A DNA stretch of 38,524 nt from a virus: the IMG/VR virus record IMGVR_UViG_3300044971_000726, positions 1 through 38,524 of that record. One strand, 5' to 3'. The notes beneath the pieces were generated by a model. It was not told the origin of the DNA. It made no database searches and was given only the letters and a program-made list of their open reading frames with translations. Numbering within the stretch: position 1 is the stretch's first letter; each line of letters opens with the position of its first letter. This document shows, one piece after another, positions 1 to 38,524 of the stretch. A program made the position numbers and the translations under genes.

Positions 1-105
1 CCTCCGGTCGGGTGCTGTGCTACCCCAACGCCAAATTTGATGATGAAGGCAACGTGACGTACACCAAAGCAGCCTGGAAGCCCGCCGCCGACGCCAAGGA
101 GTGGC
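1..105. repeat. Terminal overlap, identical to 38420-38524
   Basis: The first 105 bases repeat the last 105 exactly, in direct orientation, inside the polymerase reading frame. This is the usual mark of a circular or circularly permuted genome assembled as a linear contig. A physical direct terminal repeat inside a coding gene is much less likely. Confidence 0.95.
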
Positions 106-359
106 CCCGCGCTCGTCTGTGGCGTGGTCTGGCTTGCGAGAATGTCACGCAAGCAGCAGCGCACGACATCCTGCGCCATTCACTGCGCCAGCTCGATGGC
201 GTGGTCCTACACGTCCATGATGAGATCGTCGTCGAGTGCCCCGAGGCCGAGGCCGAGGCGGTTGCTGCGCGTATGCACCAGATTATGTGTACGCCGCCTG
301 CATGGGCGGTTGGCCTGCCCTTGGCCGCTGAAGGTGTGACCACCACCCGTTATTCATAG
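1..359 (+). CDS. DNA polymerase I (family A), C-terminal end across the circular join
   Basis: This is the last part of the polymerase gene that starts at 36859; the reading frame joins exactly when position 38420 is laid on position 1. It holds motif C of the palm domain, VHDEIVVE, with the catalytic Asp at about residue 594 of the joined 639-residue protein. The frame is open from the first base and stops at 357-359. A GC-rich hairpin follows the stop. Seen: frame continuity and motif C. Known: the Asp of HDE is a metal ligand in all family A polymerases. Positions 1-105 are the same DNA as 38420-38524 and should be counted once. Confidence 0.95.
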   Translation, partial: SGRVLCYPNAKFDDEGNVTYTKAAWKPAADAKEWPRARLWRGLACENVTQAAAHDILRHSLRQLDGVVLHVHDEIVVECPEAEAEAVAARMHQIMCTPPAWAVGLPLAAEGVTTTRYS

Positions 360-368
360 CAAAAAGAA

Positions 369-393
369 AGCCCCGGCGGGTTAGGCCGGGGCT
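369..393. terminator. GC-rich hairpin between DNA polymerase and primase
   Basis: A perfect 9-bp stem, AGCCCCGGC with GCCGGGGCT, and a 7-nt loop lie ten bases after the polymerase stop. On the plus strand no T-run follows, so it would be at most a weak intrinsic terminator or an mRNA-stabilising 3' hairpin. On the minus strand the stem is followed by CTTTCTTTTT, the better terminator layout, although no minus-strand gene reads into it. It sits about 25 bases ahead of the primase ribosome binding site. Confidence 0.55.
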
Positions 394-418
394 AAAGTTC
401 CAACTAAAGGAGAAACCC

Positions 419-2719
419 GTGAAAGATTTCGTTGATCATCTTACCAGACTCGCCCCAGAGGGTGAAACTTTTTTGCTGGTAAGGCAAAAGCCCCAGCTTA
501 GAGAGGGCGAGATGCAGTACCACGCCGACGGCGCCATCAAGGCCACATGGCCCGCCATGCTGCCCACGGCCAAGGTCAAGCCCGACTGGGCCATCTATGG
601 CAACACCGCCAGCTTCATCATCGACCGCTTCAAGGACGGCCACGCCAGCGCCAGCGCGGCCAACTGCGAGTATGTGCTGGTGATGGTGCTGGACGACGTG
701 GGCGACCCTGACAAAGCCCCCAACGTCCCGCCGCTCGAGCCGACGTGGAAGATCGAAACCAGCCCCGGCTCGTTTCAGTGGGGCTACGTGTTCAGTGAGC
801 AGCCCACCAAGGCCGAGTTCAGCGCCGCCATCCGAGCCATTGCCGATGCTGGCTACACTGACCCCGGCGCTTGCAACGCTGTGCGCAATTTCCGCATTCC
901 CGGCTCGGTTAACATGAAGCCTGGCCGCAACAACTTTGCCGCCGAGCTGCGCGAGTTTCACCCCGAGCGTGACTTCACCCTCGAGCAGATTTGCGCCGCC
1001 CTGAACGTGACGCCCGGCCAAGCCGAGGACGCCTACCGCCCGATTCGCATCTCCGACGACGGCACAGACGACGTGATGGTCTGGCTTTCTGACAACGGTA
1101 TGCTGCTGTCCAAGCCCAACCAAGAGGGCTGGGCTGGCGTGATCTGCCCCAACAACGCCCAGCACACCGACGGCAACCCCGAGGGCCGCTACCTGCCCGC
1201 CAGCCGCGCCTACTGCTGCCTGCACTCGCATTGCATCGACCTTGATTCGTCCGTGTTCCTCAAATGGGTGGCCGACAACGGTGGCCCCAAGCACACCCCC
1301 GGCCTGCGTGAAGAGCTGCTGGCCGCTGCGATGGAGTCAGCCCTCAGTAAGCTGGCCCCGACGCCCGAGTACCCCGACGCTGCCGCCACTATCGTGGCCG
1401 AGGTCGAGCGCAAGGAGCTGGGCCGCGTCGAGAAGGAAGGCTGGTATGAGCGCTTCGCCTACCTGCAAGACGACGACGCCTACTTTGACATGCAAGAGCG
1501 CCGCGAAGTTAGCCGCGCCACTTTCAACGCGATTTTCCGGCACATCGGCTGCAACTCGATTCACGGTAAGCGCTCGAAAATCGAAGCTGCCACCAGTTTT
1601 GATGAGCACCGCCAGGCCAAGGGCGCCCGGTCGCTGGTCGGCCTGACCTACGCCCCCGGCGAGTCGATCCTCTGCGCCCGTGATGGCCTGGTGTACGGCA
1701 ACCGCTGGCGCGACGCCCGCCCCCCGGCCGTGGCCGGTGACGTCGGTCCTTGGCTGGCCCACGTCGAGCGCATGATCCCCGACGACCGTGAGCGCACACA
1801 CGTCCTGGACGTGATGGCCTTCAAGGTCCAAAACCCCAACCGCAAGATCAACCACGCCGTCTTGCATGGTGGCGCGCCCGGCGCCGGTAAAGACACCCTG
1901 TGGGCACCGTTCCTGTGGGCCATTGGTGGCGACGGCCTGGTTAACGTGTCCCTGGTGCGTAACGAAGAGCTGACCAGCCAATGGGGCTACGCCCTCGAGA
2001 CTGAGGTCATGGTGATCAATGAGCTGCGCCAGGCCGAAGCCAAAGACCGCCGCGCGCTTGAAAACCAATTGAAGCCCCTGATCGCTGCGCCCCCTGACAT
2101 GCTGCCGATTAACCGCAAGGGCCTGCACCCCTATATGGCCCTCAATCGTTTGTTTGTCCTGGCTTACTCCAACGAGCGCGTCGCGATCAATCTCCCCACC
2201 GAGGACCGCCGGTGGTTCGTTATCTGGTCCGACGCGGGGCGCATGTCCCCGACCGAGTCGGTCGGCCTGTGGGCTTGGTACAAGGCCGGCGGCATGTCCC
2301 GCGTGGCCGCGTGGCTGCACCAGCGCGACGTGTCCGCGTTTAACCCCGGCCTGCCCCCGATGATGACTGAAGCCAAGGCCATCATGGTAGAGGCGGGCAT
2401 GTCCGGCGCTGAATCGTTTCTGGCGGAGCTTATGCGCGCCCGCATCGGTGAATTCTCTAAAGGCGTCGTCGGCGCCCCTTGGCATGCCCTCTGCGACCGC
2501 CTGCAAGGGTCCGCGCCTGGCGCGATTAAAGTGGTCCAGGGCGCGTTATTGCACGCGCTAAAGGAAGCCGGCTGGGTTGACATGGGGCGCCTGAAATCGC
2601 GCCGCTATGACACCAAAAAGCATATCTTTTGCGCGCCTGATATGGTTGAAATGTCCCGGTCCGAATTACGCGATATGGTGGAAGACCCGCCCGCGTCAAT
2701 GCTGCAGCGCGTGAAATGA
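419..2719 (+). CDS. Primase-helicase fusion (PrimPol-like N-terminus, SF3/D5-like helicase)
   Basis: Replication protein of 766 aa that probably primes and unwinds DNA for the phage polymerase. The GTG start at 419 has a strong site (AAAGGAG) eight bases upstream. The N-terminal third looks like an archaeo-eukaryotic primase: an acidic motif VLDDVGDP, then SPGSFQWGY, then an Arg-rich FRIPGSVNMKPG segment. A possible zinc site follows (a CPNN...H and a CCLHSHC cluster, about residues 240-275). The C-terminal half is a P-loop helicase with Walker A GGAPGAGKDT (Lys about 491), a Walker B-like VMVINE and the sensor-like segment FVLAYSNE, resembling the DUF5906/VapE/D5 group. It lies directly downstream of the polymerase gene and ends at a strong terminator. 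Domain assignment is by motif only. Confidence 0.88.
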   Translation: MKDFVDHLTRLAPEGETFLLVRQKPQLREGEMQYHADGAIKATWPAMLPTAKVKPDWAIYGNTASFIIDRFKDGHASASAANCEYVLVMVLDDVGDPDKAPNVPPLEPTWKIETSPGSFQWGYVFSEQPTKAEFSAAIRAIADAGYTDPGACNAVRNFRIPGSVNMKPGRNNFAAELREFHPERDFTLEQICAALNVTPGQAEDAYRPIRISDDGTDDVMVWLSDNGMLLSKPNQEGWAGVICPNNAQHTDGNPEGRYLPASRAYCCLHSHCIDLDSSVFLKWVADNGGPKHTPGLREELLAAAMESALSKLAPTPEYPDAAATIVAEVERKELGRVEKEGWYERFAYLQDDDAYFDMQERREVSRATFNAIFRHIGCNSIHGKRSKIEAATSFDEHRQAKGARSLVGLTYAPGESILCARDGLVYGNRWRDARPPAVAGDVGPWLAHVERMIPDDRERTHVLDVMAFKVQNPNRKINHAVLHGGAPGAGKDTLWAPFLWAIGGDGLVNVSLVRNEELTSQWGYALETEVMVINELRQAEAKDRRALENQLKPLIAAPPDMLPINRKGLHPYMALNRLFVLAYSNERVAINLPTEDRRWFVIWSDAGRMSPTESVGLWAWYKAGGMSRVAAWLHQRDVSAFNPGLPPMMTEAKAIMVEAGMSGAESFLAELMRARIGEFSKGVVGAPWHALCDRLQGSAPGAIKVVQGALLHALKEAGWVDMGRLKSRRYDTKKHIFCAPDMVEMSRSELRDMVEDPPASMLQRVK

Positions 2720-2721
2720 AT

Positions 2722-2745
2722 AAGGGGCCGTTTGGCCCCTTTTTT
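2722..2745 (+). terminator. Intrinsic terminator after the primase-helicase
   Basis: An 8-bp stem AAGGGGCC/GGCCCCTT with a GTTT loop is followed by a run of T, three bases after the primase stop. It is a classic rho-independent terminator for the plus-strand replication transcript. The minus-strand gene cluster ends at its T-tract, so it also marks the convergent junction; read on the minus strand it lacks a good U-run. Confidence 0.9.
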
Positions 2746-2803
2746 ATATGTTCAAGATCACTGCAAGCAGCGCGGCCACCACGGCCGCCAGCGCCGCGAT
2801 CAT
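2744..2803 (-). CDS. Hydrophobic microprotein, 19 aa
   Basis: A 19-codon frame, MIAALAAVVAALLAVILNI, that is almost entirely one hydrophobic helix. Its ATG overlaps the stop of the upstream gene as ATGA (2800-2803), so translation is probably coupled. GGGTT lies about 7-8 bases upstream. The stop abuts the terminator of the convergent primase gene. The length just fits a single membrane span. No family is recognised, and a peptide this short could be a chance frame; coupling and uniform hydrophobicity are the case for it. Confidence 0.45.
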   Translation of the reverse strand: MIAALAAVVAALLAVILNI

Positions 2804-3177
2804 GGTGCAACCCGATCGGCTAATATCTCCCGCAGCGTAATTTCGCCTTCGATCTCCGCAACGCAAACCGGAAATGTCGGATCATAGCCCTCCGGCGTGC
2901 GGTTAACTGCCGGTTCGAATGCGCAGGGCGCCAAGTGTAGGCGCGCGCGGTTTAACGCTGTGTAAGCCGTCACATAATCTGACGTGAGCATGACGCGCGG
3001 ATTGAATTGGGGATAATCGCGCTTCGCGCTGTGGTGCTTGTCAATGCCTTTTGGCCGGTCCAGCTTCGCGCCCCTTTTGCCTTTCGACTTGTCGATTGTG
3101 GCCAATAAATCGTGGATAGCTGGCGCGTTTTCGGGCTTAACCGTAAACGACGCGCGGCCGTGTTTGATTGTGATCAT
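2800..3177 (-). CDS. Hypothetical phage protein, 125 aa
   Basis: No family recognised. The ATG at 3177 is preferred because AAAGGA sits seven bases upstream; an open frame continues further upstream without a better start. The N-terminus is basic (a run containing KSKGKRGAKLDR), the middle is mixed, and the C-terminus is acidic (EIEGEITLREIL). No signal peptide or membrane segment is visible. It is the sixth of seven genes in the minus-strand cluster. The position of such clusters beside replication genes suggests early expression, but that is inference. Confidence 0.65.
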   Translation of the reverse strand: MITIKHGRASFTVKPENAPAIHDLLATIDKSKGKRGAKLDRPKGIDKHHSAKRDYPQFNPRVMLTSDYVTAYTALNRARLHLAPCAFEPAVNRTPEGYDPTFPVCVAEIEGEITLREILADRVAP

Positions 3178-3194
3178 TTTGAGTCCTTTCAGGG

Positions 3195-3479
3195 TTATAA
3201 GAGTGCATCGGGCAAACTGGCGCGGATTTCCGTCGGTGTCCACGGTACCGGCCCGGCCGCGTCGGGGAATGGCCACACTACAAAATCTTGTAGGTCCGCG
3301 CGCATGACTGAATAAGGCCCGGTTTTGAACAGCGCGTAGTATTGGAAATAGATTTCCATTAGTTCTACGGGTTTACCCTTGTAGTGACCTTTGGCGCCCG
3401 GCCGTGGCCATGTTTCGCGCGTAGGGTATCGGTCCGGCCGTGGGTTATGCTTGTAACCCGGTATTGGTGATTCAATCAT
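3195..3479 (-). CDS. Hypothetical phage protein, 94 aa
   Basis: Small protein rich in Pro, Tyr and Trp (N-terminus MIESPIPGYKHNPRPDRY; a central MEIYFQYYALF). The ATG at 3479 has an AAAAGGG site eight bases upstream. It lies 17 bases from the next gene in the same direction and 12 from the previous one, typical operon spacing. No motif, signal peptide or clear membrane segment is visible and no family is recognised. Confidence 0.6.
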   Translation of the reverse strand: MIESPIPGYKHNPRPDRYPTRETWPRPGAKGHYKGKPVELMEIYFQYYALFKTGPYSVMRADLQDFVVWPFPDAAGPVPWTPTEIRASLPDALL

Positions 3480-3491
3480 GCTGCAACCCTT

Positions 3492-3701
3492 TTACAGTGC
3501 GGCGCGCGCGGCCAGCGCTTCGCTAATTTGGCCGTCGCGCGCCAGATAGTCAACAAAATCGACAAATGCGCATCGGGTATCGGTGCAATAGTCGCGCTGG
3601 GTTTTATCCTGGCGGGTCCAATCGCGCGCCGGGTAGCGCTTACGATTTGCGGCCGGATGCGCTGCCCAAAAAGCCGCGCGGATTTGCTTTTGATTGGTCA
3701 T
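3492..3701 (-). CDS. Hypothetical small protein, 69 aa
   Basis: The frame is open much further upstream, but the ATG at 3701 is preferred because it gives a compact protein, MTNQKQIRAAFWAAHP..., that does not overlap the upstream gene (ending at 3770). The N-terminus FWAAHPAANRKRYPARDW followed by CAFVDFVDYLARDGQIS is a pattern common in small phage accessory proteins, but I cannot name a family. The only site is weak (AGAG, nine bases upstream). Confidence 0.6.
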   Translation of the reverse strand: MTNQKQIRAAFWAAHPAANRKRYPARDWTRQDKTQRDYCTDTRCAFVDFVDYLARDGQISEALAARAAL

Positions 3702-3769
3702 AGTGTTTACTCTACTGTTACCGGACCGATTGTCCGCATATGCGGCCACACGGCCGCATACACTGAAAA

Positions 3770-4525
3770 TCACGCGGCCGTCAATTTGATAACGCGCTTT
3801 TGGTGGCCTGTAGCGTGGTCCGCAATGACGATATCGCGCGCTTGTATGCTTGTACCCGCGCACAATGTGCATTTGGCGCATGTGGATTTTTTGCCCCCTT
3901 CAACCGATGCCGGGCAAATCGTTTCGCCGGGTTGACGGTCAACACCGACAGAAACCCGGAAAACCCGCATACCCATAAGATTAGCGCGCGCGGCCTGATC
4001 GATGTTATCGGCCGATGCCATTACAAGTGGTGCCCACGCGGCCGCATCAAAGCGCGGGTTTTGCCATTGGTGAGTGTACCCACGGCGCCCGGCCGCGTAG
4101 CGTGTGATTTGGGCCCACATGCGGACCGGCGCCGCGAATGGGTCCCCATAGGTGCCTAAGCGCACAATTTTGCCCGCCAGGGCGCGCGCGATTGTGGCCG
4201 GATCCGCTTTTGTATATCGGCCGCGCTTATATGCGTTAAAAACCGATAAGACGGACCGGCCGACGTTTACATAACATGGGGCTTCGCCGGTTTCGTTTGC
4301 CACAATCGGCCGGTGCACGCAATCCCCACAAATTGACGCGTCGGCGCCGGTTTTAAGCGCGTCGGTAGGCGCGATATCGGACCGGATAATGAAAGTTTGT
4401 ACAAGCGCGCCGGTTTTTTCGTTTTCGCTATCGCTGTCAATTTTGTTAACAATGACCACGATAGGCGCGCCGTCGATCTCAGATGGACCCTCATACGCGA
4501 TAAAACCCAAAAATTTGTTAGTCAT
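3770..4525 (-). CDS. Cys-rich phage protein, DUF7227-like, 251 aa
   Basis: The largest protein of the minus-strand accessory cluster. The ATG at 4525 lies two bases after the stop of the 31-aa gene, so translation is probably coupled; TGGGG is upstream. Cysteines are arranged as CGDCVHR (about residue 83), a single Cys in PCYVN, a Cys in ICPAS, and CAKCTLC near the C-terminus (about 230), a spacing that suggests one or two metal sites. The region reading VGRSVLSVFNAYKRGRY and the overall pattern recall a family widespread in phages and of unknown function. Confidence in the gene is high; the family name is from memory. Confidence 0.75.
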   Translation of the reverse strand: MTNKFLGFIAYEGPSEIDGAPIVVIVNKIDSDSENEKTGALVQTFIIRSDIAPTDALKTGADASICGDCVHRPIVANETGEAPCYVNVGRSVLSVFNAYKRGRYTKADPATIARALAGKIVRLGTYGDPFAAPVRMWAQITRYAAGRRGYTHQWQNPRFDAAAWAPLVMASADNIDQAARANLMGMRVFRVSVGVDRQPGETICPASVEGGKKSTCAKCTLCAGTSIQARDIVIADHATGHQKRVIKLTAA

Positions 4526-4527
4526 GT

Positions 4528-4623
4528 TCAAGCCCCATAAAAGTAGAAGAAACCGGCAAACGGCGCGCCGATGCAAAGCGCGAAAAGCGCTGCGTGGAAA
4601 AGATCGATAAAAAACTGTTTCAT
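4528..4623 (-). CDS. Small membrane peptide, 31 aa
   Basis: ATG at 4623 with a strong AAAGGA site eight bases upstream. The peptide starts MKQFFIDLFHAALFALCIG and continues APFAGFFYFYGA, a short polar start and then one hydrophobic, aromatic-rich segment long enough for a single membrane span. Its stop is two bases before the ATG of the Cys-rich gene. It is too short for normal gene calling, but the ribosome site and spacing support it. Function unknown; phage membrane peptides of this size include lysis inhibitors and superinfection or anti-defence factors (inference). Confidence 0.65.
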   Translation of the reverse strand: MKQFFIDLFHAALFALCIGAPFAGFFYFYGA

Positions 4624-4673
4624 GGTTTTGGTCCTTTAGTTGGTAACGCGGCCGGTGGCCGCGCGGGTTTTGA

Positions 4674-4862
4674 TTAGCAGCGGAAATCAGGGTGCGAATG
4701 CAAACCTAATTCAACAGCAAGCGCCATTAGCGCGGCGCGATCAGCGATCAAGCTGATATGCGCGCGAATCATCGCGCTAAGTTGGCGCGCGGCGCTTGAC
4801 TTGTTACCGGCGGCGGCGTGCTTTTTAATCATCTCAATTTGGCGGGTTTGTTGGTTAGTCAT
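4674..4862 (-). CDS. Hypothetical small helical protein, 62 aa
   Basis: First gene of the minus-strand cluster. Sequence MTNQQTRQIEMIKKHAAAG..., rich in Ala, with a predicted helical pattern through SSAARQLSAMIRAHISLIAD. A weak GAAAG site precedes the ATG at 4862. The untranslated leader would be about 60 nt if the TACAAT element at 4928-4933 is its -10 box. No family recognised. Confidence 0.65.
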   Translation of the reverse strand: MTNQQTRQIEMIKKHAAAGNKSSAARQLSAMIRAHISLIADRAALMALAVELGLHSHPDFRC

Positions 4863-4923
4863 ACAGTACTTTCACGGGTTTTGTTGAACACATGTGTAGT
4901 GTAAGTGATTTCCGCCCATAAAT

Positions 4924-4933
4924 GTGCATTGTA
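4924..4933 (-). promoter_or_regulatory. Possible -10 element for the minus-strand cluster
   Basis: On the minus strand this reads TACAATGCAC, with TACAAT five of six to the -10 consensus. The same 10-mer occurs on the plus strand at 5479-5488, just before the terminase operon, so the two form an inverted pair at both edges of the non-coding region, each at a suitable distance from the first gene of its operon. No good -35 is seen at either; a phage activator or a chance pair is possible. Confidence 0.4.
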
Positions 4934-5044
4934 AGGCTGTTTGTTACAAACTGTTACATGTGGACGCGGTGGATCGATTGTGGACGGCGAAAAAGCGCGG
5001 GCGGTGTCCACGTGGCGAGCCCCTATTTATGCGGGTTGTAGGGG

Positions 5045-5062
5045 TTTGTGGACAATGTGGAC
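5045..5062 (-). repeat. Inverted 18-bp copy of the origin repeat
   Basis: TTTGTGGACAATGTGGAC is the exact reverse complement of the last 18 bases of the 26-bp repeat at 5226-5251 and 5329-5354. It holds two heptamers nine bases apart. Confidence 0.9.
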
Positions 5063-5134
5063 TATTAGATGAAATGTTACAAAAAAATAACTGCTTAAAA
5101 AATAGGCAATTAGGGTCTAGCGAATTTAATTGCC

Positions 5135-5161
5135 TGTCCAAACTGTCCACAGTGTCCACAA
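5135..5161 (+). repeat. Three tandem 9-bp heptamer units
   Basis: TGTCCAAAC, TGTCCACAG and TGTCCACAA follow one another with a strict 9-base period. The first is degenerate at its seventh base. The phasing is the same as in the 26-bp repeats. Confidence 0.85.
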
Positions 5162-5225
5162 GTCACCGCGCCCACAGCGCCGCGTGATCTAGCGCTAAGT
5201 TTAAGTTAGTAGGCACTAACCTAAA

Positions 5226-5251
5226 TGTGGACTGTCCACATTGTCCACAAA
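5226..5251 (+). repeat. 26-bp direct repeat, copy 1
   Basis: Begins TGTGGACTGTCCACA, a perfect 7-bp palindrome around one T, followed by a third heptamer in TTGTCCACAA. It is identical to 5329-5354. Confidence 0.92.
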
Positions 5252-5328
5252 CTACAGTTTATACAGTGGTGTGTTTGCATACAGTACTGGATAAACGTAC
5301 ATGCGCACTGCCAGGGCTGACGGCTGTT

Positions 5329-5354
5329 TGTGGACTGTCCACATTGTCCACAAA
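5329..5354 (+). repeat. 26-bp direct repeat, copy 2
   Basis: Exact copy of 5226-5251, starting 103 bases downstream. The conserved block is a palindromic pair of heptamers plus one further unit in direct orientation. Confidence 0.92.
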
Positions 5355-5450
5355 ATGTTAGTAAGCACACACTGACCAGGTGGTGGCTTTGAGCAGAGGG
5401 GGAGGGGGTAGGGCCGAGCAAAAGGGCCTAGCAAAAACGTAGCGTTCACG

Positions 5451-5475
5451 AACAATTTTTTATTTTTTAAAAAAT
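5451..5475. other. AT-rich tract, candidate unwinding element
   Basis: 24 of 25 bases are A or T, next to the heptamer array and 38 bases before the terminase small-subunit start. In an origin this would be the duplex-unwinding element; it could equally be an UP element for the late promoter (-10 candidate TACAAT at 5479-5484). Confidence 0.5.
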
Positions 5476-5478
5476 GCC

Positions 5479-5488
5479 TACAATGCAC
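5479..5488 (+). promoter_or_regulatory. Possible -10 element of the late operon
   Basis: TACAATGCAC with TACAAT as the -10-like hexamer; the predicted start of transcription would be about 20 bases before the small terminase ATG at 5513. The upstream 17-base position holds only a T-run, so it would be a weak or activator-dependent promoter. Confidence 0.4.
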
Positions 5489-5512
5489 TCACGCAATTAA
5501 CTGGCGGCTCAA

Positions 5513-5920
5513 ATGAGATCACTACCACTATCAATCCGCGAAGTCAAAGCCACAGAGGCCACGCTTAACCGCATTTACGACGCAGCCAAAATCGGCTTAA
5601 AGGGCGACACGCTTGCCCTGGCTGCTGGACTGCTCCCCGCTGAGTACCGACAACTGTGTGTGCTGGACCCCATCGCCGAGATGGCAGCGCAAAAAGGCAA
5701 AGCCGACGGCGAACGCCAACTGAGCGAAGTCATGCACGAAGCAGCGCTGGGCGGCGACTCCAAGGCGGCGCTAGAAATCTTGAAGCACCAACACGGCTGG
5801 GTGGCCAAGCAGGCCATCACCGTCGATGTCGAGCAGCGCATCTCCATCACAGGGGCGCTGGCCGAGGCGGCCAAGCGGGCCGCGCCTGTGATCGACGTCA
5901 CAGACGTGGAAGCAAAATAA
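5513..5920 (+). CDS. Terminase small subunit (TerS), 135 aa
   Basis: Likely DNA-recognition subunit of the packaging motor. The assignment rests on position, two genes ahead of the large terminase at the head of the late block, on size, and on sequence character: a helical N-terminal half (ATLNRIYDAAKIGLKGDTLA, where a helix-turn-helix would lie), a central Ala-rich helical region and EILKHQHGW, a segment common in small terminases. The C-terminus has a short beta-like stretch (ISITGALAEAAKR). ATG at 5513 with GGCGG upstream. The next gene starts directly after its stop. Confidence 0.72.
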   Translation: MRSLPLSIREVKATEATLNRIYDAAKIGLKGDTLALAAGLLPAEYRQLCVLDPIAEMAAQKGKADGERQLSEVMHEAALGGDSKAALEILKHQHGWVAKQAITVDVEQRISITGALAEAAKRAAPVIDVTDVEAK

Positions 5921-6124
5921 ATGCGTAACTTTTTTAAAACTTTTTGGGTTAAACAATACTTTAAAAATTTTCGTTGGTATCGCCGTTGGTACGGAGGCCG
6001 TTGGGAATACCACTTTATTGACATTTGCCATGCCTCAATGTGGCTTGACATGCACCCTGACCGCAAATGGCCTGACTACCGTCAGCCGTGTTCAGTTGGC
6101 GCGCCTGTGGTTGAGGATTACTAA
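5921..6124 (+). CDS. Small basic aromatic-rich protein, 67 aa
   Basis: Lies between the two terminase genes; its ATG follows the TerS stop with no gap and its TAA shares one base with the TerL ATG. Unusually rich in Phe, Trp, Tyr and Arg (MRNFFKTFWVKQYFKNF, then RWYRRWYGGRW). It has a basic N-terminus and a Cys/His-containing middle (FIDICHASMWLDMH). Possibly a nucleic-acid-binding accessory of packaging, but no family is recognised. The short AT-rich start (TTTTTTAAAAC) differs from its neighbours. Confidence 0.55.
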   Translation: MRNFFKTFWVKQYFKNFRWYRRWYGGRWEYHFIDICHASMWLDMHPDRKWPDYRQPCSVGAPVVEDY

Positions 6125-7650
6125 TGCAAGCAACCATCTATTCGGCTGAAGACGAACAGGAGCTAATGGCCAGGCTTTGGACGCCGCAACTCAAAGACAA
6201 CCCGCTGGCGTTTGTGATGTACACGTTCCCTTGGGGGCAGCAGGGCACGCCACTGGAGCATTTCACCGGACCGCGTAAATGGCAGCGCGAGGTGCTACAA
6301 AACATAGCCGACCACATCAAAGCAAACAAAGGCCAAGTGGACTTTGACACCCTGCGCCACGCAGTCTCGTCTGGCCGGGGTATCGGCAAGTCGGCACTGG
6401 TGTCATGGATCGTGATCTGGATGCTGTCCACGCGGATCGGCTCGACCACCATCGTGTCGGCTAACTCAGAGTCTCAATTAAGGTCGGTAACATGGGCCGA
6501 GATCACCAAGTGGTTGGCCATGTCACTCAACAGCCACTGGTTCGAAGTCAGCGCCACCAGGCTGATGCCAGCCAAATGGCTGACGGAGTTGGTCGAGCGC
6601 GACTTGAAAAAGGGCACACGTTACTGGGGCGTCGAGGGGCGGCTGTGGTCGGAAGAAAACCCCGATGCGTACGCTGGCGTACACAACTTCGACGGCGTGA
6701 TGGTGATCTTTGACGAAGCCAGTGGTATTGCGGACGCGATCTGGGCGGTGACGGCGGGGTTCTTTACTGAGAACACACCCAACCGTTTCTGGCTGGCGTT
6801 TAGCAACCCACGACGCAACAGCGGGTACTTCTACGAGACATTCCACTCCAAGCGGGAGTTCTGGGGCACCAAGGTGGTGGACGCCCGCACGGTGGAAGGC
6901 ACAGACAAGCAGGTCTACCAGCAGATCATCGACGAATACGGACCAGACTCATCACAGGCGCACGTTGAGGTGTACGGCGAGTTCCCCAACATCGGCGACG
7001 ACCAGTTCATCTCCAGCATGGTGGTGGACGATGCCATGAAGCGGCCACAGTACAAAGACCCAAGCGCACCAATCGTGATCGGGGTAGACCCGGCGCGGTT
7101 TGGGGCAGACGCCACCGTGATCGCTGTGCGGCAGGGGCGGGACATAACGCGCATCATCCGGCACCGGGGCGACGATACGATGACGGTGGTGGGGTACATC
7201 ATCGAAGCCATTGAGGAATACAAGCCTGCAATGGTGTTTATTGACGAGGGCGGGCTGGGGGCAGGCGTCGTGGACCGGCTGAAAGAGCAGCGGTACAAGA
7301 TTAAGGGCGTCAACTTTGGCTGGAAATCGGCTAACCCGGCCATGTATGGCAACAAACGTGCTGAGATGTGGGGCAAGATGAAGGATTGGCTCAAATCGGC
7401 CAGCATTCCTACCGACAGGTTCTTGAAAACTGACCTGATCTCGCCTATGATGAAGCCAGACTCTAAGGGTTCGATCTTTTTGGAGTCAAAAAAAGACATG
7501 AAAGCTAGGGGCGTGGCATCTCCTGACGCTGCGGATGCTATCGCCCTCACATTCGCGTACCCTGTGGCCTCACGGGAGTACAATCCGCGCAACGTAACGC
7601 GCACGATCAACATCGATCGCGGCGCATCAGCATCTTGGATGGGATCATAA
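6124..7650 (+). CDS. Terminase large subunit (TerL), 508 aa
   Basis: ATPase and nuclease that cuts concatemers and pumps DNA into the prohead. The N-terminal ATPase has Walker A GRGIGKS (Lys89) and Walker B VMVIFDEA (Asp197, Glu198). The C-terminal RNase H-like nuclease has its three acidic positions in GVDPARFG (Asp322), VFIDEGG (Asp374) and DAADAIAL (Asp471). The length is normal for a complete TerL. It is coupled to its neighbours by one-base overlaps at both ends (TAATG). The family suggests headful or cos cutting, but the mode cannot be read from sequence alone; an assembled circle fits circular permutation. Confidence 0.96.
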   Translation: MQATIYSAEDEQELMARLWTPQLKDNPLAFVMYTFPWGQQGTPLEHFTGPRKWQREVLQNIADHIKANKGQVDFDTLRHAVSSGRGIGKSALVSWIVIWMLSTRIGSTTIVSANSESQLRSVTWAEITKWLAMSLNSHWFEVSATRLMPAKWLTELVERDLKKGTRYWGVEGRLWSEENPDAYAGVHNFDGVMVIFDEASGIADAIWAVTAGFFTENTPNRFWLAFSNPRRNSGYFYETFHSKREFWGTKVVDARTVEGTDKQVYQQIIDEYGPDSSQAHVEVYGEFPNIGDDQFISSMVVDDAMKRPQYKDPSAPIVIGVDPARFGADATVIAVRQGRDITRIIRHRGDDTMTVVGYIIEAIEEYKPAMVFIDEGGLGAGVVDRLKEQRYKIKGVNFGWKSANPAMYGNKRAEMWGKMKDWLKSASIPTDRFLKTDLISPMMKPDSKGSIFLESKKDMKARGVASPDAADAIALTFAYPVASREYNPRNVTRTINIDRGASASWMGS

Positions 7651-7808
7651 TGGCTACCAAACCCGGACTCTACGCAAATATTCACGCCAAACAGGCCCGC
7701 ATCAAAGCCGGTTCTGGTGAAAAGATGAACAAGCCTGGCTCCAAGGCAGCGCCCACCGCCAAGGACTTTAAAGAGTCTGCCAAGACCGCCAAGAAAGACA
7801 AAAAATGA
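7650..7808 (+). CDS. Small Lys/Ala-rich phage protein, 52 aa
   Basis: ATG shares one base with the TerL stop, and the TGA overlaps the next ATG as ATGA (7805-7808). The sequence opens MATKPGLYANIHAKQARIKA and continues with GSGEKM and KPGSKAAPTAKDF. It is very basic, with a Lys-rich C-terminus, and predicted largely disordered. Short proteins of this pattern are frequent between terminase and portal genes of environmental phages; the function is unknown. It is shorter than most gene-calling limits, but tight coupling at both ends makes it convincing. Confidence 0.75.
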   Translation: MATKPGLYANIHAKQARIKAGSGEKMNKPGSKAAPTAKDFKESAKTAKKDKK

Positions 7809-8047
7809 CTTTGAGGGCCATGCAGAACTGCCTGATCATTGAGGTGGACGTTGAAAAACACGCGTTTTTGGAGCTACTTTCGACTGAAAAGCAGGAAACG
7901 GGTATAGTTGTGTCCGCTGGCCCTGATTGCAAAGACTTGAAGGTGGGCGACCACCTGTACTTTGGCGTAGGGCAAGAATTCACGCACGGCGGCAAAGAAT
8001 ATGTCGTGATGCGCGAACCTCACGTACTAGGAGTCCTGAATGGCTGA
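7805..8047 (+). CDS. GroES-like co-chaperonin, 80 aa
   Basis: Likely phage co-chaperonin that caps host GroEL for folding of virion proteins. The chaperonin-10 pattern is visible: ETGIVVSAGP, then LKVGDHLYFGVGQEF and EYVVMREPHVLGVL, matching the beta-barrel core. It is shorter than bacterial GroES (about 95 aa), and the segment between about residues 15 and 30 is where the mobile loop would lie. ATG at 7805; a second ATG at 7820 is possible. Known: the P22 coat protein needs GroEL/ES, and the coat here is of that family. The gene overlaps both neighbours, so it is made with the head proteins. Confidence 0.85.
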   Translation: MTLRAMQNCLIIEVDVEKHAFLELLSTEKQETGIVVSAGPDCKDLKVGDHLYFGVGQEFTHGGKEYVVMREPHVLGVLNG

Positions 8048-10250
8048 CCCAACTGGCATGGTTGCCGCTGCTGCTGTGGCAAACGGCGGTAAGCCCAAGA
8101 ATAGCGCCTCCGATATTCTGGCAATTGCCCGATCACGCCTTGATATGGCGGTTTCTTGCTATGCCGAAAGCCGTGAAGACGAGATCGACGACCTGCGGTT
8201 CTACGCCGGATCGCCCGACAACCACTGGCAGTGGCCCGCCGATGTGCTGGCCACCCGTGGTGCAGTGCAGGGTCAAACAATCAACGCCCGCCCCACGCTG
8301 ACCATCAACAAACTGCCCCAGCACGTCCACCAGGTCACCAACGACCAGCGGCAAAACCGCCCTGGCGCTAAAGTGATCCCCGTTGACGACAAGGCAGACG
8401 TGAAGGTTGCCGAGGTCTTCAACGGCATGATCCGGCACATCGAGTACATCAGCGATGCTGACGTGGCTTACGACACTGCCTGCGAGAACCAGGTGTCTTT
8501 TGGCGAGGGTTACATTCGCCTGCTGACCGAATATTGCGACGACAACACGTTTGACCAAGACATCAAGATTGGCCGGGTCCGTAACTCGTTCAGCGTCTAC
8601 ATGGACCCCACGATCCAAGACCCAACAGGTGCGGATGCCAAGTGGTGCTTCATTACCGAAGATGTCACCCGAGAGGAGTACGAGCGCATGTACCCAGACT
8701 CGACACCCATCTCGACGCTTCAGTCGCTGGGTGTTGGCGACCAGTCGATCTCTAACTGGCTCAATGAAGACACGATACGCATCGCGGATTACTACTACAT
8801 CGACTTTGACCCAGCTACGTTGAACCTGTACCCCGGTGGACAGACAGCGTTTGAGGGCACACCTGAAGACAAAGAGCTGCGCCTTGTGTACGGCAAGCCC
8901 AAGCGCAGCCGCGAGGCTGACCGCCCAAAGGTCAAGTACTGCAAGATCAACGGCTACGACATTCTTGAAGAGCGCGAGTGGGCGGGCAAGTGGATTCCGG
9001 TGATCCGCATTGTCGGCAACGAATTCGAGGTCGATGGCCGCTTGTACGTGTCGGGCCTGGTGCGAAACGCCAAGGACGCCCAGCGCATGTACAACTACTG
9101 GGTGTCGCAAGAGGCCGAGATGCTGGCGCTGGCCCCCAAAGCGCCGTTCATTGGCTACGGTGGCCAGTTTGAGGGCTACGAAGAGAAGTGGAAGACGGCC
9201 AACACCCAGAACTGGCCGTATCTGGAAGTCAATCCAGACGTTACAGACGGCCAAGGCGCGGTGTTGCCACTGCCCCAGCGGGCACAGCCGCCAATGGCCT
9301 CCAGCGGGCTGCTGCAAGCCAAGGCAGGCGCTGCTGAAGACATCAAGGCCACGACAGGCCAGTACAACGCATCGCTTGGCATGGGTTCCAACGAACGCTC
9401 TGGCAAAGCTATTCTGGCCCGCCAGCGTGAGGGTGATGTGGGCACGTACCACTACGGTGACAACTTGGCCCGAGGCGTTCGCCATGTGGCGCGTCAACTG
9501 GTTGACCTGATCCCCAAGATTTACGACACGCAGCGCATCGCCAGGATCATTGGCGAAGACGGCGAAACGGAAATGGTCAAGATCAACCCCGAGCAGCCAA
9601 TGCCGATCAACGAGATCAGGGATGAGAACGGCATTGTGCTTGAGAAAATCTACAACCCCAGCGTTGGCAAGTACGATGTTGTGGCTGTCACTGGTCCCGG
9701 CTACGCCACCAAACGCCAAGAGGCTTTGGAGGCAATGGCTCAGTTGCTGCAAGGCAACCCCCAGTTGTGGCAAGTTGCTGGCGATTTGTTCGTCAAGAAC
9801 ATGGACTGGCCAGGCGCTCAAGAGATGGCCAAGCGGTTTGCCAAGACCATCGACCCCAAGATCATGGCCGACGACGACAAGTCGCCCGAGTTGCAGGCTG
9901 CCGAGCAGCAGATCGAGGCGATGGGTCAAGAGATGGAGCAGATGCACCAGATGATCAAGAACGTGGGCAAGTCCATTGAGGTGCAAGAGCAGCGCCGCAA
10001 GGACTACGAAGCTGAGATCAAAGCATACCAGGCCGAGACACAACGCATCTCGGCCACACAGGCTGGCATGAACGAGCAGCAGATTCAAGACATTGCAATG
10101 GGTGTGGTCGCGGCCGCAATGGAGTCCAACGGTCAGTTGAACGGGATTCCCGAAATGCCTGGTCAAGAAATGGACGTTGGCATGGAGGGCATGCCTGAAG
10201 CACCGCAGCCTATGGAGCCAATGCCGCCAATGGAAGGGATGCCACAATGA
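8040..10250 (+). CDS. Portal protein, P22 gp1 family, 736 aa
   Basis: Dodecameric ring at the packaging vertex. Size and sequence fit the P22-type portal: an N-terminal helical start, LRFYAGSPDNHWQWPADV, PTLTINKLPQHVHQVTNDQR and FGEGYIRLL, then a clip/wing region, and GQYNASLGMGSNERSGKAI near residue 440. The C-terminus is a coiled coil (about residues 620-680, Gln/Glu-rich) ending in Met-Pro repeats. In P22 the C-terminal barrel is a long coiled coil that signals headful packaging. The gene overlaps the GroES stop by eight bases and the next gene by four. Confidence 0.93.
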   Translation: MADPTGMVAAAAVANGGKPKNSASDILAIARSRLDMAVSCYAESREDEIDDLRFYAGSPDNHWQWPADVLATRGAVQGQTINARPTLTINKLPQHVHQVTNDQRQNRPGAKVIPVDDKADVKVAEVFNGMIRHIEYISDADVAYDTACENQVSFGEGYIRLLTEYCDDNTFDQDIKIGRVRNSFSVYMDPTIQDPTGADAKWCFITEDVTREEYERMYPDSTPISTLQSLGVGDQSISNWLNEDTIRIADYYYIDFDPATLNLYPGGQTAFEGTPEDKELRLVYGKPKRSREADRPKVKYCKINGYDILEEREWAGKWIPVIRIVGNEFEVDGRLYVSGLVRNAKDAQRMYNYWVSQEAEMLALAPKAPFIGYGGQFEGYEEKWKTANTQNWPYLEVNPDVTDGQGAVLPLPQRAQPPMASSGLLQAKAGAAEDIKATTGQYNASLGMGSNERSGKAILARQREGDVGTYHYGDNLARGVRHVARQLVDLIPKIYDTQRIARIIGEDGETEMVKINPEQPMPINEIRDENGIVLEKIYNPSVGKYDVVAVTGPGYATKRQEALEAMAQLLQGNPQLWQVAGDLFVKNMDWPGAQEMAKRFAKTIDPKIMADDDKSPELQAAEQQIEAMGQEMEQMHQMIKNVGKSIEVQEQRRKDYEAEIKAYQAETQRISATQAGMNEQQIQDIAMGVVAAAMESNGQLNGIPEMPGQEMDVGMEGMPEAPQPMEPMPPMEGMPQ

Positions 10251-10609
10251 ACGCCGCGCAATTGATGGGTTTGCTGTTTTTGGGCCGCAATGTGGCCCAT
10301 TCAGTGCATCTGAACACCCGCAGCTACAGCAAGCACAAGGCACTCGGGCATTTCTACAAAGACGTGATTGATGTAACCGATGCATTTGCTGAAGCCTACC
10401 AAGGCCGTCATGGTTTGATTGGCCCAATTGCCATGCCTGCGGCCAAGAAAACCACCAACATCATCGAGTTCCTACAAGACCAGCTTGCTGAGATCGAAAA
10501 AGGCCGATACGATGTGTGCGATAAATCTGACTCATCGCTTCAGCAACTCATCGATAATATCGTTGAGCTGTATCTTTCCACTTTGTACAAGCTCCGCTTC
10601 CTCGCATAA
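10247..10609 (+). CDS. DUF5856-like helical protein, 120 aa
   Basis: ATG overlaps the portal stop (ATGA). The protein is all-helical by pattern, with His and Glu in a Dps/ferritin-like order: NVAHSVHLNTRSYSKHKALG, then FYKDVIDVTDAFAEAYQGRHG, and a C-terminal LYLSTLYKLRFLA helix. This resembles phage proteins called DUF5856, which look like ferritin-like four-helix bundles. Whether metal is bound cannot be told; the usual ferroxidase set is not obvious. The family call is from memory of the pattern. Confidence 0.6.
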   Translation: MNAAQLMGLLFLGRNVAHSVHLNTRSYSKHKALGHFYKDVIDVTDAFAEAYQGRHGLIGPIAMPAAKKTTNIIEFLQDQLAEIEKGRYDVCDKSDSSLQQLIDNIVELYLSTLYKLRFLA

Positions 10610-10617
10610 GGACCATC

Positions 10618-10887
10618 ATGGCTAATTACACACAAGCATCCGCAACCACGCAAGTCAAAGTTGGCGCGGGCAAGCTGTACGGCATTTTTGTTTCTGCCTC
10701 TTCCAGCGGCACATTGACAATTTATGATTCGCAAGCGTCCAGCACCAGCGATCCTAAAGTTGCAGACACATTTTCTGTAACCGCAGGCACAAGTTATTTG
10801 AACATCCCCGCTGGCTTGTACTTCAACAAGGGTTTGTACATTGTTTTGGCTGGCAGTTCGGCATCGTTCACAGTCGCATACGATTAA
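10618..10887 (+). CDS. Small beta-rich structural protein, 89 aa
   Basis: AAGGA lies just before the ATG at 10618. The sequence is Ser/Thr/Ala-rich and beta-type (YGIFVSASSSGTLTIYDSQA; a C-terminal IVLAGSSASFTVAYD), with no membrane segment. Such small beta-sandwich proteins beside fibre genes are usually virion decoration or fibre-attachment proteins. No family is recognised. Confidence 0.65.
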   Translation: MANYTQASATTQVKVGAGKLYGIFVSASSSGTLTIYDSQASSTSDPKVADTFSVTAGTSYLNIPAGLYFNKGLYIVLAGSSASFTVAYD

Positions 10888-10896
10888 GGGGCTGCA

Positions 10897-12315
10897 ATGG
10901 CAGACGTTAAAATTTCCCAACTGCCAGCAGCCACCACACCGCTGGCAGGGACTGAAGAAGTCCCGTTGGTCCAAAGCGGCACAACGAAAAAAGTAAGCGT
11001 TGCCGACCTGCGTGGCGCTGTGAGCGTGACTGGGGTTACTGGTGTTGCGCCAGTGGTGTCCAGCGGTGGCGCAACGCCTGCGATCAGCATGGCTGCGGCC
11101 ACCACAAGCGCCGATGGCTATTTGACCTCCACCGACTGGAACACGTTCAACAGCAAGCAGCCTGCCGGGTCTTATTTGACCAGCGGCGGCGCGTTGGGCA
11201 CACCATCAAGCGGCACGGCCACTAACCTGACCGGCTTGCCCCTGACCACTGGCGTGACAGGCTTGTTGCCCGTTGCCAACGGCGGTACAGGCACGGCCAC
11301 ACCGTCCTTGGTGGCGGGCACCAACGTCACGATCACAGGCACTTGGCCCAATCAGACGATTAACTCGTCAGGCGGCGGTGGCGGCGGCATGGTGTACCCT
11401 GGCGCGGGCATTCCCTTGTCAACCGGTATCGCTTGGGGCACCTCCTATAGCACCACAGGGACCGGTGATGTAGTGTTGTCCACATCGCCCACACTTGTGA
11501 CGCCTGTGCTGGGAACTCCAACTTCTGCGACACTGACAAACGCTACTGGCTTGCCGTTGACCACGGGTGTTACAGGAACTTTGCCTATTGCCAACGGCGG
11601 CACGGGTACAACCTCGACCACGTTTGCCAATCTGACCACCAACGTGACGGGTTTGCTGCCTGTTGCCAACGGCGGTACGGGTACAGCCACACCTGCACTG
11701 GTTGCAGGTACCAACGTCACCATCACAGGCTCATGGCCAAACCAGACCGTTAACGCCACGGCCGGTGGCACCGGTACAGTCACATCTGTGGACGCAACAG
11801 TGCCGTCGTTCCTGTCTGTCAGTGGTGGTCCAGTTACCACATCGGGCACTTTGGCGATTGCGTACAGCGGCACGGCTTTGCCTATCGCCAACGGCGGTAC
11901 TGGTGCAACGTCCTTGGCTGCTGCGGGTATTGTTACACTGACGGGCACTGAAACCCTAACCAACAAAACGCTGACGGCTCCGACGATGACCGCAGCGGTC
12001 CTGAACGATGGCTACACCGAAGAAGTGTTCGCTGTCACCGGCACAACGCCAGCCCTGTCGCCTACTGACGGTTCAATCCAGACATGGACGCTATCGGGCA
12101 ACAGCACACCCACTGCTGGCACATGGGCCTCGGGGCAGTCTCTGACGCTGATGGTGGATGACGACACCGCTTACACGATTGACTGGTCTTCAGTGGCCGT
12201 GACTTGGAAGACCAACGGCGGCACAGCCCCAACATTGAACACCACAGGCTTTACAGCGATCCAGCTTTGGAAGGTTGACACCGTGATCTACGGCGCTCGC
12301 GTGGGAGATGCTTGA
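10897..12315 (+). CDS. Tail-fibre-like protein with Ala-Asn-Gly-Gly-Thr-Gly repeats, 472 aa
   Basis: Probable trimeric fibre or adhesin. The N-terminus (MADVKISQLPAAT...AGTEEVPLVQSG) is a motif that often opens phage fibre proteins and probably attaches it to the virion. The shaft is low complexity, rich in Thr, Gly and Ala, with four copies of an LPVANGGTGT-like unit and a segment present twice (about 11245-11370 and 11645-11760). LTNKTLTAPTM at about residue 350 marks a fold boundary seen in many fibres, and the C-terminal 110 residues form a beta-type domain (LTLMVDDDTAYTIDWSSVAV). Ribosome site AAGGGG. The stop overlaps the next ATG by one base. Confidence 0.78.
   Translation: MADVKISQLPAATTPLAGTEEVPLVQSGTTKKVSVADLRGAVSVTGVTGVAPVVSSGGATPAISMAAATTSADGYLTSTDWNTFNSKQPAGSYLTSGGALGTPSSGTATNLTGLPLTTGVTGLLPVANGGTGTATPSLVAGTNVTITGTWPNQTINSSGGGGGGMVYPGAGIPLSTGIAWGTSYSTTGTGDVVLSTSPTLVTPVLGTPTSATLTNATGLPLTTGVTGTLPIANGGTGTTSTTFANLTTNVTGLLPVANGGTGTATPALVAGTNVTITGSWPNQTVNATAGGTGTVTSVDATVPSFLSVSGGPVTTSGTLAIAYSGTALPIANGGTGATSLAAAGIVTLTGTETLTNKTLTAPTMTAAVLNDGYTEEVFAVTGTTPALSPTDGSIQTWTLSGNSTPTAGTWASGQSLTLMVDDDTAYTIDWSSVAVTWKTNGGTAPTLNTTGFTAIQLWKVDTVIYGARVGDA
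11245..11757 (+). repeat. Internal duplication in the fibre gene
   Basis: About 110 bases beginning at the TTGTTGCCCGTTGCCAACGG near 11262 recur with scattered changes near 11654, both encoding an ANGGTGTATP segment followed by LVAGTNVTITG. Most differences are synonymous, so the protein repeat is kept under selection. Confidence 0.75.
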
Positions 12316-14354
12316 TGCTTGCTGAAAAACTCAGAGCAGCGACAGGTGTTGCGGCGAAGCCTAAAGCGTTGGCTGTGGCTCACAATACATCGCCCTTTAT
12401 CACGGTGTACTCATGGGGCGACAGTGGGTTCCGTGGGTTGTATACAAATCCGGCAACGCTACCAGCAAATAATGGCGAAGGCGTTGCATTTAGTCCTGAC
12501 GAGTCTTCAATTGCCGTAGCTCATGTTAGTAGTCCACATATCACGGCGTATCCTTGGTCCGGCAGTGGTTTTGGCACAAAATACGCCAACCCTGCAACAC
12601 TACCAGCAAGTAACGCAGAAAGTGTTGCATTTAGTCCTGACGGCTCCGCAATTGCCGTAGCTCATTCTGGTAGTCCATATATTACGGCTTATCCTTGGAG
12701 TGGTTCTGGGTTTGGGACTAAGTACACCAACCCTGCAACACTACCAGCAAGTAACGCAGATGGTGTTGCATTTAGTCCTGACGGGTCTTCAATTGCTGTG
12801 GCGCACAACGCATCGCCATATATTACAGCTTACCCATGGTCTGGTTCTGGCTTTGGCACTAAGTACGCTAACCCCGGAACATTACCAACAGGAAATTCAA
12901 ATACCGTAGCATTTAGTCCTGACGGTTTAGCTATTGCCATAACGCACTTTAACTCACCGTTTATTACAGCTTACCCTTGGTCTGGCTCTGGGTTCGGGTC
13001 TAAGTACGCTAACCCAGTTACCCTTCTTGCAAGCCTCGGAGAAGGGGTCAGTTTTAGTCCTGCTAGTGACGCTATAGCCGTTGGCAATTCAGCTTCACCT
13101 TACATCAACGCATATGCGTGGTCTGGTTCTGGTTTTGGCACTAAATATACTAATCCCGCAACCTTGCCAACAGGGACGGCCAACGGCGTTGCATTTAGTC
13201 CTGACGGTTCTGCTATTGCAGTGGCGCACGATACAACCCCCTTCATTACAGCATACCCTTGGAGTGGTTCTGGATTTGGAACGAAGTATGCCAACCCTGC
13301 AACACCTGCAAGCTCTGGAAACGGTGTCGCATGGTCTACCGTAGGCGATCCTGTATCTCAAGAGTTTGTGGCGGTGGCGCACGATACAACCCCATATGTC
13401 ACTGCCTACCCTTGGTATGGTTCTGGATTTGGAACGAAGTATGCCAACCCTGCAACACTGCCAACAGGAGACGGTAAAAGTATTTCATTTAGTCCTGACG
13501 GTTCTGCTATTGCCGTCGGTCACGACGTAACACCCTTTGTCACCGCTTACCCTTGGAGTGGCTCTGGGTTTGGAACAAAATACACCAACCCTGCAACACG
13601 TCCACCGAGCGGCGGCTTAGGCGTAGCCTTTAGCCCTAACAATGATGCTCTTGCGGTGGCACATTTAAGCAGCCCCTACATTACCGCATACCCTTGGAGT
13701 GGTAGTGGGTTTGGCACTAAGTATGCCAATCCTTCGACACTACCAGCTTCAACTGGCAACGGTGTCGCGTTCAGTGTAGATGGTTCTGCTATTGCTGTTG
13801 CACACAGCAGCGGCGACCGCATTACTGTCTACCCTTGGTCTGGTTCTGGTTTTGGAACAAAGTATTCGGCCCCTGCAACACTGCCAACAGGGACGACCAA
13901 CGGCGTTGCATTTAGTCCTGACGGTTCTGCTATTGCAGTGGCCCACACCACAACCCCCTTCATCACAGCATACCCTTGGAGTGGTTCGGGTTTTGGTACG
14001 AAGTACGCTGACCCTGCGACTTTGCCAACAAGTACGGGTAACGGCGTAGCTTTTAGCCCTGACGGCGCTTCAATTGCTGTTGCGCACTCTACTTCCCCAT
14101 CCATAACAGCCTACCCTTGGAGTGGGTCTGGTTTCGGAACTAAATACGCAAATCCAGCGACACTTCCACCGAGCGGCGGCTTAGGCGTAGCCTTTAGCAC
14201 TGACGGTTCTGCGATTGCTGTTGTTCACGCCATCACCCCCTTTGTTACAGCTTATCCTTGGTCCGGCAGTGGTTTTGGCACAAAATACGCCAACCCTGCA
14301 ACAGTAGCAACGGGGACTGGGCGCGGTGTCGCATTCGGTCAAATCATCAACTAA
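12315..14354 (+). CDS. 14-repeat beta-propeller protein, 679 aa
   Basis: Built almost wholly of a 47-residue repeat with core TAYPWSGSGFGTKY, then NPATLP, VAFSPDGSAIAVAH and SPYI. Twelve units are 47 residues and one (the seventh) is 51, with an insert near GDPVSQEF. The last unit is only 35 residues, and the 12 residues ALAVAHNTSPFI at the N-terminus complete it, the strand-exchange closure of beta-propellers. Fourteen blades suggest two seven-bladed propellers. It is related in pattern to WD40/YncE-like propellers. ATG at 12315 overlaps the previous stop (TGATG); a TTG three bases earlier is in frame. No signal peptide. Location among fibre genes suggests a virion surface or receptor/glycan-binding role (inference). 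Confidence 0.85.
   Translation: MLAEKLRAATGVAAKPKALAVAHNTSPFITVYSWGDSGFRGLYTNPATLPANNGEGVAFSPDESSIAVAHVSSPHITAYPWSGSGFGTKYANPATLPASNAESVAFSPDGSAIAVAHSGSPYITAYPWSGSGFGTKYTNPATLPASNADGVAFSPDGSSIAVAHNASPYITAYPWSGSGFGTKYANPGTLPTGNSNTVAFSPDGLAIAITHFNSPFITAYPWSGSGFGSKYANPVTLLASLGEGVSFSPASDAIAVGNSASPYINAYAWSGSGFGTKYTNPATLPTGTANGVAFSPDGSAIAVAHDTTPFITAYPWSGSGFGTKYANPATPASSGNGVAWSTVGDPVSQEFVAVAHDTTPYVTAYPWYGSGFGTKYANPATLPTGDGKSISFSPDGSAIAVGHDVTPFVTAYPWSGSGFGTKYTNPATRPPSGGLGVAFSPNNDALAVAHLSSPYITAYPWSGSGFGTKYANPSTLPASTGNGVAFSVDGSAIAVAHSSGDRITVYPWSGSGFGTKYSAPATLPTGTTNGVAFSPDGSAIAVAHTTTPFITAYPWSGSGFGTKYADPATLPTSTGNGVAFSPDGASIAVAHSTSPSITAYPWSGSGFGTKYANPATLPPSGGLGVAFSTDGSAIAVVHAITPFVTAYPWSGSGFGTKYANPATVATGTGRGVAFGQIIN
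12366..14351 (+). repeat. Tandem 141-bp coding repeats of the propeller
   Basis: The propeller repeat is visible at DNA level with a 141-bp period (one unit of 153 bp). Unit-to-unit identity is high in the segment encoding PWSGSGFGTKYANPATLP and lower after it. Near-identical stretches in distant units, for example around 12540-12600 and 14255-14310, suggest copying between units. Confidence 0.85.
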
Positions 14355-14369
14355 TTTAAAAGGAAAATC

Positions 14370-14639
14370 ATGGAAAAAGAAACTACACCCGCAACACCTC
14401 AAACACGCGAAGAAATCTTGGCTGCATCTTTGGACGCACGAATCCAAGAGGTCATGCACTACCAGATCAACATCGACAACTACGCTATCGCACTGGAAGA
14501 AATCGGCAACCTGCCACCAGACGAACGCGCTGAACTGTCGGCCTTCACCAGTCAATTGCGTGACCTGCTGGCTTCCGAGAAGCTGGAGCAGAAGAAGGCT
14601 CAGATCATGTTGAACGTCATCAAACGCCAAGTCGGATGA
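14370..14639 (+). CDS. Small acidic helical protein, 89 aa
   Basis: AAAAGGA lies eight bases before the ATG. Helical and charged, with heptad-like spacing through the middle (EEILAASLDARIQEVMHYQI) and the C-terminus (LLASEKLEQKKAQIMLNVIK), so probably a coiled coil. The stop overlaps the glycosyltransferase ATG (ATGA). No family recognised. Confidence 0.65.
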   Translation: MEKETTPATPQTREEILAASLDARIQEVMHYQINIDNYAIALEEIGNLPPDERAELSAFTSQLRDLLASEKLEQKKAQIMLNVIKRQVG

Positions 14640-15319
14640 AGCTGCACATCGCCACCCCCATGTACGGGGGCAACTGCACGGCGGGTTACACCTCGTCGCT
14701 GCTCAACCTCTCAAAGCTGGTGGAGTTTGAACACAACTTCATCACCAACGAGAGCTTGGTGACACGCGCCCGGAACATGCTCACGCACACCTTTCTTGAG
14801 TCAGACTGCACACACATGCTTTTCATTGACGCAGATGTGGCCTTTGACGCGCATGGCGTGGTAAAGATGCTGGAGAGCGACAAGAACCTGATCGGCGGCT
14901 TGTACGCCAAGAAGCACATCGACTGGCAGCGCGTACTCAACGTGGCAAAGAAGGTGGATTCAGCGCAACAGCTTGCGGCCAACGCCTACGACTACTACGT
15001 CAGAGGCAATGTGAAGATGGGGACGCAAGAGTGCGTGGAAGTTGAAAGTGTTGCCACGGGCCTCATGCTGATAAAACGCGAAGTCTTTGCGGCCTTAAAG
15101 CCAAGCACACGCGCTAGCAAACTGGGGTCGGCGGTCATCGGGCAAATATCTGCTCAGACCCCTGTGTATCATTACTTCGACACGGGCGTGGATGCCAACA
15201 CTGGCGAGTTTTTGTCCGAAGATTACGCCTTCTGCCAGAAGTGGAAGCAGTCCGGTGGAAAGATTTACGCGGCCCCTTGGATTCAGACCATCCACATCGG
15301 CACGCATCATTTTGGTTAA
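14636..15319 (+). CDS. Glycosyltransferase, GT-A fold, 227 aa
   Basis: Likely transfers a sugar from a nucleotide donor to a virion or host target. A DxD motif is seen in MLFIDADVAF (Asp65, Asp67), preceded by SLVTRARNMLTHTFL and followed by a segment GGLYAKK typical of small phage GT-A enzymes; EDYAFCQKW near residue 200 supplies the usual acidic pair, and a His-rich end (TIHIGTHHFG) may bind metal. No membrane segment or signal. It sits beside fibre and propeller genes, so modification of a surface protein, or of host receptor sugars, is plausible but not shown. Confidence 0.78.
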   Translation: MKLHIATPMYGGNCTAGYTSSLLNLSKLVEFEHNFITNESLVTRARNMLTHTFLESDCTHMLFIDADVAFDAHGVVKMLESDKNLIGGLYAKKHIDWQRVLNVAKKVDSAQQLAANAYDYYVRGNVKMGTQECVEVESVATGLMLIKREVFAALKPSTRASKLGSAVIGQISAQTPVYHYFDTGVDANTGEFLSEDYAFCQKWKQSGGKIYAAPWIQTIHIGTHHFG

Positions 15320-15328
15320 GGAGTTGAA

Positions 15329-15784
15329 ATGCACGCACTGATTGAAAACGGTACTGTCAAACAGTACCCCTATAGCACGGGCGACCTGAAACGGGCCAAC
15401 CCGCAAACCAGCTTTCCGAGCCAGATCAGTGACGCATCGCTGCTGGAGTACGGCGTCCACCGTGTGTTCTTTGCAACGCAGCCAGAGGTGACAGCTACTC
15501 AGGTCTTGGAAGAAGGCACTCCAGTGTTTAGCACTGAAGACCAACGCTGGACTCAGACGTTTGCTGTGCGCGACATGAGCGCCGAGGAAGCGGCAAGCCG
15601 CAACGATGCCCAAGCCGCACAAGTCCGTGCCGAGCGCAACAGCAAGCTGGCCAAAACAGACTGGCGCTTTCGGTCTGACCTGACCCCTACGCAGCAATGG
15701 ATTGACTATTGCCAAGCACTGCGGGATGTCACTGCCCAAGTCGAATTCCCTTGGTCCGTCCAGTGGCCCACACAACCGGAGTAA
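15329..15784 (+). CDS. Tail assembly chaperone-like protein 1, 151 aa
   Basis: The N-terminal half (ENGTVKQYPYSTGDLKRANP, VFFATQPEV, WTQTFAVRDMSAEE) is the common N-terminus of phage fibre-associated proteins. The C-terminal half has the phage tail assembly chaperone pattern (Phage_tail_APC): R-R-N-x-x-LAKTDWRF, then PTQQWIDYCQALRDV and FPWSVQWP. Proteins of this type assist fibre folding or are fibre tips. GGAG lies seven bases before the ATG. It is followed within three bases by a second gene with the same C-terminal domain. Confidence 0.72.
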   Translation: MHALIENGTVKQYPYSTGDLKRANPQTSFPSQISDASLLEYGVHRVFFATQPEVTATQVLEEGTPVFSTEDQRWTQTFAVRDMSAEEAASRNDAQAAQVRAERNSKLAKTDWRFRSDLTPTQQWIDYCQALRDVTAQVEFPWSVQWPTQPE

Positions 15785-15786
15785 AA

Positions 15787-16077
15787 ATGGAACACAACGC
15801 ACTGACCCAGAAGGTCGTATATACAAACTTCACCGTGGACCCAACTCAGTTGGAAGTGGTGGAGCTGACGGCCGAAGAGATTGCTGCAAACAAGCAACGC
15901 GCTATGGACGCCCTGCGCGGCAAGCGCAATTTGTTGCTGTCTGCGTGTGATTACACCCAACTGCCCGACTTTGCCGGTGATGCATCCGCATGGGCCGCAT
16001 ACCGCCAAACATTGCGCGATCTGCCATCAACGGTGGCAGACGCCCGAGAGTTCAATGCATGGCCTGAAAAACCGTGA
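15787..16077 (+). CDS. Tail assembly chaperone-like protein 2, 96 aa
   Basis: The ATG at 15787 is chosen because the frame upstream overlaps the previous gene; no other start gives a sensible N-terminus. The C-terminal region repeats the pattern of its neighbour: KRNLLLSACDYTQLPDFAG, AWAAYRQTLRDL and FNAWPEKP. It therefore looks like a diverged partner of the 151-aa protein without its N-terminal domain. The ribosome site is weak, so coupling to the upstream stop three bases away is likely. Confidence 0.7.
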   Translation: MEHNALTQKVVYTNFTVDPTQLEVVELTAEEIAANKQRAMDALRGKRNLLLSACDYTQLPDFAGDASAWAAYRQTLRDLPSTVADAREFNAWPEKP

Positions 16078-16131
16078 TATATTTCGCAAAACTGTACTGG
16101 CCCAGATGACCAGGGAATCCCAGGATTCAAA

Positions 16132-16914
16132 ATGGACAATGAAATCTTAGCGGAAGCACCCGCGCCGGAACAGGAAGCAACGGCTGCCCCTGAACCCGAA
16201 GTTAATTCGCCGGAAGTATCGACAGAGCAGACAGAACAGCAAGCGGAAAAAACTTATACGCAAGCTGAAATTGACGCAATGATCGGTAAGCGCCTCGCAA
16301 GAGAACAGCGCAAATGGGAAAGAGATCAGGCACAGAAACAAGCGGAAACGCAAGTTCTGAGAGCTGCCCCGACAGCATCTGCTGATCAGTTTGAGTCTCC
16401 TGAAGCCTATGCAGATGCAATGGCCTACCAGAAAGCCGAAGAACTGATTGCCAAGCGTGAAGCTGCCAAGCAGCAGTCGCAGATTCTCGAAAGCTATCAG
16501 GAGCGTGAGGAATCAGCACGAGACAAGTACGACGACTTTGACCAAGTTGCCTACAACCCCAAGCTGCCAATTACAAACGTGATGGCTGAAACGATCCAGT
16601 CTTCAGACATTGGGCCCGAGTTAGCTTACTACCTTGGAACCAATCCTAAAGACGCCGAGCGTATCTCCCGCATGACGCCCCTTGCACAGGCAAAAGAGAT
16701 TGGAAAGATTGAAGCTAAATTAAGCGACAACCCTCCGGTCAAAAAAACTTCAAACGCGCCAGCACCTATTAGCCCGGTGACTGCACGTTCAACTGGTTCG
16801 CCGAGCCATGACACGACTGACCCACGGTCAATCAAGTCCATGAGTACCTCGCAGTGGATCGAAGCTGAACGCGCACGCCAGATTAAGAAGTTGGAAGCGC
16901 AACGCAACCGCTAA
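16132..16914 (+). CDS. Scaffolding protein, 260 aa
   Basis: Internal scaffold for prohead assembly, inferred from position directly before the coat gene and from composition: a Pro/Glu/Ala-rich disordered N-terminus, a typical YTQAEIDAMIGKRLAREQRK helix, an extended helical middle (YQKAEELIAKREAAKQQSQI), and a basic helical C-terminus (SQWIEAERARQIKKLEAQRN). In P22 the basic C-terminal helix-turn-helix of the scaffold binds coat protein. AGGA lies seven bases before the ATG. There is no sign of a protease gene nearby, as in P22, where scaffold exits intact. Confidence 0.82.
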   Translation: MDNEILAEAPAPEQEATAAPEPEVNSPEVSTEQTEQQAEKTYTQAEIDAMIGKRLAREQRKWERDQAQKQAETQVLRAAPTASADQFESPEAYADAMAYQKAEELIAKREAAKQQSQILESYQEREESARDKYDDFDQVAYNPKLPITNVMAETIQSSDIGPELAYYLGTNPKDAERISRMTPLAQAKEIGKIEAKLSDNPPVKKTSNAPAPISPVTARSTGSPSHDTTDPRSIKSMSTSQWIEAERARQIKKLEAQRNR

Positions 16915-16932
16915 TTTTTTGAAAGGACTATC

Positions 16933-18144
16933 ATGTCTAACAGTATTCTGACCATTGACATGATCACCCGTAAGGCTCTCGAAATCCTTGAGAACAACCT
17001 GGTGATCACCCGTAACGTAAACCGTCAGTACGACGACAGCTTTGCTGTTGAAGGTGCAAAGATCGGCTCCACACTGCGTATCCGTTTGCCCGACCGCGCT
17101 CTGGTAACTGACGGCGCCGCCCTGCAAGTTCAGGACGACAACGAACAGTTCACCACTTTGACTGTGAACAATCAAAAGCACATTGGTGTCAACTTCACAT
17201 CTGCTGAATTGACCATGCAATTGGACGACTTCGCAGAGCGTGTGTTGAAGCCTCGTATCAGCCAGTTGGCCTCCAGCATCGACGCTGATGTTGCCAACGC
17301 ATACAGAACCATCGGTAACACCGTTGGCACTCCTGGCACTACTCCTTCCACTTCTTTGGTGCTGTTGCAAGCCCAGCAGAAGCTGAACGAGAACGCTGCC
17401 GTGATGTCCCCACGTTACGCTACCGTCAACCCAGCCGCTAACGCTGGTCTGGTTGAAGGCATGAAGGGTTTGTTCAACCCCACCGACACCATCAGCAAGC
17501 AGTTCAAGAACGGCATGATGGGCACTGGCGTGTTGGGTTTTGACGAGATCAACATGTCTCAGTCGATCAAGCAGCACACCACTGGCTCACGTAGCGCGAC
17601 TGCTTCAACATTGGTCAAGACCCCAGGCGTTACTGCCGAAGGTGCTACCACCATTTTGTTGGAGCAAGGCTCTGTGACTACCACCATCAAAGCTGGTGAC
17701 GTGTTCACAATCAGCGCCTGTAACGCTGTCAACCCACAAACCCGTGAGTCCACTGGTTCCTTGTTCCAATTCGTTGCTTTGGCTGACGCCACTGCCGTGG
17801 CTGGCACTTGGACTGTGACTGTTGCTCCTATGTACTCTGCTGCCAATGCTTTGGCTACTGTGGACGTGCTGCCTGCAACTGGCGCAACTGTGACTTTCGT
17901 GGGCGCTGCTTCTACCCAGTACGCTCAGAACTTGGTGTACCACAAGGATGCCATCACCTTCGCAACTGCTGACTTGCTGTTGCCACAAGGTGTTGACATG
18001 GCTGCCCGCGCAGTTCACAACGGTATCAGCTTGCGTGTTGTGCGTCAGTACGACATCAACAACGACCGTTTGCCTTGCCGTATCGACGTGCTGTATGGTT
18101 TCAGCACGATCCGTCCACAAATGGCCGTCCGCATGTGGGGCTAA
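16933..18144 (+). CDS. Major capsid protein, P22 coat (gp5) family, 403 aa
   Basis: HK97-fold coat protein. The N-terminus (ILTIDMITRKALEILENNLV) and VNRQYDDSFAV, GSTLRIRLPDRALV and the C-terminal FSTIRPQMAVRMWG fit the P22 coat family; a telokin-like insertion domain would lie near residues 220-330, where the sequence turns beta-rich (GVTAEGATTILLEQG). GAAAGGA is seven bases upstream. A cUUCGg terminator follows the stop. The length is close to P22 gp5 (430 aa). It is the best-marked virion gene in the window and uses frequent codons. Confidence 0.93.
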   Translation: MSNSILTIDMITRKALEILENNLVITRNVNRQYDDSFAVEGAKIGSTLRIRLPDRALVTDGAALQVQDDNEQFTTLTVNNQKHIGVNFTSAELTMQLDDFAERVLKPRISQLASSIDADVANAYRTIGNTVGTPGTTPSTSLVLLQAQQKLNENAAVMSPRYATVNPAANAGLVEGMKGLFNPTDTISKQFKNGMMGTGVLGFDEINMSQSIKQHTTGSRSATASTLVKTPGVTAEGATTILLEQGSVTTTIKAGDVFTISACNAVNPQTRESTGSLFQFVALADATAVAGTWTVTVAPMYSAANALATVDVLPATGATVTFVGAASTQYAQNLVYHKDAITFATADLLLPQGVDMAARAVHNGISLRVVRQYDINNDRLPCRIDVLYGFSTIRPQMAVRMWG

Positions 18145-18152
18145 ATTGAAAC

Positions 18153-18171
18153 GGGGGCTTCGGCCCCCTTT
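18153..18171 (+). terminator. cUUCGg hairpin after the coat gene
   Basis: Stem GGGGGC/GCCCCC closed on a TTCG tetraloop, followed by TTTC and then a T-rich stretch. It starts nine bases after the coat stop. It is probably a partial terminator, since decoration genes continue downstream without a visible promoter, and it also protects the coat mRNA 3' end. Confidence 0.8.
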
Positions 18172-18203
18172 CATTCGTTTTAATCTTTTTTAAGGAAATT
18201 ATC

Positions 18204-18611
18204 ATGGCTCTCCCTAACGGCGCAGGCGGTTACCAAGTTGGTGCAGGCAACCGCGCAGAAACTATCATGGGCGCAATGGCCGCCCCTCAGACAGCTACGG
18301 CTACAGCAACCCTGACAGCAGCTCAGATCGTTAACCAGATGTTGGTGGCTAACCCCTCCACTTCTGCTGCGACTTACACGCTGCCTCTGGGCACTGCAAT
18401 CGACGCTGCTGTTCCTAACGCTACTGTTGGCAGCACATTCGACTTGTCGATTGTCAACATCGGCACATCTTCTGGTGCTGTGACATTGGCTGTTAACACT
18501 GGTGTGACCGATGGCGGCAACGCTTTGGTCGCCATTGCTGTGACAACCAGCCAGTTGTTCCGCTTCCGTAAGACCGGTGACGGCACTTACGTTGTGTATC
18601 GTCTTGGCTAA
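18204..18611 (+). CDS. Capsid decoration-like protein, 135 aa
   Basis: Small Ala/Thr/Gly-rich beta protein directly after the coat gene, with TTAAGGA upstream. The N-terminus (MALPNGAGGYQVGAGNRAET) is flexible, the middle is a run of beta strands (TFDLSIVNIGTSSGAVTLAV), and it ends FRFRKTGDGTYVVYRL. Proteins with this pattern after coat genes are often head decoration or head-fibre proteins. No named family claimed. Confidence 0.7.
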   Translation: MALPNGAGGYQVGAGNRAETIMGAMAAPQTATATATLTAAQIVNQMLVANPSTSAATYTLPLGTAIDAAVPNATVGSTFDLSIVNIGTSSGAVTLAVNTGVTDGGNALVAIAVTTSQLFRFRKTGDGTYVVYRLG

Positions 18612-18617
18612 ACCTAA

Positions 18618-18641
18618 ATGGGGACTTCGGTCCTCATTTTT
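18618..18641 (+). terminator. cUUCGg hairpin after the first decoration gene
   Basis: Stem ATGGGGAC with GTCCTCAT (one G-T wobble) on a TTCG loop, then a TTTT run. It begins seven bases after the stop codon and ends just before the next ribosome binding site. An ATG inside it is not the start of the downstream gene. Confidence 0.75.
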
Positions 18642-18653
18642 AAAGGAACAATC

Positions 18654-19067
18654 ATGACATCTAATACCAAATCAATTGGCGTTGCTTTTGAAGACCAAGA
18701 CATTATTGGGTCTAATTTTGTGATGTCTGGTGGTGAGTTGGGTTACACCGCAGAAGCAAGCGGCACGGTGACTCAATTGACAAGCAAATCAACTGGCGTG
18801 ACCCTGAACAAGTCTGCTGGTCAGATCACAATGAACAATGCCGAATTGGCTAACGCCACGAACGTTACGTTCACTTTGACCAACAGCGTCATTAGCGCAA
18901 AAGACGTTGTAATTTTGAGCGTGTCTTCTGGCGCTACTGCCGGTGCTTACAACTGCTGGGTTTCTGGCAAATCCACTGGAAGCTGCACAATCACATTGCG
19001 CAACCTTTCGGGCGGCGCGTTGTCTGAAGCCGTTGTGATCAACTTCGCTGTAATCCACGTCCTGTAA
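18654..19067 (+). CDS. Second decoration-like beta protein, 137 aa
   Basis: The ATG at 18654 has AAAGGA eight bases upstream; an earlier in-frame ATG at 18618 lies inside the preceding terminator stem and is rejected. The protein is a string of beta strands rich in Ser/Thr (FEDQDIIGSNFVMSGGELGY, TLTNSVISAKDVVILSVSSG, CTITLRNLSGGALSEAVVIN), an Ig-like pattern. Together with the previous gene it may form the outer head decoration. No family is recognised. Confidence 0.7.
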   Translation: MTSNTKSIGVAFEDQDIIGSNFVMSGGELGYTAEASGTVTQLTSKSTGVTLNKSAGQITMNNAELANATNVTFTLTNSVISAKDVVILSVSSGATAGAYNCWVSGKSTGSCTITLRNLSGGALSEAVVINFAVIHVL

Positions 19068-19072
19068 AACCA

Positions 19073-19094
19073 AACGGGGTCTTCGGACCCCGTT
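19073..19094 (+). terminator. cUUCGg hairpin after the second decoration gene
   Basis: Stem AACGGGGTC/GACCCCGTT closed on TTCG, starting six bases after the stop. No T-run follows, so it is more likely a 3'-end stabiliser or pause site than a full terminator. It is the third such hairpin in 940 bases. Confidence 0.6.
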
Positions 19095-19100
19095 GCCAAC

Positions 19101-19289
19101 ATGAACATCTACCTATCACACCCCGTCCACGGCGCTAAAGTTGCCACAATGGAACTTGAGGCCGAAGCAGATGAACAAAATGGCTGGACTCGCTATAATC
19201 CAGACACGCTTTCGGAACCTGAAGAAGCGGCCAACACGCTTGTTGTAAAGCGCAAATACACCCGCAAAGGTGAATCCGAAGGAGTTTAA
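19101..19289 (+). CDS. Small head-completion-region protein, 62 aa
   Basis: Acidic protein, opening MNIYLSHPVHGAKVATMELE with a middle NGWTRYNPDTLS and a basic tail (KRKYTRKGES). The pattern 'hydrophobic-xHPxHGxKVA...NGWxRY' occurs in small proteins near phage head-to-tail genes, but I cannot name it. The ATG at 19101 lies seven bases after the hairpin and has no clear ribosome site, so initiation may depend on that structure or on ribosome read-through from upstream. Confidence 0.6.
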   Translation: MNIYLSHPVHGAKVATMELEAEADEQNGWTRYNPDTLSEPEEAANTLVVKRKYTRKGESEGV

Positions 19290-19291
19290 AC

Positions 19292-20005
19292 ATGGCAACG
19301 TATACCGCTGGCGATCAAATCAACCGCGCTTTGCGCCTGTTAGGTATATTGGCCGAGGGTGAAACACCCTCTGCTGCCATGTCGCAAGACGCCCTGATGG
19401 CGTTGAATCAAATGATTGATTCGTGGAACACCGAGCGTCTGTCGGTGTTTGCCACCCAAGATCAAGTCTTCACATGGCCCTCTGGCCTCATCAGCCAAAC
19501 CCTTGGACCTTCTGGTGACTTTGTGGGCAACCGCCCCATCTTGCTGGACGACTCCACATACTACTTGGCCAACAACGGCGTGTCATATGGCGTCAAGTTC
19601 ATCAACCAAGCCCAGTACAACGGCATTGCGGTTAAGACCGTAACCTCCACATTCCCGCAAGTCATGTTTGTCAACATGACTTACCCCAACATCGAGATGT
19701 ACGTCTACCCACGCCCCACGCAGGCGTTGCAGTGGCACTTCATCTCGGTTGAAGAACTAACCCGACCAGTCACGCTTGCCACCTCGATGTTGTTCCCGCC
19801 AGGCTATCTGCGTGCGTTCACGTACAACTTGGCAATGGAGATCGCCCCTGAGTTTGGCGTTGAGCCAAGCCAACAGGTGCAGCGCATCGCCATGACATCC
19901 AAGCGTGATTTGAAGCGCATCAACAACCCAGATGACATCATGAGCCTGCCGTATGCCATAGTGGCCAACCGTCAGCGTTTCAACATCTACGCCGGTAACT
20001 ATTGA
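19292..20005 (+). CDS. Head-to-tail adaptor, P22 gp4-like, 237 aa
   Basis: Tail accessory factor that binds the portal and seals the filled head. The N-terminus (YTAGDQINRALRLLGILAEG, then ALNQMIDSWNTERL) matches the P22 gp4 family helical core, with a later FPPGYLRAFTYNLAMEIAPEFG and SKRDLKRIN. P22 gp4 is 166 aa; the longer size is typical of the wider family. It starts two bases after the previous stop with AAGGAG upstream. Its partner gp10-like gene follows, but a minus-strand endonuclease gene separates them. Confidence 0.85.
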   Translation: MATYTAGDQINRALRLLGILAEGETPSAAMSQDALMALNQMIDSWNTERLSVFATQDQVFTWPSGLISQTLGPSGDFVGNRPILLDDSTYYLANNGVSYGVKFINQAQYNGIAVKTVTSTFPQVMFVNMTYPNIEMYVYPRPTQALQWHFISVEELTRPVTLATSMLFPPGYLRAFTYNLAMEIAPEFGVEPSQQVQRIAMTSKRDLKRINNPDDIMSLPYAIVANRQRFNIYAGNY

Positions 20006-20010
20006 TTATG

Positions 20011-20637
20011 CTATCTAGCGTGCCACCACGATTTACCCATCCATATGGCAGTGACCATGTGAATGGATACGTTGTGTTTAGCCGCAATGTCTTTGCGTTT
20101 CTGACCTCGTTGCTTTGCGTACCAAATGTCTTTGGCTTGATCAAAACTCAGTTTTTTAGCTTTGCCAAGTTCGTACAACGCGTGTTGGCTATTTCCCGCA
20201 GGCGACATGTACTCCAGATTTTTGACGCAATTGTTAGCTTTGTTGCCATCCTTGTGGTTTATCCAAGCGTTGTGCGGTCTGCCGCCCAAAAATGCTTCCG
20301 CAACTGCGGTGTGAAGGGCTTTGTGAGTGTGCTTTCCATCAACCGACAAGGTGACAAACCAATATCCATCTCCGCGCAGCGCAGGCATCAACACATGATT
20401 GGCGTCCACGTAAGCAAGACCACGAACAATCTTTCCTATAGTCATTTGACTAACGCCAAACAAAGCAGCTACTTTTCGCTGGCTTTTTTCTTTGGTGTAA
20501 CTAACTTTGATCGCCTCAACTTGACCCGGCGTAAACCGTTGGTGAAATTTACCTCGGGAACTGGTCCGGCGTACAATCCCTTCGTTGTTTACCTCATAGT
20601 CACTTTCATGTCCTACAAGTGGTTTCCATTCAATCAT
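20011..20637 (-). CDS. HNH homing endonuclease with NUMOD4-like N-terminus, 208 aa
   Basis: Selfish endonuclease gene inserted between two virion genes on the opposite strand. The N-terminus WKPLVGHESDYEVNNEG is the NUMOD4 pattern. A helix-turn-helix-like stretch follows (KVAALFGVSQMTIGKIV), then an HNH core (KALHTAVAEAFLGG, then WINHKDGNKANNCVKNLEY, His-Asn-His/Asn order) and a second helix-turn-helix-like unit near the C-terminus (KDIAAKHNVSIHMVTAIW). The ATG at 20637 has a strong AAGGAG site. It begins five bases after the gp4-like stop and its 5' end abuts the gp10-like gene. The host strand is transcribed through it antisense. Confidence 0.88.
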   Translation of the reverse strand: MIEWKPLVGHESDYEVNNEGIVRRTSSRGKFHQRFTPGQVEAIKVSYTKEKSQRKVAALFGVSQMTIGKIVRGLAYVDANHVLMPALRGDGYWFVTLSVDGKHTHKALHTAVAEAFLGGRPHNAWINHKDGNKANNCVKNLEYMSPAGNSQHALYELGKAKKLSFDQAKDIWYAKQRGQKRKDIAAKHNVSIHMVTAIWMGKSWWHAR

Positions 20638-20657
20638 AGTGTGGCTCCTTGCTGCGG

Positions 20658-20663
20658 TAGGAG
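20658..20663 (+). promoter_or_regulatory. Ribosome binding site upstream of the gp10-like frame with no standard start
   Basis: TAGGAG is placed six bases before an ATA codon at 20670 that stands where the start of the gp10-like protein is expected. The nearest ATG in frame is 63 bases downstream and has no ribosome site. This site therefore decides the start question for the gp10-like gene. Confidence 0.6.
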
Positions 20664-20669
20664 TATATC

Positions 20670-22199
20670 ATAAAGTCCCCTATACTTGGAAGTTCATATG
20701 TTACCCGCAGTGTCAACGCTGCGGATAACCGCATGGTCAACTTGTTCCCCGAGATTATTCCCGAGGGTGGCAAGGAAGCGGCGTTCTTGAACCGTGCGCC
20801 AGGTCTGAACTTCTTGCAGACCGTGGGCACTGGCCCCATTCGCGGTTTGTGGGCGCACCAGACCAACGGCACGGACTTTTACGTTGTCTCGGGCGTTGAG
20901 GTGTACAAGCTGACCGGCACCACGGCCACGCCCGTATTGCTTGGTGAGGTTTCGGGCACGGGTCCAGTTTCGATTGCAGACAACGGCACGCAAATCTTCT
21001 TTGCCTGCAACGGCCCCAGCTACATCTACAACGAAGTCACCAACGTCTTTGCGCCCATCACGGACCCTGACTTTCCTGGTGCTGTGACCGTGGGTTATCT
21101 GGACGGCTACTTTGTGTTCAACGAGCCTAACAGCCAAAAAATTTGGGTCACGGCGATTTTTGATGGCACAGACATTGACGCGCTAGATTTTGCAAGCGCT
21201 GAAGGTTCTCCTGACGGCTTGGTATCGGTTAACGTCAACCACCGCGAAGCGTGGCTGTTTGGCAGCGACTCGGTTGAAGTTTGGTACAACGCAGGCAACC
21301 CTGATTTCCCCTTAAGCAGGATTCAAGGCGCGTTTAACGAAATTGGTTGCGTGGCACCCTTTTCGGTGGCCAAACTGGACAACACATTGTTCTGGCTTGG
21401 TACTGATGCCCGTGGTCAAGGCATTGTCTACAGGGCCAACGGCTATAACGGCCAACGTGTCTCAACGCACGCAATCGAGTGGCAGATTCAGCAGTACGGC
21501 AACATCTCTGACGCTGTTGCCTACACGTACCAGCAAGACGGCCACGGTTTCTACGTCCTGACGTTTCCCAGTGCCAACGCAACTTGGGTCTACGATGCGT
21601 CTACGCAGGCTTGGCATGAGCGTGCAGGCTGGGACAACGGCAGCTTTATGCGCCACCGGTCCAACTGCCAGTGCAGTTTTGTCGGCAACATCATTGTTGG
21701 CGACTACCAAAACGGCAACATCTACACCCTCGACTTAAACGTGTACGCCGACAACGGCCAGATTCAGCGCTGGCTGCGTTCGTGGCGTGCGCTGCCCACA
21801 GGGCAGAACAACCTCAAGCGCACGGCCCAGCACAGTCTGCAACTGGACGCCCAGGCAGGTGCGTTGCTTGCCCCGATCACAGAAGACATCTTTTTGATGA
21901 CCGAGGACGGTTTTCGGCTGGTCACCGAGGATTACGAGAACCTGATCGACGAGCGCACGATCTCAGTCAACCCACCACCTCAGTTTATGCTGCGCTGGTC
22001 CGACGATGGTGGCCACACTTGGTCAAATGAGCATTGGGCGCAAGGCGGCGCTGTAGGCGCTTACGGTACTCGTATCTTTTGGCGTAGGCTTGGCATGACT
22101 CTTAAGCTGCGAGATCGCGTTTATGAGCTGTCGGGCACTGATCCAATCCAGATCGCCATCATGGGCGCTGAATTGGGAATAAGTCCGACCAATGCTTAA
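20670..22199 (+). CDS. Tail accessory factor, P22 gp10-like (start uncertain), about 509 aa
   Basis: Tail protein that binds gp4 and holds the DNA in. The frame is in phase from 20661 and the residues before the first ATG, KSPILGSSYVTRSVNAADNR, read as protein of the same kind as the following MVNLFPEIIPEGGKE, where gp10-family members keep coding. A conservative start is the ATG at 20733 (488 aa). A ribosome site at 20658-20663 points to ATA at 20670 as a non-standard start. Beta-propeller-like body with repeated WVYDASTQAWHER-type strands; the C-terminus (RIFWRRLGMTLKLRDRVYEL) fits gp10. The stop overlaps the next ATG. Family assignment rests on context and pattern. Confidence 0.8.
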   Translation: MKSPILGSSYVTRSVNAADNRMVNLFPEIIPEGGKEAAFLNRAPGLNFLQTVGTGPIRGLWAHQTNGTDFYVVSGVEVYKLTGTTATPVLLGEVSGTGPVSIADNGTQIFFACNGPSYIYNEVTNVFAPITDPDFPGAVTVGYLDGYFVFNEPNSQKIWVTAIFDGTDIDALDFASAEGSPDGLVSVNVNHREAWLFGSDSVEVWYNAGNPDFPLSRIQGAFNEIGCVAPFSVAKLDNTLFWLGTDARGQGIVYRANGYNGQRVSTHAIEWQIQQYGNISDAVAYTYQQDGHGFYVLTFPSANATWVYDASTQAWHERAGWDNGSFMRHRSNCQCSFVGNIIVGDYQNGNIYTLDLNVYADNGQIQRWLRSWRALPTGQNNLKRTAQHSLQLDAQAGALLAPITEDIFLMTEDGFRLVTEDYENLIDERTISVNPPPQFMLRWSDDGGHTWSNEHWAQGGAVGAYGTRIFWRRLGMTLKLRDRVYELSGTDPIQIAIMGAELGISPTNA

Positions 22200-22569
22200 C
22201 ATCACAAACATCCCGTCGACACGGGTTGACCTGATCGACCCCCGCACTAATTTGATGTCGCGGGAATGGTATCGTTTTTTCCTGAATTTGTTTGAGTTAA
22301 CCGGCGGCGGCTCAAGCGGAATCACAAACTACAAAGTGCAGCCAAGCGCCATTGTGGTTGATGAAGCACCCTTTGTGTATGTCAACAACACGGGGTTCCC
22401 CGCAGATATAATTGTCAGCGGCGGCGGCGTGATTCTCTTGGAGTTTTCGCGCGATGGTGTTACATTTTTCAACACCGGTAGTTTCTATGGGATGTTCACA
22501 CTCTCACCCTTTGACCGGCTGCGGGTAACCTACCAGACGCCGCCACAACTGACTCTTGTACCGAGGTAA
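22192..22569 (+). CDS. Hypothetical virion-associated protein, 125 aa
   Basis: The ATG overlaps the stop of the gp10-like gene. The N-terminus MLNITNIPSTRVDLIDPRTN followed by SREWYRFFLNLFELTGGG is a pattern I associate with small proteins just upstream of phage tailspike or fibre genes. The C-terminal half is beta-rich (ADIIVSGGGVILLEFSRDGV). No membrane segment. Function unknown; a tail-tip or fibre-adaptor role would fit the location. Confidence 0.65.
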   Translation: MLNITNIPSTRVDLIDPRTNLMSREWYRFFLNLFELTGGGSSGITNYKVQPSAIVVDEAPFVYVNNTGFPADIIVSGGGVILLEFSRDGVTFFNTGSFYGMFTLSPFDRLRVTYQTPPQLTLVPR

Positions 22570-22572
22570 CAA

Positions 22573-24372
22573 ATGGCTACAGCAACGCTTTCACCCGCAC
22601 CAAAACTACAGTTCTTCGACGCCGCTGGCAACCCGCTGGTTGGTGGCAAACTGTACTCATACGCTGCGGGCACAACAACGCCTTTGGCCACGTACACCGG
22701 CAACTCGACAACAACAGCCAACCCCAACCCTGTGGTTTTGAACTCGCGTGGCGAAGCGGGCGTGTGGCTGTCGTCTAGCTACTACAAGCTCAAGCTGACC
22801 GACAGCAACGACGTGGAAATCTGGACCGTTGACAACGTGGGCGGTTTTGCCACGATGGCCGACCTGACAACCGCCATCAACGCCTTGGTTGCTTCTTTGG
22901 CCGCCAGCGATGGTTCTAGCGAAATCGGGTTTATCCAAGACGGCTTTGGTGCTGTGGCCACGACAGCCCAGGCCAAGATGCGTGAAACCATCAGCGTCAA
23001 GGACTTCGGCGCCATAGGCGACGACGCATACGACAACACTGTAAGCATCCAAGCAGCTATTGATTACGCCAACACTATTGGCGGTGATGTCTACTTCCCG
23101 CCGGGTGTCTACAGAATTACCAACGGCCTGACAATCAACAACAGCGGTGACACTAGCGCCCGAGTCAAAGCGTCCTTGTACGGTGACAGTTCGGCCAGCG
23201 TTCTGATTCGCGGTATGCCCGGTAGTTACGACATGCTGACCATTACTGGCGGCAGCACCGGCGCTGGCCCAGAAAGCCATCAAGTTATTCGCGGTTTGTT
23301 CTTTGTCAAAGAAGACTATGTTGGGTTTTGTATTGGTGGCGACAATTTAGCTTTCTTGTCGTTAGAGGACGTGTGCTGCTACAACGGCGAATATGCGTTT
23401 TACGCTACTGACGTGTTGTCAAGTGTTTTTTACAACTGCATATTCCGACAAGCCAAAATTGGCATGCGTGCTGAATACACCAACTTTAGCTACCCTAACG
23501 CATTGACATTAGTTGCTTGCGTAATTGGCAATAACCAAGATGCAGGCGTTTGGATTGTTGGCGGTACAAACTTCAACATGTTTGGCGGCAGCGTGGAGAG
23601 CAACGGCCTGACTGGTTCTGGGGTTTCCAAGTTTGGCGTGCTGCTCAGTAACTCGGGCGTTCAAGGCGCTGTGTCGGGCAACTTTAGCGGCGTGTACTTT
23701 GAGAACAACGTAGGCACGGCCGACATCTGGTTGGCCAACTCCGCAGAACCCGCAGCGGCCAGCATCAGCGGTTGCTCATTTGCACGTCTTGACGTTGCTA
23801 ACTTCACAACCAACAACATTTTGGTCGAAACATCAGGCGCGGGCGTCAAACAGACTGTCAGCGTAGCCGGTTGTGGATTCCGATACTTCAACACTTACGT
23901 GCCAAATTCCGGTCGCAAGTACATTAACACCATCGACACGTCAAGCGGCGTCAGCACTGTGGGTTGGTCTGGTTGCCTGTTCCAGTCTGCAACCGAAGAG
24001 CCAACCATCACCAACGAAATTCAACTGACTGGTATCCCTTATGTGTTTCCAGGTTGGAACACGGTGACTTTCCAAAACAGCTGGGCTGACGCAGGCGTCC
24101 CATCGCCTTTGTGCAGTTACTACAAAGACGAGTTTGACGTAGTGCGTTTGCAAGGCGGCGCTATCCGCGCCACCAACTCAAGTGCCACGATCTTTAATTT
24201 GCCCGTTGGCTACCGCCCCACGGCCACATTGCTGATCGGCTCGTATGGTGAGATTAGCAGTGTGCCAAGCGCCGTGGTGTTTGAAATTGATTCGTCAGGC
24301 AACGTGAAAATGAACGCTACTGTGTCCGGTAACAAAGTATCGTTTAACTCTGTTAGCTTCCAAATCAACTAA
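22573..24372 (+). CDS. Tailspike with P22-type head-binding and pectate-lyase beta-helix, 599 aa
   Basis: Receptor-binding tailspike, probably cleaving or binding host surface polysaccharide. The N-terminal 110 residues (KLQFFDAAGNPLVGGKLYSY, then TPLATYTG and SSYYKLKLTDS) form the connector domain common to phage fibres. A beta-helix then opens with SVKDFGAIGDDAYDNTVSIQ and GGDVYFPPGVYRITNGL, the Pectate_lyase_3 entry motif. Strand-turn repeats continue to about residue 500, and a C-terminal beta domain ends at VSFQIN. P22 gp9 is 666 aa. Catalytic residues cannot be named. The Ile/Asn-richer middle differs in codon use from the neighbours, as expected of an exchanged host-range domain. Confidence 0.88.
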   Translation: MATATLSPAPKLQFFDAAGNPLVGGKLYSYAAGTTTPLATYTGNSTTTANPNPVVLNSRGEAGVWLSSSYYKLKLTDSNDVEIWTVDNVGGFATMADLTTAINALVASLAASDGSSEIGFIQDGFGAVATTAQAKMRETISVKDFGAIGDDAYDNTVSIQAAIDYANTIGGDVYFPPGVYRITNGLTINNSGDTSARVKASLYGDSSASVLIRGMPGSYDMLTITGGSTGAGPESHQVIRGLFFVKEDYVGFCIGGDNLAFLSLEDVCCYNGEYAFYATDVLSSVFYNCIFRQAKIGMRAEYTNFSYPNALTLVACVIGNNQDAGVWIVGGTNFNMFGGSVESNGLTGSGVSKFGVLLSNSGVQGAVSGNFSGVYFENNVGTADIWLANSAEPAAASISGCSFARLDVANFTTNNILVETSGAGVKQTVSVAGCGFRYFNTYVPNSGRKYINTIDTSSGVSTVGWSGCLFQSATEEPTITNEIQLTGIPYVFPGWNTVTFQNSWADAGVPSPLCSYYKDEFDVVRLQGGAIRATNSSATIFNLPVGYRPTATLLIGSYGEISSVPSAVVFEIDSSGNVKMNATVSGNKVSFNSVSFQIN

Positions 24373-24381
24373 GGACGTGTT

Positions 24382-24720
24382 GTGATCCAGCACCACTTTA
24401 GCGCGGGGATGTATGCTAAAGAAACACGTATCCCCGCTGGGCATATTCTTGTGCAACACAAGCACAAGTTTAGCCACCTGTCTATTTTGGCCAGTGGGTC
24501 AATTGAACTGGTTGTTGACAACGAACGTAAAGTTATTCATGCGCCCGCCTGTTTAACCATTGAAGCAAATAAGCATCATGGCGTAAAATCGCTCACAGAC
24601 GTTGTGTGGTATTGCATTCACGCAACTGAATGCACAGACGCTGATGATATTGACGAAGTGCTGATCGTGGCGGGCGATGAACCGCAAGCCCGCAAACTGG
24701 CCGAGTGCCTAAAGGAGTAG
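24382..24720 (+). CDS. Cupin-fold protein, 112 aa
   Basis: GTG start at 24382 with AAGGA eight bases upstream. Single cupin barrel: RIPAGHILVQHKHKFSHLSI gives the first cupin motif with three His as possible metal ligands, LASGSIELVVDNE the connecting strands, and IEANKHHGVKSL the second motif. Metal-binding cupins do many jobs (isomerases, dioxygenases, sugar-binding), so no reaction can be assigned. Between the tailspike and ejection genes; a sugar-processing or virion role is possible. The acidic C-terminal tail is outside the barrel. Confidence 0.75.
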   Translation: MIQHHFSAGMYAKETRIPAGHILVQHKHKFSHLSILASGSIELVVDNERKVIHAPACLTIEANKHHGVKSLTDVVWYCIHATECTDADDIDEVLIVAGDEPQARKLAECLKE

Positions 24721-24723
24721 ATT

Positions 24724-25428
24724 ATGCCCTGGATGGCGATTGTAGGCAGTGCCGTAATTGGTGCTGCATCATCTCGTAGCGCTGCAAAAACACAAGCGTC
24801 AGCAGCAGACCGAGCTACCGATCTTCAACGTGAGCAGTTTGAGCGCCAAATGGAGCTGCAAGCGCCGTTCCGTGAGGCGGGGCTTCGCGCACTGCCAGAG
24901 CTGGAGGCTGCGTCTAGGTATACGCCGTTTGGCATGAACCAGTTTCAAGCCGATCCTGGTTATGCGTTTCGGCTGGCTGAAGGCCAAAAGGCGCTGGAGC
25001 GCAGCGCATCGGCCCGTGGTGGCCTGATCTCTGGCGGCGCTTTGAAAGCGGCGCAACGGTTTGGTCAAGAGATGGGTTCGCAAGAATACACTAACGCATT
25101 CAACCGTTACCAGACCGAGCGCGGCGCAAGGCTAAACCCGTTGCAGTCGCTGGCCGGTGTCGGTCAGACCTCGGTGAACCAACTCGGCGCGGCAGGTCAG
25201 AACTATGCGTCTGGCGCTGGCGAGGCGATGGGTCAGGCCGCCCAAGCCCGCGCATCGGGCTACATGGGCACGGCTAACGCTATATCAGGGGGCGTTGGGC
25301 AGTACATGGGTTACCAGCAAAACCAAGCTACCAACTCGCTGCTGCAACAAGCGTTGAATCAAAATAATTCAATGGCGTATACAACCGAGACTGGTTTTAC
25401 CAATACCCCTTCATACATGGTTCGGTAA
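24724..25428 (+). CDS. Ejection protein, DNA transfer protein-like, 234 aa
   Basis: First of three predicted internal virion proteins released into the host with the DNA. The N-terminus has a short hydrophobic stretch (WMAIVGSAVIGAASSRSAAK); the middle QADPGYAFRLAEGQKALERS, ASARGGLISGGALKAAQRFG and a Gly/Ala/Gln-rich C-terminus are the pattern of P22 gp7/PRD1 p32-like 'DNA transfer' proteins. It has no enzyme motif. It starts four bases after the cupin stop. Confidence 0.75.
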   Translation: MPWMAIVGSAVIGAASSRSAAKTQASAADRATDLQREQFERQMELQAPFREAGLRALPELEAASRYTPFGMNQFQADPGYAFRLAEGQKALERSASARGGLISGGALKAAQRFGQEMGSQEYTNAFNRYQTERGARLNPLQSLAGVGQTSVNQLGAAGQNYASGAGEAMGQAAQARASGYMGTANAISGGVGQYMGYQQNQATNSLLQQALNQNNSMAYTTETGFTNTPSYMVR

Positions 25429-25437
25429 GGAACAAAC

Positions 25438-26931
25438 ATGGCACTCGTTAACCCCAACATCGCCATGAGCTTTCGCCAGCCTGAATTTCAGGCTCCGAAC
25501 GCATTGGCGCAGTACGCTCAGATTCAACAGATTCAAGGTGGGCAGCGTCAAGCCGAAGTTGCTGACATGCAGTTGGAATCACTGCGCCGCGACCGCGACG
25601 TGTTGGGCCGAATTCAAGCCGCAATTGTTGCTAAAGGTGGCCCGCCAGATTTGGCGGCTGCTGCTGACGAAATGATTAAATCTGGCAAGCCAGAATACAT
25701 GACACAAGGCGCAGCTATTCGTCAAAAGCTGGCCGATCAAGCAGCGTTTGCTGCCTACCAATCCGAGTTTGAGCCAAAGGCGCAAAACGCGCTGGGCGCT
25801 TCACCGACAGGGATGGATTTATCCGCTGGCGCTCAAGCACCGGGCGACTACACCAGTACGCAAACAATGGGCCGCGTCCCTGGCGTGGTGACCACACCCA
25901 TCCCTGAATCGCCGCCCATGAATGCGATGGCCCCCCCGCCCGCAGCGCCTGCCAACGCAATGGCCGGTCAACCTGACGTTGCTGGGTTAGAGGCGCGTTA
26001 CCGCCGAGTTGCCAACATTGACACCCCCGGCGCGAAGGCCGAGGCTGCACTGCTGCTCAAGCAAATTGAACGCGCCGCTACAGCAACGCCTGCTGACATC
26101 AAGACCATGCAGGCGTTGGGTTACCCAATTACTCAAGCTGGCTACGCCGCGTACCGTGACGCCCAACGACCAGAGCGTCTGCTGACGCCGGAAGAAGAAG
26201 CGCAGCAGTTACGGCTCAGATTAGCTAGCCGCCCACCGGGTGTAAACATTACCAACGTACAAGAGAAAGCCGAGTCGGCTGAGTTTGGTAAATTGATCGT
26301 TCAACAATACGACGCCATTTCTAAGCAAGCGTCAGTCGCAGCCAGAACACTGCCGTCGATTGAAGCTAACCTGGCAACATTGAACAAGGGTCTTGACACT
26401 GGCTTTGGCACCGACGCCAAGGCTGCGGGTGCTCGGGTGCTTGGTGCGCTGGGCGTTAAAGACGCAGAGAAGTTTGCCACCGACACACAGACGTTCCAGT
26501 CCAACGCCATTTCAGCTGTGCTGCAAAAGCAGCTTGAACAGAAAGGCCCGCAGACTGAATCGGACGCGCGTCGTATCGAACAGATTGGTGCAGAGTTGGC
26601 CAAGACCAAAGACGCCAACCGATTTATTTTGGACCTTGCAAAAGAACAACTGCGCCGCGACGTTGAGCAGCGCAACTTCTATACCGAATGGAAAAAAGGG
26701 CCGGGTAAAGGCAGCTTTAACGGTGCCGAAGATGCATGGTTTGCTGGCGAAGGCGGCAAATCACTGTTCGCTCGCCCCGCGCTCAAGAAGTACGCGGTGG
26801 GAGCGCCGTCGGCCGCTAGCCAGATTCCAACGGCTGCTACGCCCGCGCGCGCAGCGCCCGCGCCTGCCGCTGCCCCAGCTAACGTAATCACGAATCCGCA
26901 ATTCCCTGGCTTTAGCATCAGGAAACCATAA
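25438..26931 (+). CDS. Internal virion/ejection protein, 497 aa
   Basis: Second predicted ejection protein, assigned from position, size and composition. The N-terminal half is helical and Gln/Ala-rich, a Pro-rich linker follows (about residues 140-180), then a long helical domain (LPSIEANLATLNKGLDTGFG, QLEQKGPQTESDARRIEQIG, LAKEQLRRDVEQRNFYTEWK) that recalls parts of P22 gp20/gp16 class proteins. The C-terminus is Ala/Pro-rich and disordered. AAGGA precedes the ATG. No enzyme motif is seen. Confidence 0.68.
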   Translation: MALVNPNIAMSFRQPEFQAPNALAQYAQIQQIQGGQRQAEVADMQLESLRRDRDVLGRIQAAIVAKGGPPDLAAAADEMIKSGKPEYMTQGAAIRQKLADQAAFAAYQSEFEPKAQNALGASPTGMDLSAGAQAPGDYTSTQTMGRVPGVVTTPIPESPPMNAMAPPPAAPANAMAGQPDVAGLEARYRRVANIDTPGAKAEAALLLKQIERAATATPADIKTMQALGYPITQAGYAAYRDAQRPERLLTPEEEAQQLRLRLASRPPGVNITNVQEKAESAEFGKLIVQQYDAISKQASVAARTLPSIEANLATLNKGLDTGFGTDAKAAGARVLGALGVKDAEKFATDTQTFQSNAISAVLQKQLEQKGPQTESDARRIEQIGAELAKTKDANRFILDLAKEQLRRDVEQRNFYTEWKKGPGKGSFNGAEDAWFAGEGGKSLFARPALKKYAVGAPSAASQIPTAATPARAAPAPAAAPANVITNPQFPGFSIRKP

Positions 26932-26932
26932 T

Positions 26933-29428
26933 ATGGCCCGTTTTAACGTCACTGCGCCCGATGGTTCAATCATCCCCGTAGACGCGCCCGATGGTGCGAC
27001 GGAGCAAGACGCGATTGCGTTTGCTGCGGCTACGTTTAAACCCGCGCAGGCGCCCGCTCAAACTGAAGTGCCTGGCCCTCGCCAAAGGCCTGGCGCGCTG
27101 ACGCAGCTCGGCCGCAGCGCAGCCTCGCTGGCCGACGTTACCGTCGGCGGCGTAATTCCGGCCGTGGTCCAGCAAGTGGGCTATGGCTTAGCTCGCTTGA
27201 ACCGTTCACCAGAACAAGCGCAAGCGGCGACCGCCCGCTTGGTGGGTGCCGTTGAGTCGCCGTTTGGCCGGGCGTTCGGCGTCACCGAAACGCCTGAGTA
27301 CCAGCAAGAGGCTGGCCGTCAGCTGATCGACTTCATTGGCCAGAACTTCCAAAAGGGCGCGAAGTGGATTGCCGAAAAAACCGGCCTTCCTCAGTCGGAC
27401 GTGGAAAACTATTTGGGCACTGCGTCAGTCGCAGCGCCAGCCGCTGTCAAGCCCGTGGTGGGTACAGTTAAGAAAACAGCCGCGCCGGTGATCGAGCGCG
27501 CTGTCATCGGCGCGAAGATGCCGTTCGAAGGCCGCGCGCAGGCCAAGCGCGAGCGCCAGTCGTTGGAAGACTACGCGCGCGGCCCTCAGATCGACGCAGC
27601 CGCCGACGCGCAGCGCTTGGGCATTGTGCTCAACCCAACAGACATTCAATCCACCGTAGGCACAAGATTGACCGCGATGGCCGCAGGCCCCCGCGCTCCT
27701 GAAGCGCTGGCCAACGCCAACAAAAACCAAGTGCGTACTGTGGCACTTGGTGATATGGGTTTGCCGCTCACAACGCAGCTCAACAGCCCAAAGGCGTTTC
27801 AGCAGGCGCGCACACAGGTGGCCGCGCCCTACGAACAAGTCAAGAAGCTGCCTATCCAGCAGGCGGACGACGCGATGGTTCAGCGGCTGGAAGCGCTGCG
27901 CGCTGATCTGGACGTGATTGGCGCCAAGGAATACGCGCCAGCCATCAGCAAGATTGTCGATGACGCGATTGCAAAGACGCAGACCGGCCTGACCGGCGAG
28001 CAGTTGCTCAAGAACATCAGTGTTCTGCGGGAACGCGCCCGCAAAACCTACAACAACAAATCGGCCACCACTGAGGCGCTGGACGTTGCGGACACCAACC
28101 TTAAAGTGGCGACCGAGCTGGAGTCAATGATCGACGGCAGCATTTTTAACCCAAAGTTGTTGAGCCAGTTCCGCGACGCCCGTCAAAAGATGGCGCGCAC
28201 GTACGCTTACGAAGGCGCAACAGACCTGAACACCGGCATGGTGGATGTCGGCAAACTTGCGCGCATCACGTCGAAGGACAACGCGCTGACGGGCGACATT
28301 GCATCGTTGGGCAAGATCGCCGGTAACTTCCCCGACGTGTTCAGCGCTCAGCCAACACCTGGCTTCTTTAGCGCGCCTCGTTTGAGCCGGTCCGGTGCCG
28401 GCGGCGCGGCGGGTGCTTTAGTTGGTTCGCAGTTTGGTTTGACCGGCTCAATCTTGGGCGGCGTGTTGGGCGGCGCTGCGGGTGAAGCAACCAGTGCTCT
28501 GGCCGCGCGGCGCATAGCTTCACCAGGCTACCAAGCTGGCCTGAACCTGCGCGACGCGCGCATTCCGGTCAATCAGTTGGCCGCGTCGATGCAGCCGATC
28601 CCGCAGAACCGCGCGCTTGTCCCATACGAAGCGCCTGTGGAAGTGCTTGGCCCCGGCGAAGGCCCGTACCAGCCCAACTTTGTGATGCAGCCCAACCAGT
28701 ACGGCCCCCGCGTTACTACGCCCGGCTTTGCTCCCGGCCCTGCCCAGCTGCCCGCGCCTAGCGCGCAAGGCACCTTAAACATGCTGCGCGCCGAAGACGC
28801 TCGCCGTGGTCAGATGTCTCGCACACTGGGCCAGCAAGCCGAGCAGCAAGCAGCTGCGGCCGAAGCTGCTGCACGCCAGCCCACACGCGGTGCGGTGGAG
28901 ATGCAGATCAACCCATTAACTGGGTTGCCCGAGATTGCCACTGGCATCAGAGGCGCCACGCCAGCCACGTTCCAAGACTTTGGCTCAACACTCAAGTCAG
29001 CCACCGACAAGGCCACGGCCGGCCGCATGTTTGACTTAACCGCTGCCGAAAAAGTTGCGTTTGATAAGACCCGCGTTGAATTGGCTGAAGTAGTGCCCGG
29101 CATGAAGTCGTTAACCGACAAAGCCGTTGCGGCCAAAATGCAAGACCGCGCATGGGTGCAAGACGCTATTGCTAAGGCGCAAGATAGAGCGCGCGCGTTT
29201 GAAGACATCGCCGCCCGCGCAAGTTCTGAGCGCTTGCGGCAAGACGCGATGATGAAACGTGAGCAAATGATGGATTTGCTGGAAACCCTTGAAGAGCAGT
29301 TTGGCAAAGCCCGTCCAGTTAAGACTGGCGGTCAAGGTCCAAAAACTAAAGCAGCGCAGCGAAACATGTTGATTCCAGAAGACCGCCGTCCAAGCGATGG
29401 CGAAAATCAAAACGCATTGACGAGGTAA
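26933..29428 (+). CDS. Large internal virion/ejection protein, 831 aa
   Basis: Third and largest predicted ejection protein. The opening (FNVTAPDGSIIPVDAPDGAT, then EQDAIAFAA) is a small N-terminal domain found in many phage internal proteins. The first 150 residues include amphipathic helices; a Gly/Ala-rich stretch around residues 480-530 (GGAAGALVGSQFGLTGSILG, then GGVLGGAAGEATSALAARR) could pass a membrane; the C-terminal third is helical and charged. P22 gp16 and T7 gp16 have comparable roles in forming an envelope channel. No transglycosylase motif is seen. The stop shares a base with the next ATG. It is GC-richer than its neighbours. Confidence 0.7.
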   Translation: MARFNVTAPDGSIIPVDAPDGATEQDAIAFAAATFKPAQAPAQTEVPGPRQRPGALTQLGRSAASLADVTVGGVIPAVVQQVGYGLARLNRSPEQAQAATARLVGAVESPFGRAFGVTETPEYQQEAGRQLIDFIGQNFQKGAKWIAEKTGLPQSDVENYLGTASVAAPAAVKPVVGTVKKTAAPVIERAVIGAKMPFEGRAQAKRERQSLEDYARGPQIDAAADAQRLGIVLNPTDIQSTVGTRLTAMAAGPRAPEALANANKNQVRTVALGDMGLPLTTQLNSPKAFQQARTQVAAPYEQVKKLPIQQADDAMVQRLEALRADLDVIGAKEYAPAISKIVDDAIAKTQTGLTGEQLLKNISVLRERARKTYNNKSATTEALDVADTNLKVATELESMIDGSIFNPKLLSQFRDARQKMARTYAYEGATDLNTGMVDVGKLARITSKDNALTGDIASLGKIAGNFPDVFSAQPTPGFFSAPRLSRSGAGGAAGALVGSQFGLTGSILGGVLGGAAGEATSALAARRIASPGYQAGLNLRDARIPVNQLAASMQPIPQNRALVPYEAPVEVLGPGEGPYQPNFVMQPNQYGPRVTTPGFAPGPAQLPAPSAQGTLNMLRAEDARRGQMSRTLGQQAEQQAAAAEAAARQPTRGAVEMQINPLTGLPEIATGIRGATPATFQDFGSTLKSATDKATAGRMFDLTAAEKVAFDKTRVELAEVVPGMKSLTDKAVAAKMQDRAWVQDAIAKAQDRARAFEDIAARASSERLRQDAMMKREQMMDLLETLEEQFGKARPVKTGGQGPKTKAAQRNMLIPEDRRPSDGENQNALTR

Positions 29429-29637
29429 TGATGAGTGATCAGATTAGTGCGACAGACGCTCGTCTGTCAACACATGAGCAAGTGTGCGCTCATCGCTACG
29501 AGGCCATCCAAAAGTCTTTTGAGTCCGGCTCCAAGCGCATGACCAAGATTGAGTATCTGCTTTACGCGGTGATCGCTGCCGTTCTTCTTGGCCCCGGTGT
29601 TGCGGCTGAGATGGTCAAGAAACTCTTCGGGCTCTGA
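29428..29637 (+). CDS. Small membrane protein, XhlA-like, 69 aa
   Basis: A charged helical N-terminal half (DARLSTHEQVCAHRYEAIQK, KRMTKIEYL) leads into one C-terminal membrane span (YAVIAAVLLGPGVAAEMV). This plan, coiled coil and then a tail anchor, is that of haemolysin XhlA-like proteins that sit beside holins. The ATG at 29428 overlaps the previous stop; a second ATG follows directly at 29431. It opens the lysis/membrane cassette. Confidence 0.65.
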   Translation: MMSDQISATDARLSTHEQVCAHRYEAIQKSFESGSKRMTKIEYLLYAVIAAVLLGPGVAAEMVKKLFGL

Positions 29638-29639
29638 CC

Positions 29640-29732
29640 ATGAAAGACTGGGCCGTTAGCTTCATTGCTGCGGCCCTTTTAATCGGGCTCGTCATCTGGT
29701 GCGCCTACATTGTCATCCCGTTGTTTAGGTGA
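29640..29732 (+). CDS. Single-span membrane peptide, 30 aa
   Basis: ATG at 29640, two bases after the previous stop. MKDWAVSFIAAALLIGLVIW then CAYIVIPLFR: one strong membrane helix with a short charged N-terminus and an Arg at the end. The stop precedes the next start by five bases. Too short for ordinary calling, but in-cassette spacing and hydrophobicity support it. Possibly an antiholin or lysis regulator (inference). Confidence 0.65.
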   Translation: MKDWAVSFIAAALLIGLVIWCAYIVIPLFR

Positions 29733-29737
29733 TAGGT

Positions 29738-30184
29738 ATGTTGGCAGAGATTGCAGCGGCGAATGCGGCCTTCGCAGTAATAAAGGGCGCACTGGCAAAC
29801 GGCAAAGAGCTGCATCAACTCGGCTCACGGGTCTTTGACTACTTTGACAACAAAGCCAAGATTCAGGAGTCAGCCACCAAGAAGGGCGGCGGGTCAGACC
29901 TTGAGGAGTTCATGGCGCTTGAGCAACTCAAGCAGCAAGAAGATGAGCTTCGTGAGCGCATGGTTTACGCTGGCCGTCCGGGCATGTGGAATGACTGGGT
30001 GAAGTTTCAAGCGGCAGCGGCGCGTAAGCGCAGGGAGGCCAAGGAAGCAGCCGCCAAAGAAGCCAAAAGGCGGCAGCAAGAGCTTGAAGACATGGCAGAG
30101 TACATTGCCATCGGTTTGGCCGTAATCGTGCTTGCTGGCCTTCTGGTCGGCGGCTTCATCATATACATGAATCACCTGAGATGA
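29738..30184 (+). CDS. Coiled-coil membrane protein, 148 aa
   Basis: The ATG at 29738 is preferred over an in-frame GTG at 29729 that overlaps the upstream gene; AGGTGATAGGT lies upstream. The N-terminal 40 residues are Ala-rich, a long charged coiled coil follows (SDLEEFMALEQLKQQEDELR; RKRREAKEAAAKEAKRRQQE), and one C-terminal membrane span (YIAIGLAVIVLAGLLVGGFI) anchors it. The layout could serve a lysis-cassette or spanin-like role, but no lipoprotein partner is seen, so it remains unassigned. Its stop overlaps the next ATG (ATGA). Confidence 0.68.
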   Translation: MLAEIAAANAAFAVIKGALANGKELHQLGSRVFDYFDNKAKIQESATKKGGGSDLEEFMALEQLKQQEDELRERMVYAGRPGMWNDWVKFQAAAARKRREAKEAAAKEAKRRQQELEDMAEYIAIGLAVIVLAGLLVGGFIIYMNHLR

Positions 30185-30789
30185 GCGACAAACCAGCGTC
30201 CGTTGTTGATAGGGTGTTGACCTACGTAGACAGCCCGTTTAAGCTGTTCGCCATCCTTGTCATGGGTGTGGTGGCTTTTGCCGGTTACTTCCTGTGGCAG
30301 AACCAAGAGTTCATGCGCGATGCCTACAAGGAGTCCAAGAAGCTGCCGGAGATCAACACCTCAAGGGCTGATGACGCAAGCTCCATGCTGCTTAAGAAGA
30401 CGGGAGCTACGGTGGTGGCGGTATTCAAGGTCAACCCTTTGTTCAATAGCCGGGTGCTGTACCGGGCCTACACGAAGGACGGCCGGGACAAGGCTATTGA
30501 AGACATCGACGTAGGGCTTTTCAGCCAGAACTCGGCCAACAATGCCGATGTGGTCAGGCTGATGACCAACGAGATTCCTTGTGGGGAGTACCGCTACGCG
30601 CAGTCTGAGGTTGGGCTGTGGTACTTGGATAAAGGTGTGGGGTACACCTGCCGGGTGAGTGTGCCCCCAGACTCGCACCGCTTTGTCGGGCAGATTACGG
30701 TGGGCTGGGCGCAGCAGCCTGAGAACATCGACCAAGTAAAATTCATGCTGGAAATCGCCAGCGCCATGTTAACCAAAAGGGGAAATTGA
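30181..30789 (+). CDS. N-terminally anchored membrane protein, 202 aa
   Basis: Opens MSDKPASVVDRVLTYVDSPF and has one membrane span (FKLFAILVMGVVAFAGYFLW), then a soluble domain of about 160 residues with two Cys (EIPCGEYRY; GYTCRVSVP) that could pair in the periplasm. The later segment KTGATVVAVFKVNPLFNS, VLYRAYTKDGRDKAIE, FVGQITVGW suggests an alpha/beta domain of GAF-like type, though that is weak. It is coupled at both ends by overlapping stop/start codons. Proteins of this shape are frequent next to holins of environmental phages. Confidence 0.68.
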   Translation: MSDKPASVVDRVLTYVDSPFKLFAILVMGVVAFAGYFLWQNQEFMRDAYKESKKLPEINTSRADDASSMLLKKTGATVVAVFKVNPLFNSRVLYRAYTKDGRDKAIEDIDVGLFSQNSANNADVVRLMTNEIPCGEYRYAQSEVGLWYLDKGVGYTCRVSVPPDSHRFVGQITVGWAQQPENIDQVKFMLEIASAMLTKRGN

Positions 30790-31313
30790 TGCTTTCACTG
30801 TTTTCAACACTCGGGGGTCTACTGATCTCCGGCCTGCCCAAGCTGCTGGAGTATTTCCAAAATAAGGCCGACCAAGCGCATGAGCTGCGGCTGGCCCAAG
30901 TCCAGACCGAGCGCGAGCTGCAACTGGCCGCTGCTGGCTTTGCGGCCCAAGCCCGTGTCGAGGAAATCCGCACTGAGCAAGTCGCCATGCAAACCCAAGC
31001 GCAGATGGCCGAGGCTGAAGCCGAGATGGTCAAGGGCGCTCAGGACCACGATAAGGCCGTGCTCGCCAAGGCATCCACATGGGTTGCCAGCTACGTGGGC
31101 ACTGTGCGCCCCACAGTGACGTACATCTTCGTTCTGGAGCTTGTGGCAATCAACGCCTTCATGGCTTGGTACTTGTGGAACCACCCCGGTTTGATCACCA
31201 GCATTGATGATGTGGTCCGCTACTCCGACATCATCTTCAGCTCTGACGAAATGGCTATGCTGGGCGGCATACTAGGGTTTTGGTTTGGGTCGCGCACTTG
31301 GAGCAAGAAGTGA
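30789..31313 (+). CDS. Holin, 3-TM type, 174 aa
   Basis: Likely makes membrane holes for lysozyme release. An N-terminal hydrophobic segment (SLFSTLGGLLISGLPKLLEY) is followed by a long charged coiled coil (about 20-85, Gln/Glu/Ala-rich) and two C-terminal spans (VTYIFVLELVAINAFMAWYL; GGILGFWFGSRTW). This fits the '3TM holin' (PF11351-like) plan. ATG at 30789 overlaps the previous stop (TGATG). It lies directly before the endolysin, and its own stop overlaps the lysozyme start. A TTG three bases upstream is in frame but not needed. Confidence 0.82.
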   Translation: MLSLFSTLGGLLISGLPKLLEYFQNKADQAHELRLAQVQTERELQLAAAGFAAQARVEEIRTEQVAMQTQAQMAEAEAEMVKGAQDHDKAVLAKASTWVASYVGTVRPTVTYIFVLELVAINAFMAWYLWNHPGLITSIDDVVRYSDIIFSSDEMAMLGGILGFWFGSRTWSKK

Positions 31314-31816
31314 AGCTGAGCAAGGCAGGTGAAGACCTGATGCATCGGTTCGAGGGCAAGCGCTCTCGGCCCTACCTTTGCCCAGCGCACATCTGGACGA
31401 TTGGCTACGGCCACGTCCTGTACCAAGAGCAGATCAGACTCCCCGTGGTGCGCGTTGAAGGCAAGGACGTGCCCATGATCCGCAAAGAGATGCCGCTGAA
31501 ACCGGAGGACAACCGTGTTTGGACGAAAGAAGAGATTGATGAACTATTCCGTGTGGACGTCGAGACTTTTGAACGCGGTGTTCTTCGACTTGTTCCCGGC
31601 GCTGCTGGCCGTCAAGGCGCTTTTGACGCTCTGGTATCTATTTCCTTCAATTTTGGATTAGGCAACTTGCAGCGCAGCACTATCCGCATGAAGGCCAACC
31701 GGGGTGATTGGGAAGGCGCAGCCGCAGCATTCCGCATGTGGACCAAGGGCGGCGGCAAGGTGCTGCCAGGTCTGGTTAGGCGTCGAGAGGCTGAGATCGC
31801 GCTGTTTCTGTCCTAA
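31310..31816 (+). CDS. Endolysin, GH24 lysozyme, 168 aa
   Basis: Muramidase that cuts peptidoglycan. The catalytic set has the T4-like spacing: Glu15, eight residues, Cys24, five residues, Thr30, then IGYGH, the version with Cys in place of Asp found in several lysozymes. The later FDALVSISFNFGLGNLQRST and VLPGLVRRREAEIALFL are GH24 hallmarks. GTG at 31310 is chosen because GGAG lies seven bases upstream and it gives a normal N-terminus. No signal peptide or SAR segment is seen, so it depends on the holin. Its 3' end overlaps a minus-strand gene by 41 bases. Confidence 0.9.
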   Translation: MKLSKAGEDLMHRFEGKRSRPYLCPAHIWTIGYGHVLYQEQIRLPVVRVEGKDVPMIRKEMPLKPEDNRVWTKEEIDELFRVDVETFERGVLRLVPGAAGRQGAFDALVSISFNFGLGNLQRSTIRMKANRGDWEGAAAAFRMWTKGGGKVLPGLVRRREAEIALFLS

Positions 31817-31946
31817 CCCTCACACGCTCTTCGGTTGAAAAGCGGTGCAAGTTGGCGCACTCATAACGGCGCGTTACCACACCATCGGTCTTACGGGTGC
31901 GTGTCTCAAGCACTTCAGCCCATGTTTTGCATTGCGGGCATTTCAT
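31776..31946 (-). CDS. Stand-alone NrdR-like zinc ribbon, 56 aa
   Basis: MKCPQCKTWAEVLETRTRKT, then DGVVTRRYECANLHRFSTEE, follows the zinc-ribbon half of the NrdR repressor (CPxC, DG..RRR.EC, RFTT.E). The ligand set is Cys3, Cys6, Cys30 and His34, so the fourth position appears to be His. The ATP-cone domain of NrdR is missing. The ATG overlaps the previous stop (ATGA 31943-31946). It is the last gene of the minus-strand operon and reads 41 bases into the lysozyme gene on the other strand. It may be a small DNA-binding regulator (inference). Confidence 0.75.
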   Translation of the reverse strand: MKCPQCKTWAEVLETRTRKTDGVVTRRYECANLHRFSTEERVRVRTETARSQPLDA

Positions 31947-32164
31947 AGCTCATGCTTGTTTAGTTGCGGCTTAATCTTGGGGTGGGCGCGGCTGTGGATG
32001 CTGAACTGTTTGTAGGCCACGACGTTTTCTTCTCTGGAGAGGTTGTCGTAAGTCTGGACGGCTTTTGCCCGGAACGCTATGTCCTTGACGAACATGCTGG
32101 GGCGCGGGTTACTGGCCCAGTGGAATGGGCTATCGGGGTGGCATTTGCAGGTTTGTCGTTTCAT
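31943..32164 (-). CDS. Small Cys/His protein, 73 aa
   Basis: ATG at 32164 with a very good GGAGG site seven bases upstream, and overlapping the previous stop as ATGA. The N-terminus MKRQTCKCHPDSPFHWASNP carries CKCH, and the rest is basic (RAKAVQTYDNLSREENVVAY, HSRAHPKIKPQL). It could bind one metal ion. No family recognised. It overlaps the zinc-ribbon gene by four bases. Confidence 0.7.
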   Translation of the reverse strand: MKRQTCKCHPDSPFHWASNPRPSMFVKDIAFRAKAVQTYDNLSREENVVAYKQFSIHSRAHPKIKPQLNKHEL

Positions 32165-32316
32165 GGCTTTTCCTCCAAAACAATCTTCCCAAGCACTTCC
32201 ATTGATGTGTGCAGCTCTTCATGCAGGTAATCAGGCAGCGGGTTCTTCGTGCTGAATGCCCACGACTCCAGCGCGGACAGCAGCTTGATTGCTGCGAGGG
32301 CTTCTTCTTTGGTCAT
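32161..32316 (-). CDS. Small helical protein, 51 aa
   Basis: The ATG at 32316 (GGAG eight bases upstream) overlaps the stop of the 25-aa gene as ATGA; the long frame upstream of it overlaps other genes and is rejected. MTKEEALAAIKLLSALESWA, then FSTKNPLPDYLHEELHTSME, is a two-helix pattern. No family recognised. Confidence 0.68.
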   Translation of the reverse strand: MTKEEALAAIKLLSALESWAFSTKNPLPDYLHEELHTSMEVLGKIVLEEKP

Positions 32317-32390
32317 TTCCGTTTGCTCCAAAACGCCCACACGTACACGGCAGTGTGAGCAATGCCGATCAGGTACATCCACCAAGTCAT
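32313..32390 (-). CDS. Membrane microprotein, 25 aa
   Basis: MTWWMYLIGIAHTAVYVWAF then WSKRK: one membrane helix and a basic tail, which predicts the C-terminus in the cytoplasm. Both ends are coupled by ATGA, and AAGGGGG lies five bases before the ATG. The excellent ribosome site on so short a frame is the main reason to believe it. Confidence 0.65.
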   Translation of the reverse strand: MTWWMYLIGIAHTAVYVWAFWSKRK

Positions 32391-32614
32391 GTGTTCCCCC
32401 TTGCTCGGATGGCGGCGGCGCATCGTTTTGCCTCCATATCTTCGCGGTTGTTATCGCCCATGTACCGTTTATCACACGCCTTTGCACACGCCTCACGCTC
32501 ATCAGCACGGACAAGGGCTTCAAAGGCTTTCAACTTTTCAAGGTTGATTGGCTCACCCGTCACAAAGTCATAGGGCATCTTGACTTCACGGGCCATGTCT
32601 ATCGTTGTTTTCAT
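32387..32614 (-). CDS. Small Cys/charged protein, 75 aa
   Basis: ATG at 32614 is preferred over an upstream start because GGAGG is six bases away and it overlaps the upstream stop (ATGA). The C-terminal half (LVRADEREACAKACDKRYMG, MEAKRCAAAIRAR) has three Cys and a helical charged pattern frequent in small phage proteins of proteobacterial hosts. Function unknown. Confidence 0.7.
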   Translation of the reverse strand: MKTTIDMAREVKMPYDFVTGEPINLEKLKAFEALVRADEREACAKACDKRYMGDNNREDMEAKRCAAAIRARGNT

Positions 32615-32784
32615 TTGATCCTCCGCACCACATTTACCCACTCGGGTTCTTTATTGACCACTGGCGGGGGCGTGATCTTCTCGCTGGGCGGTGTCCAGCC
32701 GTACTTGCGCCACAGCGCCTGCACATCGGAGCCGCTGCTCCATTTAAAGTCTGGGTGTCCTACTGGAATCCACGGTATTGTCAT
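32611..32784 (-). CDS. Hypothetical protein, 57 aa
   Basis: MTIPWIPVGHPDFKWSSGSD, then VQALWRKYGWTPPSEKI: Trp/Pro-rich, with the segment VQALWRKYGWTPPSE common in small phage proteins. ATG at 32784 with AAAGAG eight bases upstream; the stop overlaps the next ATG (ATGA). The start lies within the 3' end of the upstream gene (41-base overlap). Confidence 0.65.
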   Translation of the reverse strand: MTIPWIPVGHPDFKWSSGSDVQALWRKYGWTPPSEKITPPPVVNKEPEWVNVVRRIK

Positions 32785-32944
32785 GATTTGCTCTTTCGAT
32801 TACTAAGTGCCGGTAGGCACGGATCGCTGTCTTCAAGTCCTCTTGCAGACTCTCGATCAGCTCGTCTTGCTCAGACAACCGCTTGGCGGCGTCTTGGGCA
32901 AACTTGGCCAGGTTGTGCGCTTCCCACGCCTCAAACCTGTTCAT
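32744..32944 (-). CDS. Coiled-coil small protein, 66 aa
   Basis: MNRFEAWEAHNLAKFAQDAA, then KRLSEQDELIESLQEDLKTA: helical, heptad-like, with a charged Arg-rich end. The ATG at 32944 overlaps the upstream stop as ATGA; no independent ribosome site is clear, so it is probably translated by coupling. The last 13 codons overlap the next gene in another frame. Confidence 0.6.
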   Translation of the reverse strand: MNRFEAWEAHNLAKFAQDAAKRLSEQDELIESLQEDLKTAIRAYRHLVIERANHDNTVDSSRTPRL

Positions 32945-33132
32945 GATTTGGTGGCCAGCGCCATCAGCTCGGCCCTCTCTCTGGCCACACGCAGCGTGTT
33001 GTAGCGCTGGTGCAGGCGCTCGATCACCTTGACGCGGCGAGGGCCAGCCATCTCAGAGTCCAGCAGCGCCTTGACGTCGGTCTCTGGCAGCAGTGCCAGC
33101 ACTTCATTAAGTTTTCGCCAGGTGTAGCTCAA
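32941..33132 (-). CDS. Hypothetical phage protein, about 63 aa (TTG start)
   Basis: No ATG or GTG gives a sensible N-terminus. TTG at 33132 has GGAG seven bases upstream and yields MSYTWRKLNEVLALLPETDV; another TTG at 33153 would add seven residues. The middle (GPRRVKVIERLHQRYNTLRV) is a basic helix of a kind often seen in small phage proteins. It overlaps the upstream gene by 26 bases and the next ATG by four. Confidence 0.62.
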   Translation of the reverse strand: MSYTWRKLNEVLALLPETDVKALLDSEMAGPRRVKVIERLHQRYNTLRVARERAELMALATKS

Positions 33133-33268
33133 TTTTCTTCTCCAGTTGTTCAATCAGTTTGGTCGTGCGGTCGTGTGTGCGCTGGGCTGCGTTGAGCTGG
33201 CGCGTCTTGTGCCGCAGCTCAGACTTGGCCGCGCGCAGCTTGGCTTTCCATTGGTCAATTCGTTTCAT
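33107..33268 (-). CDS. Basic coiled-coil protein, 53 aa
   Basis: The ATG at 33268 overlaps the SNF2 helicase stop (ATGA) with GGAGG seven bases upstream. Sequence MKRIDQWKAKLRAAKSELRH followed by DRTTKLIEQLEKKIELHLAK: one long charged helix, very basic. It may be a structural partner of the helicase (inference) or a small DNA-binding protein. No family recognised. Confidence 0.65.
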   Translation of the reverse strand: MKRIDQWKAKLRAAKSELRHKTRQLNAAQRTHDRTTKLIEQLEKKIELHLAKT

Positions 33269-34554
33269 TTAAGTGCCTCCAAGGCGATTTGAGAAAGAGA
33301 AAACTTGTCATGCAGCGCGCCCCAGATTTTGTGATCGACAGTAGCGTCGGTCAGAAATACGTAGCACCACACGTCATGCCGCTGGCCGCTACGATGCAAG
33401 CGCCCGACGGTCTGCTCATACAGTTCAAGCGACCAGGGCAGGGACAAGAAGACGATGTGCCGCCCTCCGTGCTGGAGGTTGAGGCCGTGGCCTGCTGACT
33501 TCGGGTGGACGGCAAGCAAGGCGACCTCACCTCGGTTCCAGCGCTCGATGGCGTCGTCATCATTGAGTGTGACAACCCATTTAAACCGTCGCTTAATTTC
33601 GGCAAGTTCTTCTTGGTATTGGTAAACCAGTAGGGTGTTGGCATGTTGGTTCTCATCAAGCAGTTCTTCAAGGCGGTCAAACTTGTGGGGCGACAACCAG
33701 ATCGGGCCGTTGTCGGAGTACAGGAAACCAGACGACATCTGCTGGAGCTTTTGCGTAACGACAGCAGCGTTGATTGCCACCACGTCGTCCAGCACGAAGT
33801 CCTTCTTCATCTTGTTGTAGCCGGTCATGTCCATCTTGCAGGCCACTTCGACCGTGTGCAGGGGCGGCAGCTTGTCCTTGTACTCGCCAGGCTCCAGCAC
33901 AAACGTCGCGGGCTTGATGCGCTGCATGACCAGCTCCAGTGAGCCTTTACGTGGCTCCCACTCGCCGAAGTCTTTGTTGACCAGCGTGAAGTACTGCTGC
34001 ATGAACGCGCCTTTGGCGCGGCCCAGCAGCGTCTGGTCCACGATCTTGCACTGGCCGAAGACGTCTTCCAAGCCGTTACTAGTGAACGAGCCAGTCAAGC
34101 CCCAGCGCACGGTGATCGGGTCCATGACCTTGAACAGCGCCTTGAACCGGGTGCCGGACGGGTTCTTGAGCTTGGTCAGCTCATCAAACACGATCGCGTC
34201 AAAGTCTAGCTTCTGCTCGGCCAGCCACTGGATGTTGTCGTAGTTGGTCACCACGATGCGGGCGTTGCTCTTGAGCGCGGTCATTCGTTCCTTTGGCGTG
34301 CCCACGGCGACGGCCAGCGAGGCCATCGGCGCCCACTTGGGCTGCTCGACTGGCCACACGTCGGTGCACACACGCTTGGGGGCCAGCACGAGGAAGCGCT
34401 TGACGTGGTCGTCGCGCAGCATCTCCCACATGGCCGTCAGCGTGATGGCTGTCTTGCCAGCACCAACCGGTGCCAGGATCATGGCGCGGTCGTGCTCATA
34501 CAAGAAGTCAGCCGCTGTGTCTTGATAGTCACGCAGTTTCACGCAGCCACCCAT
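33265..34554 (-). CDS. SNF2-type DEAD/DEAH helicase, 429 aa
   Basis: Superfamily 2 helicase or translocase used in phage replication/recombination. Walker A is APVGAGKT near residue 32, motif II is FDELTKLK (DELT in place of DEAH), motif III lies in GLTGSFTSN, and motifs V and VI in SAGHGLNLQHG and EQTVGRLHRSGQRHDVWCY. The length is short for SNF2 proteins but usual for the phage version. ATG at 34554 overlaps the VRR-NUC gene by 26 bases; a GTG at 34542 giving MKLRDYQ is an equally good start. The gene pair VRR-NUC/SNF2 is a known phage replication neighbourhood. Confidence 0.9.
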   Translation of the reverse strand: MGGCVKLRDYQDTAADFLYEHDRAMILAPVGAGKTAITLTAMWEMLRDDHVKRFLVLAPKRVCTDVWPVEQPKWAPMASLAVAVGTPKERMTALKSNARIVVTNYDNIQWLAEQKLDFDAIVFDELTKLKNPSGTRFKALFKVMDPITVRWGLTGSFTSNGLEDVFGQCKIVDQTLLGRAKGAFMQQYFTLVNKDFGEWEPRKGSLELVMQRIKPATFVLEPGEYKDKLPPLHTVEVACKMDMTGYNKMKKDFVLDDVVAINAAVVTQKLQQMSSGFLYSDNGPIWLSPHKFDRLEELLDENQHANTLLVYQYQEELAEIKRRFKWVVTLNDDDAIERWNRGEVALLAVHPKSAGHGLNLQHGGRHIVFLSLPWSLELYEQTVGRLHRSGQRHDVWCYVFLTDATVDHKIWGALHDKFSLSQIALEALK

Positions 34555-34804
34555 CTATTTGATCTTTGTTCCATAAACAAACGTATTTCTGATTCATCTT
34601 GGCCATGTCACTGGCGAAGACCTTCTGCAACTCGGACAGCCTGCCGCCCTCGGTCTTGACCTCTACGAACCACGTCTGGCCGTTGGGCAGACACACGATC
34701 CGGTCGGCCACGCCGCGATGCGCAGGGCTAGTGAACTTGTACGCCCGCCCGCCCAGCTCTTTGACGCGCTTAACGAGGTAGGCTTCGATTTGTTTTTCTA
34801 ACAT
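34529..34804 (-). CDS. VRR-NUC domain nuclease, 91 aa
   Basis: Stand-alone VRR-NUC nuclease of the PD-(D/E)XK fold, likely a structure-specific or Holliday-junction-like nuclease. HRGVADRIVCLPNG supplies the Asp and TWFVEVKTEGGRLSELQ the E-x-K plus Gln, the family signature. ATG at 34804 (MLEKQIEAYLVKRVKELGG) is preferred; the frame extends 11 codons further upstream from a GTG without a ribosome site. It opens the minus-strand operon and is divergent from the small gene at 34901. Confidence 0.88.
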   Translation of the reverse strand: MLEKQIEAYLVKRVKELGGRAYKFTSPAHRGVADRIVCLPNGQTWFVEVKTEGGRLSELQKVFASDMAKMNQKYVCLWNKDQIDGWLRETA

Positions 34805-34811
34805 AGCCGCA

Positions 34812-34839
34812 ATAATACATGAAAAAAAGATTTGCACAA
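34812..34839 (-). promoter_or_regulatory. Candidate promoter for the VRR-NUC operon
   Basis: On the minus strand TTGTGC (34839-34834), 16 bases, then TATTAT (34817-34812), with TG one base before the hexamer. Predicted transcription start is near 34805, so the mRNA would be almost leaderless at the ATG of 34804. It overlaps the plus-strand promoter in the same DNA. The match is by eye and may be chance. Confidence 0.4.
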
Positions 34840-34860
34840 CAATTTTTCTTGTGTTAAGAT
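34832..34860 (+). promoter_or_regulatory. Candidate promoter for the plus-strand replication genes
   Basis: TTGCAC (34832-34837), 17-base spacer, TAAGAT (34855-34860) preceded by TGT, an extended -10. It would start transcripts about 35 bases before the ATG at 34901, feeding the DUF2800, ssDNA-binding, polymerase and primase genes. It fits a host sigma-70 type early promoter. Confidence 0.55.
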
Positions 34861-34900
34861 CGCATCACCCAATTTCGGGTAGACACTACAGGACAGTAAA

Positions 34901-35065
34901 ATGAAAGTTGAACTCACCCGCGCCGAGATCGAGCGCATCATCTTGGCTCACCTCAACGGCCTTATCCCCAACCAAAACTTCAACACTGTTGAAGGTGCCA
35001 GCTACCGCGATCTGCCTAGCAGTATTGTTGTATCTAGTAAGGTAGAAGAAAATGCAGCACAGTAA
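34901..35065 (+). CDS. Small hypothetical protein, 54 aa
   Basis: ATG at 34901 with AGGA eight bases upstream. MKVELTRAEIERIILAHLNG then LIPNQNFNTVEGASYRDLPS: an N-terminal helix and a beta-like middle, a pattern common in the first gene of phage replication operons. It overlaps the next gene by 14 bases in another frame, so translation may be coupled. Function unknown. Confidence 0.7.
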   Translation: MKVELTRAEIERIILAHLNGLIPNQNFNTVEGASYRDLPSSIVVSSKVEENAAQ

Positions 35066-36176
35066 CATCGTAGGCGGCTCGACCGCCAAGCGCGTCATCA
35101 ACTGCCCTGGCAGTGTGGCGCTTGTCAACAAGATGCCGCCCAAGCCATCCAGCGAACACGCTGACCGTGGCACGTTGCTGCATGATGCAATCGCTTTCAT
35201 TTTGGAGGACCAAAGCGTTGACGTGATTGGCCGCACATACGAAGGCCAAGTCCTGACACAAGAACTCTACGACGAAAAGATCATGGTAGCGCTGGCGCTG
35301 CTGGATGAAGTAGACCCCGACAAGGAGATGCTGTATGAAGTCGAAACCCGTGTTGGCTTCGGCGACTTACTGCCTGGCGTGTTTGGGTCTACTGACCTTG
35401 TGGGGCGAATTGGAAACCGCGCTGTGGTTTTGGATTGGAAGTTTGGTGATGGCGTTGTGGTTGATGCTGAGGAAAATGCTCAGTTAATGTTCTACGCCGC
35501 CGCCAGTATGCGTACCCCAGAGGCAGCATGGGCGTTTGAGGGCGCAACGGAGATTGAATGCGTCATCATTCAGCCGCCCATGATCAAGCGCTGGGTGACC
35601 ACCAAGGAGCGCATCGCGCAGTTCGAGCAAGAGCTGGTCAAAGCCGTCAAACAAGCTCAGTCGGCTGACGCTATTTTGAAATCTGGCGACCACTGCCGTT
35701 GGTGCGCAGGCAAGCCTATCTGCCCCAAGATGACCGGCGCTGTGGACCGCGCCCTGCAAGTGCAACTGAAAGAAATAGACGTTGACATGCTGGGCCGATA
35801 CCTGAAGAATGCAGACCTTCTTGAGGACTGGATCAAAGACCTTCGCGGCTTGGCGCTCCAGTTGCTTGAGAAGGATTTGCCTGTGCCCGGCTACAAGTTG
35901 GTCGCCAAGCGCGGCGCTCGCCAGTGGACCAACGAAACAAAAGCGCTTGAGGCGCTGCACGACTTGGGTGTCCCCCGAGCCGAGCTGCTCAAGCCGGAAG
36001 AATTACTCAGCCCTGCTCAGATGGAGAAGGTGCTGAAAAAGCGCAAGATGGCACTGCCCGACGATCTCGTCGTGTCGGTGTCGTCAGGCACAACACTGGC
36101 AAGCGAGGATGACCCCCGCCCATCAGTGTTGCAAATCGGAGCGCAGTTATCTGCTGCTCTTTCTAAACTTCAGTAA
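35052..36176 (+). CDS. DUF2800-like RecB-type nuclease, 374 aa
   Basis: Predicted PD-(D/E)XK exonuclease with an iron-sulphur cluster, of the kind paired with phage recombination systems. Near the N-terminus NCPGSVALVNKM gives the first Cys and the entry to a helical domain. The nuclease core lies around FGSTDLVGRIGNRAVVLDWK (Asp, then DWK as D-x-K), followed by MFYAAASMRTPEA. Three further Cys in HCRWCAGKPICPKM make the CX2CX5C set of AddB/Cas4-type clusters. The C-terminal third is helical with a Lys-rich end. ATG at 35052. The family name follows from pattern and position. Confidence 0.85.
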   Translation: MQHSNIVGGSTAKRVINCPGSVALVNKMPPKPSSEHADRGTLLHDAIAFILEDQSVDVIGRTYEGQVLTQELYDEKIMVALALLDEVDPDKEMLYEVETRVGFGDLLPGVFGSTDLVGRIGNRAVVLDWKFGDGVVVDAEENAQLMFYAAASMRTPEAAWAFEGATEIECVIIQPPMIKRWVTTKERIAQFEQELVKAVKQAQSADAILKSGDHCRWCAGKPICPKMTGAVDRALQVQLKEIDVDMLGRYLKNADLLEDWIKDLRGLALQLLEKDLPVPGYKLVAKRGARQWTNETKALEALHDLGVPRAELLKPEELLSPAQMEKVLKKRKMALPDDLVVSVSSGTTLASEDDPRPSVLQIGAQLSAALSKLQ

Positions 36177-36185
36177 AGGACAATC

Positions 36186-36812
36186 ATGTCAACTTTTTCT
36201 CTCGCAAATCTCCCTGCAGTCACCACACTCTCCACCGCTTTGCGTGCGCTTGAACAAGGCGCAGGCACATCGGGCGTTGTCATCCTGAAAATGGACAAGA
36301 CAGGCCATTGGGTGTTCGGTGCTGACCAAACCGAAGTCGAAGACGACTCGACTTGGGCCGTCAATCCTTTCTCGTTTGTCCACGGCTTTATTGCTTGGGG
36401 CGACGGTGAAGTGCTTGGCGAGAAAATGACCGGTGTGCAGCATCCCCTGCCAGAACTTGACGCAGCGCCCCCAAGCGCCAAGCGCGGTTGGGAGACACAG
36501 ATCGGTATGTCTTTGAAGTGCCTCACAGGTGAGGACAAGGACATGGAAGCACGCTTTACCACGACCTCGGTCGGCGGTAAGAAGGCCGTGCAGGCTCTGG
36601 GCGTCGCCATCGCCACGCAAGTGGAGAAGGACCAGTCCAAGCCTGTGGCCATCGTGCGTCTGAAGAAGGACCACTACGTCCACAAATCCTACGGCCGCAT
36701 CTACACCCCGGTGTTTGAGATCGTAGAGTGGGCCAGCATGGACGGCGAAGCGCCAGCGGTTGAAGAAGCCGAAGCAGCACCGGCTGCTGGTCGCCGCCGC
36801 CGCGCAGCGTAA
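36186..36812 (+). CDS. Probable ssDNA-binding protein (DUF2815-like context), 208 aa
   Basis: Next to the DUF2800 gene and just before the polymerase, where phages of several groups carry a single-strand DNA-binding protein. The middle is beta-rich (GVVILKMDKTGHWVFG, WETQIGMSLKC, RIYTPVFEIVEWASM), fitting an OB-like fold, and the C-terminus is acidic then basic (EEAEAAPAAGRRRRAA). It lacks the usual acidic C-terminal tip of bacterial SSB. AAAGGA is seven bases before the ATG. Function is inferred mainly from context. Confidence 0.65.
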   Translation: MSTFSLANLPAVTTLSTALRALEQGAGTSGVVILKMDKTGHWVFGADQTEVEDDSTWAVNPFSFVHGFIAWGDGEVLGEKMTGVQHPLPELDAAPPSAKRGWETQIGMSLKCLTGEDKDMEARFTTTSVGGKKAVQALGVAIATQVEKDQSKPVAIVRLKKDHYVHKSYGRIYTPVFEIVEWASMDGEAPAVEEAEAAPAAGRRRRAA

Positions 36813-36851
36813 CCTTTTCTGATGCCCAGTGACAGTGGGCATTGGAAAAGG
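36813..36851 (+). promoter_or_regulatory. Hairpin that covers the ribosome binding site of the DNA polymerase
   Basis: Directly after the stop of the upstream gene, CCTTTTC (36813-36819) pairs with GAAAAGG (36845-36851), TG with TG as two wobble pairs, and ATGCCCA (36822-36828) with TGGGCAT (36836-36842), giving a 16-bp stem and a 7-nt loop GTGACAG. The 3' arm contains the Shine-Dalgarno AAAAGG, seven bases before the polymerase ATG at 36859, so the folded RNA would block initiation. The pairing is seen in sequence; repression or autoregulation is inference. Confidence 0.75.
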
Positions 36852-36858
36852 AACGACT

Positions 36859-38524
36859 ATGCTGTGGATTGATTTCGAGACAAGATCGCGTTGTGACCTG
36901 AAGTCCAAGGGCGTGTACAACTACGCCCAAGACGCCAGCACCGATGTGCTGTGCATGTCCTACGCCTTCGACGATGGTGAGGTCGTCACCTGGTTGCCCG
37001 GTCAGCCGCTGCCTGACTTTACGGGCCACATGATCTACGCCCACAACGCCGCGTTTGAGCGTTTAATTTTTTGGTATGTCTTGCAGAAGAACTACCCCCT
37101 AGAATCGTTTTACTGCACCGCAGCACAAGCCCGCGCTAACTGTGCGCCTGGCTCGCTGGAAGACGTGGGGCGCTTCGCTGGCGCTGACATGCGCAAGGAC
37201 CACCGCGGCGCGCAACTGATCCGGCTGCTGTCGCTGCCGCAGGCCAACGGCCAGTTCCGTGAAGACGCCGCCCTGATGCAAGAGATGGTCGAGTACTGCG
37301 AGCAAGACGTGCGGTCCATGCGCGCCATCAGCAAGGCCCTGCGGCCACTCTCGGCTGATGAACTAGCCGACTATCACACCAACGAGCGCATCAACGACCG
37401 TGGCGTGCTGGTGGACGTGCCGCTGTGCCAAGCCGCTGTCAAGTACTCGGCCGACGAGACCGTCGAGATTCAGCAGATCGTGTCCGAGGTGACCGACGGC
37501 GTCATCACCAGCGTGCGCTCGCCCAAGATGCGCGAGTGGGTGCTGGAGCGCGTCGGGCCCGAGGCCAAGAAGCTGATGTGGACCGGCGAGAAGTATTCGA
37601 TCGACAAGACTGTGCGGGCCAACCTGCTCGCGATGGAAGACCCCGATGAGATTCCGCCCCATGTTGCAGACGTCATCCAGTGCGCGGACGACCTCTGGGC
37701 GTCTTCGGTTGCGAAGTTCAACCGCTTGTCGAACCTCGCCGATGACGAGGATCACCGAGTCCGAGGCGCTTTCGTTTTTGCTGGAGGGGCTGCCACCGGC
37801 CGTGCGTCGAGCTATGGCGCGCAGGTTCACAACTTTACCCGCAAGTGCGCCAAAGAGCCTGATGAAGTACGCCACGCTATGGTGCGTGGCCACACAATCA
37901 CACCAAGATTTGGTAAACGCATTACAGATGTGCTCAAAGGGATGCTCCGCCCGGCGCTGATCGCCAAGCCTGGCCACGTCCTGATCGCCTACGACTGGTC
38001 GGCCATCGAGGGCCGTGTGCACCCGTGGCTGTCCAACTGCCCGGCAGGCGAGGCCAAGCTGGACGTGTTCAGGTCTGGCCTTGACCCGTACAAGGTCAAC
38101 GCAGCCGCCACCTTTCGTGTGCCTTACGCCGACGTCGCTGGTGACCAGCGTCAGGTGGGCAAGGTGCAAGAGCTGGCCCTTGGCTTTCTGGGCGGCGCCG
38201 GAGCGTTTGAGGTGTTCGGCCGCGCCTACGGCATCCGGCTGTCACCGGGCGAAGTCCAGCGCGCTGTGGACGGCTGGCGCAGGGCCAACCCGTGGGCGCA
38301 GGCGCACGGCCAGCAGCTGGAGAACGCCTACCTGCGCGCCATGAGAAACAAAGGGCATGAATTTAAAGCCGGGCGTGTTGTGTACTTGTTCGACGGCCAG
38401 ACCCTCTGGTATGCTTTGCCCTCCGGTCGGGTGCTGTGCTACCCCAACGCCAAATTTGATGATGAAGGCAACGTGACGTACACCAAAGCAGCCTGGAAGC
38501 CCGCCGCCGACGCCAAGGAGTGGC
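36859..38524 (+). CDS. polA-like: DNA polymerase I (family A) with 3'-5' exonuclease, continues at 1
   Basis: Replicative polymerase of 639 aa when joined across the circle. The N-terminal exonuclease has ExoI IDFET (Asp5, Glu7), ExoII AHNAAFE (Asn63) and ExoIII YCEQD (Tyr146, Asp150). The polymerase has motif A YDWSAIEGRV (Asp379), motif B RQVGKVQELALGF (Arg431, Lys435) and motif C HDE (about 594, in positions 1-359). The position equivalent to Phe762 of E. coli Pol I is Leu, and the Tyr766 equivalent is Phe. There is no 5'-3' exonuclease. The ATG at 36859 is preceded by AAAAGGA inside a strong hairpin. It is probably the central enzyme of the replication module. Confidence 0.95.
   Translation, partial: MLWIDFETRSRCDLKSKGVYNYAQDASTDVLCMSYAFDDGEVVTWLPGQPLPDFTGHMIYAHNAAFERLIFWYVLQKNYPLESFYCTAAQARANCAPGSLEDVGRFAGADMRKDHRGAQLIRLLSLPQANGQFREDAALMQEMVEYCEQDVRSMRAISKALRPLSADELADYHTNERINDRGVLVDVPLCQAAVKYSADETVEIQQIVSEVTDGVITSVRSPKMREWVLERVGPEAKKLMWTGEKYSIDKTVRANLLAMEDPDEIPPHVADVIQCADDLWASSVAKFNRLSNLADDEDHRVRGAFVFAGGAATGRASSYGAQVHNFTRKCAKEPDEVRHAMVRGHTITPRFGKRITDVLKGMLRPALIAKPGHVLIAYDWSAIEGRVHPWLSNCPAGEAKLDVFRSGLDPYKVNAAATFRVPYADVAGDQRQVGKVQELALGFLGGAGAFEVFGRAYGIRLSPGEVQRAVDGWRRANPWAQAHGQQLENAYLRAMRNKGHEFKAGRVVYLFDGQTLWYALPSGRVLCYPNAKFDDEGNVTYTKAAWKPAADAKEW
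38420..38524. repeat. Terminal overlap, identical to 1-105
   Basis: Second copy of the 105-base identity that closes the molecule. The polymerase frame passes through it without a shift, supporting circular closure at one base precision. Confidence 0.95.

Follow-up and report, generated by a model that had tools for sequence, protein, structure and literature searches.

A conserved hairpin over the ribosome binding site of a phage family A DNA polymerase gene: a candidate translational gate

The sequence analysed here (the window) comprises 38,524 bases, an IMG/VR virus record from a freshwater phage. Its direct terminal repeat of 105 bases (38420-38524 = 1-105) makes it likely that this is a complete genome assembled as a circle. 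Because the terminal bases 38420-38524 repeat 1-105, the DNA polymerase gene that reaches the end of the window runs on at 1-359. The genes of this region are ordered DUF2800/exonuclease, SSB-like, polymerase, primase-like, VRR-NUC, and SNF2-type helicase, a neighbourhood that resembles the replication module of phage Enc34 (PMC5686142). The polymerase matched Pfam DNA_pol_A (PF00476) and PHROG 17, in agreement with the family A assignment made in the initial annotation of this DNA. The same annotation had called the upstream gene ssDNA-binding-like, a name that fits the gene order and that we keep as a putative one (SSB-like) on gene order alone, since neither Pfam, hhalign, nor Foldseek confirmed it. 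The protein had no Pfam match, including to the Enc34-type SSB family PF10991, its hhalign comparison with Enc34 ORF6 was not significant, and Foldseek listed SSBs only at E > 0.05 for a low-confidence predicted fold (pLDDT 68). The features at the junction of the two genes are the following.

36186-36812, plus strand: SSB-like gene, 208 aa, named by gene order; its TAA stop (36810-36812) touches the hairpin
36813-36828, plus strand: 5' stem arm, complementary to the Shine-Dalgarno (SD) region, from pairing, fold, and covariation
36820-36821, plus strand: 5' side of a tandem wobble (U36820-G36844, G36821-U36843), invariant in relatives
36829-36835, plus strand: loop GTGACAG, which varies among relatives
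36836-36851, plus strand: 3' stem arm containing the SD, from pairing, fold, and covariation
36848-36853, plus strand: SD AAGGAA, partly within the stem, with an anti-SD duplex energy of -5.6 kcal/mol
36859-38524, then 1-359, plus strand: family A DNA polymerase gene, split by the window ends

The 5' arm (CCTTTTCTGATGCCCA) pairs with the 3' arm (TGGGCATTGGAAAAGG) across the 7-nt loop to form a 39-nt hairpin (36813-36851) with a stem of 16 bp, 14 of them Watson-Crick pairs and the other two a tandem U·G/G·U, exactly as the initial annotation had placed it. The stem begins directly after the upstream stop codon and takes in part of the SD, as had also been proposed, and it ends 7 nt before the polymerase ATG (36859), giving a stop-start spacing of +46 nt. 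The suggested comparison of region 36800-36880 with shuffled controls bore out its stability, with a folding energy of -35.2 kcal/mol against -19.05 +/- 2.93 kcal/mol for the shuffles (z -5.5), none of 200 being as stable. The hairpin alone, identical in sequence in a related locus (L100), accounts for -25.1 kcal/mol, and in the window genome an extra 9-bp helix (36803-36811 with 36858-36866) joins the stop region to the start codon. Among 44 gene starts chosen from the ORF table, the polymerase RBS had the third-highest opening cost (z about 2). One listing built on exact seeds missed the hairpin, probably since its G-U pairs break the seed.

Two scans of IMG/VR yielded 160 loci, with 118 distinct SSB-polymerase junctions. 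Bacterial genomes gave ten loci, every one in metagenome-assembled bins of mixed taxonomy. The hairpin, in the general form ..UUUCUGA-stem-loop-stem-UUGGAAA.., was present at 59 of the 118 junctions, seven of which add a GC-bounded element, while the remainder comprised 45 with other GC-bounded elements, seven without a hairpin in which stop and start overlap, and seven of other kinds. Across 24 distinct hairpins, 91.4% of the cells pair, and the compensatory changes that the initial annotation had proposed to look for in related phages were found, with 34 doubly changed stem cells compared to 12.7 +/- 2.7 after shuffling (0/500). The covariation score was 0.264, compared to 0.104 for shuffled alignments, which ignore relatedness, and at most 0.139 for slid versions, a control that does not. 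Since the stem covaries across relatives, the hairpin is no chance fold. The inner stem is found as several exchanged versions (GCCCA/UGGGC, GGGCG/CGCCC, GCCCC/GGGGC, and GCCGC/GCGGC), and the loops differ, whereas the CUGA/UUGG core with its tandem U-G/G-U was invariant throughout the alignment of 24 sequences and, in a search permitting other pairs, in every one of the 31 distinct hairpins recovered.

The genomic distribution of the motif led to the same rejection of a chance hairpin, and also of a widespread motif. Of 70 matches from two pattern scans of IMG/VR that could form the inner stem, 67 were near this SSB-like gene or polymerase and the other three represented one capsid-gene context, whereas all 65 non-pairing matches fell elsewhere, as chance predicts. 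With a third and more specific pattern, each of the 44 matches lay beside the SSB-like gene and/or the polymerase; a scan with a C-variant pattern gave no matches. No Rfam 15 family reached its gathering score for the hairpin, the only matches being to miRNAs at chance level (E 0.15-0.84) and well short of the cut-off, and the hairpin was undescribed in the literature searched, which took in few subscription journals. Another phage family (L250, L258, and L272) has a hairpin of this form (CUUUCUGA..UUGGAAAGGAG, with 9 inner bp and a 4-nt loop), placed 12 nt after a capsid-like gene and ahead of a 168-aa gene.

Between the window and L100, the junction block was 100% identical and identity was lower further out, a pattern consistent with movement of the block by recombinational exchange. 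This identity amid differing flanks, and the presence of inserted cargo genes, HNH-like ones included, at the same junction could also reflect an element acting at the DNA level without any RNA function, for instance a site at which cargo recombines or inserts. We regard this as extremely improbable, because compensatory changes and conserved G-U pairs are a signature of RNA, and because the distances to the stop and start codons fit the geometry of translation.

The position of the hairpin between two operon genes raises the question of transcript ends and processing. An intrinsic terminator was rejected: a U-tract is absent from both strands, the arms are U-rich on the 5' side and A-rich on the 3' side, opposite to a terminator, and the hairpin was not among the terminator-like sites found. 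Phage Enc34 (JQ340774), with its similar replication module, also has a stem-loop between its SSB and family A polymerase genes, but there the stem is followed by a U-tract and resembles an intrinsic terminator, and the fold of the whole region is no better than shuffles (z -0.53). The Enc34 arrangement, together with relatives whose GC stems occupy the same junction, in some cases with T-tracts, would suit a processing or stability element, either a site of the RNase III type or a barrier at the 3' end protecting the SSB-like mRNA. Such a role would not account for the constant location of the SD in the 3' arm or for the fixed distance to the start, and we consider it very unlikely.

The initial annotation had compared the hairpin to the operator of T4/RB69 gene 43, at which the polymerase would bind its own mRNA and repress its translation, and this comparison was not supported. 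In both cases a hairpin lies upstream of a replicative polymerase gene, here over the RBS itself, and the conserved core could conceivably serve as a protein site. However, the gene 43 operator sits about 40 bases upstream, spans 16-18 bases with a UAAC loop, and leaves the RBS outside the hairpin (PMC3014915), whereas here the 3' arm contains the SD and 7 nt separate the stem from the ATG. We tested these two defining features, the layout with the RBS outside and the UAAC-type loop, and found neither; the loop, GUGACAG in the window, is different in other relatives. The T4/RB69 polymerase also belongs to another family than the family A enzyme of the window, RB69 gp43 having been likened to alpha-type polymerases (PMC3014915). 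None of nine distinct relatives with a polymerase at least 95% identical to that of the window had the hairpin; nearly all had GC-bounded elements instead, mostly with a weak SD. The hairpin also precedes genes other than the polymerase: in 16 hairpin loci, an insert of at least 300 nt separates the SSB-like gene from the polymerase, and in the inserts that were read, the hidden SD is that of a gene within the insert. By eye, these genes were identified from their sequence as PAPS-reductase-like, DNA methyltransferase-like, and HNH-like, among others. The hairpin behind the capsid-like gene lies in a different phage altogether. Finally, a hairpin of about -25 kcal/mol should repress without any protein. 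The polymerase thus does not appear to repress itself through this hairpin, and we give an autogenous operator of the T4/RB69 kind very little credence.

The alternative offered in the initial annotation, translational coupling, emerged as the best-supported reading, with its mechanism inferred from sequence. An RBS held in structure beside an upstream stop codon is the arrangement that marks coupling by RNA unfolding, and of the 108 distinct hairpin instances, 92 had such a stop within 0-8 nt of the stem; in three, those of the capsid context, the distance was 12 nt, and in seven a GC-bounded element stood between stop and hairpin. In nearly all instances the SD was within the 3' arm and the hairpin 7-20 nt ahead of the ATG. 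When the bases that a terminating ribosome would cover (stop+12) were blocked, the SD region became more open, its median unpaired probability rising from 0.19 to 0.67, a thermodynamic estimate that assumes the ribosome footprint. Adjacency of stop and hairpin was also kept where another reading frame intervenes. In L026, L063, L070, L072, and L075, a conserved ORF of 36-38 aa (MKLELDVQEINAVMALLASLMDKIRMQAQAQMPTQE) with a good SD follows the SSB-like gene, its start (about 110 nt before the hairpin) overlapping the SSB-like stop and its own stop abutting the hairpin, and in L118 a different ORF precedes the hairpin with the same adjacency.

The placement of the polymerase start across the 118 junctions points in the same direction. 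It came immediately after the hairpin in 42, overlapped or lay within 12 nt of the stop of the preceding ORF in 45 (often as ATGA, TGATG, or TAATG, a few of these ORFs being short or due to chance), and in the remaining 31 mostly followed a GC-bounded element, its SD being weak (median -0.7 kcal/mol). An RBS that is at once open, independent, and strong is therefore rare for the polymerase, as coupling predicts.

Based on these data, we consider it moderately probable that the hairpin is a cis-acting translational gate, which hides the polymerase SD and is opened by the ribosome that ends the SSB-like gene. The two genes would be co-transcribed, and on the polycistronic mRNA the hairpin would mask the SD so that independent initiation at the polymerase would hardly be possible. 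A ribosome completing the SSB-like gene would halt where the stem begins and free the SD by covering the 5' arm with its footprint, and either the freed SD would be used for initiation or the terminating ribosome would re-initiate at the polymerase. Polymerase synthesis would in this way be tied to, and held below, synthesis of the SSB-like protein. We infer the repression, the ribosome-driven opening, the co-transcription, and the biological purpose of the hairpin from this arrangement. Counting against coupling are the seven hairpins parted from the stop by a GC-bounded element, the clade of L122, in which the hairpin touches the ATG and the SD is poorly spaced, and the invariant tandem wobble.

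Coupling by RNA unfolding with comparable spacing is established elsewhere (PMC12548453). Phage f1 VII-IX, MS2 coat-lysis, and E. coli rpmI-rplT share a downstream RBS that is held in a hairpin and can be opened by upstream ribosomes, and the stop-start spacing of rpmI-rplT is +52 nt compared to +46 nt here (PMC12548453). Unlike in those systems, coupling in the window is a prediction, the upstream gene ends right at the foot of a compact 39-nt hairpin, and that hairpin belongs to a conserved family with an invariant tandem wobble. RBS-sequestering hairpins are thus known as a kind, and what is new is a conserved, portable hairpin family with this wobble. If the gate operates as proposed, the concrete rule is that a phage replication operon may limit polymerase output and link it to the gene in front, with no repressor involved, by means of a stop-adjacent hairpin that hides the SD; being conserved, portable, and reused before cargo genes, the hairpin family would be a compact part for translational control.

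RBS-sequestering hairpins are also found in phages related to T4, before e, soc, 49, I-TevI, and mobE, and the window hairpin resembles them in holding the SD in a stable helix before a phage gene; the SD and/or AUG within a stable helix is the defining trait of the type. Both groups also lie partly ahead of HNH-like or other mobile genes. In T4, e, soc, I-TevI, and probably mobE act through a switch in which long transcripts fold the hairpin, and relief comes from late promoters located in the 5' strand or beyond it (PMC3014915, PMC2988022). A second transcript from an internal promoter, with a free SD, could be envisaged here as well, but no promoter-like site was found at the hairpin in a scan covering sigma-70 types only, and the polymerase is not a late gene; we consider a switch of this kind highly improbable. 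The hairpin resembles the RBS-sequestering type of e, soc, I-TevI, and mobE in its working and, on present evidence, would be relieved by the upstream ribosome and not by a late promoter.

Simple sequestration does not account for the invariance of the tandem wobble, which leaves room for a trans-acting factor. Such a factor (the SSB-like protein, or another phage or host protein) might recognise the CUGA/UUGG core and modulate the gate, and the fact that the tandem U-G/G-U never varies while the rest of the stem does is what this idea would lead one to expect. Frequent exchange of junction blocks could also keep the core uniform, however, and we judge a modulating factor to be distinctly unlikely. 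Somewhat less unlikely, if still speculative, is a broader proposal that sees the junction as a slot reserved for exchangeable cis-acting RNAs (the tandem-wobble SD hairpin, the GC-bounded elements, and a pseudoknot of about 90 nt absent from Rfam 15) that would set the ratio of SSB to polymerase and that of inserted cargo genes, the invariant U-G/G-U core being a recognition site for a trans factor and not a passive lock.

Several kinds of insert and element were observed at this junction. PAPS-reductase-like, DNA methyltransferase-like, and HNH-like cargo genes lie between the hairpin, or another element, and the polymerase (L010, L013, L036, L039, L053, L059, L109, L112, L116, L118, L123, and L138), and their stops often overlap the polymerase start. 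One GC-bounded family has GAAAGCGGATGCTG..GCAGCGAGTA in a GGGG..CCCC stem with a highly variable middle (L001, L002, L009, L034, L035, and others) and was confined to the SSB-polymerase junction among the loci examined. Two smaller GC-bounded families (C and D) share the junction, and tandem elements occur in L046, L131, and L133. At L131:2751-2820, a GGGGGT..ACCCCC element contains a tRNA-like sequence (Rfam tRNA, 35.5 bits) that received no ARAGORN call.

The pseudoknot, absent from the window, replaces the hairpin at some junctions (L152:2904-2993; also L022, L047, and L131) and was found in many IMG/VR loci from L354 on. It has a closing stem, P1; AAGCCAG pairs with CUGGCUU in the loop of a second hairpin, and UCGA pairs with UCGA. 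In 39 distinct sequences, 98.1% of cells pair, with 168 doubly changed compared to 44.9 after shuffling (0/500), and the covariation score was 0.491 compared to at most 0.115 for slid versions, over which the structure is favoured because it was read by eye from the same sequences. The AAGCCAG/CUGGCUU helix itself varies little (two of seven pairs). The pseudoknot turned up in several gene contexts in a pattern scan, which matched at least 120 viral contigs, and among the matches listed, 101 of 120 were not beside this SSB-like gene or polymerase. At least four T closely follow P1 in 40 of 107 elements, so the pseudoknot may sit in the loop of terminator-like stems. Rfam 15 gave chance-level matches only and blastn against INPHARED none, and the pseudoknot is probably a new structured RNA family. 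One gene junction hosts several unrelated structured RNAs, among them this pseudoknot, which has strong support and is widespread among uncultivated phages. In two other phages (L372:5797-8449 and L378:4216-6871), the pseudoknot lies 6-7 nt after the gene of a PF10991 ssDNA-binding protein and 17-19 nt before a large ORF, which may encode a polymerase; that of L372 had a weak match to a polymerase exonuclease domain, below the Pfam cut-off. Their layout of SSB, structured RNA, and next gene is the same as that at the hairpin junction.
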